Assembly (NCBI RefSeq): GCF_000332175.1
Contig: NZ_KB235914.1
Coordinates: 2,466 to 62,465, forward strand
DNA: 60,000 nucleotides
Source: Pseudanabaena sp. PCC 6802
GTDB lineage: Bacteria; Cyanobacteriota; Cyanobacteriia; Pseudanabaenales; Pseudanabaenaceae
Direction: 5' to 3'
Shown here in pieces: positions 1 through 60,000 of this stretch. Each line of letters begins with the position of its first letter. Position 1 is the first letter of the stretch. Position numbers and translations under genes: made by a program. A model generated the notes under the pieces. It saw nothing but the letters and a program-made list of their open reading frames with translations. It made no database searches and was not told the DNA's origin.

Positions 1-825
1 CGACCAGAATGAGTGTAAAGGGATGGTCTGCGGCTTGCTTTAAGTGCAGGTTTGGCCATCGACGAATTTGCAATCGTCCCAGTTTAGGCTCTGCAATTGT
101 GATGTCTGCTTGGGGAATAGACCAAGTGTCAGAGTCTTTGAGGCTAAATTTCTCTCCATGCTTATGGGGTCGCCCATGCCCCTCGTAATCCTTTGGGGCA
201 TGATACAGAACCCGGTTGGGCGTAGCCTGAGCAGCTTGATACACGGGATGTCTGCTGTTTGCTGCAAAAATGGTGCGCACCCATACTCGCCATCCCCCAG
301 GAAAAGCACAGTCCCAGGAATTTCCGCACAAACCAAGCGTAACTGACTAGCGGCTTTCTGAATCGGGTTCTCGAAACTGGTGATCCGCTCATGCCGCAAC
401 GGTAAGGCAAAACTCCCTTCTGACTCTGGAATCCAGGCAATTGTGCTGTATCCTTGCCCCACCGTAACAGGTTTGCTTCCTACTCCCGGTTGAGGTTGAT
501 GTTCGTAGGTGCGTTCTTGTAATGTCACCGCATAGGGACGCGACCAGGCTGTATGGTCGCCCGCCAATATCGTCACCTCTGCTGCCGGCATTTGCTGTAT
601 GTATTGCTTCATCAAGTCTTCACGTGGAGGATGACTATCTTGCAGTGCTTCATAGATACTCGACCACTCCCTCCGAAATAATGGGCTTAACGAAAGTTCC
701 ACAAACGATGAAACACTCCGACTCGTCAGTACCGCATCCATCAAGTCGAACAGCGCATCTCTCCCGTTCCCTATAATTTCGTACGTGTACTTGCGAAATT
801 GCTCAAGTTTATCCAAACTAATCAT
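1..825 (-). pseudogene. DDE transposase (IS4/IS701-like), frameshifted, runs off left edge
   Basis: The reading frame opens at 825 on the minus strand and gives 261 residues resembling the N-terminal two thirds of cyanobacterial DDE transposases, with a GDHTAW stretch and a later FLGDGEYG segment that are the likely catalytic aspartate regions. It stops at 40-42. Just after the stop a different frame continues with a plausible transposase tail reading HLKQAADHPFTLILV. One extra base in the TGCAC at about 46-50 (making Trp-His) would join the two frames, so this copy probably carries a one-base deletion. The rest lies outside the window. The right end of the IS must lie between 826 and about 920, where HerA homology begins. 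I could not find its terminal repeats. Confidence 0.7.
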
Positions 826-883
826 GATGAAGCTGTTGATTTTATAGTCTTTTCAGCTTCCATCATCAAGCGGTCAGTCTGCA

Positions 884-1612
884 ATGGCTGGCTGCTTTTT
901 ACCACTTTTTAGTCTAAACTCCAGTACTAAGACATACAAAGAGTTTGAAACTTGGTATATCACAGAACGGCCTAAGGCATCAGGAGACCCTTGGGCAGAT
1001 GAAGATCTGAAGAAGATTTTAGAGATGTTTGGTTACGCAAATGGGGCGAGACAGATTGGCAAAGTGCGAAATCAACATACTGCTAGCACGACAGTTGATT
1101 ATGCAGTAGAAATTTACGAACATTTAAAGGCTGGAAAGCTAGTAATTATCGATCAATCTAGCGGTGATCCAGAAATTAACCAGTCTTCAGCAGATAGGAT
1201 TATGGGTTACATTTTTGGATCTCAACAAAGCATATTCCGTCAAGGAGCAACATCTATCCCTGACATCTTAATTTATGTTGAAGAAGCCCATAACCTTTTG
1301 CCAGCAGGTTCGGACATGGATTTAAAAAACATATGGGTACGTACAGCAAAAGAAGGAGCCAAATACAACATCGGCATGGTCTACACCACGCAAGAAGTGA
1401 GCAGCATTCAGAAAAATATTTTAAAGAATACTGCGAACTGGCTGATTGGCCATTTAAATAATACAGATGAAACAAGGGAACTCAAGAAATACTACGACTT
1501 TGAGGATTTCGAGCAGTCAATTCGCCGAGCCCAAGATAAAGGCTTTCTGAGGGTCAAAACCCTAAGTAATCTCTTTGTCATTCCTGTTCAAGTCAAAAAG
1601 TTTGAGGTGTAG
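884..1612 (+). pseudogene. HerA-type ATPase, C-terminal half only
   Basis: HerA-type ATPases are hexameric FtsK/HerA-superfamily DNA translocases that work with a nuclease partner. What remains is the C-terminal half: the strand and acidic Walker B-like segment reading [11 protein letters not shown] (about residues 130-140), then [18 protein letters not shown], a sensor region typical of HerA, then a [12 protein letters not shown] segment. The N-terminal barrel and the Walker A lysine loop are absent; full-length relatives are about twice this length. The first residues up to about SSTKTYKEF do not look native and may come from the neighbouring IS, so the ATG at 884 is only the first in-frame start. 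The stop is 3 bases before the NurA-like gene, so the two were co-transcribed. Without Walker A it should be inactive. Confidence 0.75.
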
Positions 1613-1615
1613 CTT

Positions 1616-2971
1616 ATGCCTTACGAAGGAGAATTTGCTGGTTATAGTCCCCTGCGAAGAATCGTTGAGAGCGAACGAGTAAAGAAGCTGTTAGGAAGTT
1701 ACAAAGTTCGCAATGCCCCCGACAGTTCAGGCTTGTTGCAAATTCTGGAACCTATAAATATTCAGCCTAGTGATTGGATTCCTAAACGGCTAATTGCTAT
1801 AGATGGCAGTCACGCTGAGGTTAGTATAAAAAATGGGTTTCCTGGTGCTGAAGCTTCTTACATTACTGTTGCATCGGTTATCCTTGACATTGCCAAGATG
1901 AAAGAACTCGATCAGCAACGTCCTGCCGATCCGAAAGAGTTTAGGAAAACTCAGACAGCAGAATCGATAGACTGCGCTTTACCTGGATGTAACATCATCA
2001 TTGAAGGTGAAACATCAGCCGAAGCCTCTCTCAGAAAAGCAGTTTTTGAGGTTTTTGATGCAAGTAGAATGTCTGCCGATGGTGAGTCACTACTTGATAC
2101 CTATGAATCTCTACCTCACTACAAGCCTAACACTGAGCGAACCCAAAAATGTCCTTATGAAGACTGTCCAACAGAGGAAGAGTACCAACGTGGCAAAAAA
2201 CAGTATGCCTGTTCGTGCAATCTCTCACGCGCTCTTTATTCGACCGATGCTCTACGTTTTCATGAAAGGATGAATCCTGCGGGGACAAATGGAGCTATCT
2301 TCTCTGAAATCATGCAGGTACTTGAACGAGTCTGGGTTATTCATATCCTACGCACAATGGAAGCAAAGAGATGGCTTTCAAGTTTGCGTAGACTAGCAAT
2401 TGTACTTGATGGACTCCTTGCCGTTTTTGGTCAGCCAGCATGGATCAGTCAGACAATTATCAAGGAGCTATGTAGGCTGAATAGGGAAGTACGCAAAGCT
2501 ACTGGAGGCAAAGATATTCTCTTGATTGGGGTTGAGAAAACTGGAACATTTGTACAACATTTTGAAGATATTGACCGTAGTGCGGACGGCTCTACTGGTT
2601 TATTTCCTGCTCAAGCAGTTGGATTACTCACTGATTCTTACATTAAGCAAAATGTGATTTTTTCTGATAGTACAAGAGTATATGGCGACGCAACCTACTT
2701 CGGACGAAAATTTTTCTACAAAACAAAATCTGGAGCACGTTTGGTAGCTACTCTTCCATTTTTAGAAGAAGATCATAAAGACTTGACTCGTGCTGAACAA
2801 TCCCAATATCCTCGCCTTACCGATGCAATTGGACTTCTCGATCAGCTCGTATCTTCAAGATTCCCTAATGCTTTTACGCCATTAGTCTTAGCAAATTCAG
2901 AAGCTGCTATTCCACTAAGTCTTGGCAGTAAAGTCTTAGAGAGTTTAGCAAGGGAGCTTATCGCTGAATGA
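1616..2971 (+). CDS. NurA-type nuclease domain protein
   Basis: This 451-residue protein carries the NurA hallmark near residue 60: a hydrophobic strand ending in AIDGSH, whose Asp is the metal-binding residue. A second strand, LLIGVEKTG, lies near residue 302, and a C-terminal LANSEAAIPLSLG segment matches the final NurA motif. NurA is a 5'-3' exonuclease that acts on DNA ends with the HerA translocase in archaea. Between the motifs is an insert with CPYEDC (about 178-183) and CSC (about 200-202), likely a zinc-binding knuckle. The gene starts 4 bases after the HerA remnant and is followed 13 bases on by a DNA methyltransferase. That order suggests a restriction-like defence operon. Assignment to NurA is by motif and by the HerA neighbour. 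Confidence 0.75.
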   Translation: MPYEGEFAGYSPLRRIVESERVKKLLGSYKVRNAPDSSGLLQILEPINIQPSDWIPKRLIAIDGSHAEVSIKNGFPGAEASYITVASVILDIAKMKELDQQRPADPKEFRKTQTAESIDCALPGCNIIIEGETSAEASLRKAVFEVFDASRMSADGESLLDTYESLPHYKPNTERTQKCPYEDCPTEEEYQRGKKQYACSCNLSRALYSTDALRFHERMNPAGTNGAIFSEIMQVLERVWVIHILRTMEAKRWLSSLRRLAIVLDGLLAVFGQPAWISQTIIKELCRLNREVRKATGGKDILLIGVEKTGTFVQHFEDIDRSADGSTGLFPAQAVGLLTDSYIKQNVIFSDSTRVYGDATYFGRKFFYKTKSGARLVATLPFLEEDHKDLTRAEQSQYPRLTDAIGLLDQLVSSRFPNAFTPLVLANSEAAIPLSLGSKVLESLARELIAE

Positions 2972-2984
2972 TGAGATGTAGAAT

Positions 2985-4130
2985 ATGACACACGAACTCT
3001 TGAAACTCAGCACAGCTACAGGTAGATGGTCTGGAGTAGGCCCCTATTATGCAATGTTCCCAAGAGAGTTTGCTTTTGATGTGGTTGAGCAATACTCAGA
3101 AACGGGACAATATATTCTTGACCCCTTTGCAGGACGTGCAACAAGTATTTATGCTGCTGCTGCTTTACAAAGATATGGTTATGGTATCGAGATCAATCCT
3201 GTTGGGTGGCTCTACGGTCGGGTAAAACTCGATCCTGCTCCTAAAGATAGAGTATTGTCGCGTAATAATAAACTTGGAGAGATTGCAAATAATATTTTAA
3301 AAGATGAGTTAACTACCCTTCCGGAATTCTTTTTTTCCTGCTACACCGAAGAAGTCTTGCGCTATCTTGTTGCAGCTAGAAAAGTTCTTAGCTGGAGAAG
3401 GAGCCCAACCGATGCAACAATCATGGCAATTATTTTAGTTCATCTACATGGTAAAAGAGAAACTTCTTTTTCCAATCAAATGAGACAAGGCAAGGCAATG
3501 CATCCTGACTACTCAATTCGCTGGTGGCAAGAGCGAAATATGCTTCCCCCTGATATTAATCCTGTGGAGTTCATGGAAAAGCGTATTGATTGGCGATATG
3601 CCAAAGGAATGCCCAAGTTAGAAAATAGTAAGGTTATATTTGGTGATAGCACTCTTAAACTTAGAGAAATCATAAAAATGGTTCTTTCTGGGGAGACACA
3701 ACCTTTTAATCTTTTGTTTACATCCCCCCCTTATTATGGGATAACAAACTACTATTACGATCAATGGTTGCGCTTGTGGATGTTGGGAGGAAATGATAGA
3801 CCAACTTGGACAGGAGAAAAGTGGAAAGGTAAGTTTGAATCAAAAGAAGATTATCATAGCCTGTTAAGCATTATTTTCCAAAAATGCGCTGAAGTAATGG
3901 CTAATGATGCAATCGTTTATGTCAGGACTGATGCGAGACCATTTACTCTTGAAACAACTAAAAAAGTCCTGGCTCGTATTTTCCCAAATAAGTCTATGGA
4001 AATGTTAGCACGCCCATTCGAGAAAGAAACACAGACTGCGCTCTATGGAGACAAAGCTGTTAAACCTGGAGAAGTTGATATCATCATGTATCCTTATTGC
4101 TTTGGCAATGAAAAAGAAAGCATAGGATAA
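2985..4130 (+). CDS. DNA methyltransferase (amino-group MTase, TSPPY motif)
   Basis: The protein shows a SAM-binding motif I (LDPFAGRATS, about residues 45-55, followed by YGIEINP) and a catalytic motif IV (FTSPPYYGITNYY, about 245-257), as in N6-adenine or N4-cytosine DNA methyltransferases. No separate target-recognition domain is obvious. It follows the NurA-like gene by 13 bases. The last codons are not native: IS630 inserted at the TA of what reads as the original TAA stop (4094-4096), so the protein now runs about 11 residues into the IS before stopping at 4130. The native protein would end at ...DIIMYP. A role in protecting host DNA from the HerA-NurA pair is inferred from context. Confidence 0.8.
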   Translation: MTHELLKLSTATGRWSGVGPYYAMFPREFAFDVVEQYSETGQYILDPFAGRATSIYAAAALQRYGYGIEINPVGWLYGRVKLDPAPKDRVLSRNNKLGEIANNILKDELTTLPEFFFSCYTEEVLRYLVAARKVLSWRRSPTDATIMAIILVHLHGKRETSFSNQMRQGKAMHPDYSIRWWQERNMLPPDINPVEFMEKRIDWRYAKGMPKLENSKVIFGDSTLKLREIIKMVLSGETQPFNLLFTSPPYYGITNYYYDQWLRLWMLGGNDRPTWTGEKWKGKFESKEDYHSLLSIIFQKCAEVMANDAIVYVRTDARPFTLETTKKVLARIFPNKSMEMLARPFEKETQTALYGDKAVKPGEVDIIMYPYCFGNEKESIG

Positions 4131-5227
4131 TAGAAGTAAAGGCACAAGGAGGTTTGACATGGATAAACCCGATGGCCGACACCTATCGATAGAGACGCAA
4201 AATTACCTTCGTCAGCAAGCGATCCGACTGCGAGAGCAAGGGAAACGAGTATGTGATATCAGTGAGTACCTGGGGATTCATCGTAACACGATTAGCGAGT
4301 GGTGGTGGGCGTATCAAGATTATGGAGAAGCAGCCCTGTTTCAGCAGAGACGAGGACGAGAGGTGGGGGAAGGGCGAACTTTAAGTGCGGCAGAGGAAGC
4401 AACCATTGCGGCGATGCTGCAGGGGCATAGTCCAGAGGATTACCAGATCGAGAGCGCCTTGTGGACTAGACGAGCCGTGCAAACACTAATCGAGCAAGAA
4501 TTAGGAGTGGAGATGCCGATACGCACAGTGGGGGAATATCTCCAACGATGGGGCTACAGCCCTCAGAAGCCCATCGAACGTGCTTACGAGCAAGACCCCG
4601 CCGCCGTGAAACGCTGGTTACAGGAAGAATATCCCGCGATTGAGCGCCAAGCGCAAGCAGAAGGTGCCGACATCGAGTGGGGAGATGAATCGGGACTCAG
4701 TTCTGATGAGTATGGGGGGCGAGGCTACGCCCCCAAGGGACATCCGCCTGAAATTCGTCCCAGTAAACGCGAACGGACAAGGTTGAATTTCATTGCTAGC
4801 ATCAACCATCAAGGTACGATTCAATTTATGCTTTACACCTGTACCTTGACGGCTCCAGTATTTATTGAATTTCTGCAACGGTTGATTGACAAGCGCTCAG
4901 CCAAACTGTTTTGGATCGTGGATCGTCATCCCGTCCACCGAGAGCGCCCCGTCCAGCAATGGTTAGAGCAGCACTCCCAGGAGATCGAGTTATTTTATTT
5001 ACCTTCCTATTCACCGCAGTTGAATCCAGTAGAGTACCTCAATGGTGATGTTAAACAGCGAGTTCATGCCAAACCTTTGACGCGAAACCTGAGTCAATTA
5101 AAACATAGAGTGCTATCTCAACTGCAGAAATTGCAGAGATTGCCTGCCCACATTAGGAGTTACTTTAAGCATCCATCTATTATTTATGCTGCGCTATAGA
5201 TTGCATTCTATTTTATTGCCAAGGCAA
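4097..5227 (+). mobile_element. IS630-family insertion sequence, complete
   Basis: The ends were found by comparing both flanks. The left end at 4097 reads TTGCTTTGGCAATGAAAAAG. The reverse complement of the right end at 5227 reads TTGCCTTGGCAATAAAATAG. These are imperfect terminal inverted repeats that match further in as well. Each is flanked by TA (4095-4096 and 5228-5229), the target duplication expected for IS630/Tc1-mariner elements. The element is 1131 bp and contains one intact transposase gene. It inserted exactly into a TAA stop codon. Confidence 0.85.
4159..5199 (+). CDS. IS630-family transposase
   Basis: The 346-residue protein is full length for the family. An N-terminal HTH (ISEYLGIHRNTISEWW, about residues 32-47) recognises the ends. 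The DDE domain follows, with the first Asp in IEWGDESGLSSDE (about 172-184), the second in FWIVDRHPVH, and the Glu in SPQLNPVEYLNGDVK. An AAGGAGG ribosome-binding site lies 7 bases before the ATG. Nothing in the sequence suggests inactivation. Confidence 0.92.
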   Translation: MDKPDGRHLSIETQNYLRQQAIRLREQGKRVCDISEYLGIHRNTISEWWWAYQDYGEAALFQQRRGREVGEGRTLSAAEEATIAAMLQGHSPEDYQIESALWTRRAVQTLIEQELGVEMPIRTVGEYLQRWGYSPQKPIERAYEQDPAAVKRWLQEEYPAIERQAQAEGADIEWGDESGLSSDEYGGRGYAPKGHPPEIRPSKRERTRLNFIASINHQGTIQFMLYTCTLTAPVFIEFLQRLIDKRSAKLFWIVDRHPVHRERPVQQWLEQHSQEIELFYLPSYSPQLNPVEYLNGDVKQRVHAKPLTRNLSQLKHRVLSQLQKLQRLPAHIRSYFKHPSIIYAAL

Positions 5228-5249
5228 TAACATTATGGTGATTTCCTAA

Positions 5250-6152
5250 GTTTGTCTCTCCATTCATCACTGGGATCGCTTTACTCAAATTGAAAATAAC
5301 TTTTAGCGCGACGATCGCTTGTCCTTCCGCGCCCACGGCCTGCATACCTACCTACTCAGCTTCCCTCCAGACTGGCATTTCGATCTCAACTGGATCGCCG
5401 ATCGCGTTAAAGATGGCATCTCTGCTATTCGCACCGCTATCAACGAGTTAATTAGTTTTGGTTACGTGCGCCGCGTCATCAGGCGATCGCCGTCGGGACA
5501 ATTTTCATCCTGGGACTACGAAGTTTACGAACGTCCTTTGCCCATCGATCCTTTTCCCAAAGATCGAAAAATTCAGGAGCCTGAGCCAGTCGAGCAACTG
5601 AGCCTAGCACCTGCTACAGAACCACCTCAGCCACTTTCAGGTTTACCACAAATGGGCGAGCCATTTATGGGCGATCGCACGCATATAAATAATGAATTCC
5701 ACGAAGAAGAATTTAAAAAAGATCTCTCTCTGTCTGCGCCAACAAAAAATGAGGAGAGAGAGAATTTTGAAAATTTTTCCAATCACTCAGAGAGTCCTGC
5801 CAAAACCTCTGTGGAATCCAGAAATCAAAGTAAATCTCGCGGCGGCGGCGCTTGGGCAAATCTGGATGAAACCTTCAAAAACTTTTGCTGGCAGCAGGTA
5901 GGCAAGCTCCCCAACCGCCCCGCCGATCCGATTGCCTGGATACTCTCGCGCCTCGAACACCTGGAAGCCGAGTACCACAGGCTCTATCCGCAAACTGCCT
6001 CACCAGACAGCAGATACGCCGAGTGGGAAGCGATCCTCACCGATCCGTTTAAGGGCATGACACACCTGCTCACAGTCGGCATAGACCAAACTTCACCTGA
6101 ATACGAGGAGCGCTACCAATTTGCCGTTGCCTATCAGAGGAGGCGCAGATGA
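5250..6152 (+). pseudogene. Replication-type HTH protein with probable amber stop near its N-terminus
   Basis: From the TTG at 5319 a 277-residue frame is open. It begins LSFRAHGLHTYLLSFPPDW, the way phage and plasmid replication/DnaD-like winged-helix proteins read shortly after their start. In the same frame upstream the codons give HHWDRFTQIENNF, then a TAG at 5304-5306, then RDDRLSFRAHG. The sequence FTQIxNxx-RDxRLSFRA is continuous with the family, so TAG most likely replaced a sense codon. Translation may restart at TTG 5319, but no good ribosome-binding site is visible. The middle is a low-complexity acidic linker and the C-terminal 90 residues resemble the conserved tail of such proteins. 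The stop overlaps the next ATG (ATGA at 6149-6152), so this gene heads a translationally coupled phage-like operon. Confidence 0.55.
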
Positions 6153-6286
6153 GCAATGACTCTGACCTGGAAATGCTGGTAGCCATCCCCGCTACTCCTC
6201 GAAGCGATCGCGATGTCCGTCCTCACTGGAAGTGTTTCTGTTGCTGTGACAGTGGGCTGGTCGATAATCCCTACCTGAGCCAGCTT

Positions 6287-6480
6287 TTGACATACTCACC
6301 GGGCTGAAGCCACGGTGATTCTTGACACATCATCTCAACTTGCTACCGAAGTAGTCTTACGGTCGATCCGTGCCCGTTTAGAGTCGTGGCAATGCCCTAT
6401 CCCGACTTTGTTTATATTTCTGGCGGCATTCTCGTCTCTGTCGTGTTCCGCCCCGCAATTGATGCAGAGAACAGACCGAA
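6287..6480 (-). ncRNA. Probable TnpB guide RNA (omega/reRNA) region
   Basis: In IS200/IS605 elements the RNA that guides TnpB is made from the 3' end of tnpB through the right end of the element and takes its guide from the flank. Here the corresponding minus-strand segment ends with the hairpin at 6296-6318. The guide would begin just beyond 6287 and read into the disrupted gene (AGCTGGCTCAGG...). The extent is a guess from the family; only the hairpin and location are seen. Confidence 0.35.
6296..6318 (-). repeat. Right-end hairpin of the IS200/IS605 element
   Basis: TCACCG at 6296-6301 pairs with CGGTGA at 6313-6318. An inner GGC/GCC pairing around a TGAA loop extends the stem, with a single bulged A. 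Such imperfect hairpins next to the cleavage site are what Y1 transposases bind. The GGCTGAAGCC core recurs in a palindrome at 43035-43071. Confidence 0.7.
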
Positions 6481-7483
6481 CCAAGAGATCCAGCTTGCCC
6501 CATTTGTAGCCGCAATTTGAGCAGATTTGAGAGGTTGGCTCCCAACGGTTAATGACATTGAAGACGCGACCCAACTTCTCCGACTTTGCCTCACACAACA
6601 CCCGAAATTCCCGCCATCCCTGCATACTAATCGCTCTTGCGAGTCTGCGATTTTTGACCATTCCCGACACATTCAAATCTTCCAGCGTGATTACTTGGTT
6701 TTCGTGAACCACACGGGTAGACAATTTATGCAGAAAATCTTTGCGGGTATCTGCGATTTTGTTATGCAATTTGGCGATTTGAATCCGCGTCTTTTCCCGA
6801 CGTTTAGAGCTTTTTACCTGACGGGCAAGTTGCTTCTGTTTGCGTCTCAATCGCTTGTCCAGCCTTGAGTAGTCTGGACTTTTCACCATTTCCCCGTTGC
6901 TCATTGCTGCAAAGGTTTTGATGCCCAAATCAATGCCGATGCTGTGGTTTTTAGCATCAACTTGAACAGGCTCAATCTCTACAACAAAGCTCAAAAAATA
7001 GCGATTTGCAGCATCCTTAATTACCGTGACAGAGCTAGGCTCTGATGGTAATTCTCTTGACCAGATGGGCTTAACGTCGCCAATCTTGGCAAGGTAGACT
7101 GCATCCCCTTTGATGGAAAATCCGCCCATCCTGAATCGTGCCGACTGCCGACCAGCCTTCTTTTTGAACTTGGGAGAACCGACTTTTTTGCCTTTCCGCT
7201 TGCCCTTGAGCGAGTCGAAAAAGTTCTTGTAGGCAACACCTAAATCGGAAACCGACTGCTGCAATGGAATATTAGAAACGGTTGCCAGCCATTCCCGACC
7301 CTCTGTCTTCTTGGCTTGAGTGATGACCAACTTTTGCAAGTCGTTGTTGCTGGGCAGTTTTTCAGCCTGCTTACAAATAGCTAAGGCATCATTCCAAACC
7401 ACCCGCACACAACCAAACACCTGAGCGAGACTCTGGCGTTGTTGGTCTGTCGGGTAAAAACGGTATTGATACCTAGCTTTCAT
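6335..7483 (-). CDS. tnpB: TnpB, RNA-guided nuclease of IS200/IS605 family
   Basis: The 382-residue protein has the usual TnpB layout: an N-terminal oligonucleotide-binding region starting MKARYQYRFYPT, a conserved PKFKKK stretch (about 103-108), and a split RuvC domain. RuvC Asp I is in GIDLGIKTFAA, the Glu in VITLEDLNVSGM, and the last Asp in AEHDRDENAARNI. Between the second and third comes a four-Cys zinc finger (CSNCG ... CINCG). All catalytic residues are present, so it should be active. TnpB cleaves DNA matching its guide next to a short motif and promotes retention of the element at the donor site. It is transcribed divergently from tnpA, with about 50 bases between the starts. Confidence 0.93.
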   Translation of the reverse strand: MKARYQYRFYPTDQQRQSLAQVFGCVRVVWNDALAICKQAEKLPSNNDLQKLVITQAKKTEGREWLATVSNIPLQQSVSDLGVAYKNFFDSLKGKRKGKKVGSPKFKKKAGRQSARFRMGGFSIKGDAVYLAKIGDVKPIWSRELPSEPSSVTVIKDAANRYFLSFVVEIEPVQVDAKNHSIGIDLGIKTFAAMSNGEMVKSPDYSRLDKRLRRKQKQLARQVKSSKRREKTRIQIAKLHNKIADTRKDFLHKLSTRVVHENQVITLEDLNVSGMVKNRRLARAISMQGWREFRVLCEAKSEKLGRVFNVINRWEPTSQICSNCGYKWGKLDLLVRSVLCINCGAEHDRDENAARNINKVGIGHCHDSKRARIDRKTTSVAS

Positions 7484-7534
7484 GACTTATACTAGAATTG
7501 GTCTGTTACTTGATTATAGATTGGTCTACACCAA

Positions 7535-7933
7535 ATGGCAACCCAATTTCGGAGAGAGCGGCATAGCGTTACAGACCTTAAGATTCACTTGGTCTGTGTG
7601 ACGAAGTATCGTCGGTCTGTGTTCACAGCGAAGGGGCTTGATTTGATTGAGAAGTCGTTTCACGAAGTTGCCAAGAAAATGGATTTCCAAATTCTTGAAT
7701 TTAATGGGGAAGGGGATCATGTCCACGCCTTGATTGAGTATCCACCTAAGCTGTCTGTGTCTCAAATTGTGAATGCTCTGAAGGGGGTATCCAGCCGTCG
7801 CTATGGCCAAGCTGGATTACCAAAGCCTCACAAGGAAGCGCTTTGGAGTCCCAGCTATTTCGCGATAGCCGTAGGCGGTGCGCCGCTGGAAGTACTTAAG
7901 GAATACATCAGGAACCAGGAAAAGCCGTCCTAG
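7535..7933 (+). CDS. tnpA: TnpA, Y1 HUH transposase of IS200/IS605 family
   Basis: The 132-residue protein has the length and motifs of Y1 single-strand transposases: an N-terminal HLVCVTKYRR strand, the HUH motif in GDHVHALIEYPP (about residues 69-79), and the nucleophilic Tyr in LKEYIRNQEKP near the C-terminus. It acts as a dimer on the hairpin ends of single-stranded DNA. The stop lies inside the left-end hairpin, which is typical. Confidence 0.93.
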   Translation: MATQFRRERHSVTDLKIHLVCVTKYRRSVFTAKGLDLIEKSFHEVAKKMDFQILEFNGEGDHVHALIEYPPKLSVSQIVNALKGVSSRRYGQAGLPKPHKEALWSPSYFAIAVGGAPLEVLKEYIRNQEKPS

Positions 7934-7941
7934 AAGGACGG
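7925..7941 (+). repeat. Left-end hairpin of the IS200/IS605 element
   Basis: CCGTCC (7925-7930) pairs perfectly with GGACGG (7936-7941) around a five-base loop, and flanking AAG/CTT can extend the stem with a small bulge. It overlaps the tnpA stop codon and lies 3 bases from the inferred element end. Confidence 0.7.
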
Positions 7942-8309
7942 GGCTTGAATCCCATATTCTCGGTCATTGGCAAGAACGGTAGACCCTTCATCTGCCAGCG
8001 ACTTGATTGCGCGACAGGGGAAAAGTTCAGGAATGCCTACTTTGCCACTGATATTCAGAGACAGGAATATGCCCAAAAGTACGGCGGCGAAGCCATGTCA
8101 AGCCGCGAGTATCAAGCTCAGTGGGACATGCGCCTTACTGCCGCTCACTGCGAGCAGATGCACCTGTGGCACAAGCAGCATTGGGATAAGTGGGCACAAG
8201 AGCGCTCCAGGCATCTCAACTACGGTCAGGATTTCGATGAGTTGCGCCATCAAAGCGCAATTTCTGACCTGACGCAAAAGCTATCTATGCCAAATGGCAA
8301 GGAATCTTG

Positions 8310-9074
8310 ATGAAGCATCTCGATTTATTCTCCGGCATCGGTGGATTTAGCCTCGCCGCCCAAGCACTGGGCATTAAGACAGTGCAATTTGTCGAAATCA
8401 ACCCCTACTGCTGCCATGTTCTACAAAAACACTTCCCCACCATCCCCATCCACAGAGACATCAGGACTTTCCATGCCAAGCCCAACCAATTCGACCTCAT
8501 CACAGGCGGATCGCCCTGCCAAGACCTCAGCCTCGCTGGCAAAAGAACCGGAATTTCAGGTAACAGTTCCGCACTCTGGTTCGAGATGCTCCGCGTCATC
8601 GAGGAAGCAAAACCAAGATTCGTCATCTGGGAAAACGTCAAAGGAGCTTTCTACACGGGAGGACTATCGGAAGTTTTGCACGGACTCTGCCAACTGGGCT
8701 ATCGCTTCGATGTGGAAATCCTATCAGCAGCGGCAGTCGGAGCACCCCACCTGCGCGAACGTATCTTTGCGGTTGCCTACACCCGTAGCCTATGCGGGCA
8801 AGCGCCGTCCTGGGCAGACCAAATTAGATCGCAGATTGCGGCTGTTGCCAACCCCGACGGCATCGCAGGGATTCGGTCTGGTAAAGGAAATCAAACCGTA
8901 CTTGCCCCCTGGCGAGGTGTTGAACCCCCAATTTGTGGAGTGGCTCATGGGCTTCCCAGAAGGTTGGACAGACTTGCAGCACTCGGTAACGCAGTTGTCC
9001 CTGCCGTAGCGGCGATCGCCCTGCAACGAGTTCTCTATCTCGAAAGTCACCGCCATAAATCGAAGCTGAATTGA
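8310..9074 (+). CDS. C5 cytosine DNA methyltransferase (phage type)
   Basis: The start is the ATG at 8310, which overlaps the upstream TGA. The protein (254 residues) has the ordered C5-MTase motifs: DLFSGIGGFSLAA (motif I), VEINPYC (II), ITGGSPCQDLS with the catalytic Cys (IV), FVIWENVKG with the ENV Glu (VI), GAPHLRERIF (VIII), then a very short recognition region, and RLAALGNAVVPAVA (X). It is short compared with restriction-associated enzymes, as phage orphan methyltransferases are. No cognate endonuclease is visible, so protection of an element from host restriction is the likely role. A second frame stays open for 222 codons across most of the gene (see findings). Confidence 0.9.
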   Translation: MKHLDLFSGIGGFSLAAQALGIKTVQFVEINPYCCHVLQKHFPTIPIHRDIRTFHAKPNQFDLITGGSPCQDLSLAGKRTGISGNSSALWFEMLRVIEEAKPRFVIWENVKGAFYTGGLSEVLHGLCQLGYRFDVEILSAAAVGAPHLRERIFAVAYTRSLCGQAPSWADQIRSQIAAVANPDGIAGIRSGKGNQTVLAPWRGVEPPICGVAHGLPRRLDRLAALGNAVVPAVAAIALQRVLYLESHRHKSKLN

Positions 9075-9087
9075 TTGGGTAGATGAA
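9074..9087 (+). repeat. 14-bp direct repeat, copy 1
   Basis: ATTGGGTAGATGAA occurs here and again at 9433-9446, exactly bracketing the small HTH gene, 6 bases before its ATG. It could be an operator or an insertion footprint. Confidence 0.7.
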
Positions 9088-9093
9088 ATCATC

Positions 9094-9420
9094 ATGCCGA
9101 TCGAAGTTACAGACCAAGAATATCAAGCACTCAAGCTACTAGGCATTGGCAAGCTGACGAATTCAGTTTGGATAGACAAACATCAAGCAGCAAGAATTAT
9201 TGGGAAGTCTACCGAAACACTTAAAAAACTGCGCGAGTCAGGTAAGTTGTTGGCTGGCATTCACTACCAGCACACTGGCAGAACCTCTATTCGATACAAT
9301 GCCTATTTATTGCAAGATTGGGTGGCAAATCAGCACGATCCTAATTCCCATTTACAAGCTATCGAAAATTGGCAGAGAAGTCTGCCGAGTAACCAAAGAA
9401 ATTTTAATAACCCCAAATGA
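9094..9420 (+). CDS. Excisionase-like HTH protein
   Basis: The 108-residue protein has a central winged-helix/MerR-like DNA-binding module (WIDKHQAARIIGKSTETL, about residues 28-45), followed by a wing ending in a RYNAYLLQDWV segment, the layout of excisionases and small phage repressors. It is the last gene of the phage-like operon and lies between two copies of a 14-bp direct repeat. It is also the gene nearest the tRNA-Gly, where an excisionase or element-control gene would be expected. No integrase is visible in the window. Function is inferred from fold and place. Confidence 0.55.
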   Translation: MPIEVTDQEYQALKLLGIGKLTNSVWIDKHQAARIIGKSTETLKKLRESGKLLAGIHYQHTGRTSIRYNAYLLQDWVANQHDPNSHLQAIENWQRSLPSNQRNFNNPK

Positions 9421-9432
9421 GTTTGGGTAGAA

Positions 9433-9446
9433 ATTGGGTAGATGAA
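9433..9446 (+). repeat. 14-bp direct repeat, copy 2
   Basis: This is the second ATTGGGTAGATGAA, 13 bases after the HTH gene stop. A related shorter copy, TTTGGGTAGA, immediately precedes it at 9422-9431. Confidence 0.7.
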
Positions 9447-9469
9447 TAGAAGTAATTTCCTCTAACCTA

Positions 9470-9541
9470 AGCGGGTGAAGAGATTCGAACTCTCGACATT
9501 CTCCTTGGCAAGGAGACGCTCTACCACTGAGCCACACCCGC
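9470..9541 (-). tRNA. tRNA-Gly (GCC)
   Basis: Reading the minus strand gives a complete cloverleaf. The acceptor stem is GCGGGTG/CACCCGC, the D-arm contains GGTAG, and the anticodon stem CTCCT/AGGAG frames a TTGCCAA loop (anticodon GCC). The T-loop is TTCGAAT and the discriminator is U. CCA is not encoded, as usual in cyanobacteria. The 3' end faces the accessory island on the left, the classical position for an integrative-element attachment site. Confidence 0.95.
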
Positions 9542-9637
9542 ATTTTTGCGCTTTTCTATATTGCCAAACTTGGGTTGTAATGTCAACAACTTTTCGGTAA
9601 TTAGGAATATATCAGCAAACTCGATCTGCGCCAAAAA

Positions 9638-10189
9638 CTAGTCAGTATTGCTAGCTGCGCCGATCGCGTTAACATTCTTGCCCTTCAGCGTTAAAGGCGT
9701 GCCGGGATCGCTTATGTGAAGCTGACGCATCAAGTTAGCCATTTCGATCGCGTTCATGGCATATTCCCAGCCCTTATTGCTCTTGATACCTGCTCGTTCC
9801 AGCGCCTGCTGCATGGTGTCCGTAGTAATAATGCCAAAGATAATTGGCACGCCGGTTTGCATAGATGCAGCGGCAATGCCCTTCGATACTTCCGCTGCCA
9901 CATAGTCAAAATGTGGTGTATCGCCACGGATCACCGCACCTAGGCAGATGATGGCATTGTAGCGCCCAGTCAGTGCTAACCTGTGGGCAACTAAAGGGAT
10001 CTCAAAGCTGCCTGGTACCCAAGCATAATCCACCTGAGCGCGATCGCCCTGAGTAATGACTCCATGTCTTTGTAAGGCATCCTGACAGCCCTCTAACAAG
10101 CGCGTCACAATCAAGTCATTAAACCGACCGATAACAATCGCGAATTTCAGATCGTCAGTGGGGCTAAAGTTTCCTTCAAAAGTCGTCAT
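9638..10189 (-). CDS. ribH: 6,7-dimethyl-8-ribityllumazine synthase
   Basis: This enzyme performs the penultimate step of riboflavin synthesis, joining 5-amino-6-ribitylaminouracil with a C4 phosphate. Visible motifs are IVIGRFND, the [10 protein letters not shown] loop, [14 protein letters not shown] with the active-site His, and [10 protein letters not shown]. The core ends near residue 158. A 25-residue C-terminal tail (about 160-183) is less conserved and is seen in other cyanobacterial RibH. It lies 226 bases downstream of psbZ on the same strand. The psbZ-ribH pairing is known in other cyanobacteria, although here a degenerate repeat has entered the spacer. Confidence 0.95.
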
Positions 10190-10244
10190 GTCGGTACAAA
10201 TTTAACTAGCTATCAGCTTTCAGCTATAGCGATCGCAAATGGTT

Positions 10245-10360
10245 TGTGAAAAAGGGGTGTGTGGGGCTGAGCCCCACGCAGGGTAGGCAAGGCAATCCTG
10301 GGGGTTTCCCCTAGAGCCACTGCCGTGTTCTACCCCTGCACCCCGTTCGTAAAAGCTAAT
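10245..10360. repeat. GC-rich intergenic repeat, degenerate copy of the family-1 element
   Basis: The interior matches the elements at 19244-19388 and 41290-41446, including a shared CTAGAGCCACTGCCGTGTTC run, and contains GGGGCT-GAG-AGCCCC type hairpins. The terminal inverted repeats are lost. It fills most of the ribH-psbZ spacer. Confidence 0.6.
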
Positions 10361-10415
10361 TTTTAAAGTGAGGGCTAAAAAGGTCAAATGCTCTCAGTTC
10401 TGGGCATAAGTTTTG

Positions 10416-10604
10416 TTAGGTAACCAGGCTATTCAACAAGCCAAGTACGATCACCAAAACTGCCCAAACGATCGAACCAAGAAATAGTAAGGGTTTGGTC
10501 TGATTCCAGTTGCTAGGCGAGGCATAGGCAACAGGCACTGCTATCACCATCACAAACGAAAACAGCACAAAAGCTGCTAGTAAAAGCTGAAATATAATTG
10601 TCAT
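10416..10604 (-). CDS. psbZ: Photosystem II protein PsbZ (Ycf9)
   Basis: PsbZ is a two-helix PSII core subunit that stabilises PSII-antenna contacts. The frame is open back to 10664, but the family starts [15 protein letters not shown], so I place the start at 10604, giving 62 residues, the standard length. A GGAG lies 12 bases upstream. Two hydrophobic spans (about residues 4-26 and 39-59) flank a [13 protein letters not shown] loop typical of the protein. ribH lies downstream. Confidence 0.95.
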
Positions 10605-10864
10605 TTTTAAAAATTTCTCCCAAAGATCGTTAATCCCTTGAGTCCAAATTAGCAGAAAATGCACCTATTTTATCGCGGTCAGCAGTTTTAGAATGCAACA
10701 CTCCGGGGATTCCAACCGTCTTTAGCTGGGAGTATTTTAAGCGAAAATCCCCCTAGAAGGAGGACAGGGTGGAGCGATAGAACCTCTACTTGGTGCCTAC
10801 CTCCACATCCCCAGACCAAACCAGGTTTCTACTGCTATATTCTGAAAAAACAAGGAGCTAAAAA

Positions 10865-13123
10865 TTGGGCATAATCAAATCTATGACCAAGCAAAAGCCA
10901 AATTTACTGACTCAGCTCACCCAAGTGGTGAAAAATATTCCTGCGGTAACAAAGCTACGAAGTAAGGGCTTACTGAGAACAAATGCGAGGGTGCCTAAAC
11001 TAGAGATCCGGCTCGATAATAACCAAAAAGCTGAGGTTTATAGCTTGATTGCCGATCGCTACATTATCGGTCGTAGCAGCAGTAAGTGCGACATTGTGGT
11101 CTCTACTCCTTTGGTAAGCCAGGTTCATGCGGAAATAGTGCGAGATAGCAGCAAAGCTAGGGCTCGCTTTGTAATTCGAGACAGAGATTCCACCAATGGT
11201 ATTTATCGTGGCAGGCAGCGACTCAAATCAACGCCTCTGCGTCACAAAATGAAGATATCGTTAGGGCCACCCGAACTCAAAGATGCTGCCACACTGCGCT
11301 ATCTCGATCCGCCACCCTGGTATATCAGGGGCTTACAGTATACGGGTATTGGGCTAGCTAGCTTAGTAGGGCTGCTGGTCGCGGCGATCGCGGTTGAATT
11401 CCAGCGCGTTCCAGATGTCAGGCCGCTTCCCGTCACCGATCAAGGGCCAGTAGAAGTATTGGCCGGAGATGGCGTTACCTCAATCGGCCCCGCTGACGTG
11501 GAGAAACACACCGAGCTATCGAAAGTCTCGGAGTTTGGCCCGTTGCTACCCAAGGCAGCGATCGCCTCTGAAGATACTTCTTTTTACTGGAATGTGGGGG
11601 TCGATCCACTTGGGGTGCTGCGGGCGATCGTCACTAATGTCAGAAGCGGACAGTTGCGCGAGGGTGGCAGCACGATTACGCAACAGCTCGCCCGGTTGTT
11701 ACTAGGACGCTCTTATGTAGGTACGGATGATTCAGCCGGGCGCAAGTGGCGCGAGGCGGTGGCGGCCATCAAACTTACGCTTAACTACAGTAAGGACGAC
11801 CTGCTGACCATTTACCTGAATCGGGTTTACTTGGGTAATGGGGTCTATGGTTTTCAGGATGCGTCCAAGCTCTATTTTAATAAAGATGCTTCGCAGCTAG
11901 ACCTCTCTGAAGCTGCTACCCTAGCGGGGATTTTGCCCGCACCGAATGCGATCAATCCCTTCAAAAATAAGAAATTAGCGATCGAATATCGCGATCGCGT
12001 TCTCAATCGTATGGCAGAACTGGGTTTGGTCAAAGAAGAAGAAGCCGAGCGCGCCAGGCGATCGCTTCTGCGTTTAAACGAAGAAGCTAAGAGTAAAGTA
12101 CAGGGTACGGTTGCCCCATACTATTACAGTTACGTTTTCGACGAGCTACAGGAGGTATTGGGAGACAACCTGGCAAAAGAGGGCAACCTGATTGTCGAGA
12201 CTAATCTGGATTTGAATATGCAGAAAGCTTCTGATGCAGCATTACGTCGCGCTGTTGCCGATAAGGGTAAAACCTTTGATTTCAGTCAGGGGGCGATCGT
12301 CACGCTTGATGTCAGCAATGGCACCATCCTGGCGATGACGGGTGGGGTAGATTTCCAAAAAAGCCAATTTAATCGGGCAACCCAAGCGCAAAGGCAGCCC
12401 GGATCGACTTTTAAACTATTTAGCTATGCCGCCGCGCTCGATCGGGGTATCTCTCCGTTTACAACTTTTTCCTGCGCTCCCCTTAGTGGCGTAGCTGGTT
12501 GCCACAATGGCGGCAGTGGGGACATAGATATGTATCGTGGTTTTGCACTTTCTGAGAACGTGGTGGCAGTGCGCGTCGCCCAAGCTGCAGGCTTAAGTAA
12601 CGTCGTGCGGACAGCTCGGCGGTTTGGCATCACCACCCCCTTACAGGAGTCTACCAACCTGGTTTTAGGTGGCTATGAGGTAACCATGCTGGAGATGGTG
12701 GGAGCTTACGGTACGATTGCCAACTCTGGGGTGTACGTTCACCCCCATGCAATTAGGCGCGTTCTGGATGGACGCGATTGTCAAAATCCCAAGGATGTTC
12801 GCACCTGTCGCGTTATTTTTGATGACAGGCGAGACCTACAACCGCGTCGAGTTGTAGAAACTAGCCTTGCCAATACAATGACGGATCTGATGCGCGGCAC
12901 AGTGGAATATGGTACGGGTAGGGCTGCCGCAATTCCGCAGGCGACAGTTGTAGGTAAAACTGGTACCACTGACGCTAGTCGGGATCTATGGTTCATTGGT
13001 TTCTTGCCGCAAAGAAGCTTACTAACGGCAGTTTGGCTTGGCAATGATGAGGGCACAACAGGTGGCAGTAGCGGTCTTGCTGCCGAGGTGTGGGGTGCTT
13101 ATATGCGCAAAGTCGTGCAGTAG
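10865..13123 (+). CDS. Class A penicillin-binding protein with N-terminal FHA domain
   Basis: Domains in order: a FHA phosphopeptide-binding domain (about 45-130; RYIIGRSSSKCDI and DRDSTNGIY), one membrane span (about 155-175), a GT51 glycosyltransferase domain (SEDTSFYW near 225 and GGSTITQQLARLLL near 267), and a transpeptidase domain. In the transpeptidase domain the SxxK is in QPGSTFK (near 514), SEN in ALSENVVAV and KTG in GKTGTTD (near 698). All catalytic residues are present. The cytoplasmic FHA suggests control by Ser/Thr kinases. The TTG start at 10865 is chosen because AAGGAG lies 7 bases upstream; the alternative ATG at 10883 has no such site. Confidence 0.93.
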   Translation: MGIIKSMTKQKPNLLTQLTQVVKNIPAVTKLRSKGLLRTNARVPKLEIRLDNNQKAEVYSLIADRYIIGRSSSKCDIVVSTPLVSQVHAEIVRDSSKARARFVIRDRDSTNGIYRGRQRLKSTPLRHKMKISLGPPELKDAATLRYLDPPPWYIRGLQYTGIGLASLVGLLVAAIAVEFQRVPDVRPLPVTDQGPVEVLAGDGVTSIGPADVEKHTELSKVSEFGPLLPKAAIASEDTSFYWNVGVDPLGVLRAIVTNVRSGQLREGGSTITQQLARLLLGRSYVGTDDSAGRKWREAVAAIKLTLNYSKDDLLTIYLNRVYLGNGVYGFQDASKLYFNKDASQLDLSEAATLAGILPAPNAINPFKNKKLAIEYRDRVLNRMAELGLVKEEEAERARRSLLRLNEEAKSKVQGTVAPYYYSYVFDELQEVLGDNLAKEGNLIVETNLDLNMQKASDAALRRAVADKGKTFDFSQGAIVTLDVSNGTILAMTGGVDFQKSQFNRATQAQRQPGSTFKLFSYAAALDRGISPFTTFSCAPLSGVAGCHNGGSGDIDMYRGFALSENVVAVRVAQAAGLSNVVRTARRFGITTPLQESTNLVLGGYEVTMLEMVGAYGTIANSGVYVHPHAIRRVLDGRDCQNPKDVRTCRVIFDDRRDLQPRRVVETSLANTMTDLMRGTVEYGTGRAAAIPQATVVGKTGTTDASRDLWFIGFLPQRSLLTAVWLGNDEGTTGGSSGLAAEVWGAYMRKVVQ

Positions 13124-13179
13124 CGATCGCCCGCATCAATCAAATAGTTGGTAGTGGTACAGGTATGGCGTATTAAAGT

Positions 13180-13244
13180 GGGGTTGTAGGAGCTGCGCCC
13201 CTACAACCCCGTCAATAAGACCTGTTCTCAATTGAAAACGCTAT
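13180..13244 (+). terminator. Strong hairpin and partial family-1 repeat end
   Basis: GGGGTTGTAGG (13180-13190) pairs perfectly with CCTACAACCCC (13200-13210), which may end transcription of the PBP gene. The following TTCTCAATTGAAAACGCTAT closely resembles one terminal repeat of the element family found at 41290-41446, so this is probably a decayed copy. No T-run follows the stem. Confidence 0.45.
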
Positions 13245-13250
13245 AGTGAG

Positions 13251-14237
13251 ATGTCGAACACCGTACCGGACAATCAAGGATTGATATGCGGATTCCTTCT
13301 GAACGCACAAGCGCCGGTGGAGCATTTCCTATGGGATGCAGTATCCCAAGCATGTATTAATGAGTCCACCATCTGGCTTCATTTCAATCTTGTAGATGCC
13401 CGTGCGAGAAAATGGATCGCTCAATGCGATCGCATCCCAGAATCCGCAAGAGAGGTACTGCTCTCCGACGACGCTCGCATCAGTTTAGAGATCGTAGACG
13501 ATGGCATCGTTGGAGTCTTAGGCGATCTTCACTATGAGTTCTCAGACGATCCAGACGAACTCGGCTTGTTGCGGGTTTACTTTGACAATCAGATTATCAT
13601 TACAGGGCGCACCCACCCTCTCAAAATAATCGATCGATTGCGTCGAGAGTTGATGGGTGGAGAGTGTATTGAAACTCCCATGCGACTTTTAGTTTACCTT
13701 TTGGAACGTTCGGCTGAGGCATTTGATGATGTCTCATTTTTCTTAAATGATAAAGTCGATAATATCGAAGATCGTATTTTGAAGGAGTGGGTACAGGATA
13801 AAGGTGGAGAACTCGGACGCGTGCGTCGTCTCCTGGTTCGCCTGCGCCGACATGTCAGTGCAGAGCGCAACGCCCTGTTTTATATCAGCACGCGCATGCC
13901 AATTTGGTGCAGTGAAACCGAGCTTTTATTATTACAGCAAGCGATCGAGCGGTTGGATTCCGTGGCTCAAGACTTGGGCGTTATTCAAGAGCGCGGTAGA
14001 TTATTGCACGAAGAGATTTCCAGTCAACTAGAAAGAGCGACCAACCGCAACCTCTACGTTCTGTCTATGGTGACAATTGTATTTCTTCCGCTCACTCTAA
14101 TCACAGGTATTTTTGGGATGAATGTAGGAGGACTGCCTTGGGTTGAGGATAAATTTGGCTTTACCTGGACGATGGCGAACATGGCAATTACTACTGCTGT
14201 CACGTTATACATTCTGCGGCAACGACAATTTTTCTGA
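13251..14237 (+). CDS. CorA/ZntB-family metal ion transporter
   Basis: The 328-residue protein has a long soluble N-terminal domain, a coiled-coil helix around residues 170-270 and two C-terminal membrane spans. The family signature GMNVGG lies at the end of the first span (ITGIFGMNVGGLPW). The signature loop lacks the MPEL continuation of classical CorA, which fits ZntB-type members better. The last 33 bases overlap the convergent Dus gene end-to-end. Substrate (Zn, Mg or Ni) cannot be read from sequence. Confidence 0.85.
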   Translation: MSNTVPDNQGLICGFLLNAQAPVEHFLWDAVSQACINESTIWLHFNLVDARARKWIAQCDRIPESAREVLLSDDARISLEIVDDGIVGVLGDLHYEFSDDPDELGLLRVYFDNQIIITGRTHPLKIIDRLRRELMGGECIETPMRLLVYLLERSAEAFDDVSFFLNDKVDNIEDRILKEWVQDKGGELGRVRRLLVRLRRHVSAERNALFYISTRMPIWCSETELLLLQQAIERLDSVAQDLGVIQERGRLLHEEISSQLERATNRNLYVLSMVTIVFLPLTLITGIFGMNVGGLPWVEDKFGFTWTMANMAITTAVTLYILRQRQFF

Positions 14238-15275
14238 CTCGCAACTAGGGCGTGCTACTAAGCCTGGGTAAGGTTCTAGGGCAAATTCTCTCTCGGGATT
14301 GCTTAGCAAATAACGATCGCATACATCAAACAACTCGGCTTCGCTACGAGTAAGACGCATTTCGCTGAGGAAAGCCCCGGCGGCATCTACTCCCTGACCG
14401 ATGAAGTTGAGGTATTTCTTCATGTTGTTGACGCGCGATCGCTCGTAGTCCGTTTGGGTTTTCACCATTTCGTACAGGCGATCGATGTAGTCGCGCACAT
14501 CGGCTAAAGTTACGATCGCAACGGGTTGACCGTTTAAATGCTGGCGGATTTGCTGAAAAATCCAGGGATTGCGAATGGCGGCTCGACCGATCATTACACC
14601 GGCTGCACCTGTCTTCGCTAAAATCGTCGCTGCTGACATTGCCGACGAGACGTTGCCGTTAGCCAAGACCGGACAATTTAACCATTCGACTGCATGGGCA
14701 ATGCGATCGTAATGCACGTCACCTCGATACATTTGTTTCACCGTGCGCCCGTGCAGGCTGAGCAGATCGATATTGTGTCTGTCGATAAGAGTAAGGATGC
14801 GATCGAAATTGGCAGTGTCCTCAAATCCAATTCGCATTTTTACCGTGAATAAACCAGGGATAGCAGAGCGCAACTCGCCCAGAATCCGATCTACCTTGTC
14901 GGGATCGCGCAGCAGGCCACCACCAACATTCTTGCGATAGATCCTGGGGGCAGGGCAACCCATGTTCAGGTCGATGCCCGCGATCGCATATTGACTCAAC
15001 TCTTGCGCGGCACGCACCAGATCGGGAATGCTCTCGCCAATCAACTGCGCGAAGATAGGGCGATTGGTGTTGTTTTCCGTAATAGAGCGCAGGATATGCT
15101 TTTCGAGGCGCGACCCCACATAGACGCGAAAGTATTCCGTAAAGAAATAATCGGGACTGCCATAGTGCGCGATCGCTTGCATGAAGGTCAGATCCGTAAC
15201 GTCCTGCATCGGAGCTAAAGCTGTGAGGGCTAATTCTGGTTGGATGGCGGTTGGCAGGCGATCGGTAAGTGACAT
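14205..15275 (-). CDS. dus: tRNA-dihydrouridine synthase
   Basis: This is an FMN-dependent reductase of uridines in tRNA D-loops. Motifs seen: LAPMQDVTD near the start, GIDLNMGCPAP with the catalytic Cys (about residue 105), VKMRIGF, LSLHGRTVKQMYRG, VLANGNVSS and GVMIGRAAIRNPW (FMN phosphate site). The C-terminal helical domain is present. At 356 residues it is full length. It ends inside the last codons of the convergent CorA-like gene. Confidence 0.93.
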   Translation of the reverse strand: MSLTDRLPTAIQPELALTALAPMQDVTDLTFMQAIAHYGSPDYFFTEYFRVYVGSRLEKHILRSITENNTNRPIFAQLIGESIPDLVRAAQELSQYAIAGIDLNMGCPAPRIYRKNVGGGLLRDPDKVDRILGELRSAIPGLFTVKMRIGFEDTANFDRILTLIDRHNIDLLSLHGRTVKQMYRGDVHYDRIAHAVEWLNCPVLANGNVSSAMSAATILAKTGAAGVMIGRAAIRNPWIFQQIRQHLNGQPVAIVTLADVRDYIDRLYEMVKTQTDYERSRVNNMKKYLNFIGQGVDAAGAFLSEMRLTRSEAELFDVCDRYLLSNPEREFALEPYPGLVARPSCESEKLSLPQNV

Positions 15276-15410
15276 TTGCGCAATTTTTGGGGAAATGAGT
15301 TGCTCTTCTAAAGGGTTTAACAGTTAATATACTGAGAAATCTTAGGTAAATCTTAGCTTTTGACAATAGCTGGAATTAAGTTCGCTATCGATCTTTAGAT
15401 CTTGAATGCC

Positions 15411-15800
15411 ATGAATATCTTTGATTTACCGCCTATTGCACCACCGCAGGAGTTGTATGAGACTCTTGTGTCCAGTCATGACATCTTAATCGAACGAATT
15501 ATTTCTAAAGGACATACTACGCCTGTGGGGGAATGGTACGACCAGGAACAGGACGAATGGGTGTTGCTATTGCAAGGTGAAGCAGTACTTGCATATGCTG
15601 ATGGTTCCCTTTCGATCGTTAAGAAAGGGGATTTTGTATTTATTCCTGCCCGCACACAACACCGCGTCGAGTTCACCAGCACGGAGCCACCTTGTATCTG
15701 GCTGGCCGTACACGGCAAAATGCAGAACGATCCAGTCGATGCAGTAAATCTAGAATTAGAAGATAGTGCCGATCGAGCGGTAACCGAGGAGTCATCTTGA
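15411..15800 (+). CDS. Cupin-domain protein
   Basis: This is a small single cupin barrel. The first cupin motif is in TTPVGEWYDQEQDEWVLLLQG and the second in GDFVFIPARTQHRVEF; the His and Glu ligands are partly replaced. The frame is open from a TTG at 15402, but the ATG at 15411 is the likely start. Its TGA overlaps the ATG of the following methyltransferase, so they are translationally coupled. No specific function can be assigned. Confidence 0.8.
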   Translation: MNIFDLPPIAPPQELYETLVSSHDILIERIISKGHTTPVGEWYDQEQDEWVLLLQGEAVLAYADGSLSIVKKGDFVFIPARTQHRVEFTSTEPPCIWLAVHGKMQNDPVDAVNLELEDSADRAVTEESS

Positions 15801-16468
15801 TGCAACGCATACCAGAACCTGAGGTAATGGATTCGCCCGCAGAGGCGATCGCCTACGATGCTATGGACTTTACCGAGGTAAATACTGCATTTGCCCAAAG
15901 CGCGATCGCATTGGGGCCAAACCAAGGATTAGTCCTGGATGCAGGTACTGGAACTGCTCGCATTCCGATCGCCATCTGCCAGATGCAACAAACACTGGGA
16001 TCTCGATGGCAAATTATTGGCATCGATCTAGCAACCAGTATGTTGGAGTTGGGCGCGCAAAATATTCAGCAGGCTGGCCTGTCCGCCCAAATCCAGCTAG
16101 AGCGCGTCGATGCCAAGCAAATGCCCTATCCTGATGCCTACTTTGATATGGTCATTTCCAATAGTATCGCGCACCATTTGAGCGACCCGCTGCCATTTTT
16201 TCGAGAGCTACAAAGGGTACTTAAGCCCAACGGCGGTATATTCCTGCGCGACCTTACCCGCCCTGACAATCCTGAGACGCTTCATGCACTGGTTAATAGC
16301 ATTGGCGCTGAGTACGATCCAGAACAAAAAAGATTGTTCCGCGATTCTTTGCAAGCGGCGTTTACAGTAGCTGAAATTGAGGCGATCGCCACTGCTGCTG
16401 GAATAAGCGGTGTCAAAATCTACCAGTCTTCCGATCGTCACTGGACGATGGAGAGAGCGTATTTATAG
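15800..16468 (+). CDS. Class I SAM-dependent methyltransferase
   Basis: The protein has a Rossmann methyltransferase core with motif I LVLDAGTGTARIP, an acidic GIDLATSML strand end, and motif IV FDMVISNSIAHHL, followed by LKPNGGIFLRDL. The ATG at 15800 overlaps the cupin stop, and the PfkB kinase begins 6 bases after its end, so the three form one operon. It resembles UbiE/Methyltransf_11 enzymes acting on small molecules. Substrate unknown. Confidence 0.85.
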   Translation: MQRIPEPEVMDSPAEAIAYDAMDFTEVNTAFAQSAIALGPNQGLVLDAGTGTARIPIAICQMQQTLGSRWQIIGIDLATSMLELGAQNIQQAGLSAQIQLERVDAKQMPYPDAYFDMVISNSIAHHLSDPLPFFRELQRVLKPNGGIFLRDLTRPDNPETLHALVNSIGAEYDPEQKRLFRDSLQAAFTVAEIEAIATAAGISGVKIYQSSDRHWTMERAYL

Positions 16469-16474
16469 CAACCT

Positions 16475-17341
16475 ATGCTCAAACATGGTCTTTTTGTCGG
16501 CTTAATTACGTTGGATACCATCTATCTCGCCCCATCTCCTCCAACCCACAATCAGAAGATGGTTGCCACTGACTTTACGGTGGCAGCGGGAGGCCCTGCC
16601 ACCAACGCTGCCGTGACATTTGGGCATTTGGGCAATAAAGCCACATTGCTAGGAGCGTTGGGCTGTCACCCCATTACTAGCTTGATAAGAGCCGATTTAC
16701 AGGTCTATGGAACAGAAATTGACGACTTAACTCCCGATCGCTCTGAATCTCCACCCGTATCTTCCATCGTAGTGACCGAAGCAACAGGCGATCGCGCCGT
16801 GATTTCGATTAATGCTAGCCGCAACCAGCCAGCACCCGCACAGATTCCGGCCAAAGTTTGGTCACAGTTGAAGTACGTCGATATCGTGCTGGTAGATGGG
16901 CACCAAATGCCTGTAAGTATCGCGATCGCCAGACGCGCAAAGGCAATGGGTATTCCAGTCGTACTGGATGGTGGTAGCTGGAAGCCCAATTTAGAAGAGT
17001 TGTTGCCACTGGTCGATTATGCGATTTGTTCTAGTAATTTCTACTCACCACATTGCGATCGCGGAGATCGAGTGTTTACTTATTTAGCCAACCTGGGCAT
17101 TCTCCATATAGCTGTTACAAATGGAGCTAAGCCTATTCAATATCGAACGCACGATCGGGTGGGGGAAATTGCCGTACCGCAGGTTAAAACGGTTGACACG
17201 CTGGGGGCTGGGGATATCTTACATGGTGCTTTCTGCGATCATATTATGCGATTGGATTTTGTAAATGCACTCAGTGCTGCGGCAAGTGTTGCCGCCAGCT
17301 CTTGCCAGTTCTTCGGCACGCGGCGCTGGACAATTGGCTAA
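16475..17341 (+). CDS. PfkB-family carbohydrate kinase
   Basis: A ribokinase-fold kinase of 288 residues. The N-terminal glycine-rich sugar-binding segment is AAGGPATNAAV. The C-terminal signature DTLGAGDILHGAF (about residues 240-252) holds the catalytic Asp and the anion hole. The chain is slightly shorter than typical ribokinases. It is the last gene of the cupin/methyltransferase operon. The sugar or nucleoside substrate is not evident. Confidence 0.87.
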   Translation: MLKHGLFVGLITLDTIYLAPSPPTHNQKMVATDFTVAAGGPATNAAVTFGHLGNKATLLGALGCHPITSLIRADLQVYGTEIDDLTPDRSESPPVSSIVVTEATGDRAVISINASRNQPAPAQIPAKVWSQLKYVDIVLVDGHQMPVSIAIARRAKAMGIPVVLDGGSWKPNLEELLPLVDYAICSSNFYSPHCDRGDRVFTYLANLGILHIAVTNGAKPIQYRTHDRVGEIAVPQVKTVDTLGAGDILHGAFCDHIMRLDFVNALSAAASVAASSCQFFGTRRWTIG

Positions 17342-17739
17342 TTTATTTATTCACAATGTGCGGGCAACCAATTCAGTTACTGCATCAAAACATTAAGCAA
17401 GTTGTATAAACCCAAACTCAAAATATAAAGAATTTCTTAAATTTTGAGATTTCTATTTCTGACGGATTTTGCCTCCCTTAATAATTTCTTAAGATTGCCG
17501 ATCGGCAATTACTCCAGACGGAGGAGGTTTCTTCTAATAGGATTTGAGGCAGGGGATCATGATAGGGAGAGGGTTTTAATTTATATCAATTAACAATTTC
17601 TTTACTCTAAATCTCAGGTCGATCGTGTAACATGAGATGTTATTAACCCAAACCGATCTGAGCAAATATATACAAACATGCGATTGCAGATCCAAACTGT
17701 TAAGGCAAAATAAAATCCCTTTTATTAAGAAAAATTCAT
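17342..17739. other. AT-rich intergenic region with two inverted repeats
   Basis: No coding frame is convincing. Two structures stand out. A terminator-like stem at 17417-17448 has CTCAAAAT and ATTTTGAG as outer arms and AAGAA/TTCTT as inner arms. A perfect 16-base palindrome ATTGCCGATCGGCAAT lies at 17494-17509 and could be an operator. The region was presumably longer-range upstream DNA of the zinc-ribbon gene before the IS5 element entered. Confidence 0.6.
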
Positions 17740-17742
17740 TAA

Positions 17743-18659
17743 GAACCTGTTTGAAAAGTTTTAGGATAGCCTAATCAGTATGAGTTTTAGGCTCTAATCG
17801 GCGCACCATCAAATGTACCATAGCTGCAAACAGCATCATTTCGCTAGTGGTGGGCAAAAATTCATAGTCTTTACTTAAGCGCCGATAATGTCCAAACCAA
17901 GAGTAAGTCCGCTCCACCACCCAACGCTTAGGAATGACCTGAAAACCAGACTCCTCATCGGTTCGCTTAAGATGTTCTAACTTCCAACCAAACTGTTGTG
18001 CAATCTTCGCCATAAATTCCTTGCCAGCAAAGGTGCTGTCTATCCAAATCACTTGCAGGCATTGCCACAACCAAGCCCAAAACGTGGCGATTAAAATCAT
18101 CCCGGCATGGTCAGAACGTCCCGCACTATGCACACAGACCCCCAGCAGCAGTCCCATCGTATCGACCAAGATAGTGCGTTTGCGTCCTTTGACCTTCTTG
18201 CCGCCATCAAATCCGATTTCCTCACCCCCACTGGCTGTTTTGACCGATTGACTGTCTACACTGCCTGCACTCGGCTGAGCGTTGCGTCCCGCTGCCACTC
18301 GGAGCTGGATGCGTAAAACGCTGTTGAGTCTCTCCCAGGTGCTGTCGGCTTCCCAAGCCCGAAAATAGCTGTAAACGCTTTGCCAGTTGGGTAAGTCGTG
18401 GGGCATCGCTCGCCATTTAATCCCATTGGCCAGCAGGTAAAAAATGGCATTGAGGACTTCTCGCATGTCGAGTGTACGAGGCCGTCCGCCGGGTTTAGCT
18501 TCAGGAATCAGGGGTTTGAGAATTTCCCACTGGGCATCGGTGAGGTCAGTGTCGTATGCTAGTCGTGTCATTATGAGGGTCTACGAGAAGACCCTCTTAC
18601 CTTACAATAGCCTTGTCACAGAGGCTCAAAGGCGTTCTGAATACTTTTCAAACAGGTTC
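17743..18659 (-). mobile_element. IS5-family insertion sequence, complete
   Basis: A 17-base terminal inverted repeat, GAACCTGTTTGAAAAGT, is perfect at 17743-17759 and, as its complement, at 18643-18659. The flanking direct repeats are TAA at 17740-17742 and 18660-18662, the TNA duplication typical of the IS427/IS1031 groups of IS5. The element is 917 bp with one intact transposase. It lies in the spacer upstream of the zinc-ribbon gene. Confidence 0.93.
17771..18571 (-). CDS. IS5-family transposase
   Basis: This is a 266-residue DDE transposase. It starts TDLTDAQWEILKPLIP and has the first Asp in AGSVDSQSVKT, the second in VIWIDSTFAG and the Glu in PKRWVVERTYSWFGHYRRL. The GGKKVKGRKRTILVDT segment is characteristic. 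The frame is intact. It is clearly related to, but distinct from, the transposase at 47098-47889. Confidence 0.93.
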   Translation of the reverse strand: MTRLAYDTDLTDAQWEILKPLIPEAKPGGRPRTLDMREVLNAIFYLLANGIKWRAMPHDLPNWQSVYSYFRAWEADSTWERLNSVLRIQLRVAAGRNAQPSAGSVDSQSVKTASGGEEIGFDGGKKVKGRKRTILVDTMGLLLGVCVHSAGRSDHAGMILIATFWAWLWQCLQVIWIDSTFAGKEFMAKIAQQFGWKLEHLKRTDEESGFQVIPKRWVVERTYSWFGHYRRLSKDYEFLPTTSEMMLFAAMVHLMVRRLEPKTHTD

Positions 18660-18724
18660 TAAGACAGTTTAATAAATTTCACTTTCTATTGCTTTATATC
18701 AAACTTAGCTAAGGACAAAAAATT

Positions 18725-19045
18725 ATGGCTATTATCGAAGCTGTCCGATGTCCTAATTGTGGATCTTGGGCAGAGCGTCATCATCTCTCGTTTTTAGCGC
18801 AGGTTAAAACTGAATGTGACAGATGCGATTACTTGATGGTTACCTGTACTCGCAGCGGGCGTGTAGTTGAAGCGTATGCTCCAGGACTACCATTTGAAAC
18901 CGTGAAAATTAAGAAACTACCGCCTCTGCCTTTGAAACAACTGACTGAGGCTCAGCCAGAGAAAGTCCAGGAGCTGATGCCAAAAGCGAGCTTCTTCAGC
19001 AGTAAGGAAGTTAACAAACAAGTTAGTAGGCAAGCTATTTCCTAG
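18725..19045 (+). CDS. Small zinc-ribbon protein conserved in cyanobacteria
   Basis: The N-terminal 50 residues form a zinc ribbon: CPNCG (about residues 9-13) and CDRCDY (31-36). They are followed by a TCTRSGRVVEAYAPG segment that I recall from many cyanobacterial proteins, which databases often mislabel as PriA helicase; it contains no helicase motif. The C-terminal half is Lys/Pro-rich and poorly ordered. AAGGAC lies 11 bases before the ATG. Function unknown. Confidence 0.75.
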   Translation: MAIIEAVRCPNCGSWAERHHLSFLAQVKTECDRCDYLMVTCTRSGRVVEAYAPGLPFETVKIKKLPPLPLKQLTEAQPEKVQELMPKASFFSSKEVNKQVSRQAIS

Positions 19046-19091
19046 AAAATTTCGATCTTAGTGTGAGGAACATGAATAGAGTTTTTGCTTC

Positions 19092-19118
19092 TGACCCCCC
19101 AAATTAATTGGGGGGTCA
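19092..19118 (+). terminator. Strong intergenic hairpin
   Basis: TGACCCCCCAA (19092-19102) pairs perfectly with TTGGGGGGTCA (19108-19118) around ATTAA. It lies 46 bases after the zinc-ribbon gene and could act as its terminator, although the T-tract that follows is weak (ACTTTCG). Confidence 0.55.
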
Positions 19119-19243
19119 ACTTTCGAGTTCAACTCTCACACACTAGTGTTGCAAATCATAAATTTTGCAACATGGGGGAATGGGGGCAGAGCCCCCAGAA
19201 GGGGATTTCACCCCCTCCAAAACTTTTGTTTTGGTGTACTAGC

Positions 19244-19388
19244 TATAGTGGTTTTCACTTGAGAATGGGTTTTATTGACGGGGTGAAGGGGTGGAACAAG
19301 CGGGGAACCCCCAAGACCGCTCTGCCTCCCTTGCTTGGGGGCATTGCTCCCAAACCCCCTGCTCACCACCGATCTGAAAACCGCTATA
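19244..19388. mobile_element. MITE-like element, family 1
   Basis: This 145-bp non-coding element has ends reading TATAGTGGTTTTCACTTGAG and, on the other strand, TATAGCGGTTTTCAGATC: a 14-base imperfect terminal inverted repeat. The same element occurs in the opposite orientation at 41290-41446. The interior is GC-rich with GGGGG/CCCCC runs that fold. The TA at each end is compatible with a TA-targeting (IS630/mariner-like) transposase. Confidence 0.75.
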
Positions 19389-19452
19389 AGATAGATGCAT
19401 GGCAATTTTATTGCCATACCCTCACAAAGTCGTAACGAGTTCAAACATCGAT

Positions 19453-19815
19453 ATGCAGCTAAAGCGTTTGGGGCATGTAGCAGTTTGCGTTAAAGATATT
19501 CCAACTTCCGTGCAGTTCTATCAGAATCTGGGGATGGAGCTAGCATGGCAAGATAGCGATTGGGCTTATCTAAAGGCGGGAGAAGATGGCTTAGCCTTGC
19601 TCGGCCCTGGCTATAGTCAAGCGGGGGCGCACTTTGGCTTTATCTTTAGCGATCGCGCCGAACTGGAAGCTCACCACGCGCGTTTAACCGAGAAAGGATT
19701 TAAAGTTGGCAAAATTCACGAACATCGCGACGGTACCGCCTCGTTTTATAGTAAAGATCCAGATCGCAACACGTTTGAGTTTCTGTACGAGCCACCAGGA
19801 GGGGTTGGGGACTAG
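19453..19815 (+). CDS. VOC-superfamily (glyoxalase/bleomycin-resistance fold) protein
   Basis: A single VOC unit of 120 residues. It opens MQLKRLGHVAVCVKD, where the His is a likely metal ligand, and ends SKDPDRNTFEFLYEP, where the Glu would be another ligand. The frame is open from 19399, but family alignment and the ATG at 19453 favour the later start; the upstream part overlaps only intergenic sequence. It could be a lactoylglutathione lyase-like or dioxygenase-like enzyme. Confidence 0.8.
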   Translation: MQLKRLGHVAVCVKDIPTSVQFYQNLGMELAWQDSDWAYLKAGEDGLALLGPGYSQAGAHFGFIFSDRAELEAHHARLTEKGFKVGKIHEHRDGTASFYSKDPDRNTFEFLYEPPGGVGD

Positions 19816-20037
19816 GAGTTGGGTGATGAAGGTCGGGCGATCTCTCGGGCTAATGGTTATGGAGCGGTTAAAGATAATCTCTTATTCCCTAGCCCCCCTC
19901 ACCTATTAGCGATCTACTGCAGCGATCGGTAATAAGCGATCGGTTATCAGCAATAATTGATAACTGGCAATGTTTACTATGCACTTTTTGCAGTTCGTAG
20001 ATCGTCTGCCGCTATTTCATCATCACTGTCTCCAAAT

Positions 20038-21393
20038 ATGGCTCCCATCAACAAGTTGCTGATTGCTAATCGAGGCGAGATCGCGCTTCGCGTAATTCGT
20101 TCCTGCGAGGAGTTAGGCATTGCTACCGTAGCAGTCTACTCAACCGTCGATCGCAACTCTTTGCACGTGCAACTAGCAGATGAAGCCGTTTGTATTGGCG
20201 ATGCTCCCAGCAGCAAAAGCTATCTGAATATTCCCAACATTATTGCGGCGGCGCTCACGCGCAATGCTACTGCTATTCACCCTGGCTACGGCTTCCTCTC
20301 TGAAAATGCCCGCTTTGCCGAAATTTGTGCCGATCATAACCTGTTGTTTGTGGGGCCGAGTCCGGCAGCAATCCAGTCAATGGGCGATAAATCCACCGCC
20401 AAGAAAACCATGCAAAGAGCTGGCGTACCCACGGTGCCCGGTAGCGATGGGTTGATCGAATCGGAAGCACACGCCGTTAAAATTGCCGATAAAATTGGTT
20501 ACCCCGTCATGATCAAAGCCACAGCAGGCGGCGGTGGTAGGGGGATGCGCCTGGTTTACCAACCAGACGATCTGGTGAAGTTACTCAAGGCTGCCCAGGG
20601 CGAAGCGGAAGCTGCCTTTGCCAATCCGGGCGTATATATTGAGAAATTCGTCGAAGATCCCCGCCACATTGAATTTCAGGTGCTGGCCGATGGCTATGGT
20701 AACGTGATTCACCTGGGCGAGCGCGATTGTTCCATTCAACGCCGCCACCAAAAACTCCTGGAGGAAGCTCCCAGCATAGCGCTAAATCCTAAGTTGCGAT
20801 CGCAGATGGGTGATGCTGCCGTCCGTGCTGCCAAAGCCATCAATTACGTTGGGGTCGGCACCGTAGAGTTTTTACTCGACAAGTACGGTAAGTTTTATTT
20901 CATGGAGATGAATACCCGCATTCAAGTCGAGCACCCTGTCACTGAAATGATTACGGGTATCGATCTAATTGCGGAGCAATTACGAGTAGCCCAGGGTGAA
21001 AGACTCAAGCTCACCCAAAAAGATGTGATTATGCGGGGTCATGCGATCGAATGTCGCATTAATGCCGAAGATCCTGCCCATAATTTCCGTCCCAATCCCG
21101 GACGAATTACCGCTTACCTACCGCCAGGTGGCCCAGGCGTGCGCATGGATTCCCATGTCTACACCGACTACGAGATCCCTCCCTACTACGACTCGCTAAT
21201 TGGCAAGTTAATCGTGTGGGCAGGCGATCGCCCCTCTGCAATCCTGCGCATGCAGCGCGCCTTGAATGAATTTGCGATCGCGGGCATCCCCACCACCATC
21301 GAATTTCACCAAAAAATCCTGGAGGACGAGGATTTCCAACGGGGTCACGTATTTACTAACTACGTACAGCAACTGATGGCGAAAAACCTCTAA
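20038..21393 (+). CDS. accC: Acetyl-CoA carboxylase, biotin carboxylase subunit
   Basis: AccC carboxylates the biotin of AccB with ATP and bicarbonate, the first step of fatty acid synthesis. The family start [18 protein letters not shown] maps to 20038; an upstream TTG at 19957 adds 27 unlikely residues. The ATP-grasp glycine loop [10 protein letters not shown] and the catalytic segment [17 protein letters not shown] are intact, as is CRINAEDP. At 451 residues it is full length. No accB is adjacent. Confidence 0.97.
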
Positions 21394-21452
21394 AAATTAG
21401 GAGTCTGGAAGTCTATGAATTTATATTGTGTTATTTTTAATCAAAATTCAGC

Positions 21453-21482
21453 CTAATTGACCTATTGAAACTGGTCAATTAG
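21453..21482 (+). terminator. Inverted repeat after accC
   Basis: CTAATTGACC (21453-21462) and GGTCAATTAG (21473-21482) are perfect complements around a 10-base loop, extendable by CAGC/GCTG with a bulge. It lies between accC and the next gene and may be a weak terminator or a regulatory hairpin. Confidence 0.45.
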
Positions 21483-21507
21483 CTGCCCCTAAAGTTAATA
21501 CTAGATT

Positions 21508-22341
21508 ATGCTTAGTGATGTTGATATAAAACGAGAACTCGGGACGGGCATCCTAATCTATCCTTTTAAGGAAAGTAACCTTAAAGGAGCAAGTTACAAC
21601 CTAACTGCTAGTAGATTAGCTTGGTGTATAGGTAACAGTAACAGTCAATATAACAAAAAGAGTATTTACAATCCGAGTAACGACAAAATAATTATCCCCG
21701 CAAGAACGACCGCTCTTATAGAAACTTATGAGGCTATTTGGGTGTCACAAAATATATGTGGGACATATCATTCACGGGTAGGTCAGGTTTCACAGGGTAC
21801 AGGGCATATTGGGACTACTCTCGATCCTAACTATATTGGACCGTCCTTAATAGCTGTTCATAACCACAGCGATGAGCAGGTTGAGATTACTCCAGAAACA
21901 GAACCTTTTGTAACTCTAGCTTTTCAGTATGTTTGCACTAAATCTTCAGTAGAGCAGCATGGTAACTCTGCGGGGAGAAGAGAAATACTTATGAAATTAG
22001 GGATACAACTTACTCTCGATGAAAATACTTTTCTAGATGAAGCTTACCTTAGTAATAAAGACTTACTGAAAAAAAGGTTGGAAGAATGCGAAGACTACAA
22101 ATTAATAAAGAGCAATCGAGAAGAGAAGGCTTCTAAAAATTCTTTGAAAAATTTGTACGTTTTGCTAGCTTTAATTACAGGTGTGCTGATAATTGTAGAT
22201 GCAGTTTTAACTCACTATCAGGGGTTGAAACAACTATCCTGGTACGACCCTGTTTACTTTCTTGTAGAGAAATCCATAGAAGCTACTATAGTTGCGTGGA
22301 TCGCAATATTTGTTTCAAGACTAGAAAAGAAGAATTCTTGA
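21508..22341 (+). CDS. Membrane-anchored dCTP-deaminase-like protein
   Basis: Residues 1-170 follow the dCTP deaminase/dUTPase trimer fold: MLSDVDIKREL start, GASYNLTAS for the Dcd YDIRLS segment, YHSRVG (87-92) for the active-site STYARTG segment, and TTLDPNYIGPSLIAVHN (103-119) for the strand that in Dcd reads GHLTLEFSN. The catalytic Glu of Dcd aligns with Ala116, so deaminase activity is doubtful. Residues 170-212 are charged and probably helical. Two membrane spans follow (about 215-237 and 250-270). Such anchoring is not found in housekeeping Dcd. The next gene is dUTPase, 37 bases away, in the same direction. Codon use is AT-richer than in neighbours, suggesting transfer. A nucleotide-sensing or defence role is conjecture. 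Confidence 0.65.
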   Translation: MLSDVDIKRELGTGILIYPFKESNLKGASYNLTASRLAWCIGNSNSQYNKKSIYNPSNDKIIIPARTTALIETYEAIWVSQNICGTYHSRVGQVSQGTGHIGTTLDPNYIGPSLIAVHNHSDEQVEITPETEPFVTLAFQYVCTKSSVEQHGNSAGRREILMKLGIQLTLDENTFLDEAYLSNKDLLKKRLEECEDYKLIKSNREEKASKNSLKNLYVLLALITGVLIIVDAVLTHYQGLKQLSWYDPVYFLVEKSIEATIVAWIAIFVSRLEKKNS

Positions 22342-22378
22342 ATAACTGTAGCAAGCCAAATCAAGGTTAGTAATTATT

Positions 22379-22819
22379 ATGAGATTAAAAGTACTAAGGC
22401 TAAATGAGGAGGCAGTTATCCCTAAATATGAACATGTTGGGGATTCTGGAATGGACTTGGTCTCAACTGAAGAACTAGTGATTCATCCAGGTGAAAGTAG
22501 TCTTGTTCATACTGGTATTTCTATAGAACTACCACCGGGTACTGAGGCTCAGGTGCGCCCCAGAAGTGGCCTAGCTCTAAAGCATCAAATTACAGTTCTT
22601 AATACACCAGGAACAGTGGATGAGGGATTTAGAGGTGAAGTTTGTGTAATTCTGATTAATCATGGCAAAACTAACTTCACAGTTACCAAGGGTATGAAAA
22701 TTGCCCAAATGGTAATCGTGCCTGTAATTCGTGTGGAACTAGAAGAAGTTGGTAGCTTAAACGATACCTCTAGAGGAAAAGGGGGGTTTGGTTCTACGGG
22801 AATAGTTACCCAAGTTTAG
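22379..22819 (+). CDS. dut: dUTP diphosphatase (dUTPase)
   Basis: Trimeric dUTPase hydrolyses dUTP to dUMP and keeps uracil out of DNA. The five motifs are present in order: SGMDLVS (1), RPRSGLALK (2), [13 protein letters not shown] with the catalytic Asp (3), [10 protein letters not shown] (4), and [10 protein letters not shown] (5, the P-loop-like tail). At 146 residues it is full length. It probably shares a transcript with the membrane dCTP-deaminase-like gene and converges on dcd. Confidence 0.95.
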
Positions 22820-22840
22820 GAAATCAAAAACGTATGTTTT

Positions 22841-24523
22841 TTAAACTCGTGCTAGCGTAACCGCTTCGATTTGATCTTGGTACTTGCCCCGTCGATCTTC
22901 GTAGCTGACCGCACATGGCTCGCCTTCGAGGAATAGGAGTTGCACCACACCTTCGTTGGCGTAGAGACGGCAGTCGGCACTGGAGGAGTTAGAGAATTCT
23001 AAAGTCAAATGACCGCGCCAGCCCGCCTCGGCTGGTGTCAGATTGGCGATTACACCAGTACGAGCGTAGGTAGAGTTATGGACGATAAAATCATTGGCAA
23101 CGAAGTTTTCTAGTTGAGGTACGGAAATGTCATAAACTTCTTCCAGCCCCACCTCTTCTATAGTTTTTATCGCATCCCATAAAATGCGATCGTGAATTTT
23201 TTGCTTTGGTTTTGTTGCCAAGAGAATTGAGTGCATTTTTTCTTCAAATTTTCTTTGCTTCAGAGAACCCGGCCAAAAACCTATTTCGTTAAAAAATCGG
23301 AGAATGGATTCTGAAGATTGAAACGATAAAGAGTAAGCGGTTTTACCTTTGTCAGGATATCTAGAGCGAATTTGACTGGGGATGCCAAACCGTAACAACA
23401 AATGGTGAACGTCGCGGATGAGTCGTTCGCTAGTAGAACAATACTCAACAGCCAATGTTGGCTTTGCTCTCGTAGATTCGCCAACAATATAAACACTGCC
23501 GTCTCCAGAAAATAAAGCGCGGAGGAAAGCAGCAATTACAAGCCTTGGCGCGGTAAAAACCCGTTGTGGCACAAATTTTTGACTTGCACCTACATTTAAG
23601 TTGTAGGATTTGAGCCATAAACTGGTGCGATTATGACGGACAATACCGCCTCTCCCTGCTTGGTTTACCAGGCGATATCCGTAGCCCTGACCTTTAGAAG
23701 TCACTACTTGCTCGACTACTGTTTTTGCGCAATCTCTTAATACGCCAACTAGCACCTCATCTTCGGAACTAAAGCACGGACTGTTCCCAGGTGTATCGCA
23801 TTGTCCCTCAGAAATCATCAGGCCCAATAAAATCGCTTCATCAATGGTTAGATCGCCATTGCCAAATACTGGAATTTCTCGCGGGGTTGCTATTTTATCG
23901 TTGGTTTTTAGTTTTTCCAGCGATCTCCATCCTGCTTCGGTTAAAAATGGATGATTTGCAGTTGCCTTAATAACGGCTCCTTTTTGGGTCACGACCTTGA
24001 AAACGGGTTTAACCCCTTGTGCGATCGCAGGACTGGCAGGTTGTTTGATAATTCCTTGCAGTTTACTGTAGCTTGCGGTAGAGCCCCCCTGGAATTCTTC
24101 GATCGGCAAATAAGCACCAGTTGTAGCATCAACAATTCTCGTGTCTCCGGTTAAACATTTGCCAATGCAAATTACGGTTACATTTTCTGGTACAGCCAGT
24201 CGTTCGAGCGCTACGCCCAAACCATAGGAATGGGCAGGCAGAATAAAGAAGCTGCCATTGTCATCGCTATGTAATTCCGATGCTTCTAGATTCTTAGAAC
24301 TAAAGTTCTTGGGGTCGATCACCGTGCCTGGTACGTGGCGAAAAATGCGAAAGTCTACAGGTGAAAGGCGAATATCGTAGCCATAGGATGATAATCCGTA
24401 GCTAATTACAGGCCGCAATCCCGAATTAGCTTCTACTTTTACCTGTCGGATCAAATTAGGCTCAAATGGCGAAATCATGCCAGCAGATGCCATCTGCGTA
24501 ATCCAGGTGTCATTTTTGATCAT
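22841..24523 (-). CDS. dcd: dCTP deaminase containing an intein
   Basis: Dcd converts dCTP to dUTP, feeding dTMP synthesis. The 560-residue precursor comprises extein residues 1-122, an intein (123-483) and extein residues 484-560; splicing gives 199 residues, the usual cyanobacterial Dcd length. The extein has [19 protein letters not shown] and [12 protein letters not shown] with the catalytic Glu. The split falls in CIGK/STYARTG, directly before the active-site Ser, which also serves as the +1 splicing nucleophile. Unspliced protein should be inactive, making activity dependent on splicing. The C-terminal extein matches the family to its end (EAVTLARV). Confidence 0.96.
23075..24157 (-). 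other. Dcd intein with LAGLIDADG homing endonuclease
   Basis: The intein runs from Cys123 (CLTGDTRI, block A) to Asn483 (ANDFIVHN, block G), 361 residues. Block B is KATANHPFL with the conserved His. A DOD endonuclease is inserted, with LAGLIDADG-like helices LLGLMISEG (about 232-240) and LRALFSGDG (about 334-342); each retains its acidic residue, so nuclease activity is plausible. Block F ([17 protein letters not shown]) is intact. All splicing residues (Cys1, His of block B, His-Asn at the end, Ser +1) are present. Confidence 0.95.
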
Positions 24524-24597
24524 TACTTTGCTTTCTTAAAGAGCTTGTTTTGAAAATACATGCCGCTATATTTTATGCTGCTTCCGTCCAGATATAT

Positions 24598-24698
24598 CTA
24601 TAGCCAACAGGCTTAGGACGGGGTGCAGGGGTTCCACCCCTGCGTGGGGGCGCAGCCCCCACACCCCCATGACCTAACAGATCTGTCTATGGCTATAG
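24598..24698. mobile_element. MITE-like element, family 2
   Basis: This 101-bp element has ends CTATAGCCAACAG and, on the other strand, CTATAGCCATAGACAG: an imperfect inverted repeat. The interior shares GGCTTAGGACGGGGTGCAGG with the copy at 58757-58860 and the half copy at 56499-56531. It folds on a GGGGGCGCAGCCCCC hairpin. It sits upstream of dcd and just before a coding-like remnant. Confidence 0.7.
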
Positions 24699-24702
24699 AA
24701 AG

Positions 24703-24828
24703 CTTTGGGGTGCTAATGAATTAGCATGGACAATTGGCATTAAACCAGATGGTTTAGAGCGATATGCTAATTCTTGCAAAGAGGGTGATTATTTTATTGC
24801 CCTCTTTATGGTTTGGGTGGTACTTTAA
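24703..24828 (+). pseudogene. Orphan coding-like remnant
   Basis: A 41-codon stretch reads like the end of a real protein (LWGANELAWTIGIKPDGLE ... ALFMVWVVL, stop at 24826-24828) but has no start and is cut off on the left by the family-2 element at 24598-24698. I do not recognise the family. It may be the tail of a gene destroyed by insertion or deletion. Confidence 0.35.
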
Positions 24829-24870
24829 GCCAATCAGTTCAAAGGGTTCTCTTATAGTTCCTGTAAAGAG

Positions 24871-25827
24871 ATGGGATACTGCCGCAATGTAATCGAAGAG
24901 TTAGTAATCGAAGAGGTTAAATCTCAGATTAGTAAACTTGCTGCTGCTATGCGCAAACAGGTGAGCTTAAGTGAAGCGATCGCATATTCGCTCAACCGTC
25001 TCCCTCCTATGTATGCTACGACACAAGCTGGCTGGTCGCGGCAAATCAAGCGCGCGCGTGGCGAGTTGAGTTCGCAGATCCGTAATGTGGTTTCCCACGC
25101 CCTGGTTAGCGTCCGCCCCGATCCGTTGCGCGTTTCCGAACCCCTTCCAGAATCAGAGCTAGAAGGGCACGCCAGATCGCTAGCACGGCTCCAACAAATC
25201 CTGGATAAACCAGATCTAAGGTGGAGAGATGTCCCGGCTACATTGCTAGCAGCAATGTCAAACGTGCGGATGAAGCCAGGCACCTCGACAGTCGCTTCGG
25301 GCAGGATGGGTGCGGTAGATGTCAAAGCTTATCTCCAGCGTTCCAAAGTCCGCACGGCAAAACCTGGAGTTAATGTGTCGGAAACGGATTTGGAAGCGAA
25401 GGAATTTGCTGCCTATATGGCTGGTGCTGGTTTCGGTTATAGCAATATTCTGGAAAAGTTGGTGGCATCGATCGCCACGCGACAACTGGAACGCCTTAAT
25501 CCCGAAATAGCCGATTCCATTCCCATTGAAGAGGTGGTGGCCTATACGCTAAACCGCTTACCCACTATGTATGCTACTAGCGATCGCGGGTTTAAAGCGC
25601 TGCATATGCGTGCAAAAATCGAGCTGGCCAATCAGATTATCTCAACCATGCGTCAAGCAATTATGAAGGTCAGCCAAACTCCCTACAAGTCGGTTCCACC
25701 TCTCCCCTTTGACAAATTTAACCTGGAGCTGAATATGGCATTAGCCGATCTAAAGCAGCTCCTGGGACGGGAAGACATTACCTGGCGCAATGTCCCCGAT
25801 ATTGTCGAAAGCGTATTAGAGACTTAG
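24871..25827 (+). CDS. Tandem double ComFB-domain protein
   Basis: Two copies of the ComFB domain are fused. The first (about residues 5-130) contains AIAYSLNRLPPMYATTQAGW. The second (about 190-315) contains VVAYTLNRLPTMYATSDRGF. Each is followed by a WRxVPxxL segment (RWRDVPATL and TWRNVPDIV). Single-domain ComFB proteins of cyanobacteria have been reported as cyclic di-nucleotide receptors. The linker (130-190) is Lys/Ser-rich. A duplication giving an obligate internal dimer is the simplest reading. No membrane span or signal peptide is present. Confidence 0.82.
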   Translation: MGYCRNVIEELVIEEVKSQISKLAAAMRKQVSLSEAIAYSLNRLPPMYATTQAGWSRQIKRARGELSSQIRNVVSHALVSVRPDPLRVSEPLPESELEGHARSLARLQQILDKPDLRWRDVPATLLAAMSNVRMKPGTSTVASGRMGAVDVKAYLQRSKVRTAKPGVNVSETDLEAKEFAAYMAGAGFGYSNILEKLVASIATRQLERLNPEIADSIPIEEVVAYTLNRLPTMYATSDRGFKALHMRAKIELANQIISTMRQAIMKVSQTPYKSVPPLPFDKFNLELNMALADLKQLLGREDITWRNVPDIVESVLET

Positions 25828-25911
25828 TAGGTCCCAATTGGTTGAGGGCAGGCACGGGAGCGCTTCTCCTACAGTTATCGGTAAATTCTTTTGTGGAAAT
25901 TGCCTCAACAC

Positions 25912-27210
25912 TTAACGATTCTCCGTACGGAACTTGACGGAATCGCCGTGGGATGGCAATCCCTCAGCTTCAGTCAGCGCTGCAATTGCTCCGGCAACTT
26001 CATTCAACGCTTCGGGGCTGTATTGAATAATGCTGGAATGCTTCATGAAAGTTTCTACACCTAGAGCAGAGGCATAACGGGCAGCTCCGGCTGTTGGTAA
26101 CGTGTGGTTGGGGCCAGCTAAGTAGTCACCCACAGCCTCTGGGGTAGAGTGCCCCATAAAAATAGCACCAGCATGGCGAATTAGTTCTAGTAATTCCCAA
26201 GGCTCTTCAACTTCCAACTCTAAATGTTCGGGGGCAAAAAGATTAGATAGATCGGCAGCAGTTTTAAGACTGTCTACGACAATTACCAGTCCGTAGTTGG
26301 CAATGGCTTTCTCTGTTAACAGGCGACGAGGATGGTTTTCCAGTAGCCTTTCCACTTCTTCTACGACTCGACTTGCCAGGCGCGAGTCAGTGGCGATCAA
26401 TATAGCCGCAGCCATAGAATCGTGCTCGGCCTGTGCCAGCATGTCTGTCGCAACATACAATGGGTTCGCGCTACGATCTGCAATTACCAACACTTCCGAC
26501 GGCCCCGCCAGGGAGTCAATGCCCACTCGACCGTAAACCTGCTTTTTGGCAAGCGTGACGTAGATGTTGCCAGGGCCAGTAATTACATCTACTGATGGAA
26601 TAGTTTCTGTCCCATAAGCTAAAGCGGCAATTGCTTGCGCGCCACCCACACGATAGATTTCGTCTACTCCGGCAAGCTGTGCTGCTACTAAAATGGCCGG
26701 ATTGACCGTCTTGTCTTTGCCAGGAGGAGTGACCATCACAATGCGTTTTACTCCAGCTACTACAGCGGGAATGGCATTCATCAACACGGTACTGGGATAG
26801 GCAGCACTGCCACCGGGTACGTAGATGCCCGCTGTATCAATTGGGGTATAACGTTTGCCCAACACCACTTCTTTCTCTCCGAAATGTACCCAGCTCTTGG
26901 GGACTCGCTGCCGATGAAATGCCTCTATGCGTTTATAGGCGAGTTGAATTGCTTGTAGCAATTCGGCTGAAACTTGCTGGAAAGCAGCATCAAGTTCGGT
27001 GCCGCTCACGCGCAGATCCGCCTGAGTGATAGTTTGACGATCGAACTCAGCCGTGTAGTGCAGCAGAGCGAAGTCCCCCTGTCTCCGTACAGCCTGAATC
27101 ACTTCGCTGACTGTGGCTTCTTTATGGGTTACTCGATCGTCATGAATGCGATCGCAGATCCGTTTCAATTCGGTTTCTGCTTCAGTCCGCTGAGTAATGA
27201 TTCGCAGCAT
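25912..27210 (-). CDS. hisD: Histidinol dehydrogenase
   Basis: This is the last enzyme of histidine synthesis: NAD- and zinc-dependent oxidation of histidinol in two steps. Motifs: IYVPGGSAAYPSTVLM, VGGAQAIAALAYGTETIP, TGPGNIYVTLAKKQVYG, DMLAQAEHD with zinc/catalytic residues, and GPNHTLPTAGAARY. At 432 residues it is full length. It stands alone, as his genes usually do in cyanobacteria. Confidence 0.97.
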   Translation of the reverse strand: MLRIITQRTEAETELKRICDRIHDDRVTHKEATVSEVIQAVRRQGDFALLHYTAEFDRQTITQADLRVSGTELDAAFQQVSAELLQAIQLAYKRIEAFHRQRVPKSWVHFGEKEVVLGKRYTPIDTAGIYVPGGSAAYPSTVLMNAIPAVVAGVKRIVMVTPPGKDKTVNPAILVAAQLAGVDEIYRVGGAQAIAALAYGTETIPSVDVITGPGNIYVTLAKKQVYGRVGIDSLAGPSEVLVIADRSANPLYVATDMLAQAEHDSMAAAILIATDSRLASRVVEEVERLLENHPRRLLTEKAIANYGLVIVVDSLKTAADLSNLFAPEHLELEVEEPWELLELIRHAGAIFMGHSTPEAVGDYLAGPNHTLPTAGAARYASALGVETFMKHSSIIQYSPEALNEVAGAIAALTEAEGLPSHGDSVKFRTENR

Positions 27211-27303
27211 AGGTTTGGCTAAAGAAGCAATGATTAATCCTAGCTTAACCTATCATAAGTGCCTTATATATTGGATTGGGGACTGCCGATTTGATAACTT
27301 AAT

Positions 27304-28665
27304 TTAGGGAGTACCGCTAAATGGAGCGGGCTGGATTGCGAAAATTGATTGCAGTTCTTCGTACAGCTTCTTCGCTAGCAGATCGTTGGCGCGATCGCTG
27401 AGGTCGATCGGATTGTAGAAGGCTTGTTCCTTAAAATCTTTGTAGATTCCATAAAGATCGATAACTCTGACATTGGCGAGATCTTTCTTGGGTTCTTTTG
27501 GTTTTAGTGCCGCCTCCAATTCTGAGAACGAATTTTCCACTCGAGCGGAGTATTCCGTACCTAAGTCCTTGAGGATTTTTGATTCCTCAGCCGTGAGCGA
27601 ATTCTTTTTCGCAGTGATCTCGGGCTGAATTGCCACAATTGTCTGCGCGCCAGATGTGAGTTTTGCGACTTGACGCAGGTTGTAACGGTAGCGAGCAATT
27701 CTCCGTTTTAGTTCTTCGGTATCGGAGGAAAACTGATTAGCTGAAAATGCGAGGCTGCCTCGATCGATGCTAGGGAACACCCAGCGACGCGCAGCTTTGA
27801 CTAAATAGAGCGAGCTGAACCATTGATCGAATTGCTGGGAAACGTAACGCCAATAGTGTTCGGTGGGATTTTGCAGTATGCGATCGAAGTTGACAACTTC
27901 TCTGGCGACCTCGGTACTGGGCGATCGCAGATCTTCATAACCATTCAGAATAATCACAACGTCAGGACTAAATGCCATAACGCGATGCACCAATAGGGCA
28001 AGCTCGTTACCAGAGGTATAGCCCGGTACCGCAGCAGCGATCGCGCGATAGTTGCCTTCCTTTAGTCGATCTGGCAATACTTGGATTGCTTCGACTTGTT
28101 CGGCGAAGTAAGGGGTTTCTGTCGGCTTAAACTTTTCAGGGTTTTTAGCCTGTGCCTTCAAGCGTTCCTGGAGTAGGGTTTGCAATTTAGCTGCCAGAGT
28201 AGCCTGGTTGCTAGCTGCCATTTGGCCAAAGGCAGTGGAATTGCCAATGACAAAGATGCGAATTTCGTTTTTGGGCTTACTGAGTTCTAGATCGCCGGTT
28301 TGACGGAACCCATGGCGATCGATTTGCCACAATTTATTATTTTGATTGGGAACGAGTTCGTACCCCAAGAGCGGACTGCGCCGTACTTGCAACTCGCCGG
28401 ACAAAGATGTCAAGCCAGGATAGGGGTTACCATGGGCATCTTCTAGTCTTAGGGCATAGGCTGATGCTACGGATCCGCCCAAAGACTTTTCTAGCTGGTT
28501 GGCAGTACCTGTAACAAATACAACTCCGCGCACCAAAAGCTCCAGGAGTAGCAAAAGTATGGGTATGCCGACGAGGACGACTAATAATCCCGTACGCAGC
28601 CAGGATCTTGGTTGGGAACGTCCCATCGCATAAGATGAGTAATACTTACTTTTTCTCGGCATCAT
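27304..28665 (-). CDS. Membrane-anchored SGNH-hydrolase-like protein
   Basis: After a short basic N-terminus there is one membrane span (about residues 25-50), followed by an extracytoplasmic domain. SGNH-like blocks can be seen: FVIGNSTAFGQ (block I with the nucleophilic Ser), PGYTSGNEL (block II Gly), VIILNGYEDLRSPS (block III Asn region) and a C-terminal DLSDRANDLLAKKL where block V would be, with the His apparently missing. The family resembles cyanobacterial acyl/acetyl transferases or esterases acting on cell-surface polysaccharides. Activity uncertain. Confidence 0.65.
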   Translation of the reverse strand: MMPRKSKYYSSYAMGRSQPRSWLRTGLLVVLVGIPILLLLLELLVRGVVFVTGTANQLEKSLGGSVASAYALRLEDAHGNPYPGLTSLSGELQVRRSPLLGYELVPNQNNKLWQIDRHGFRQTGDLELSKPKNEIRIFVIGNSTAFGQMAASNQATLAAKLQTLLQERLKAQAKNPEKFKPTETPYFAEQVEAIQVLPDRLKEGNYRAIAAAVPGYTSGNELALLVHRVMAFSPDVVIILNGYEDLRSPSTEVAREVVNFDRILQNPTEHYWRYVSQQFDQWFSSLYLVKAARRWVFPSIDRGSLAFSANQFSSDTEELKRRIARYRYNLRQVAKLTSGAQTIVAIQPEITAKKNSLTAEESKILKDLGTEYSARVENSFSELEAALKPKEPKKDLANVRVIDLYGIYKDFKEQAFYNPIDLSDRANDLLAKKLYEELQSIFAIQPAPFSGTP

Positions 28666-28748
28666 TTGTCGAGGCTAAAAAACCACTGCTTAGGCTAACA
28701 TAGAACGTTCTATACGTCACATCAGAATCAAGTAGGAAGTTTCCTATT

Positions 28749-29717
28749 CTAACTCTCTGTGGCTACTACTTGGCGATCGCCTATGTTATTCCAGGGTGTT
28801 AGTCCTAATTGCTCTAACATTTGACTATCGGCATCAAGTCCGGGATTGGGGCTGGTCAGCAGCCGCTCGCCTGTAAAGATAGAATTAGCACCTGCTAGAA
28901 AACATAATGCCTGTTCTGCAACGCTCATTGCCCGTCGTCCCGCTGACAAACGCACTACGGCAGCGGGGATCGCAATTCTAGCCGTGGCAATCGTGCGTAC
29001 CAGTACTAAAGGATCGACGGTGGAGAGATCGCCTAAGGGAGTGCCCTCAATCGGAGCCAGGGCATTAATCGGCACCGACTCTGGTTGGGGATCGAGATTG
29101 GCCAGGACGTGGATTAACTCGATGCGATCGCGATCGGTTTCGCCCAAGCCAACGATACCGCCGCAACAGAGTTGAATTCCTGCTTGTGCTACAGCTTTAA
29201 TCGTATCGAGGCGATCGCTGTAGGTACGAGTGGTAATAATTTCTGGATAAAAGCTAGCTGAGGTATCGAGATTGTGGTTGTAAGCGGTTAAACCCGCTTT
29301 TGCCAGACGTTGTGCCTGATCCAAACGCATCATACCAAGCGTGACGCAGGCTTCCATCCCCAAACCGACAACTGCTTCCACCATCTCGAGGATGCGTTCG
29401 AATTCTGCGCCATCCGGTACCTGCCGCCAGGCCGCACCCATACAAAATCGGGTAGAACCGTTAGCTTTTGCCGCTTTTGCCTGCTCGACTACATCTGCTA
29501 GGGGTAGTAGCGGATAGGTTTCCACATCGGTTTGATAGCGAGCGCTCTGCGCGCAATAATGACAGTCCTCGGGGCAGCGCCCAGACTTAATATTTGCCAA
29601 AGTACATAGCTGTACGCGATCGCTCTGGTGATATTGGCGGTGAACGGTCTGCGCTTCAAATACCAAAGAGGTAAGCGGTTGGTGGTAAATCTGCCGAACG
29701 CGATCTAGTGAAATCAA
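28749..29717 (-). CDS. bioB: Biotin synthase
   Basis: A radical-SAM enzyme inserting sulfur into dethiobiotin. The cluster motif CPEDCHYC (about residues 48-55) binds the 4Fe-4S cluster. Downstream are YNHNLDTSASFY, GGIVGLGET and INALAPIEGTPL, and the 2Fe-2S Arg/Cys region in VRLSAGRRAMS. It is 322 residues, full length. bioY lies about 900 bases away on the same strand, with an unrelated methyltransferase gene on the other strand in between. Confidence 0.97.
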   Translation of the reverse strand: MISLDRVRQIYHQPLTSLVFEAQTVHRQYHQSDRVQLCTLANIKSGRCPEDCHYCAQSARYQTDVETYPLLPLADVVEQAKAAKANGSTRFCMGAAWRQVPDGAEFERILEMVEAVVGLGMEACVTLGMMRLDQAQRLAKAGLTAYNHNLDTSASFYPEIITTRTYSDRLDTIKAVAQAGIQLCCGGIVGLGETDRDRIELIHVLANLDPQPESVPINALAPIEGTPLGDLSTVDPLVLVRTIATARIAIPAAVVRLSAGRRAMSVAEQALCFLAGANSIFTGERLLTSPNPGLDADSQMLEQLGLTPWNNIGDRQVVATES

Positions 29718-29770
29718 AGGGACACCTGGGTAATTGGTATTAAAATGGGTTCGGTTCCAAATTCTACATC

Positions 29771-30556
29771 ATGACTAATCAAGCCGATCGAACTAACCAA
29801 TCTGCCCAAGCTGGGAATGCTCCAAATCCCACAGCAAGCAAGCCTAAAATTAACTACGAAGAAGCGTGGGACACCTACGCCCAAAATTGGGATCGCATAC
29901 ACCCTGACCTCGATGGCGGTCATATTGGCGATGAGTGGATTGGTAAAGGCGCGGGAGCCGCACAATCCCTAGCTGAGTACGAAGCCCTGATCGAGCAAAA
30001 ATTTATCCAGCCCTATATTACCGATCGGGATACGGTACTGGAAATTGGTGTAGGCGGTGGCAAAACTGGAGCTTTATTACTAAAACATTGCGATCGCCTG
30101 ATTTGTGCCGATATTTCCGCCAATATGCTCGGGGCAACGCGAGAGCGTCTGGGTGTAGAGCGCGTTAGTTATGCCAAGCTTGACGGTTTGACTTTAGATA
30201 GCATTGATACGGGAGCGATCGACATCTGTTTTTGCTACGACACCATGGTACACATCGAACCCAGAGATATTTTTAATTACCTGACCCGCATACCCAGGTT
30301 GATGCGCGGCAAGCGTCTCTGTCTGTTTCACCACGGTAATACGCTTAGTGACTTAGGTTGGCAAAAGTTTTTGAGCGAATGGGAGTACAACTTGCAAGGT
30401 ACTAGGGGCGGTACTGCCTTTTCGGTGATGACAGATACGATTATGGAAAAGTTTTTAACCCATCTCAACTACGAAATAATCCTCAAAGACCCGCATACCG
30501 TGCCCAGAGATTGCGTGTGGGTGTGCCGAGCACCGGAGGTGGGCATTAAGCAGTAG
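29771..30556 (+). CDS. SAM-dependent methyltransferase
   Basis: A 261-residue class I methyltransferase: motif I LEIGVGGGKTGALL, a CADISANML strand end, and FCYDTMVHIEP in place of motif IV. The first 35 residues are Asn/Ala/Gln-rich and flexible. It sits between bioB and bioY but is transcribed oppositely and does not look like BioC, so a biotin role is unsupported. Substrate unknown. Confidence 0.8.
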   Translation: MTNQADRTNQSAQAGNAPNPTASKPKINYEEAWDTYAQNWDRIHPDLDGGHIGDEWIGKGAGAAQSLAEYEALIEQKFIQPYITDRDTVLEIGVGGGKTGALLLKHCDRLICADISANMLGATRERLGVERVSYAKLDGLTLDSIDTGAIDICFCYDTMVHIEPRDIFNYLTRIPRLMRGKRLCLFHHGNTLSDLGWQKFLSEWEYNLQGTRGGTAFSVMTDTIMEKFLTHLNYEIILKDPHTVPRDCVWVCRAPEVGIKQ

Positions 30557-30570
30557 GCTCGGGGCTTGCT

Positions 30571-30593
30571 CCCCTCTCCTTCGAGGAGAGGGG
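30571..30593 (+). terminator. Bidirectional terminator-like hairpin
   Basis: CCCCTCTCC (30571-30579) and GGAGAGGGG (30585-30593) pair perfectly around TTCGA. It lies between the convergent methyltransferase and bioY genes, where a shared terminator would be expected. The sequence type is also a common dispersed repeat in cyanobacteria. Confidence 0.55.
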
Positions 30594-30620
30594 TTGGGGG
30601 TGAGGTCTGTAGAACTGACG

Positions 30621-31223
30621 CTAGTAAAATAACAGGCGACGCGTCAGCGTCGCCAGGACGATCGTGCCGCATACGACCACTAGCTGACCCGGCAGTAACT
30701 GAACGGAATAATGCCACACAGATTGCTGGATTAGTGTCAAGTTTGGTATGCCCAGAACCAAAACGTAAATAATGCCAACCAGATGAATAGCTGCTAACCC
30801 AAACAGGCAGCTAATTGTGATTTGCTTCATGCTCAAGGGGCGCAGAAACGCAAGATAGCCGCACAACCAGGCACCAGGAATAAAACCTAACAAATAACCA
30901 AAAACTGGCGATCGCAAAGAACCAATGCCACCGCCGTGGTAGAACACGTTAAACCCGCTCAGACCAAGGAAAATATAAGCAACTTGAGCCAGCAAACCCG
31001 CACTTTTACCGCCCAAGCAGCCTGTAATTAACACCGCACCAATTTGCATGGTGGCGCTTACCTGTTGTACTAAAGCACCTTCAGCATTACCAGGTAAAGG
31101 TGGCAGCAAAATTGCCGGCTGTAAAAATGTACTGCCAATTGTGAGCAAAAGTCCTGTCACTGCCCACATAACTTCTAGAACCGTAGGCACAGGCTTACTT
31201 CCATATATCCTCTTAGTCTTCAT
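30621..31223 (-). CDS. bioY: Biotin transporter BioY
   Basis: BioY is the substrate-binding membrane component of ECF-type biotin importers. The 200-residue chain has six hydrophobic spans and the family segments GCLGGKSAGLLAQVAYIFLG and GGIGSLRSPVFGYLLGFIPG. No EcfA/EcfT genes are nearby, so it works alone or with a shared module. Being close to bioB and not far from accC, it belongs to biotin supply. Confidence 0.9.
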   Translation of the reverse strand: MKTKRIYGSKPVPTVLEVMWAVTGLLLTIGSTFLQPAILLPPLPGNAEGALVQQVSATMQIGAVLITGCLGGKSAGLLAQVAYIFLGLSGFNVFYHGGGIGSLRSPVFGYLLGFIPGAWLCGYLAFLRPLSMKQITISCLFGLAAIHLVGIIYVLVLGIPNLTLIQQSVWHYSVQLLPGQLVVVCGTIVLATLTRRLLFY

Positions 31224-31411
31224 GCAGAGTAATGATACTCCGAAGTCTCCACAAATCGATCGCAGCTTTTCGATCGCTACTTTACCTTAAGCAAAACCAA
31301 AAGCAGGATGTTGTTTAACCCAACTTGTGGATATATTAAATGAATAATAGGTGATTTTTACATGCGGATGGTCAGCTCGATACTGCTTTTTTACATCGCT
31401 TGTTTGTAACT

Positions 31412-33715
31412 ATGCTTGGCAAATCAACAACTGGAGAAACAGACTACCTGCTAGCCCTTGAGGATTGTTGTCGCGATCCGGCTGCTTTTGCCAAGTTAAA
31501 GCAAATCCTGAGCAACCTCCAGGAGCGTCAGAACTCTCTGGCAGCTAGCCTGCAAGAGAGAGAGACCCAGGTACGTCAGACCAGCTCTAATTTACAAGCA
31601 ATATTTGAAGCATTTCCCGATTTGCAGTTTCGGCTTGATGCCGATGGCACCGTACTCGACTATCATGTTGGCAGTACTACCACACTATACATTCCCCCAG
31701 AACGGTTCCTGGGATGCAAGGTTCAGGATATTTTACCTCCTCCTACTGGAGCACAGGTTGATGCTGCCATATCCCAGGTAATTGCCACTAAGTCGCTTAC
31801 GATTGTCGAGTATACCTTGCCTGGATCGGAGGGGGAGACGATCTTTGAGGCCAGGTTATTACCCCTCCCAGACGAGCAAATTATTGCGATCGTCAGGGAT
31901 GTGACGGAGCGCAAACAAGCCGAGCAGGCTCTGCGCCTATCAGAGGAAAAATTTGCCAAAGTATTTCATTCTAGTCCTGCTGCGATTACGGTATCGACTT
32001 TTAAAGAAGGTCGCTACTTAGAAGTGAACGATACATTTGAGCGACTGAGCGGCTATACGCGAGAAGAAGTAGTCGGGCATACTGCTGCCAAACTCAAGAT
32101 CTGGGCCGATCCTGAAGACGCATTGCATCTTCGAGAGATGTTACTACAGCGCGGCAAGGTGCAAAATGTAGAATATCGATTTCGCATGAAGTCGGGCAAT
32201 ATAGGGGTGTTTCTGGTCTCGGCAGAGTTGATTGACTTTGCAGGAGAACAGTGCATTCTCGCTACGACGAACGATATTAGCGATCGCAAGCACGCAGAAG
32301 CCCAATTACAAGCAGCACTGGAGCGCGATCGCCTGTTGGGAGAAATCGCTCTTCGCATTCGCCGCTCTCTCAATCTCGACCAGATTTTACACACCACCGT
32401 GAATGAAATCCGCCAATTACTCCAGGCCGATCGAGTCATCATCGGTCTAGCCGATCGGGATACAGTTGGGAGAATCGTAGCAGAATCCGTCGATTATAAT
32501 TACCCCTCCATTATGGGTTGGATCGCTGATGAGAGCTATATTAGAGAAATGGAGACAGTTCTAAAACAGCAAAATGCGATCACGATCGGTAGTATTGCGG
32601 AGATTGACATGGATTCCAAGCGCTACCAACTATTTCGGCAATATCAAATCCAAGCAGCACTGATAGTACCGATTTTTTTAGGGGACGCGTTGTTTGGCGT
32701 TCTGGTGGCACATCAGTGCTCACGTCCGCGTCACTGGGAACAACAGGAGATCGATCTATTGGAGAAATTAGCAACCCAAGTAGCGATCGCGATCCAACAA
32801 GCACAACTCTACGAGCAGGTACAGTTGCTCAATTCTAATCTAGAGCGCCAGGTACAGGAGCGCACGATGGAGTTACAGCAAAAGGTTGAAGAACTGCAAG
32901 AGTTATCGCGACTTAAAGACTTTTTTCTCCATGCCGTCTCCCACGATCTGCGCACTCCAATTATGGGTATGCTCTTAGTATTGAAGAATTTCCTACATCC
33001 CAAGGATAAGCCAGTCCACCATACAGAGGAGCGATCGTCGAAGCGTCGTAGGAGATCCCATTCTCATGCAACTGCATCTAATGCTGCGAGCAATGGCACA
33101 AACCTCGCGACAAATTGTACTGTCGATCGTGCCCCCGCCACCGTGGAGATTCCACTTGCTTTGCTGGAACGCATGATTCAAAGCAGCGATCGCCAGTTGG
33201 AAATGCTCAATCTACTCTTGGACTCCCACATTACAGACGCGCAAGGTAGCAACCTGCAAATAGAGCCATCCAGCCTGCATGCTCTTTTAGAGAGAGCGGT
33301 GTCTAATCTGGAATCGTTGCTAGCAAAGAACCAGACCGAGTTAGTCAATCTCCTATCTCCCAATTTACCTGAAGTGAATGTCGATCCGATGCAAATTAAT
33401 CGACTATTTGAGAATCTCATTGTGAATGCAATTAAGCATAACCTCCCAGGACTGCAACTCACCATTAACGCTACTCAAGAAGGTAATATGCTGCGCTGCA
33501 CCTTACAGCATAACGGTCAGGGGATTGAGGAATGCGATCGCCTGTTTGAGTTATACGTCAAAGGAACGCATACCAAATATTCTGCCGGTATTGGCTTGGG
33601 CCTGTACCTCTGTCGTCAAATAGTCACAGCCCATGGCGGTCAGATCGGTGCGTTTAGCCAATCTAACCAAGGGGCAACTTTCTGGTTTACACTACCTTTA
33701 GCAACATGCTGCTGA
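31412..33715 (+). CDS. PAS-PAS-GAF sensor histidine kinase
   Basis: Soluble hybrid sensor of about 767 residues, starting from ATG 31412 (a TTG at 31400 is possible). Order: coiled coil, PAS (about 60-165), PAS (175-295, ending in TTNDISDRKHAEAQL), GAF (310-470), coiled coil, DHp helix with H-box FLHAVSHDLRTP (His near 510), and HATPase with the N-box NLIVNAIKHN and GIGLGLYLC. Between the H-box and the second DHp helix there is a non-conserved basic, Ser/His/Asn-rich insert of about 55 residues (about 527-582), which is unusual. The GAF lacks an evident chromophore Cys. No response regulator is adjacent. Confidence 0.9.
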   Translation: MLGKSTTGETDYLLALEDCCRDPAAFAKLKQILSNLQERQNSLAASLQERETQVRQTSSNLQAIFEAFPDLQFRLDADGTVLDYHVGSTTTLYIPPERFLGCKVQDILPPPTGAQVDAAISQVIATKSLTIVEYTLPGSEGETIFEARLLPLPDEQIIAIVRDVTERKQAEQALRLSEEKFAKVFHSSPAAITVSTFKEGRYLEVNDTFERLSGYTREEVVGHTAAKLKIWADPEDALHLREMLLQRGKVQNVEYRFRMKSGNIGVFLVSAELIDFAGEQCILATTNDISDRKHAEAQLQAALERDRLLGEIALRIRRSLNLDQILHTTVNEIRQLLQADRVIIGLADRDTVGRIVAESVDYNYPSIMGWIADESYIREMETVLKQQNAITIGSIAEIDMDSKRYQLFRQYQIQAALIVPIFLGDALFGVLVAHQCSRPRHWEQQEIDLLEKLATQVAIAIQQAQLYEQVQLLNSNLERQVQERTMELQQKVEELQELSRLKDFFLHAVSHDLRTPIMGMLLVLKNFLHPKDKPVHHTEERSSKRRRRSHSHATASNAASNGTNLATNCTVDRAPATVEIPLALLERMIQSSDRQLEMLNLLLDSHITDAQGSNLQIEPSSLHALLERAVSNLESLLAKNQTELVNLLSPNLPEVNVDPMQINRLFENLIVNAIKHNLPGLQLTINATQEGNMLRCTLQHNGQGIEECDRLFELYVKGTHTKYSAGIGLGLYLCRQIVTAHGGQIGAFSQSNQGATFWFTLPLATCC

Positions 33716-33832
33716 AGCAAGTAAAATCCTACAAATTAGCCCTCTAAATCGCCTAATTCTGCGCGATTTTGGTTTTGCTCCTCCACAATTAGGAGGCTGG
33801 GGGCAATTCGGATCGCTAAACAGGACAAATCT

Positions 33833-34093
33833 ATGCCACAAATTAACCCCTTTACTCTCCGCCTCCAGGTCAGCCGTCTAGTCGAACAGGGACAGCCCAT
33901 GTTCGCTGAGATTAAAGTGCAGGACTGGCTCAAAGAACGCGGTCACGATTCCAAGGACTACGACATCATTCTCAAGCGCAAAATGCCAGAACCAGGCTCT
34001 AAAGCAGCTAGTCTGGTGGAAATCGAATTGCGCCGCCGTGACGGACAGCCCGTAGATGAGTGGTTGCAGGCAGAAGTGAATCGTCAGACCTAG
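33833..34093 (+). CDS. Small conserved hypothetical protein
   Basis: An 86-residue basic protein (MPQINPFTLRLQVSRLVEQGQ...) without recognisable catalytic motifs. The composition is even and the length plausible for a real gene; the downstream convergent gene ends within its last codon (stop overlap at 34090-34093). I recall similar short proteins in other cyanobacteria but no function. Confidence 0.6.
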   Translation: MPQINPFTLRLQVSRLVEQGQPMFAEIKVQDWLKERGHDSKDYDIILKRKMPEPGSKAASLVEIELRRRDGQPVDEWLQAEVNRQT

Positions 34094-35298
34094 GCTGCCA
34101 GATATGCTGCAATGCGTTGAGCTGCACCTGGAGTGCCCATCCGCTCCTGGCCGTTGGACACTGCCGTTTGAAATGCATCCGGATCGCTCAGAATATCGTT
34201 TAAAGCCTCGCCAGCTAGCGTAGGCTTATCGATCGTAACTATGGACGACCCCAGTAGATATGCTTGCTCTTGGGCAAATTTACTCGTGAACTGTGGGCCT
34301 TTGCCAGCGATCGTAATTACGGGCTTGCCCAGGCCGACTAGTTGTTCCGTTGCCGTACCTGCCATTGCCAACCCCAAATGACAGGCATGCAAGCAGTCGC
34401 CAAAACCTTGTTTTACCAACTGGAGGTAGGTTACGCCTTGCTGAAATGTCAGGTCGGCTATGTGCGTCCAGCCTTTTTCAACCAGGATTTGCTCTAATTT
34501 ATCTAAATCTAGAGAGGATGCGATCGCTGCCAAAAACAGGATCTTATTGGTAATTACCCCAGCAACGCTTTGGGCAGCCCTCAGGAGGCAGGCCCAATTT
34601 TCATAGGCTTCGGGGGGACGCGAACCAGGCAGCAGCGTAACGATCCACTCATCTTCCTTGATATCAAAATCCAGACCCTTGGGTTCCAAACAGTCCATCA
34701 TCGGATTGCCTAGATACTGAACCGACATGCCAAAGGATTTATTTAGCACGTCGGCGGTGAGTCGATCGCGCACGAAAGCAGCCCTACAGCGACGACTCCG
34801 CATCAGCGCTCGCTCCCACGGGAAGAAAATCGAGCCGCCCCAGGGCTTGCGAACCTCAGGTAACTTGCCACTGCGATCGCGCCAATAATACTCAGATTTG
34901 GCTGTAGCGAGGAAGGCAAAATCGCACCCGCCAAATACCGAAGGCAACCAGGCGAACAGTAAAGGTACGATATCGCCGACCGCCAGGATTAGCCTGTCAC
35001 CGTAGCTCCCGCCCTGCTTAGACCACCGCCACGCAAACTTTAACTGCTTCATCGTCAGCCCAGCTAACCCCTGACGCATATCGCCCCACAGATGCCGTCC
35101 GTCCATGCGCACAAATCCGCCAGATGGCATGGTTTGCGCGATCTCTTCAGCGATCGCGATGTTAGCGCTGCGATAGGCATGGCCCATACCGACAAGCGGT
35201 AGTGCCACGACCGACATACCTAACTTTTCCAGTTCTAGACAAATGGTTACGGCAATCTGGTCTTCGCCGTGACCGTTACTGATACAAAGAATCTCCAT
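34090..35298 (-). CDS. Lipid-A-disaccharide-synthase-related glycosyltransferase
   Basis: A GT-B fold protein of 402 residues. The N-terminus ILCISNGHGEDQIA is the characteristic opening of this LpxB-related family, and the C-terminal domain shows LPGSRPPEAYENW and GLAMAGTATEQLVGLGKPVI, the nucleotide-sugar binding region. It differs from LpxB in lacking the usual lipid-binding helix. In cyanobacteria this family is distinct from lpxB proper. It lies 30 bases downstream of the S1 gene and is probably co-transcribed. Confidence 0.8.
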   Translation of the reverse strand: MEILCISNGHGEDQIAVTICLELEKLGMSVVALPLVGMGHAYRSANIAIAEEIAQTMPSGGFVRMDGRHLWGDMRQGLAGLTMKQLKFAWRWSKQGGSYGDRLILAVGDIVPLLFAWLPSVFGGCDFAFLATAKSEYYWRDRSGKLPEVRKPWGGSIFFPWERALMRSRRCRAAFVRDRLTADVLNKSFGMSVQYLGNPMMDCLEPKGLDFDIKEDEWIVTLLPGSRPPEAYENWACLLRAAQSVAGVITNKILFLAAIASSLDLDKLEQILVEKGWTHIADLTFQQGVTYLQLVKQGFGDCLHACHLGLAMAGTATEQLVGLGKPVITIAGKGPQFTSKFAQEQAYLLGSSIVTIDKPTLAGEALNDILSDPDAFQTAVSNGQERMGTPGAAQRIAAYLAA

Positions 35299-35328
35299 TA
35301 TTAAAGGTTGGGTGATGGGGGAATGGGG

Positions 35329-36222
35329 TTAAGTGTTCCAGAGTTTTTGAACGTTCTTCTCCAACCGCGCTTCGGCTTCGGCAAAGACCTGTTCGCGGTT
35401 GTCCAGCATCTCGCCTGGGGTGAGTTCGAGTAGTTTGGTGGAAAGCGATATGCGATCGCGCGATTCATCCACATCAATGACGACAGCGGTAACGGCATCG
35501 CCGATCGCAAATACGCTGTTAATGTCACTCACGTATTTCTGGCTGATTTCCTTGACATGGAGCATCCCGGAAACGCCGTCAAAGTCAACAAAAGCGCCAA
35601 ACGGTCTGAGATTGCTCACGATGCCGTTAATTAGCAGACCGCGCGAGATTTTGCCCATGGCAGAAGCTCTAGCGGCAAGGCGATGGGACAGCACCAGCTT
35701 GTTGCGAGACTCATCTAGCTCGATAAATGTTACTGGTAAGGATTGACCGACTAGCCCGGCCAGATTATTTTTCTCGACCAGGTGCGATCGCGGAATAAAG
35801 CCGCGAATACCTTCAGCATCGACTGTGACTCCACCTTTATTGGTGCCAACTACGCGGCAATTAAAAGTTTGTCCTTCCTCTTGGTAGGAACGTAAGATTG
35901 CCCATGCCTTTACCATCATGAGCTTGCGGATCGATAATTTGACCTGTCCGTTCTCGTCCTGCTCGCTGACAATCGCGAATTCGCGTTCGGTGTCATCTAT
36001 GGGTAGTTCCGCCGCCAAATTTGCAGCGGAGCCAATGAATGCCTCCTCGATAGGTAAAAAGCCTGGTGACTTACCACCAATGTCAACATAGGCACCAAAG
36101 CTGTCATGGGATACGACTTTGCCTTTTACAATCTGACCGCGCTTAAACTCATAGTCATGGCGAGCTAAGGCATTGGCAAAATCATCGGCAGAGAACGACT
36201 TAATAGTCTGTTTAGCATTCAT
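35329..36222 (-). CDS. S1 RNA-binding protein (30S ribosomal protein S1 type, short form)
   Basis: Three S1 domains in 297 residues: KGKVVSHDSFGAYVDIGGKSPG (about 32-55), FNCRVVGTNKGGVTVDAEG (about 118-138) and GIVSNLRPFGAFVDFDGVSG (about 200-220). The pattern matches the short cyanobacterial Rps1 proteins, which have three or so repeats rather than the six of E. coli S1. A tail follows with MLDNREQVFAEAEARLEKN. Cyanobacteria commonly have two such genes, and which paralogue this is cannot be decided here. Confidence 0.88.
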   Translation of the reverse strand: MNAKQTIKSFSADDFANALARHDYEFKRGQIVKGKVVSHDSFGAYVDIGGKSPGFLPIEEAFIGSAANLAAELPIDDTEREFAIVSEQDENGQVKLSIRKLMMVKAWAILRSYQEEGQTFNCRVVGTNKGGVTVDAEGIRGFIPRSHLVEKNNLAGLVGQSLPVTFIELDESRNKLVLSHRLAARASAMGKISRGLLINGIVSNLRPFGAFVDFDGVSGMLHVKEISQKYVSDINSVFAIGDAVTAVVIDVDESRDRISLSTKLLELTPGEMLDNREQVFAEAEARLEKNVQKLWNT

Positions 36223-36511
36223 GGAAAGATCGGCAGGATACTGGATAATTAAGTACCATATGCTCTATAAAACCTCAATAGAACAATGGGGACTTGAGGA
36301 ACAACAGTTAGTATAGACTGTCTATCCAGTTTAGCTGGTTTAAGTTCTATCCTTATCTACAGGTATAGATTGCTCGCGGCTATATTGATGATGCATTAAA
36401 CTAGTATCAGTAGAAGATCCGAGTCAGTCCATTTTGTTCCTGCTACATTTAAATCGCTGTTACCGCTATCTCGGGGGAACCAAGCAATATCTGATAGTAG
36501 GAAGCATCAAA
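36223..36511. other. Divergent intergenic region
   Basis: This spacer separates the S1 gene (minus) from ftsH (plus) and must contain both promoters and leaders. I see no protein-coding frame, no strong hairpin and no repeat element. A short leader ORF begins at its right end. Confidence 0.5.
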
Positions 36512-36568
36512 ATGGTACAAGCCATACAAGCAATATTTAGCGATACCCTAAGGAGCGATCGGCAGTGA
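36512..36568 (+). CDS. Possible 18-residue leader ORF of ftsH
   Basis: ATG at 36512, preceded by AGGA 9 bases upstream, opens [18 protein letters not shown] and stops at TGA 36566-36568, overlapping the GTG start of ftsH in a GTGA. This arrangement is typical of translational coupling. It could be chance; no homology can be judged at this size. Confidence 0.35.
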
Positions 36569-38463
36569 AGCCTTCTGTAACCAAGCCTTTAACTAAGCCT
36601 TTAGTGCGGCGATTTCAGGTTCTTTTAGTTAGTCTGTTTGCCTGTCAGGGTCTAATTAGTACTATCCCCGGTGCGGCTAACGCACAAAGAGAGGGCGATC
36701 CTAGTAAAATGACTTACACGGAGTTTCTCGACAAAGTTAAGTCAGATCGAGTGCAGAAGGTCGATCTTGACAGTAGCGGACTGACTGCTGAAGCAGAACT
36801 CAAAAATGGGCAAAAGGTAAATGTCGATTTGTATGCCAAGGACGGCAATGCTGAATTAGTCAAAACGCTCAGAGAAAAGGGCGTTGACACGGCTCTCTTG
36901 CCCGCTAAACAGCCAGCTTTATTTTGGCAAATTGCTAGCACGCTCTTCGTCCCCGTACTGCTGATCCTGTTGCTGTTTTTGGTACTCAAGCGGGTTAGCA
37001 ATGCTCCTGGCGGCCCGACACAAACTCTTAATTTTGGTAAATCCAGGGCAAGATTTTCCCCAGAGGCCAAGACGGGCATCATATTCGATGATGTGGCTGG
37101 GGTTGACTCTGCCAAGGAAGAACTACAAGAAGTCGTCACCTTCCTCAAACAGCCCGATCGCTTTACGGCTGTAGGTGCCAAAATTCCCAAAGGCGTTCTG
37201 CTAGTCGGCCCACCTGGTACGGGTAAAACCATGCTCGCTAAAGCGATCGCCGGTGAAGCAGGCGTGCCATTTTTCTCGCTCTCCGGCTCGGAGTTCGTGG
37301 AAATGTTTGTGGGGGTCGGGGCATCGAGGGTACGGGATCTATTTCATAAAGCCAAAGAAAATGCGCCTTGTATTGTATTTATTGACGAGATCGATGCCGT
37401 AGGCAGGCAGAGAGGCGCAGGTATTGGCGGGGGCAACGACGAACGCGAGCAAACCCTAAACCAACTACTGACTGAGATGGATGGCTTCCAGGGCAATACG
37501 GGCGTAATTATCATCGCTGCTACCAACCGCCCCGATGTTCTCGACAGCGCCTTGCTGCGTCCTGGGCGCTTCGATCGCCAGATTGTGGTGGACTACCCCA
37601 GCTTCAGCGGTCGTTTGAAAATTCTGGAAGTCCACGCTCGTAATAAGCGCATAGCTGAGGGCGTTTCCCTGGAGGCGATCGCGCGCCGCACTCCTGGCTT
37701 TGCCGGTGCCGATCTGGCTAATTTATTGAACGAAGCAGCAATTCTGACAGCACGACGACAAAAAGAGGCAATTACAGAATTAGAGATTACCGATGCGATC
37801 GACCGCGTATCGATCGGTATGCCCTTGAAGCCCTTACTGAATAGTGCAGAGAAGTATAAAACGGCTTATCACGAAATCGGACACGCTTTAGCAATAACCC
37901 TTTTAAAAGATGCCGATCCATTAAATAAGGTAACAATTGTTCCTCGTTCGGGCGGAACTTTGGGGTTTGCTTCCTGGGTGCCATCTGAAGAAATGGGGCT
38001 GGAAACGCGCTCTAAACTTCTGGCGACCATCACGATAGCACTGGCTGGTAGAGCTGCCGATGAGATTGTGTTTGGTGCTTCGGAAGTAGATAGAGGTGCT
38101 TCCAGCGATCTAGAACAAGTAACAAAGATTGCCAGACGGATGGTTACCCTGTTTGGGATGTCTGATATTGGACCAATGGCTTTAGAAAGCATGAATAACG
38201 AAGTATTTTTAGGTCGAGATTTAGGCTCCTCAAGATCGGAGTATTCCGAAGATATTGCCAGACGAATTGATGCTCATGTTCAACGTATTGCTAAAGAGTG
38301 CTATGAACATGCTAAGCAAATTATTATCGACAACCGCAATCTTTGCGATCACTTGGCAGAAAAGCTTTTGGAAATGGAAACCATAGAAGGCGATTTATTT
38401 CGTGAGATCGTGGCAGAGTATACGGAAATCCCCGTGAAAGACAGAGAAACAGTCAAGTTTTAA
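36565..38463 (+). CDS. ftsH: FtsH ATP-dependent zinc metalloprotease
   Basis: A membrane AAA+ protease that removes damaged photosystem and other membrane proteins. Spans at about residues 18-38 and 118-142 enclose a lumenal/periplasmic domain. The AAA module has Walker A GPPGTGKT (215-222), Walker [10 protein letters not shown] (269-277) and the second region of homology [17 protein letters not shown]. The protease has HEIGH (436-440) and a downstream Asp ligand in [11 protein letters not shown]. It is 632 residues, full length. The GTG start is supported by AAGGAG 9 bases upstream. Confidence 0.95.
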
Positions 38464-38466
38464 ATA

Positions 38467-38503
38467 GCTAACAGCTAATAGCTAATAGCTAATAGCTGTT
38501 AGC
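38467..38503 (+). repeat. Heptamer repeat forming a hairpin after ftsH
   Basis: Three direct copies of AATAGCT (with a related AACAGCT before them) lie between the arms GCTAACAGCTA (38467-38477) and TAGCTGTTAGC (38493-38503), which are perfect complements. Short tandem heptamers of this type are known from cyanobacterial genomes. It starts 4 bases after the ftsH stop and may serve as its terminator. Confidence 0.7.
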
Positions 38504-38625
38504 ATCGTCGGGCGTTACGTTTGTCAGCTTTTTACATCTTGCGATCGCGATCGCTGCACGGCGATCTATTCAACACGTACACTAATGCACGGTAGCAGGC
38601 ACAGATTTGACTAGAGGAAAGAAAC

Positions 38626-40476
38626 ATGATCGGTCAATTGCTAGACGGTCGATACCGTGTAGTGCGCAATCTTAGTAGCGGTGGATTTGGGGAAACCTAC
38701 GTCGCAGAGGATACCAAAATTCCTGGTAATCCTATCTGTGTAGCCAAACACCTCAAGCCTGCCAATAACGATCCTAGCTATCTGCAAATTGCCACTCGCC
38801 TGTTTACCAGCGAAGCAGAAACACTGGCTAAGTTGGGCAACTACGATCGCATCCCCCGCCTATTGGCTTATTTCACTGAAGGGCAGGAATTTTTCCTGGT
38901 AGAAGAATTCGTGGCCGGTAATACGCTGGGCAAGGAGTTGCACCCCGGACAGCGCTGGAGCGAGAGCCAGGTAATTCAATTCCTCGACGATATTCTCACA
39001 ACCCTAGAATTCGTGCACGGTCACGGTGTCATCCATCGCGATATCAAACCGGACAATATTATTCGGCGAGAAAGCGACGGCAAGCTCGCCCTGATTGACT
39101 TTGGTGCGATTAAACAAATGCAAAACCAGTTGGCAACCCAAATGGAGTCACTGGAACCCACCGTCAATCCTACGGTAGCTGTCGGTACCCCAGGCTATAT
39201 GCCGATCGAGCAGGCCAAAGGCAGACCCCGTCTCTGTAGCGACATCTACGCCTTGGGCGCGATCGCAGTCCAGGCAATTACTGGAGTCAATCCTCGCCAA
39301 CTGCACGACGACCCAACGACTGGCGAAATTCGCTGGCAGCATTTATCATCTGTCAGCGCGCCACTGACAGCGATCGTTGCCAAAATGACGGCATACCACT
39401 TCAAAGATCGCTACCCTACTGCCAAAGAAGCCAGACAAGCCCTCAGTCAACTCGTCCAATCACCCAACCTCCATCGGTTGACGGAACCGATAGGTTTAGG
39501 GCAGGCACAAATAGGACAGGCACAAGGCATTGCCCCTACAGTTCCCGCGACCACACCCACCAATCCTCAGCCCTCAATCCCCAACTCAATTGAAGCCTCC
39601 TTCCCACCCACCCAGGCATCTAACCCACCTTTCGACCCCACCGCTGAAACCATAGCCACTCTTCCCAACCCCCAACCTCCAAAAACTCCTGCCCAGAATA
39701 TCCCTTCATCCCCACCTACGCAGCCTCTACTCCAACCCCAATCCTATCAGCCAGTCCAGCCAGTCCAACCGATCTCCCCACCCCCCAATTACTCCCCCAA
39801 TCCAACCCAAACCCCAAATTCCCAATCCCTCCCTGGCAATAAAGGTTTAGCGATCGCTCTGTGGGCTGCCGCTGCGATCGCCGCCATTGGAATTGGTGCT
39901 TTAGTCGCAAGCAAAGGCTCCTCTTTACTGTCAGTATCCATCACCCCCACCCCCACTTCTACCGCTAGATCGACCTCCACCTCTACTTCCACCACTACAT
40001 CGACTTCTACTTCTACTTCTACTACACCGACCCCCAACCCCCAATCCCCAACCCCCACAGCCACTCCAACAACAGATTCCCAAGTCCCAATTCCCACTTT
40101 GACTGAAACCGAGGCCGTACAACGGGTCAGGGATTTAGTAGAAGCAAAGCGAGAAATGTTTGCGCCACCGTTTAACCGAGAAATACTAAGCCAGGTCGCG
40201 ATTGGGGAGGAATACGAAAAACGTAAAGGTTCGATTGACTGGTTGCAAAAAAATAATGCTTACTATAGCTATGGCGAGTTTGAGATCGCACCATTGGGGC
40301 AGTTCAACTTGCAGGGCGATCGCGCCACTGTCGATGTAGAAATTGCCGAAAACCCAACCCTATACGTGAACGGTCAGGTCGATCCATCTCTATCCGTGCC
40401 GTCACGCGCTCGTTATCGCAGCACTTTGCAACTCGATCGCCAAACTTGGAAAATCGCAAACTTAACTAAGATTTAG
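38626..40476 (+). CDS. Ser/Thr protein kinase with C-terminal IMS domain
   Basis: Residues 1-270 are an eukaryotic-type kinase: glycine loop NLSSGGFGETY, Lys in VAKHL, HRDIKPDN catalytic loop, DFGAIK and an activation segment ending in GTPGYMPIEQ. A long Pro/Gln/Asn linker follows (280-400), then a membrane span (about 404-424), a Thr/Ser-rich low-complexity stretch (about 438-485), and an IMS/ARC6-like domain (about 493-616) on the outer side. This kinase-IMS layout recurs in cyanobacteria. It probably phosphorylates targets read by FHA domains, such as the PBP in this window, though that link is conjecture. It is followed 4 bases later by a VanY-type carboxypeptidase gene. Confidence 0.9.
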   Translation: MIGQLLDGRYRVVRNLSSGGFGETYVAEDTKIPGNPICVAKHLKPANNDPSYLQIATRLFTSEAETLAKLGNYDRIPRLLAYFTEGQEFFLVEEFVAGNTLGKELHPGQRWSESQVIQFLDDILTTLEFVHGHGVIHRDIKPDNIIRRESDGKLALIDFGAIKQMQNQLATQMESLEPTVNPTVAVGTPGYMPIEQAKGRPRLCSDIYALGAIAVQAITGVNPRQLHDDPTTGEIRWQHLSSVSAPLTAIVAKMTAYHFKDRYPTAKEARQALSQLVQSPNLHRLTEPIGLGQAQIGQAQGIAPTVPATTPTNPQPSIPNSIEASFPPTQASNPPFDPTAETIATLPNPQPPKTPAQNIPSSPPTQPLLQPQSYQPVQPVQPISPPPNYSPNPTQTPNSQSLPGNKGLAIALWAAAAIAAIGIGALVASKGSSLLSVSITPTPTSTARSTSTSTSTTTSTSTSTSTTPTPNPQSPTPTATPTTDSQVPIPTLTETEAVQRVRDLVEAKREMFAPPFNREILSQVAIGEEYEKRKGSIDWLQKNNAYYSYGEFEIAPLGQFNLQGDRATVDVEIAENPTLYVNGQVDPSLSVPSRARYRSTLQLDRQTWKIANLTKI

Positions 40477-40480
40477 ACCT

Positions 40481-41275
40481 ATGAAGCAATTCAAAAAGGT
40501 GCGTCGCTATTATCGTTTAGCATTCATCACTTTGCTGGCAGCCATAGTTCTATCTATTAGCTGGGTTGCCATCTCAGCCGTTGCCAAACTTTTTGCTCCT
40601 GGCCCTGCAACGGCACCTCCACCAGAAGCGATCGCGGTTTCAACTGCAACCCCCTCCGCCAGTCCATCGCCAGAAACAGCGATCGTCAAAGCGCCGGAAA
40701 GCGATCGACAGCCGAAGTTAGGCCATTTCCCCTACAGTGAAAGCCAGGATCTGGATATGGTTTATATCGGCAGTTATGCGGAGAAAGAGAATCAGAGATT
40801 CGAGAAGCTATCGCTTGAAGCAGCCCTAGCACTAATGAAGCTAATCTACGCAGCAAGAGACGATAACACCTGGATTGTTCCCGTGTCAGGCTTCCGCAGT
40901 ATAGAGCAACAGGAAAAACTCTATAAGGATCAAATCCAGCGACGAGGTTCTGAAACAGAGGCAGCAAAGATTAGTGCGCCCCCTGGCTACAGCGAGCACC
41001 ATACTGGTTATGCCGTAGACCTGACCGATGGCAATTCTCATCTCACCGATCTAACATATAAGTTTGCCGAATCCGATGCATTTCGATGGCTGAGCCAGCA
41101 CGCTCGGGAATACGGATTCGAGCTATCTTTCCCACAAAATAACTTCCAAGGCGTGAGCTACGAACCCTGGCATTGGCGCTTTGTCGGCTCGCCCAAGGCA
41201 GAGGAAATATTTAAGCAAGCCAGGGCAGAATCTCATCAATTAGATCGCAAAAGCAATGGAAAGGATGTGCTTTGA
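40481..41275 (+). CDS. VanY-family D-alanyl-D-alanine carboxypeptidase
   Basis: An N-terminal signal anchor (about residues 12-36) and a Pro/Ser/Ala-rich linker lead to a zinc peptidase M15 domain: SGFRSIEQQEKLY, SEHHTGYAVDL (the SxHxxGxAxD motif, about 170-180) and EPWHWRF with the third ligand. It trims the terminal D-Ala from peptidoglycan stems. It is 4 bases after the Ser/Thr kinase and surely co-transcribed, tying envelope remodelling to kinase signalling. A MITE-like element begins 15 bases after the stop. Confidence 0.92.
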   Translation: MKQFKKVRRYYRLAFITLLAAIVLSISWVAISAVAKLFAPGPATAPPPEAIAVSTATPSASPSPETAIVKAPESDRQPKLGHFPYSESQDLDMVYIGSYAEKENQRFEKLSLEAALALMKLIYAARDDNTWIVPVSGFRSIEQQEKLYKDQIQRRGSETEAAKISAPPGYSEHHTGYAVDLTDGNSHLTDLTYKFAESDAFRWLSQHAREYGFELSFPQNNFQGVSYEPWHWRFVGSPKAEEIFKQARAESHQLDRKSNGKDVL

Positions 41276-41289
41276 GCGCTGTTGATAGG

Positions 41290-41446
41290 TATAGCGGTTT
41301 TCAGATGAAAACGAGAAGGGGGTTTGGGGGCGTTGCCCCCAAGAAGGGTAGGCAGGGCGGTCTTGGGGGTTCCCCGCTAGAGCCACTGCCGTGTTCCACC
41401 CCTTCACCCCAAAAATAAAACCCGTTCTCAAGTGAAAACCGCTATA
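41290..41446. mobile_element. MITE-like element, family 1 (second complete copy)
   Basis: The reverse complement of this 157-bp element matches 19244-19388 nearly end to end, including TATAGCGGTTTTCACTTGAG at one end and the matching ...TCTGAAAACCGCTATA at the other. The two differ mainly by a 12-base stretch (CACGGCAGTGGCTCTAG region) present only here and in the degenerate 10245-10360 copy. It lies between vanY-like and malQ and may serve as their shared terminator. Confidence 0.8.
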
Positions 41447-41469
41447 TAGCGATCGCCGCACCTACCTGG

Positions 41470-42984
41470 CTACCGACTGTAAAGCTGTGTTAGCGATAGC
41501 AGCCGTTCCTGCAAATCCTTGTTTTGTGTCAGGATCTCGGAATTGCTATACCGCCACCGCCAGTTATTCTCGATCGTTCCCGGCATGTTCATTCTCGCCG
41601 AATTATCTAATCCCAAAATATCCTGAAGTGGAATTATCGCGCGATCGGCTACAGTTGATAAAGCCAGGCGGATCAACAGCCAGTTGATTTCTTTGATGTC
41701 ATCGACTGAATCGTAGCCCAGATATCGCACGAGCAACTTCCTCTCATCTTCCTCTATGCGCTGCCACCAACCAACTGTAGTATCGTTGTCGTGGGTGCCG
41801 GTGTAAACCAGGCTGTTGCGGACGAAATGATGCGGTAAATGGATATTGCTGGAGTCGCCGCCAAAGGCAAAGAGGAGGACGCGCATCCCAGGGAATTCAA
41901 ACATATCCCGCAGTTCCTCTACTTCCGGCGTAATCACGCCCAGATCCTCTGCCAGGATTGGCAGACTTCCCAACGTATCGCGAATTGTTTCAAACAACGC
42001 AACTCCTGGTGCAGTTTGCCACTCGCCATTCATCGCGGTTTCCTCTCCAGCCGGAACTTGCCAGAAGGCTTCAAATCCTCGGAAGTGATCGATCCGAATC
42101 AGATCTACATACTGCAGCATGAAGCTGAAGCGCTCGATCCACCAGGCGAATTTATGCTTTTCCAGGTAGTCCCAGTTGTAGACGGGATTGCCCCAAAGCT
42201 GACCCGTTTCGCTGAAATAATCTGGCGGCACGCCTGCCATCAACGCTGGCTCGAAGGTTTCGGGATCGAGCATAAAATTCTGGGGATTGGCCCAAACATC
42301 GGCACTGTTATGGGCTACGTAGATGGGAATATCGCCAATAATTTGAATCTCTTTTTCGTTAGCGTAGGCTTTCAGCTTCGACCACTGTTCAAAGAAGACG
42401 AACTGCAAGAACTGATGAAATTGGATGCCATCCTGAAGTACTTTGGTTTGCGCGGCGATCGCTTTAGGATCGCGTGTAGCAATGGCAGGTTCCCATTGAT
42501 TCCACGTCTTTTCGGGATCGGTGTCCGACATTGCCATAAAGAAAGCATAGTCGTTCAACCATTTGGCCTCTAATTTTAAAAATTTCTGAAATTCTTTCTG
42601 AAATTCTTTCTGGGGCGATCGCTTGAAATTCTCGTAGGCAACCCGCAGTAGTTGCATTTTGTAAGGAATTACCCGATCGAAATCTACTGTATCGGTTGGG
42701 AAAATCTGAAAGGTTTCGCTGAGATCGTTATGGGTAAGCAGACCCGCTTCGACGAGCAGATCGGGACAGATGAGGAGGGGGTTACCCGCGATCGCGCTAA
42801 AGCTCATGTAGGGTGAATTACCATATCCGGTTGGCCCAAGCGGGAGTACTTGCCATAATTTCTGACCGCTTGCGGCGAGGAAATCGATAAACTCGTATGC
42901 CGCCTTGCCCAGATCGCCAATGCCAAAGCGGCTTGGGAAGGAGGTCGGATGCAGCAAAATGCCGCTGGAGCGTTGAAAAGGCAT
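41470..42984 (-). CDS. malQ: 4-alpha-glucanotransferase (amylomaltase)
   Basis: GH77 enzyme of 504 residues that disproportionates alpha-1,4-glucans in glycogen turnover. The family start SSGILLHPTSFPSRFGIGDLG is present. The catalytic nucleophile is in LIRIDHFRGFEAFW, the acid in ILAEDLGVITPEVE, and the transition-state Asp in YTGTHDNDTTVGWW. Full length. No glycogen genes are adjacent. Confidence 0.97.
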   Translation of the reverse strand: MPFQRSSGILLHPTSFPSRFGIGDLGKAAYEFIDFLAASGQKLWQVLPLGPTGYGNSPYMSFSAIAGNPLLICPDLLVEAGLLTHNDLSETFQIFPTDTVDFDRVIPYKMQLLRVAYENFKRSPQKEFQKEFQKFLKLEAKWLNDYAFFMAMSDTDPEKTWNQWEPAIATRDPKAIAAQTKVLQDGIQFHQFLQFVFFEQWSKLKAYANEKEIQIIGDIPIYVAHNSADVWANPQNFMLDPETFEPALMAGVPPDYFSETGQLWGNPVYNWDYLEKHKFAWWIERFSFMLQYVDLIRIDHFRGFEAFWQVPAGEETAMNGEWQTAPGVALFETIRDTLGSLPILAEDLGVITPEVEELRDMFEFPGMRVLLFAFGGDSSNIHLPHHFVRNSLVYTGTHDNDTTVGWWQRIEEDERKLLVRYLGYDSVDDIKEINWLLIRLALSTVADRAIIPLQDILGLDNSARMNMPGTIENNWRWRYSNSEILTQNKDLQERLLSLTQLYSR

Positions 42985-43292
42985 AGAATTCCTATATAAG
43001 CTACTTGTTAAATTTACCAGAAAAGGTCAAGAAGTCTTTCATCCACGCGGCTTCAGCCAGTGGGTGAAAGACTACAGATTCCTGCACTGCGATCGCATCA
43101 TGCCCGAGCGATCGCAAAACTTTTAGGTAATGTCCCAAATTTGTGGGCTGACATTATGAAATTAATGAGGGCAGGACTTGCAAAGAAACAGTAACCACAG
43201 ATTCAGTGCACTAACGACTTGTGTGTACGCGGCAGCCCCTACAACCCCTCTGTAAACATTACTTGCTATACCACTACCGTCAAACTATCTGC
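42985..43292. other. Intergenic region with an IS605-end-like palindrome
   Basis: At 43035-43071, TCTTTCATCCAC and GTGGGTGAAAGA form arms around GCGGCTTCAGCCA. The central GGCTGAAGCC core (other strand) equals the core of the IS200/IS605 right-end hairpin at 6296-6318, so this may be a leftover IS end. A later CGGCAGCCCCTACAACCCC (about 43210-43230) resembles the hairpin at 13180. No coding sequence is seen. Confidence 0.5.
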
Positions 43293-45575
43293 CTAAGGGA
43301 TCTTGAGTTGCCGTTTGATGTAATCAAGATTGCTGTAGTTTTCTAAAATGGCGATCAAATCGCCGTTGTATGCAATATCGATGTTTGCTCCTGCTTGCGT
43401 TGCAGAGTAGCTGCTGCCAAGATTAAGGGTTTGAAGACTATCCCCTGTTTTAAAGCCTTGAATTAGAGCGTAGTCCGTAGTTCCACCACCGACCCAAAAC
43501 ACGCTGCTGTAACCCAGTGCGAAATTGGTAGAACCAGCAGTAGAACTAACTAAAGTGTCTATTTCGCCTGCCCCAGGATTAGTGCCAAAAGCTTCAGCAC
43601 CTATTAAGAAATTACCGTTGCCATCAGCTTTTAAGTAATCATTGCCACTACCACCATCTAAGGTGTCGTAATCACTTTTAGCTGTGAGCGTGTCATTGCC
43701 TGAGTTCCCCCAAAGGTAGTCGCGTGCAGTGTTACCAATCAGAACATCATCACCAGCATCGCCCGAGGCAGCTATCCCACCAGTACCTGCTTCGATGGTG
43801 TCATTGCCATCATTGCCATTCGCCGTATTACCGTTGAAAGTAGTATTCGATCCACCTCTAATCGAATCGTTGCCAATACCGCCATGCATAAAGGCTTGCC
43901 CGCTTTGAGCAACTATAGTATCGTTGCCGTCACCACCATACATGGTAGTTTTATCTGCGGTGTTCGTTCCTCCTAGAAGGGTGTCATTGCCAATCCCTCC
44001 ATCAAGGGTATCTTCACCTGCGGTGTAAGCGCTACTGGGTAAGTCTTTCTGAGTGACGGCGAAAGCGATATTCGCAACTAAAAGATCTTTGCCGTCTCCA
44101 CCTAAAAGCGTGTCACTTCCAGAAGTTGTTTCTCCTTTTGTTCCGCCACCATAGAGTGTATCATTGCCTTCGAGTCCCTCCAGGCGATCTGCGTCATTGC
44201 CACCTCTAATAATGTCATCACCTTTAGAACCATACAAGGTATCATTCCCATCCGATCCAGCGGCAGCCTGACGATTTTCTACATTGATAACGATAGGATC
44301 GTTAGGATCGATTTTTACAGTATCATTACCCTTCCCTCCATCAATTGTGTCTTTACCTGGGCCACCATCGAGGTAATCATCACCATCTCCTCCAACTAAA
44401 GAGTCATTCCCATAGCCACCATATAGCGAGTCATTCTCATCACCAGCATTTATTGTGTCATTGCCTGAGAGAGAAGAGAAACCAAGATATTCATAATCAC
44501 CATAAAGAATATCTTGGCCTTTATCTCCGGTAATTTTGTCATTTCCATTACTACCGAGAATGGTATCATTTCCCAATCCACCAGAAATAACATCATCACC
44601 ATCTTCCCCCGAGACTAGATCATCTCCACTTAAAGCATCAAGAGTATCTGCCGCTGAAGTAGAAGAAAAAATATCATTCGCCAGAGTTCCTTTTGCTTGA
44701 TTGATAGGGACTCCTGAGTTACTGACTTTGTAGCCTAGTGATGCTAACACTTTCAGATTATCAGTTGAGGGTGCGAGAAATCTCCCCCCTGTAAATACTT
44801 GAACAACAGCATCATCTACTGACATCAGATCGTATGGTAACTGCCCGCTATCAGCAGCATGAAAAAGATCTTTAGTAGATAATGGAATCTTAATTGTGGT
44901 ATCATAAACTTTAAAAAAACGCTGAGGAGGATTATTTAGATCGAGTTTTGCCTTGTAAGCAGGCGAATCATTATATCCAAGAACATGTCCAATTTCATGA
45001 AGAGCAATACTATAGAGATCGACATACTTATTCAGTGAATAGGTCTGATTAGAGACAGGGTCAAAGACTGAAACTTTTTGGCTTATGTCCACTGATTGAG
45101 TACTATCGACCCACCATTTATTAGGCGTTGAGGAAAGATCCTTAAAAGAAATTGTTGATATAAAAGGTTGATACGTCTGCTCGCCTCCAAGCCTTGTTGT
45201 AAAAGAAGGACGAGCTGAAGCACTTATAGGTATTACTCCTACATATGTTCCTCCCAGATTAAAGAGAGAGTTGTTTGCTTCTGTGCCAACATAGATCAGA
45301 ATATCATCGATATCTGAGGATAATGTAACTGGGGTGAAGTTAAAATTAGCATTAGAACCTACATTGGTTGGATTAACAACCTTAAATTGACGGTTGGTAG
45401 TGTCGCTTTGCGATTCCTTCACAGAAATATTAGTAAATTCCTCGTTTGTGAGATAGCTTTCCCATTTAGCTGCGGCGGCTACAACTGCTGCTCGCGCTAG
45501 TCCACCATCAGTCGTGTTTTTATCAAATAATGGAGAATTAAATTGATCGAAGTTAATCTTTATATTCAGTGGCAT
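43293..45575 (-). CDS. RTX-repeat secreted metalloprotease-like protein
   Basis: I place the start at 45575 (MPLNIKINFDQF, with GAGGA 7-10 bases upstream); the frame extends 14 residues further. The N-terminal 290 residues contain a zinc motif HEIGHVLGYND (about 195-205), where the third ligand is Asp instead of the usual His, and a later LMSVDD turn like a Met-turn. The rest carries many GGxGxDxLx-type calcium-binding nonapeptides (about 320-690), which fold as beta rolls outside the cell. The C-terminus (QGFKTGDSLQTLNL...) matches RTX tails carrying the type I secretion signal. No signal peptide. No type I secretion genes are in the window. Confidence 0.88.
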   Translation of the reverse strand: MPLNIKINFDQFNSPLFDKNTTDGGLARAAVVAAAAKWESYLTNEEFTNISVKESQSDTTNRQFKVVNPTNVGSNANFNFTPVTLSSDIDDILIYVGTEANNSLFNLGGTYVGVIPISASARPSFTTRLGGEQTYQPFISTISFKDLSSTPNKWWVDSTQSVDISQKVSVFDPVSNQTYSLNKYVDLYSIALHEIGHVLGYNDSPAYKAKLDLNNPPQRFFKVYDTTIKIPLSTKDLFHAADSGQLPYDLMSVDDAVVQVFTGGRFLAPSTDNLKVLASLGYKVSNSGVPINQAKGTLANDIFSSTSAADTLDALSGDDLVSGEDGDDVISGGLGNDTILGSNGNDKITGDKGQDILYGDYEYLGFSSLSGNDTINAGDENDSLYGGYGNDSLVGGDGDDYLDGGPGKDTIDGGKGNDTVKIDPNDPIVINVENRQAAAGSDGNDTLYGSKGDDIIRGGNDADRLEGLEGNDTLYGGGTKGETTSGSDTLLGGDGKDLLVANIAFAVTQKDLPSSAYTAGEDTLDGGIGNDTLLGGTNTADKTTMYGGDGNDTIVAQSGQAFMHGGIGNDSIRGGSNTTFNGNTANGNDGNDTIEAGTGGIAASGDAGDDVLIGNTARDYLWGNSGNDTLTAKSDYDTLDGGSGNDYLKADGNGNFLIGAEAFGTNPGAGEIDTLVSSTAGSTNFALGYSSVFWVGGGTTDYALIQGFKTGDSLQTLNLGSSYSATQAGANIDIAYNGDLIAILENYSNLDYIKRQLKIP

Positions 45576-45659
45576 TTTTGTATCCTCAAAGATAGAATTG
45601 GTGAATATTCTCAGCAATATTGACGTGCTTAGTTCCTATCAATAAGTTTGATAAGATTT

Positions 45660-46739
45660 CTATTTCCCTCTTAAACGGAGATACCAGTTTGGAAATGGGC
45701 CAGTAGGGTTTGGATTTACGCAATCCATTTCTGCTTCGATATTTTTAGGGAGAATGGCGTAGCAAATACCTAAAGAACCCGCAGTTATAGAGGGATTTAG
45801 CTTTCTGCCTTTAGTAACCATAGTTCCTCTAAGATCGGCACCAAGTAAGTTAGCTTTTGAAAGAGTTGCACTTCTTAAATCTGCCCCTCGTAAATCTGCC
45901 CCTCTCAAATCTGCCCCTTGTAAACCTACATAGGGCAAACTAGCATTTTGCAAGTTAGCTCCTCGTAAATCTGCCCCTTCCAGGTTTGCATAGAGCAAAC
46001 TAGCATTTTGCAAGTTAGCTCCTCGTAAATCTGCTTTTACTAATTTTGCTCCTGGTAAAAAAGCTCCTTCGAGATTGGCTTTTTGCAAATTGGCTGCCAC
46101 TAGATTTGTTCCATTCAAGATAGCATTCCTTAAATCTGCTCCCATGAAGTTAATGTTACCCATGCTTGCAAGGGTCAAATTAGCAAATCTCAGATTAGCG
46201 CGTGACAAACTAATGCCCCTAACAGACCTACGAGATAGGTTGGCAGAGCTAAGATTAGCTGAGCTTAAATCTCCTATGTCGTTATCTAGTATGAGTTGAG
46301 AGCAGTTACTGGCAGAGGGGGACGCACATTCGTCTATAATCTCAGAAGACCAAGAAGACAAAGTCAAATCTGCTCCTCGCAAGTCACATCCAGGACATTT
46401 TCGCTTGGTTTTAAGCTGCTTTAAATCGTCGGGGTTAGGCTTAGGGATAGGAAACTTTCGTTGTAAAGCTGTAAAGTATCTCAGATCCGCCTCATGAACT
46501 AAACGTCCGATGCCCACTGATGCAGCCTTTTTTGTTACTTCTTCTTTACAGTTATTTAAACTAGCTGCAAAGTTTTCCTTTTGAGATAAGTCCGAAGTCC
46601 CTATCCAGCAACCATATTTTTTAGGCAAAGAACTCATGAACTTTTGCTCTTCTACGGAAACTATGCTGTCATTTCCAGCAAATGCTGGAAATGCTAGGAA
46701 CAATAAGCATACTGAAAACAATAAGTTAATGCTTTTCAC
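45660..46739 (-). CDS. Secreted pentapeptide-repeat protein
   Basis: The frame opens at 46901, but a GTG at 46739 with GAGG 9 bases upstream starts a clear signal peptide (VKSINLLFSVCLLFLAFPAFA), giving 359 residues. After a 100-residue region with a CPGCDLRGADL boundary come about 25 A(D/N)Lxx pentapeptides forming a right-handed beta helix (about 165-320). A short Cys-containing tail follows. A 60-base internal duplication is visible in the DNA. Periplasmic or lumenal location; function unknown. Confidence 0.85.
   Translation of the reverse strand: MKSINLLFSVCLLFLAFPAFAGNDSIVSVEEQKFMSSLPKKYGCWIGTSDLSQKENFAASLNNCKEEVTKKAASVGIGRLVHEADLRYFTALQRKFPIPKPNPDDLKQLKTKRKCPGCDLRGADLTLSSWSSEIIDECASPSASNCSQLILDNDIGDLSSANLSSANLSRRSVRGISLSRANLRFANLTLASMGNINFMGADLRNAILNGTNLVAANLQKANLEGAFLPGAKLVKADLRGANLQNASLLYANLEGADLRGANLQNASLPYVGLQGADLRGADLRGADLRSATLSKANLLGADLRGTMVTKGRKLNPSITAGSLGICYAILPKNIEAEMDCVNPNPTGPFPNWYLRLRGK
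45935..46034 (-). repeat. 60-bp tandem duplication inside the pentapeptide region
   Basis: A 40-base stretch beginning GCAAACTAGCATTTTGCAAG at 45935 is repeated exactly at 45995 with period 60, that is four pentapeptides. Exact identity in a region where neighbouring repeats have diverged suggests a recent duplication. Confidence 0.85.
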
Positions 46740-47089
46740 TATTTTTACCTCAAGATATTTCTTCGCGATACCTTTTTGATTAATGAGATAGCAAAGCTGT
46801 GGGTTATTATCATGCCATTGGTTAGACTTTACCCCTCTAATGGCAAAAGCGATCGCCCGATTGGGTGAAATGTACATTACAGTTGTGATATCAACAAACA
46901 ATATATCGAAATTGAGAACAGTTCATAAACCTCTCAACCCGCAAGTTGCCAGAATTATGATGTTTTACAAAACTTTTCACCTTGGAAATACGATCTTCCG
47001 TCAGATCTTGACTATCAAAGCAACAAGTTTCTTCATAGTTATAGCTTTTGCGTCTTGTATCACACCATACACCCTTGCCGGAGATCTAA

Positions 47090-47964
47090 GAACCCATTTA
47101 GGAAGTCGCAGTTGCCAGATTTCTTAGCATTTTGCGGATTAAAGCCAAGTAAATAAACGATTCAGACATTTGCTCATAAAATTCATAATCCTTGCTTAGT
47201 CTACGACAATTACCTAACCAAGCAAAGGTTCGCTCTACCACCCAACGCTTTGACTCCACTACAAAACCTTTCTGATTGTCTGCCCGTTTGCTAACTTCCC
47301 AAAGCCATCCGAAGTTGTCGTTGACCCATTGTGTGATTTCATCACCAGAGAATCCAGCATCAACCAGAATTTTCTCTAATCGTGGTAATGGAGATGTGAG
47401 ATTCTGTAACAACTGCTTAGCTCCTGCTCTTTCACCGATGTTAGCTGCACACACCAACACCTTTACAACTAAGCCCAAGGTGTCAACCATAGCGAAGCGT
47501 TTTCTGCCCTTGATTTGCTTACCGCCATCAAAACCTCGACTGCCCGCACTTTCTGTTGTCTTCACACTCTGGCTATCGATACTCACCAAGCTTGGGGTCG
47601 CCTCTTTACTAACCTTTTCCCTAAATTGTTGGCTCAATTTGCGATTAATCTCCTCCAGTAGCCCAGTTCTTTCCCACCTTTGCCAGTAGAAATAGACCGT
47701 TGAGTAAGGCGGAAAGTCATGGGGTAGATTCTGCCATGTACAACCATTTTTGAGTATATAGAAAATGGCATTCAGTAACTCTCGCATATTTGTTTTGGGT
47801 GGCCTACCCCATTTTGATGGTTTGGGTAGCATGGGTGCGATAATTTCCCATTCTTGGTTGGATAAATCGGTATTATAGGATCGGCGCATCTCTTCAGGTT
47901 TATACTAGACTTCATCAGTATTTATACCTGCTTTTGGTGCGCCTTTTACTTCCTAAATGGCTTC
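47090..47964 (-). mobile_element. IS5-family insertion sequence, complete (second type)
   Basis: The ends are GAACCCATTTAGGAAGT at 47090-47106 and, on the other strand from 47964, GAAGCCATTTAGGAAGT, differing at one position. The flanks are TAA at 47087-47089 and 47965-47967. The element is 875 bp with one transposase gene. The precise ends are confirmed by restoration of the interrupted host frame. Confidence 0.9.
47098..47889 (-). CDS. IS5-family transposase
   Basis: A 263-residue DDE transposase. The opening is MRRSYNTDLSNQEWEIIAPML. The catalytic residues lie in LVSIDSQSVKT (Asp), ILVDAGFSGDE (Asp) and KRWVVERTFAWLGNCRRLS (Glu). A GGKQIKGRKRFAMVDT segment is typical. The frame is intact and the C-terminus reaches into the left terminal repeat. 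Confidence 0.93.
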   Translation of the reverse strand: MRRSYNTDLSNQEWEIIAPMLPKPSKWGRPPKTNMRELLNAIFYILKNGCTWQNLPHDFPPYSTVYFYWQRWERTGLLEEINRKLSQQFREKVSKEATPSLVSIDSQSVKTTESAGSRGFDGGKQIKGRKRFAMVDTLGLVVKVLVCAANIGERAGAKQLLQNLTSPLPRLEKILVDAGFSGDEITQWVNDNFGWLWEVSKRADNQKGFVVESKRWVVERTFAWLGNCRRLSKDYEFYEQMSESFIYLALIRKMLRNLATATS

Positions 47965-49134
47965 TAAGTTCCTATTGCGTCGTCAAAGATCCTAAACCAA
48001 AGCAAGAACAAGAATACAAGCCTTACCAACTAAATATATCAGTTGATGGGAAATCGCTTTATATTGACTCATCAACTGATAAAGTATACCTAAAGAGGCG
48101 TTTAGAAGATACGGAATATCTCTCATCTGTGCCTGCTCGACAACGTGAGTTTAATATTGAATCTCTTGCTCTGGGCAAAAGTGGATGGCTGTGGATCGAT
48201 GGAGCAGATATCGACTATATGGTTAAAGTTAATACCAATCCGCCTGCATTTGGAACGCCAGTGGAACTGCCCGATCTTAAAGATGAACCATGCTCGTACC
48301 TGTGGAATTTCTTTGGCTTCTGCAGAAGCGTAGGAGCAACTTATAGTTCGACGCTCGATCGCGCCTTTATTACTGGGTATCGCCCCACACTCCTGGGGTT
48401 CCCAGACCAAGTCTCATTTGAGATGGTAGCAGGGGAACTCAAAAATCTGCCTCCAGAGTTAAAAGGGTTTAGATGGGTTCAAGATGTTTTAAACCCTCGC
48501 GGCGTTTTGTTTACAGATAATGCAGGCAAGTATCTTTTCTATGATGGCATTACTCTTACCCCTCTCATGGCTGAAGCTCGCAATTGGAGGATTTATGGTG
48601 AAACTGGTAGTCTGAGGACTTTTCTAGCTAAAAATCAAGACCCAAAAGCAATTTTTGAATTAAAAGCAGGCCCCACATTAGTTCCGATCGCAGTTCCAGA
48701 GGAATTAATGAATCATGTGTGGCAATTATTCGCCTTCCCAACTGACTCCCAACAGCTATGGATTGTCAAAGATAAAAGTATCGCTGTAGCATTTAAAGGC
48801 AGATTCCGCCCCGTCGTGACCGTACCCAAGGAATATTCCATTGGAGTAAGAGAATTAGATGGAAGCCTGAATTTCACAGTAGCATTATTTTCGGGAGACC
48901 TTGCTAATTATTCCATTGTCAAGATCTCGCCAGATGTTAAGTGCATAGCTAAACTAAACCCTGATAAACCGATACTGCTCGGCATTGGCAATAATAAATT
49001 TCAGAAATAGGATGAAGCGATCTTGTCGATAATTTGCTATGGCGTGACTACACCACCGCAAATTCGATCGATTATCGTAAAACAAAGAAAATTTCTGCTA
49101 CACCAAATTTGGTCAAAGCGGCTATCATAGCCTC

Positions 49135-52100
49135 ATGATTCCTCAAAAGCTGACGATTAGAAATTTCTTAAGCTACCAGCAAGTCACTTTAGATTTTGCG
49201 GGATTGCATACTGCCTGTATTTGCGGCATCAATGGGGCGGGTAAGTCATCTTTGCTCGAAGCTATGACCTGGGCAATCTGGGGGCAAAGCCGTGCCGAAT
49301 CTGAAGATGACATCATTTATGTTGGTGCCAAAGAAGCACAGGTAGACTTTACGTTTCTGTCGGGGGGGGAACTATATCGCGTTATGCGCACGCGCCCGAA
49401 GGGTAGCGCCAGTTCCTTAGAATTTCAAGTTAGAGCTGACGGCAAGTTCCGATCGCTAACCGAACGCGGTCTGCGGGCGACGCAGCAGGCGATTTTGTCT
49501 CATCTCAAGCTGGACTACGATACGTTCATTAACTCTGCTTACCTGCGGCAGGGACGGGCGGATGAATTTATGCTCAAGCGTCCCAGCGATCGCAAACAAG
49601 TCCTGGCTGAAATTCTGAATCTCTCCCAATACGACGATCTCAGCGATCGCGCCAAAGATATTGCCCGTACCTGTAAAGGCGAGGCGCAGGCGCTGGAAAA
49701 TTCCATTGCTAACCTGCAATCCCAAATTAATGATGGCGAAGCGATCGCTCTACAGCTAACGGAGTTGCGCGCCGAATTAGCAGCACAGCAACAGCAGGAA
49801 AAAACGGAGCGATCGCAACTGAAATCTCTAGAGCAACAGCAACAGGAACGCCAACGCCTGCAACAGCAAATTACCTGGCAGCAGAGGGAGCGATCGCAGT
49901 TGCAACAGGAGAGCGAACGGTTGGCTCGGCAAGCCCAACAGCAAGAACAGCAGGTACAGAATTTAGCAGCGCTTCTGGCGCAAAGCGATCGCATTCAGCA
50001 AGACTACGAGCGCTATCAGCAGTTAGTCGTACAGGAAGCCAACCAGAATCAGAAATTGCAGCAATATCAAAAGCTGACGAAAGAACACAGTGCGATTGCA
50101 CAGCAGGTGACAGCGCTTCAGAGCGAACTGAAAGGACAACTGCGCCACTACGAAGCACAGATCGAATCTCTGGTGCAACAGCAGCAGGAGTTACAAGGGA
50201 TTCTCGCCAAAGCGCCGGAAATTGAAGCGGCACAGGTGCAACTACAGGCAGCGAGGGAACAACTTAAAATCGTCGAGCAACTCCAGACTCAATCCGCGCC
50301 ATTACTGCAACGTCGGCAAGCATTGCAGCGACAGATCGATCGCGATGCGGCAAAGCTGAGCGCTCGCCTGGACGAACTGCAACACCACCGCCAGCAATTG
50401 CAAACCCAGTATCGCAACCAGTCGCAAATTATGGAGACGGTACAGGCACTAGAGCAGGAGATCAACCTGTTACAAAAGCGGCAGGTATATCAGCAACGAG
50501 TCCACGAGAAAGGATTGGAACGCCGCGACTTTTTAGAACGGCTCCAGGAACGTGCCTTTGCCTGTCAGGAGAAGTTCGAGCAAGTTCATGCCAAGCTCGG
50601 TCAACTCAGCGCTCCGAACGCCCCCTGTCCGCTCTGCGATCGCCCGCTTGACGAAGCGCATTGGGCAGTGGTGAAACAAAAACACGAGTCGGAACACGAA
50701 GAATTGCAGGCGGAAATGTGGCTGATTAAGGAACAGCAGGCGGCATCTGAATGCGAAATCAAAGTTTTGCGCGAAGAATATCGCCAGCTCTCAATCGAAC
50801 TCGCACCTTTGAATCGCTTGCTAGAACAGAAAGGCAATCTGCAAGCTCAATTGCAAGCCAGTCAGGAAGCAAGGCTCACACTCGAACAAGTCGAAGCTGA
50901 AATCGCATCTCTGAGCGATCGCCTCGCTCGTCAGGATTTCTGCCCTGAAGCCCAGGCGGAATTGGCGATCGTAGATCGCAATCTGTCGCAATTCAACTAC
51001 GACGAGAAAAACCACGCTCTTGTCAAAGGCGAAGTGGAAAGATGGCGCTGGGCAGATATCAAACTATCGGAGCTAAGGAATGCGCGACAGAAACAGTCCA
51101 GTCTCGCACAACGGCTGCCCGAACTGCAAGCAAAGAGCCTCAAATTAGCACAGCGACTGGAAACCAACGCTATCGATCTGGAATTGCAACAGAAATTGGA
51201 GCAATGCGATCGCAACTTGCGCCAAATTAACTACGACTCCGCCACCCACCAGCAAATTCGCACCCAAAAGGAGAAAGCACAACCTGTTCTACTGCGGCAT
51301 CAAGAGCTTAGCTCAGCCATCCAGCAGCATCCCGCTGCTATCCAACAACTCCAGCAAACTCGCACTTTACTGAGCGATCGCACGGCTGCAATCCAGGCGA
51401 TCGAGGCCACTCTATCCGATCTGGATCGACAAATTCGTCAGATTGCACCGCAACTGAGCGATTTGGAATTAAATACTAAAATCCAAAATCTGCAATTACA
51501 ACTGCAAGAGCGGCGATCGCATTTAGATCGCTCGATCGGTCAGATCGGGCAGCTAGAGCAGGCATCGCAGCAGATTGAGAAACTGAAAGCACAGGAGAAA
51601 GCAACAGTTGTCCAACTCGAACAGTTGCGCTATCGCCAGTTTATCCATCAAGAACTCGCTCAGGCATTTGGTAAAAATGGCATTCAAGCTCTGACCATTG
51701 AGAACGTCCTACCTCAAATTGAGGCGGAAGCAAATCAAATTCTGGCTCAACTGACCGAGCATCAGTTCCACGTGCGATTCATTACCCAGAAAGCCGGAAA
51801 AAAAGCCGATCGCCTGATTGACACTCTGGAAATCGAAATCGCTGACAATCGCGGTACGCGCCCCTACGAAACCTATTCCGGTGGCGAGGCATTTCGGATT
51901 AACTTCGCTATCCGTCTGGCTCTGTCGCGGGTGCTGGCACAGCGCAAAGGCGGAACCTTGCAGACTCTAATTATTGATGAAGGTTTCGGTTCTCAAGACC
52001 GCGAAGGTTGCGATCGCCTGGTGGCAGCCATCAACGCGATCTCGTCCAACTTCGAGTGCATCCTGGTAATTACGCATATGCCGCATCTCAAGGAAGCCTT

Positions 52101-52164
52101 CAGCGCTCAAATCGAAGTCACTAAAACCGAGTCAGGCTCCAGGATCTTACTGCAAGGAATATAG
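49135..52164 (+). CDS. sbcC: Exonuclease SbcC (Rad50-like ATPase)
   Basis: SMC-like ATPase subunit of the SbcCD nuclease, which cleaves hairpins and protein-blocked ends. Walker A GINGAGKSS (31-39) and a Q-loop near 140 (SAYLRQGRADEF) precede a very Gln-rich antiparallel coiled coil. The zinc hook CPLCDRPL is near residue 498. The return coil leads to the ABC signature YSGGEAFRINFA (near 914) and Walker B TLIIDEGFGSQD (near 943). It is 1009 residues, full length. sbcD is not adjacent. The product has many HIP1 sites, so it is native. Confidence 0.95.
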   Translation: MIPQKLTIRNFLSYQQVTLDFAGLHTACICGINGAGKSSLLEAMTWAIWGQSRAESEDDIIYVGAKEAQVDFTFLSGGELYRVMRTRPKGSASSLEFQVRADGKFRSLTERGLRATQQAILSHLKLDYDTFINSAYLRQGRADEFMLKRPSDRKQVLAEILNLSQYDDLSDRAKDIARTCKGEAQALENSIANLQSQINDGEAIALQLTELRAELAAQQQQEKTERSQLKSLEQQQQERQRLQQQITWQQRERSQLQQESERLARQAQQQEQQVQNLAALLAQSDRIQQDYERYQQLVVQEANQNQKLQQYQKLTKEHSAIAQQVTALQSELKGQLRHYEAQIESLVQQQQELQGILAKAPEIEAAQVQLQAAREQLKIVEQLQTQSAPLLQRRQALQRQIDRDAAKLSARLDELQHHRQQLQTQYRNQSQIMETVQALEQEINLLQKRQVYQQRVHEKGLERRDFLERLQERAFACQEKFEQVHAKLGQLSAPNAPCPLCDRPLDEAHWAVVKQKHESEHEELQAEMWLIKEQQAASECEIKVLREEYRQLSIELAPLNRLLEQKGNLQAQLQASQEARLTLEQVEAEIASLSDRLARQDFCPEAQAELAIVDRNLSQFNYDEKNHALVKGEVERWRWADIKLSELRNARQKQSSLAQRLPELQAKSLKLAQRLETNAIDLELQQKLEQCDRNLRQINYDSATHQQIRTQKEKAQPVLLRHQELSSAIQQHPAAIQQLQQTRTLLSDRTAAIQAIEATLSDLDRQIRQIAPQLSDLELNTKIQNLQLQLQERRSHLDRSIGQIGQLEQASQQIEKLKAQEKATVVQLEQLRYRQFIHQELAQAFGKNGIQALTIENVLPQIEAEANQILAQLTEHQFHVRFITQKAGKKADRLIDTLEIEIADNRGTRPYETYSGGEAFRINFAIRLALSRVLAQRKGGTLQTLIIDEGFGSQDREGCDRLVAAINAISSNFECILVITHMPHLKEAFSAQIEVTKTESGSRILLQGI

Positions 52165-52432
52165 GTATTGCTTGCAATGCTAATATGAGCCTTTACCTCG
52201 CTAGCTACGCGGTGGGGTGAGAGTTTCAGGATCTTCCGCATAAGGTGAGTTATTTAGCGATCGCGCACCAGAGCAGTCTGGATATAACGCCTGTCGGTGC
52301 AGCTACTTTGAAATTAGCTGATGAGGTGCTGGTAACCGCAAAGTTCTGGTTGCTGTTGCCGATTAGTCTTTTAGTCATTCATTGAAAGAATCGTGTAGTA
52401 TTAGCACCTGTGGACGAGTGTAGCCTCTAGAC

Positions 52433-53458
52433 ATGTCGAGCAATGGTGTAATGCGAAAACTGTACTTTTTGGTGCCTGGAACGGGCGGTAAGTTTGCCTG
52501 TGGTGGCCTGTGGGCGGAGTTGAAAACCTTAGAACTAGCCAGACAAATCTGTAGTGCGGAAGTGGTAACGTATCGCCAGCGGGAACAAGGCAGATTATTC
52601 CTTGACGATCTCTTGGGGGAAAGCGAACTAGATGATGCGATCTTTGTCATTAGTTGGGGCTTTGATGTGGCGAGACTGGCAAAAAGACTAAAGTCTTACC
52701 ATGCAATCTATCACGCTCACAGTGCTGGCTATGGGTTTACCCTCCCAGCAAATATTCCCATTATTGCGGTGAGTAGAAATACGATGGGATATTGGGGACA
52801 GCGATCGCCAAATTCCCCGATCTATTACCTTCCCAACCAAATTAGCGATGAGTTTCAGAATTTACATCGCGATCGCGATATTGATGTTTTGGTGCAAGCT
52901 CGAAAATCCTCCACATATCTGATGCGCGAGTTAATTCCCACCTTGCAGGAACATTGTCGGGTCTATGTAGTTGACTCCTATGTTGAGGATCTAGCAGGCT
53001 TGTTCAATCGCGCCAAGGTATATCTCTACGATTCCGCTGAATATTGGGCAACTCAGAGAGTTAGCGAAGGATTTGGACTGCAACCGATGGAAGCGATCGC
53101 CTGCGGTTGCTGGGTTTTCTCCAGCGTTAATGGGGGATTATCCGATTACCTCGACCCTGGATTCAACTGCGATAAAATTGCGGGCTACGCCAAGGAGTAC
53201 GATGTCCAACGAATTTTGCAAGCAGTTGCTAAAATGGAGAATAACACATCACCCTCTTTATCAACAGAGTTTATAGCAGAATATCGCGCTGAAAATATCG
53301 TGTATCGGCTGAACGTTATCCTGAAAGAAATCGATCGGTTTTTCGATCGCGAGCAACACTACGGCTCACCTATCCCTAATTTGACTCCTATGAGGGTGAT
53401 GCAATTAAAAGCACAAAGACTATTCGCACAGATAAAAAAGAAGATTGGCCTGAGGTAA
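52433..53458 (+). CDS. Glycosyltransferase (GT4-like)
   Basis: The 341-residue protein has a GT-B-like outline: an N-terminal VPGTGGKFACGGLWAEL loop and a C-terminal EGFGLQPMEAIACGCWV segment, the E-x7-E type donor-binding motif of GT4 enzymes. The ATG at 52433 or 52451 could be the start; neither has a clear ribosome-binding site. It is 5 bases upstream of a GST-family gene. Substrates unknown. Confidence 0.7.
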   Translation: MSSNGVMRKLYFLVPGTGGKFACGGLWAELKTLELARQICSAEVVTYRQREQGRLFLDDLLGESELDDAIFVISWGFDVARLAKRLKSYHAIYHAHSAGYGFTLPANIPIIAVSRNTMGYWGQRSPNSPIYYLPNQISDEFQNLHRDRDIDVLVQARKSSTYLMRELIPTLQEHCRVYVVDSYVEDLAGLFNRAKVYLYDSAEYWATQRVSEGFGLQPMEAIACGCWVFSSVNGGLSDYLDPGFNCDKIAGYAKEYDVQRILQAVAKMENNTSPSLSTEFIAEYRAENIVYRLNVILKEIDRFFDREQHYGSPIPNLTPMRVMQLKAQRLFAQIKKKIGLR

Positions 53459-53463
53459 ATACC

Positions 53464-54504
53464 ATGAACCCAGAATCTCCCGATCGTTCCCAAGAACAGC
53501 ATAAAGAGCTGCACCATCCTCCAAACGAAACTGCACCCAAAAAGAAAGGGAAGTCTTTACCACCCAAGCCCCTGATTAAGCTAGTTAGATTTGGTTGGAC
53601 GAGCCTCTGGCGAGTCATGATGTCAAATCTAGCACCGCGCGATCGCTCCGGTGCATATATTCGCCCTACTACCCAGTTTCGCGATCGCATTAGTTCCGAC
53701 ACAGATAATCCCTACCAGCCAGCTACGGGTCGCTATCATCTCTATGTGGGTATGAGTTGCCCCTGGGCGCATCGAACTCTGGTGGTGAGAGCGCTCAAAG
53801 GTTTAGAAGATACCATATCAATTTCAACTGTCTCTCCTTCACCGGAGTCCGGCGGTTGGATATTCGATCGCGTTGAAGAGGGTTGTCGCAGTCTGGCGGA
53901 TTTGTACGAGCTAGCCCAGCCTGGTTATACGGGACGCTGCACCGTACCAGTGTTATGGGACAAGCAAACCAAAAAGATCGTAAATAACGAGAGCGCGGAG
54001 ATTATTGTCATCCTGAACTCGGAGTTAAACCAATTTGCCAAGCACCCCGATCTGGATTTATACCCTGTGGAACTGCGCGAACAGATCGATTGCCTGAATG
54101 ACAAAATCTACCATGCGGTCAACAATGGCGTGTATCGCTGCGGCTTTGCCCAAACGCAGTCAGCTTACAATCTCGCCTGTCGGGAATTGTTCGCTACCCT
54201 GGATGAATTGGATGAATTACTTGGCCAGCAGAGCTATCTCTGCGGCGATCGCCTCACCTTAGCCGATATCCGCCTGTTCACAACACTATTTCGATTTGAT
54301 ATTGCCTATTACGGCTTATTTAAGTGCAATCTGCGGCGCATCCAGGACTACCCGCACCTCAGTGTCTATCTGCGCGCTCTGTATCGGCTCCCAGGCGTAG
54401 CCAGCACCTGCGATCTCGAAAGCGTGAAGCGAGATTACTATGGCAATCTTTTTCCACTCAACCCTGGCGGAATTATTCCCCTAGGGCCAGATATCCATAT
54501 ATAG
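53464..54504 (+). CDS. Xi-class glutathione S-transferase (glutathionyl-hydroquinone reductase type)
   Basis: The thioredoxin-fold domain carries the CPWAHR motif (near residue 97-102) that defines the Xi class (ECM4/YqjG), with the catalytic Cys. NNESAEII follows as the glutathione site. The C-terminal helical domain holds LCGDRLTLADIRLFTTLFRFD and ends PLGPDIHI. These enzymes reduce glutathionyl-hydroquinones. The N-terminal 35 residues (Lys/Pro-rich) are an extension over bacterial homologues. Likely co-transcribed with the upstream glycosyltransferase. Confidence 0.9.
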   Translation: MNPESPDRSQEQHKELHHPPNETAPKKKGKSLPPKPLIKLVRFGWTSLWRVMMSNLAPRDRSGAYIRPTTQFRDRISSDTDNPYQPATGRYHLYVGMSCPWAHRTLVVRALKGLEDTISISTVSPSPESGGWIFDRVEEGCRSLADLYELAQPGYTGRCTVPVLWDKQTKKIVNNESAEIIVILNSELNQFAKHPDLDLYPVELREQIDCLNDKIYHAVNNGVYRCGFAQTQSAYNLACRELFATLDELDELLGQQSYLCGDRLTLADIRLFTTLFRFDIAYYGLFKCNLRRIQDYPHLSVYLRALYRLPGVASTCDLESVKRDYYGNLFPLNPGGIIPLGPDIHI

Positions 54505-54537
54505 TAACGCTCGCTTCCTTGCATTGATGCAGACAAT

Positions 54538-54969
54538 CTAAGAGTTTCTCAGCTTTTCAGTCGCCTCGCGGATGCGATCTTCCTGTTCTCTAAGTTCGGC
54601 TGTGAATTCTGCACCGAAGTCATCTGCTTCAAAAATTGGGCGAATCTCGATTTCAGATTCTCCTGGCATCGGGTTTGGACAGCGCTTCACCCATTCAATC
54701 GCTTCTTCCATTGACTGTACGCGCCAGATCCAAAAACCAGCCACTAATTCTTTTGTCTCAGTGAAGGGGCCATCGGTGACACTCCGATTCGCGCCTGAGA
54801 ATCGAACTCGCACTCCTTTGGAACTGGGATGCAATCCCTCACCATCAAGCATAATCCCTGCCTTCACCAGCTCTTCGTTGTACTGACCCATTTCAGTCAA
54901 AAGCTGTTCGCTGGGCATCACGCCCGCTTCAGAGTCTTGGGTTGCTTTAACCATCACCATTACTTTCAT
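54538..54969 (-). CDS. YciI/DGPF-domain protein
   Basis: A 143-residue protein with the DGPFTETKELVAGFWIW core that names the DGPF/YciI family, whose His/Asp pair may be catalytic. Such proteins are often encoded with ECF sigma factors or VOC proteins; here two VOC-fold genes lie just upstream in the same orientation. Function not known in detail. Confidence 0.85.
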   Translation of the reverse strand: MKVMVMVKATQDSEAGVMPSEQLLTEMGQYNEELVKAGIMLDGEGLHPSSKGVRVRFSGANRSVTDGPFTETKELVAGFWIWRVQSMEEAIEWVKRCPNPMPGESEIEIRPIFEADDFGAEFTAELREQEDRIREATEKLRNS

Positions 54970-55012
54970 TGTGCAATCTCCTTAAAATCCTTTGTTACAG
55001 CCAAACTCACTG

Positions 55013-55531
55013 CTATCCAGCATACGCCCGCTCTAGTTCCTTGATGTCGATCTTCTTCATTTGCAGCATTGCTGTCATTGCTCGTTGGGATTTTCCCGTA
55101 TCGGCATCATCGAGCATCTCGAACAAAACTTTGGGAATGATTTGCCAAGAAACACCGTATTTATCTTTGAGCCAGCCGCACTGCTGTGCTGTTTTATCTC
55201 CGCCCTCAGAAAGCTTCTCCCAGTGATAGTCCACTTCTGCCTGGGTCTCGCATTTGACTTGGAATGAAATGGCCTCGTTGAATTTGAATTGTGGGCCGCC
55301 ATTGAGGGCTGCAAACGCCTGTCCATTTAGCTCAAATGAGACAGCCATTACGGTTCCTGGCGGTTGTCCGTGAACTTCCTGCCCAGCTTCTCCATAGCGA
55401 GATATATTGACGATCTTCGAATTTTCAAAAATCGTGGTATAAAACTTTGCCGCCTCTTCAGCTTGGTCGTCAAACCACAAACATGGGGCGATCTTTGCTC
55501 GAATCGATGCTTTATCTGTCAGATCTGCCAT
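55013..55531 (-). CDS. PhnB-like VOC-fold protein
   Basis: A 172-residue VOC protein with KIAPCLWFDDQAEEAAKFYTTIF and SFELNGQAFAALNGGPQF segments, the pattern often labelled 3-demethylubiquinone methyltransferase-like (PhnB). The catalytic metal ligands of glyoxalases are not obvious. It is in the middle of a three-gene minus-strand operon. Confidence 0.85.
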   Translation of the reverse strand: MADLTDKASIRAKIAPCLWFDDQAEEAAKFYTTIFENSKIVNISRYGEAGQEVHGQPPGTVMAVSFELNGQAFAALNGGPQFKFNEAISFQVKCETQAEVDYHWEKLSEGGDKTAQQCGWLKDKYGVSWQIIPKVLFEMLDDADTGKSQRAMTAMLQMKKIDIKELERAYAG

Positions 55532-55565
55532 ACATACCTCCTTTGTAACAATGTGGAATTAGATT

Positions 55566-55976
55566 TTAAGCTGCTTGCTCGATCGCACTGGGTTCCATGA
55601 AAAAGACTTCCCAAATGTGCCCATCTAAATCTTGGAATCCATGCTGATACATAAAACCGTGGTCTTTTGGCTCATTGTAAGTGCTTCCACCCGCAGCGAT
55701 CGCTTTGGCAACGATGGCATCGACTTCGGCGCGACTCTCAAAAGATAAAGCTACAAGTACTTCTGCACTTTTGGTTGTGTCGCAAATTTCCTTGGGAGTA
55801 AAGGTCTTGAAATATTTCTCAACTAGAAGCATCACAAATATATCCTCAGCCACAATCATGCAAGTGGCATTCTCGTCAGTAAATTGGGGATTAAACTCAT
55901 AGCCGAGTTTAGTAAAGAACTGCACAGATTTGTTGAGATCTTTGACGGGTAGGTTCACGAAGATTTTAGTAGCCAT
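55566..55976 (-). CDS. Glyoxalase/VOC-family protein
   Basis: A 136-residue VOC protein (MATKIFVNLPVKDLNKSVQFF ... GFQDLDGHIWEVFFME) typical of small cytosolic extradiol-dioxygenase-like proteins. It is first in the operon with the PhnB-like and YciI genes; the intergenic gaps are only 34 and 43 bases. Confidence 0.87.
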   Translation of the reverse strand: MATKIFVNLPVKDLNKSVQFFTKLGYEFNPQFTDENATCMIVAEDIFVMLLVEKYFKTFTPKEICDTTKSAEVLVALSFESRAEVDAIVAKAIAAGGSTYNEPKDHGFMYQHGFQDLDGHIWEVFFMEPSAIEQAA

Positions 55977-56144
55977 TGTTTTCTCCTTTGGAAATTCATT
56001 TGAAGTTCTAGGCAGGATTTTGATTCAGTCAATTGACTTTGAATCCTTGCTCTACCATTTAGTCGAATAGATGTTCGCGCGATCGACAAGTCGGCAAAAT
56101 TTTTTGCTTTTGGGTTCAGCATTGTTCTCTAGTGCGGGGTTGAG

Positions 56145-56501
56145 TTAGCCGCCGAACTTACCCATCAACACACGACTTGGAAGGTTAGCACTCAGTTACA
56201 GGGCTGAAACCCAGTATCCTCGTTGAAAAGGCTAAAGTGCTCATCCTCTGAGACCCTTATTTGGTAAGGTTTTCAAAATAACCTTCCAAGTCGTGATCAA
56301 CACTGTCTTATCAACGAGAATGCCGTCAACGACGCTAACCAGGCGATCGATTCGCAGCGTTTCGGTACCTTCAACAACAAACAGTTCTTCTTGTGCGCGA
56401 TGAAGGCGATCGGGGCAGACGCGCTTACCGGGGGGAAAAATATCAAACGAGGTGCCGAGCTTTTTTGCCGCAGTGCCCATTGAGAGTTTTGAACGTTGCA
56501 C
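56145..56501 (-). pseudogene. Decayed cupin gene interrupted by a MITE
   Basis: The minus-strand frame from 56501 reads KKLGTSFDIFPPGKR ... HRAQEELFVVEGTETLRI, recognisable as a cupin barrel, but the HxH ligand pair is lost and the N-terminus is missing where a half family-2 element (56499-56531) abuts. The 125-bp MITE at 56171-56295 interrupts the other end. Removing it and one target copy continues the frame through TVLMGKFGG to a TAA at 56145-56147. The gene is thus damaged at both ends. Confidence 0.55.
56171..56295. mobile_element. 125-bp MITE with perfect 17-bp inverted repeats
   Basis: The terminal repeats CACGACTTGGAAGGTTA (56171-56187) and its exact complement (56279-56295) enclose 91 bases without a gene. 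Both sides carry the direct repeat ATCAACA (56164-56170 and 56296-56302), a 7-bp target duplication. The integrity of ends and duplication implies recent movement. The partner transposase is not in this window; none of the ISs here share these ends. Confidence 0.88.
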
Positions 56502-56531
56502 CCCGTCCTAAGCCTATTGGCCATAGCTATA
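56499..56531 (-). repeat. Half copy of the family-2 element
   Basis: The reverse complement begins TATAGCTATGGCCAATAGGC and continues TTAGGACGGGGTGCA, matching the left end of 58757-58860, then stops abruptly at the cupin remnant. It is a one-ended relic. Confidence 0.75.
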
Positions 56532-56654
56532 TCTTGACTCACCTGCGATCGCGACACTTAACGTTTAGCTCTGAGCCAAGAACTGGAGTTCTTGGCTTAT
56601 TTCAGTGCCATTCTGCTATGGTTGCTACAATGGCGAAAACTATGAGAAAGCAGC

Positions 56655-57743
56655 ATGGCGCAGGTACGGCTAGAGAAAATTACCAAAAGATGGCAAAGTA
56701 CTGACGTTATTGAAGACATTAATTTAGCCATCCCCGATGGCGAATTTTGGGTGTTGGTCGGCCCATCGGGTTGTGGTAAGTCCACCATCCTGCGCACGAT
56801 CGCCGGATTGGAAGCCCCAACATCTGGCAATATTTATATCGGCGATCGCCTGGTGAACCAAATTCCCGCTCGCCAGCGCGATGTTGCTATGGTGTTCCAG
56901 AACTATGCCCTCTATCCCCACATGACCGTGGCAGAGAATCTGGCATTCGGCCTGCGCATGCGCCGAGCCGAGCCGCAAACCATTGACGATCGCGTCCTCT
57001 CTGTTGCCAAGTCGCTAGGGATCGACCATCTCCTCCAGCGCAAACCCACGCAGCTATCTGGCGGACAACAGCAACGGGTTGCCCTCGGTCGAGCGATCGC
57101 CAGAAACCCACAGGTATTTTTGCTAGACGAACCCCTATCCAACCTTGATGCCCAATTGCGCGACGATACCCGTGCCGAACTCAAGCTCCTGCATCAGAAT
57201 CTTGGAATTACGATGATTTACGTCACCCACGACCAAACTGAAGCCATGACGATGGCAGATCGGATCGTGGTACTTGACAAGGGACGCATCCAGCAAATTG
57301 GCACGCCTATGGAAGTCTACGAGCAACCCCATAACCTTATGGTTGCCACCTTTTTGGGTAGCCCGCCGATGAATATCATTACAGCCACATGCAGGCACGA
57401 TGCTTTTGCGATCGGCGAGCAAACTATTCCCTGTCCGGAAGCATGGCAATCGCTCCTGAGATCGGCTCAGGAAAAAACCGTCAAACTAGGCATCCGCCCC
57501 GAACATTTATGCTTTAGTCAATCCAATTCAAACGCCATCGCACTATACCTAAAAGCGATCGTAGTAGAACCCCTGGGCAGCGAAACCCTAATCCGAGCCT
57601 GCTTGCCTGACGACCCCAGCCAGATTCTGCAAATTAAAGTGATGGGCAATCTCCCCATCCGCCCCAACGAGCCAATCTCAGTTCAACTACAACTGGAACA
57701 ACTATACTTATTCGATTCGCATACTGGCGATCGCTTGTCATAA
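56655..57743 (+). CDS. ABC transporter ATPase, UgpC/MalK type
   Basis: A 362-residue ABC ATPase of the sugar/glycerol-phosphate importer class: Walker A GPSGCGKST (about 36-44), Q-loop VFQNYALYPHMT, signature LSGGQQQRVALGRA, Walker B VFLLDEPLSNLDAQ, H-loop YVTHDQTEA, then a C-terminal TOBE/OB region from about 240. It is an orphan: no permease or binding protein is adjacent, as is common for shared MsmK-like ATPases. Confidence 0.92.
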   Translation: MAQVRLEKITKRWQSTDVIEDINLAIPDGEFWVLVGPSGCGKSTILRTIAGLEAPTSGNIYIGDRLVNQIPARQRDVAMVFQNYALYPHMTVAENLAFGLRMRRAEPQTIDDRVLSVAKSLGIDHLLQRKPTQLSGGQQQRVALGRAIARNPQVFLLDEPLSNLDAQLRDDTRAELKLLHQNLGITMIYVTHDQTEAMTMADRIVVLDKGRIQQIGTPMEVYEQPHNLMVATFLGSPPMNIITATCRHDAFAIGEQTIPCPEAWQSLLRSAQEKTVKLGIRPEHLCFSQSNSNAIALYLKAIVVEPLGSETLIRACLPDDPSQILQIKVMGNLPIRPNEPISVQLQLEQLYLFDSHTGDRLS

Positions 57744-57761
57744 CAGCATAACCATAATTTT

Positions 57762-58742
57762 ATGGAGTCTTTCCCGAAAGTTAGCATTTGCATCCCCACC
57801 TATAATGGTGCGGAATTCTTAGATAGCGCGATCGCTAGTGCCGTTGCCCAAACTTATCCCAACTTTGACATCATTATTTCCGACGATCGCTCCACGGATA
57901 ATACGGTAGCGATCGCCCAAACCTGGCAGCAAAAATCCTCTGTCCCCATTGTCCTGTTGCAGCACGAACGCTATGGTCTGGTTGAGAACTGGAACTATTG
58001 CGTGGAATACACAACCCAAACCAACGACCCGCCCGCATACATTAAATTCCTATTTCAAGATGACTTGTTAACACCTGATTGCCTTGAGTGTATGGTCAAA
58101 GCTGCCCAACAAGATCGCGACATCGGTCTAGTGTTCGGTCGTCGCAAGTTGCTTTATGGTAATTCGGAGATATTACCTCCCGCGAAACAATGGCTGCACG
58201 ATCTGCACCAAGCCTGGCACAACCTGCAACCCATACAGGCTGGAATTAATTTGATTAGCGATCGCAACTTCTTACGCCAGCCCGACAATAAAATTGGCGA
58301 ACCAACCAGTGTACTAATTAAAAGCACTGTATTTAACAAATTAGGGCTATTTGACCGATCGCTGCGTCAGTTCTGCGATCTGGAAATGTGGCTCCGGATC
58401 GCGGCACATCACCAGGTTGCTTTTGTGGATCGAGAGCTAGCTACATTCCGCATTCATCACCAGCAAACCACCAATACAAATGTGGCTCAAGATCGGATCT
58501 GGGCAGAAATTTACCAAGTATGGCTCAAGCTTGTCTTCCACCCTACCTATAAGAGTATTACTCTAACCATACGCAGGAATATTTACTTGCATCTATGGCA
58601 AAGCCTAATAAGAGAATGTCTTGGAAGCATCAGACACCATCGCTGGCACCGCCTGCAACAAATCGGTGTATTGACTGTTGATGCTTGTCGTTTTCTCTTT
58701 ATGCCCTGGCAAGACTTGCCTCCAGTAATTTCACGGTCATAG
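57762..58742 (+). CDS. Family 2 glycosyltransferase
   Basis: GT-A fold of 326 residues: SICIPTYNGAEFLDSAIASA opening, IIISDDRSTDNT metal-binding/UDP site, FLFQDDLLTPDCL (DxD-like) and QFCDLEMWLRIA near residue 205 with the catalytic base region. The C-terminal 80 residues are helical and basic. It lies 18 bases after the ABC ATPase. A polysaccharide or glycolipid role is likely; the acceptor is unknown. Confidence 0.9.
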   Translation: MESFPKVSICIPTYNGAEFLDSAIASAVAQTYPNFDIIISDDRSTDNTVAIAQTWQQKSSVPIVLLQHERYGLVENWNYCVEYTTQTNDPPAYIKFLFQDDLLTPDCLECMVKAAQQDRDIGLVFGRRKLLYGNSEILPPAKQWLHDLHQAWHNLQPIQAGINLISDRNFLRQPDNKIGEPTSVLIKSTVFNKLGLFDRSLRQFCDLEMWLRIAAHHQVAFVDRELATFRIHHQQTTNTNVAQDRIWAEIYQVWLKLVFHPTYKSITLTIRRNIYLHLWQSLIRECLGSIRHHRWHRLQQIGVLTVDACRFLFMPWQDLPPVISRS

Positions 58743-58756
58743 CCTAGGCAAAGATT

Positions 58757-58860
58757 ATAGCTATGGCCAATAGGCTTAGGACGGGGTGCAGGGGTTCCAC
58801 CCCTGCGTGGGAGCGCAGCTCCCACACCCCCTGTCCTAACAGATCTGTCTACGGCTATTA
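58757..58860. mobile_element. MITE-like element, family 2 (second copy)
   Basis: This 104-bp copy shares AGGCTTAGGACGGGGTGCAG and CTAACAGATCTGTCTA with 24598-24698. Its ends are TATAGC...GGCCAATAGG and, on the other strand, TAATAGCCGTAGACAG. A GGGAGCGCAGCTCCC hairpin lies in the centre with a compensated change (GGGGGCGCAGCCCCC in the other copy), so the stem is conserved. Confidence 0.75.
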
Positions 58861-58928
58861 ACTAATTGACCTTACTCAGAACTATAATCTCTGTTGACCT
58901 ACATATAGCACTCCCAAAAGTACAAAAC

Positions 58929-60000
58929 ATGCGAATCTTGTTTCTTCATCCTAACTTTCCGGCTCAGTACCGCCATGTGGCAACTGTGTTTGGTAAAGAC
59001 CCCAAAAACAAAGTCGTTTTTGGGACTAGAACGCAGAACGATTCTAGTATTGCTGGAGTGCAAAAAGTCTACTTTCAAGTATTACGAGAAGCTAGAGCTG
59101 AAACGCATCACTATGTCCGCACTCAAGAAAGTGCCGTACTACACGGACAAGCTGTTTATCGCATGTGCATAGATCTAAAAGCAGCAGGCTTCACTCCCGA
59201 TATTATCTGCGGTCACTCGGGTTGGGGACCGACTCTCTACGTCAAGGATGTATATCCAGACACGCCCCTACTTTGTTACTTTGAATGGTACTACCACGGG
59301 CGCGGCTCGGATGCCGATTTCGACCCCACCGATCCCCTCTCAGCAGACGACTACCCCCGCATTCGCACCAAAAATACCCCCATTCTGATGGATTTAGCGG
59401 CAAGCGATTGGGGGCTATCTCCCACACACTGGCAAAAATCTCAGTTTCCCGCTATATTTCATTCCAAAATCTCTGTTCTCCACGATGGTGTAGATACCGA
59501 TTACTTCCAGCCACTTCCCAATGCTAAGCTAGTAATCCCCGATCTCGATCTATCTCATGTTGACGAAATTGTTACCTATGTAGCGCGGGGAATGGAACCA
59601 TATCGAGGCTTCCCACAATTTATCGAAGCCATAGGACATTTACAGAAAATGCGCCCCAACTGCCACGCTGTCATCGTAGGCGAAAATCGCGTTTGCTATG
59701 GTAAAGCCGCACCCCAAGGCACAACCTACAAAGACTTAATGCTAGAGAAAGTACCGCTTGATATGTCGCGAGTACATTTTACGGGGCCGCTTCCCTATTC
59801 TCATTATTTAAAAGTAATTCAAGCTTCATCAGTTCACGTATACCTTACCCGACCCTTTGTCCTTTCCTGGTCGATGATTGAAACCATGTCAACTGGATGC
59901 CTCGTCATCGGTTCCGATACTCCACCTGTAAGAGAAGTGATTAGCGATGGTGAGAACGGACTACTTGTAGATTTCTTTAACCCCAAGCAAATTGCCCACC
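58929..60000 (+). CDS. Glycosyltransferase (GT4 family), 3' end outside window
   Basis: From ATG 58929 (MRILFLHPNFPAQYRHVA) the frame stays open to the right edge, 357 codons. The N-terminal half contains DIICGHSGWGPTLYVKD, the family acceptor domain, and LLCYFEWYYHGRGSDADF. The GT4 donor domain begins with TYVARGMEPYRGFPQFIEAI, with the SWSMIETMSTGCLVIGSDT segment holding the E-x7-E-like motif. Related proteins are long cyanobacterial glycosyltransferases of capsule or S-layer sugar pathways. The ribosome-binding site is weak. The product is not complete in this window. Confidence 0.9.
   Translation, partial: MRILFLHPNFPAQYRHVATVFGKDPKNKVVFGTRTQNDSSIAGVQKVYFQVLREARAETHHYVRTQESAVLHGQAVYRMCIDLKAAGFTPDIICGHSGWGPTLYVKDVYPDTPLLCYFEWYYHGRGSDADFDPTDPLSADDYPRIRTKNTPILMDLAASDWGLSPTHWQKSQFPAIFHSKISVLHDGVDTDYFQPLPNAKLVIPDLDLSHVDEIVTYVARGMEPYRGFPQFIEAIGHLQKMRPNCHAVIVGENRVCYGKAAPQGTTYKDLMLEKVPLDMSRVHFTGPLPYSHYLKVIQASSVHVYLTRPFVLSWSMIETMSTGCLVIGSDTPPVREVISDGENGLLVDFFNPKQIAH

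Follow-up and report, generated by a model that had tools for sequence, protein, structure and literature searches.

Short MITEs whose ends are common to a resident IS are called type I in the genome paper of Anabaena sp. 90, from which, in the excerpt used here, we take the terms type I and type II (PMC3542288). The MITE described below is likewise short and has ends in common with a resident IS. According to the same excerpt the MITEs of Anabaena sp. 90 are of type II, with no end-sharing IS in that genome, whereas a partner was found here. Nezha, named in an excerpt of PMC10969869, is also a small cyanobacterial MITE, and the likeness to ours is by description only. Two IS families described in PMC2266710 bear on the partner. 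In the excerpted family descriptions, the target duplications of IS701 are exactly four bp long in almost all members and its end consensus, ---YACT-Y--YR, is said not to be representative of the whole family, while IS4 carries the full Y-(2)-R-(3)-E-(6)-K (YREK) signature.

The window, by which we mean the whole stretch of 60,000 nucleotides of Pseudanabaena sp. PCC 6802 that was analysed (C5:2466-62465), contains a 125-bp element whose ends are complementary at 17/17 bases across a gap of 91 nt and which has ATCAACA on both sides, just as a sequence-only reading of this DNA had reported (Table 1). All six frames are interrupted by a stop, so the element is non-coding. When the window was scanned for the 17-mer end with up to 3 mismatches, the two ends of the element were returned and no other place (expected by chance 0.10; 0/100 shuffles gave two), in agreement with the earlier statement that no IS of the window matches these ends. 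The same reading had called the element a MITE and proposed counting its copies. The genome searched (5.62 Mb in 6 contigs) holds five full-length copies and one half copy of 65 bp in dispersed places, and the copies together with the ends bear out the name.

Table 1. Features of the locus (window positions) and copies of the MITE and of its partner IS elsewhere in the genome (positions on contigs C5 and C1).
Feature	Position	Strand	Basis or content	Flanking duplication
MITE, 125 bp	56171..56295	+	copy comparison across genome	
Left terminal inverted repeat CACGACTTGGAAGGTTA	56171..56187	+	end comparison	
Right terminal inverted repeat	56279..56295	-	56277-56295 (19 bp) identical to one IS end	
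Target duplication ATCAACA, left copy	56164..56170	.	read from sequence	
Target duplication ATCAACA, right copy	56296..56302	.	read from sequence	
Cupin gene remnant	56349..56492	-	48 residues aligned to 179-aa frame of another genome	
Family-2 palindromic repeat, one end, about 40 bp	56497..56535	+	5' side of cupin remnant	
MITE full copy, identical to window copy	C5:1277221		genome search	
MITE full copy, identical to window copy	C5:4346597		genome search	
MITE full copy, 97% identical	C5:78242		genome search	
MITE full copy, 81% identical	C5:3951392		genome search	
MITE half copy, 65 bp	C5:3977524		genome search	
IS copy, intact	C5:832841-834334		one 453-aa frame	CAAGTA (6 bp)
IS copy, interrupted	C5:2137520-2140323		inserted 289-aa frame without Pfam match	TCAAGA
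IS copy, interrupted	C5:2342307-2345158		inserted Mutator-type transposase, PF00872	own duplication absent
IS copy, interrupted	C1:670411-675495 (L047)		several inserted frames, one with weak DDE_Tnp_1 match	own duplication absent

Duplications are kept at three of the five full-length MITE copies, the window copy included (ATCAACA, 7 bp; AAATTTA, 7 bp; AATAAA, 6 bp). Both copies without one match the window copy at 100% identity. The recent transposition that had been claimed is therefore supported by three identical copies and by the perfect duplication in the window, but two of those three copies lack a duplication. One MITE copy (C5:4346597-4346853, L051:2001-2257) lies directly against base 132 of a fragment of the IS, which places three ends in a row, and on its other flank lie bases absent from the IS. 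This looks like an insertion into the IS, after which DNA at one end was probably deleted.

An autonomous partner had been expected elsewhere, unless it was lost, and was found in the same genome. It is an IS of 1494 bp with the same 17-bp ends as the MITE and a frame for a 453-aa DDE transposase, which is intact in one copy. The proposed search had been for such ends around a transposase with 7-bp duplications; the transposase is there, but the duplications are of 6 bp and flank two of the four end-to-end copies, the other two being without. The exact 17-mer occurs at 23 places in the genome, of which 11 are in MITE copies, 8 in the four end-to-end IS copies and 4 in IS fragments, and among these 23 no third kind of element with exact 17-bp ends was seen. 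The accounting covers the exact places. With up to 3 mismatches allowed there are 36 places, 13 of them inexact, against 20 for a reversed-pattern control, so that the inexact ends mean little. The 453-aa frame, which begins with TTG as listed and may have its true start elsewhere, is the sole full-length one among 11 transposase protein matches in the genome. Comparison with the intact IS copy gives 99-100% identity for the halves of the interrupted ones, and both the spread and the breakage of the IS therefore look recent. IS bases are found on both sides of the break in two of the stretches (11 in L045, 7 in L046), as would be expected of target duplications made by the intruding DNA. Between the IS halves on C1, in a stretch where 300 bases read N, lies a 389-aa frame (L047:3717-4886), partly masked, which by eye resembles a DnaX-type clamp-loader subunit.

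The 453-aa transposase scored 27.2 bits against Pfam DDE_Tnp_1 (gathering score 23) and 116.8 bits against the NCBIfam IS701 model NF033540 (E 1.3e-33), which is below the cut-off of 150. Residues D109, D231 and E355 are invariant in 6/6 aligned transposases and probably constitute the DDE triad; the run W348-(2)-R351-(3)-E355-(6)-K362 is invariant in the same six. Against solved structures the transposase profile gave no more than weak matches; those to chains of Tn5 transposase (E 0.064 or worse) span positions 335-388, the segment into which E355 falls. The structure predicted from the six sequences was too poor to use (mean pLDDT 42.4, pTM 0.30).

Relatives of the transposase at E 1e-60 or better were found in 12/291 genomes, our own included. 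A second collection gave 23 loci, of which 18 are labelled cyanobacteria (Chamaesiphon, Xenococcus, Oscillatoria, Myxacorys and Leptolyngbyaceae among them) and five lie in MAGs with other labels, possibly through binning errors. End pairs were looked for with a script that allowed a spacing of 1300-1650 bp and were found at 29 of the 46 IS loci examined, 1442-1522 bp apart, and at none of the other 17. Twenty-six of the 29 end-paired copies are distinct and one of these has its left flank cut by a contig end, which leaves 25 scoreable copies, namely those of the relatives and the intact copy of our genome. The duplication is of 6 bp in 10 of them, 7 bp in 5, 8 bp in 3 and 2 bp in 1; it is missing in 6, and no copy has 4 bp. 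Duplications of 6-8 bp thus flank 18/25 copies, compared with 1/650 mismatched left-right pairs having 6 bp or more, 25 of these pairs being void because one flank is missing. The outer-edge base is A at 29/46 ends of the 23 duplication-bearing IS and MITE copies (background 0.258), the two ends of one copy not being independent. In our genome A precedes 12/12 exact plus-strand left ends and T follows 3/11 right ends, a strand excess for which an equal preference for A at either end does not account. Partial relatives of the IS were also seen in four plasmid records (three from Acaryochloris, one from Kovacikia), 66-71% identical over 26-63% of the length; one of the four is annotated 'transposase'.

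Identical ends of 17 bp (19 bp at one), duplication lengths that overlap (6-7 bp in our genome, 6-8 bp in the IS relatives), residence in the same genome and the intact 453-aa frame lead us to pair the MITE with the IS. We consider it very probable that the transposase of the resident 1494-bp IS701/IS4-related IS moves this non-autonomous MITE in trans. The transposase would bind the ends common to MITE and IS and excise the MITE, which would then be joined to a staggered target cut of 6-8 bp with edges preferring T...A; repair of the gaps after joining would give the target duplication. Since its ends are also those of a resident autonomous IS, the 125-bp element is, as far as its sequence tells, best interpreted as a MITE of the IS-dependent kind ("type I"). 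That the MITE arose from the present IS by internal deletion was rejected, given that similarity ends at 17-19 bp and the inner ~90 bases are unmatched, with matches to the IS of 10 bases at most beyond the ends.

Relatives of the MITE bear on whether the IS serves it. A search that scored up to two candidates per genome gave matches in 12/388 genomes of the class, including our own. Five other genomes, which represent four other cyanobacterial genera, gave six full-length relatives of 123-125 bp. These can be aligned from end to end with the three distinct full-length sequences of our genome; among the six, a duplication of 6 bp flanks one and a duplication of 4 bp another, and four have none. 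In three of the eleven other MITE-bearing genomes, as assemblies of 140-350 contigs, the transposase had either a weak match (E 1.2e-6 and 2.3e-5) or none, so that another transposase might serve the MITE there. If the same held in Pseudanabaena, the MITE would be served by a different transposase and would have its ends in common with the IS through descent from an older element, as the unrelated inner sequence of the MITE and the lack of a close transposase in 3/3 genomes examined would allow. We regard this as improbable, since the 23 exact ends are all assigned to the MITE, the IS or IS fragments and leave no third kind of element, and the identity of MITE and IS ends is perfect over 17 bp.

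The element also forms a strong hairpin (fold z -5.2 as DNA, -5.5 as RNA), and it could be thought an immobile palindromic, REP-like repeat copied via recombination rather than transposition, the more so as two of five copies are without duplication. The inner 91 nt, however, fold no better than shuffles (z -0.18), from which we attribute the hairpin to the ends, and three of five copies are flanked by 6-7-bp duplications. Duplications and non-folding inner part together disfavour an immobile repeat, which we hold to be very unlikely. Carriage of the MITE by phages was likewise set aside: in a virus collection, six stretches in two sequence contexts had one exact 17-mer each, the fetched stretches gave no second exact end, and the 17-mers were taken as chance. 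No match to the MITE was found in the plasmid collection searched.

Mobilisation in trans by the resident IS thus remains the reading we prefer, and it raises the question of where that IS belongs. It resembles IS701 in that the NCBIfam model matches 6/6 aligned transposases, in a size within the range of 1400-1550 bp and in the absence of the YREK tyrosine, as in most described members (PMC2266710, as excerpted). It differs from IS701 in the duplications of its group, which are of 6-8 bp instead of 4, and in the score of its transposase below the model's cut-off; against the IS701 consensus of the same excerpt, the partner end CACGACTTGGAAG shows ACT at positions 5-7 and R at position 13, with no Y at 4, 9 and 12. 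The excerpt on the IS4 subgroup ISPepr1 gives 7-8-bp duplications, which overlap those of the partner group, and YT ends, where the partner IS has CA. The full IS4 signature described there is incomplete in 6/6 transposases, W348 standing in place of the tyrosine (PMC2266710). The partner IS belongs to a mainly cyanobacterial group which is related to IS701 and IS4 and fits neither published definition. We propose, tentatively and with somewhat less than even confidence, an undescribed group intermediate between IS701 and IS4 (CACGACTTGG or CAGGACTTGG ends, W for Y in YREK, variable 6-8-bp duplications, T...A edges), together with a MITE lineage whose length is nearly fixed (123-125 bp) and which spans at least five genera of cyanobacteria. 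Should the IS group prove sound, an extra group would be needed wherever IS701/IS4 relatives are classified by a fixed duplication length. A MITE with its driver in the same genome is a common kind of arrangement, and the less ordinary point is that the group of the driver fits neither definition. A MITE that looked like an orphan is hereby linked to one specific candidate transposase of its own genome, a prerequisite for a test of mobilisation. A literature search by title, with ISfinder outside its scope, returned no description of this MITE-IS pair, which may have an earlier name; a search with the 10-base end returned no paper on a transposable element, judged by title and start of abstract.

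The gene next to the insertion had been described as a decaying cupin gene that received the MITE. A minus-strand frame of 86 aa (56241-56501) runs into the MITE and matches Cupin_2 at profile positions 4-34 of 70 with 17.4 bits, below the gathering score of 27.2. Residues 4-51 of the frame align with residues 47-95 of the 179-aa frame (57%), and neither the rest of the cupin domain nor the N-terminal part was seen by eye in the translations of 55977-56660. When the MITE and one ATCAACA were removed in silico, the cupin frame reached a stop no more than seven codons from the junction, and truncation of the gene therefore probably preceded the arrival of the MITE. The debris, apparently incomplete before the insertion, agrees with the description, but the MITE lies 46 bp beyond the last recognisable cupin codon. 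As the adjoining gene appears to have been truncated already, the insertion probably inactivated nothing and was probably neutral for the host cell. Delivery of a promoter or terminator to the neighbours was discarded on weak evidence, a consensus scan of 55960-56680 having found no such site (chance expectation 0.5 and 0.8). The cupin remnant is adjoined by two further frames on the minus strand (172 and 136 aa, 55013-55976), presumably glyoxalase-like as judged by eye.

The repeat that lies 5' of the remnant had been taken for half of a family-2 element. It does correspond to an end of the ~104-bp repeat found at 58756-58858, but it amounts to about a third of it. This repeat, a palindromic double hairpin, is also present in the window at 24593-24696. 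Its 29-base end core, with up to 3 mismatches, has 193 matches in the genome against 0 for a reversed-pattern control, which makes it far commoner than the MITE, and its RNA fold has a z of -5.8.
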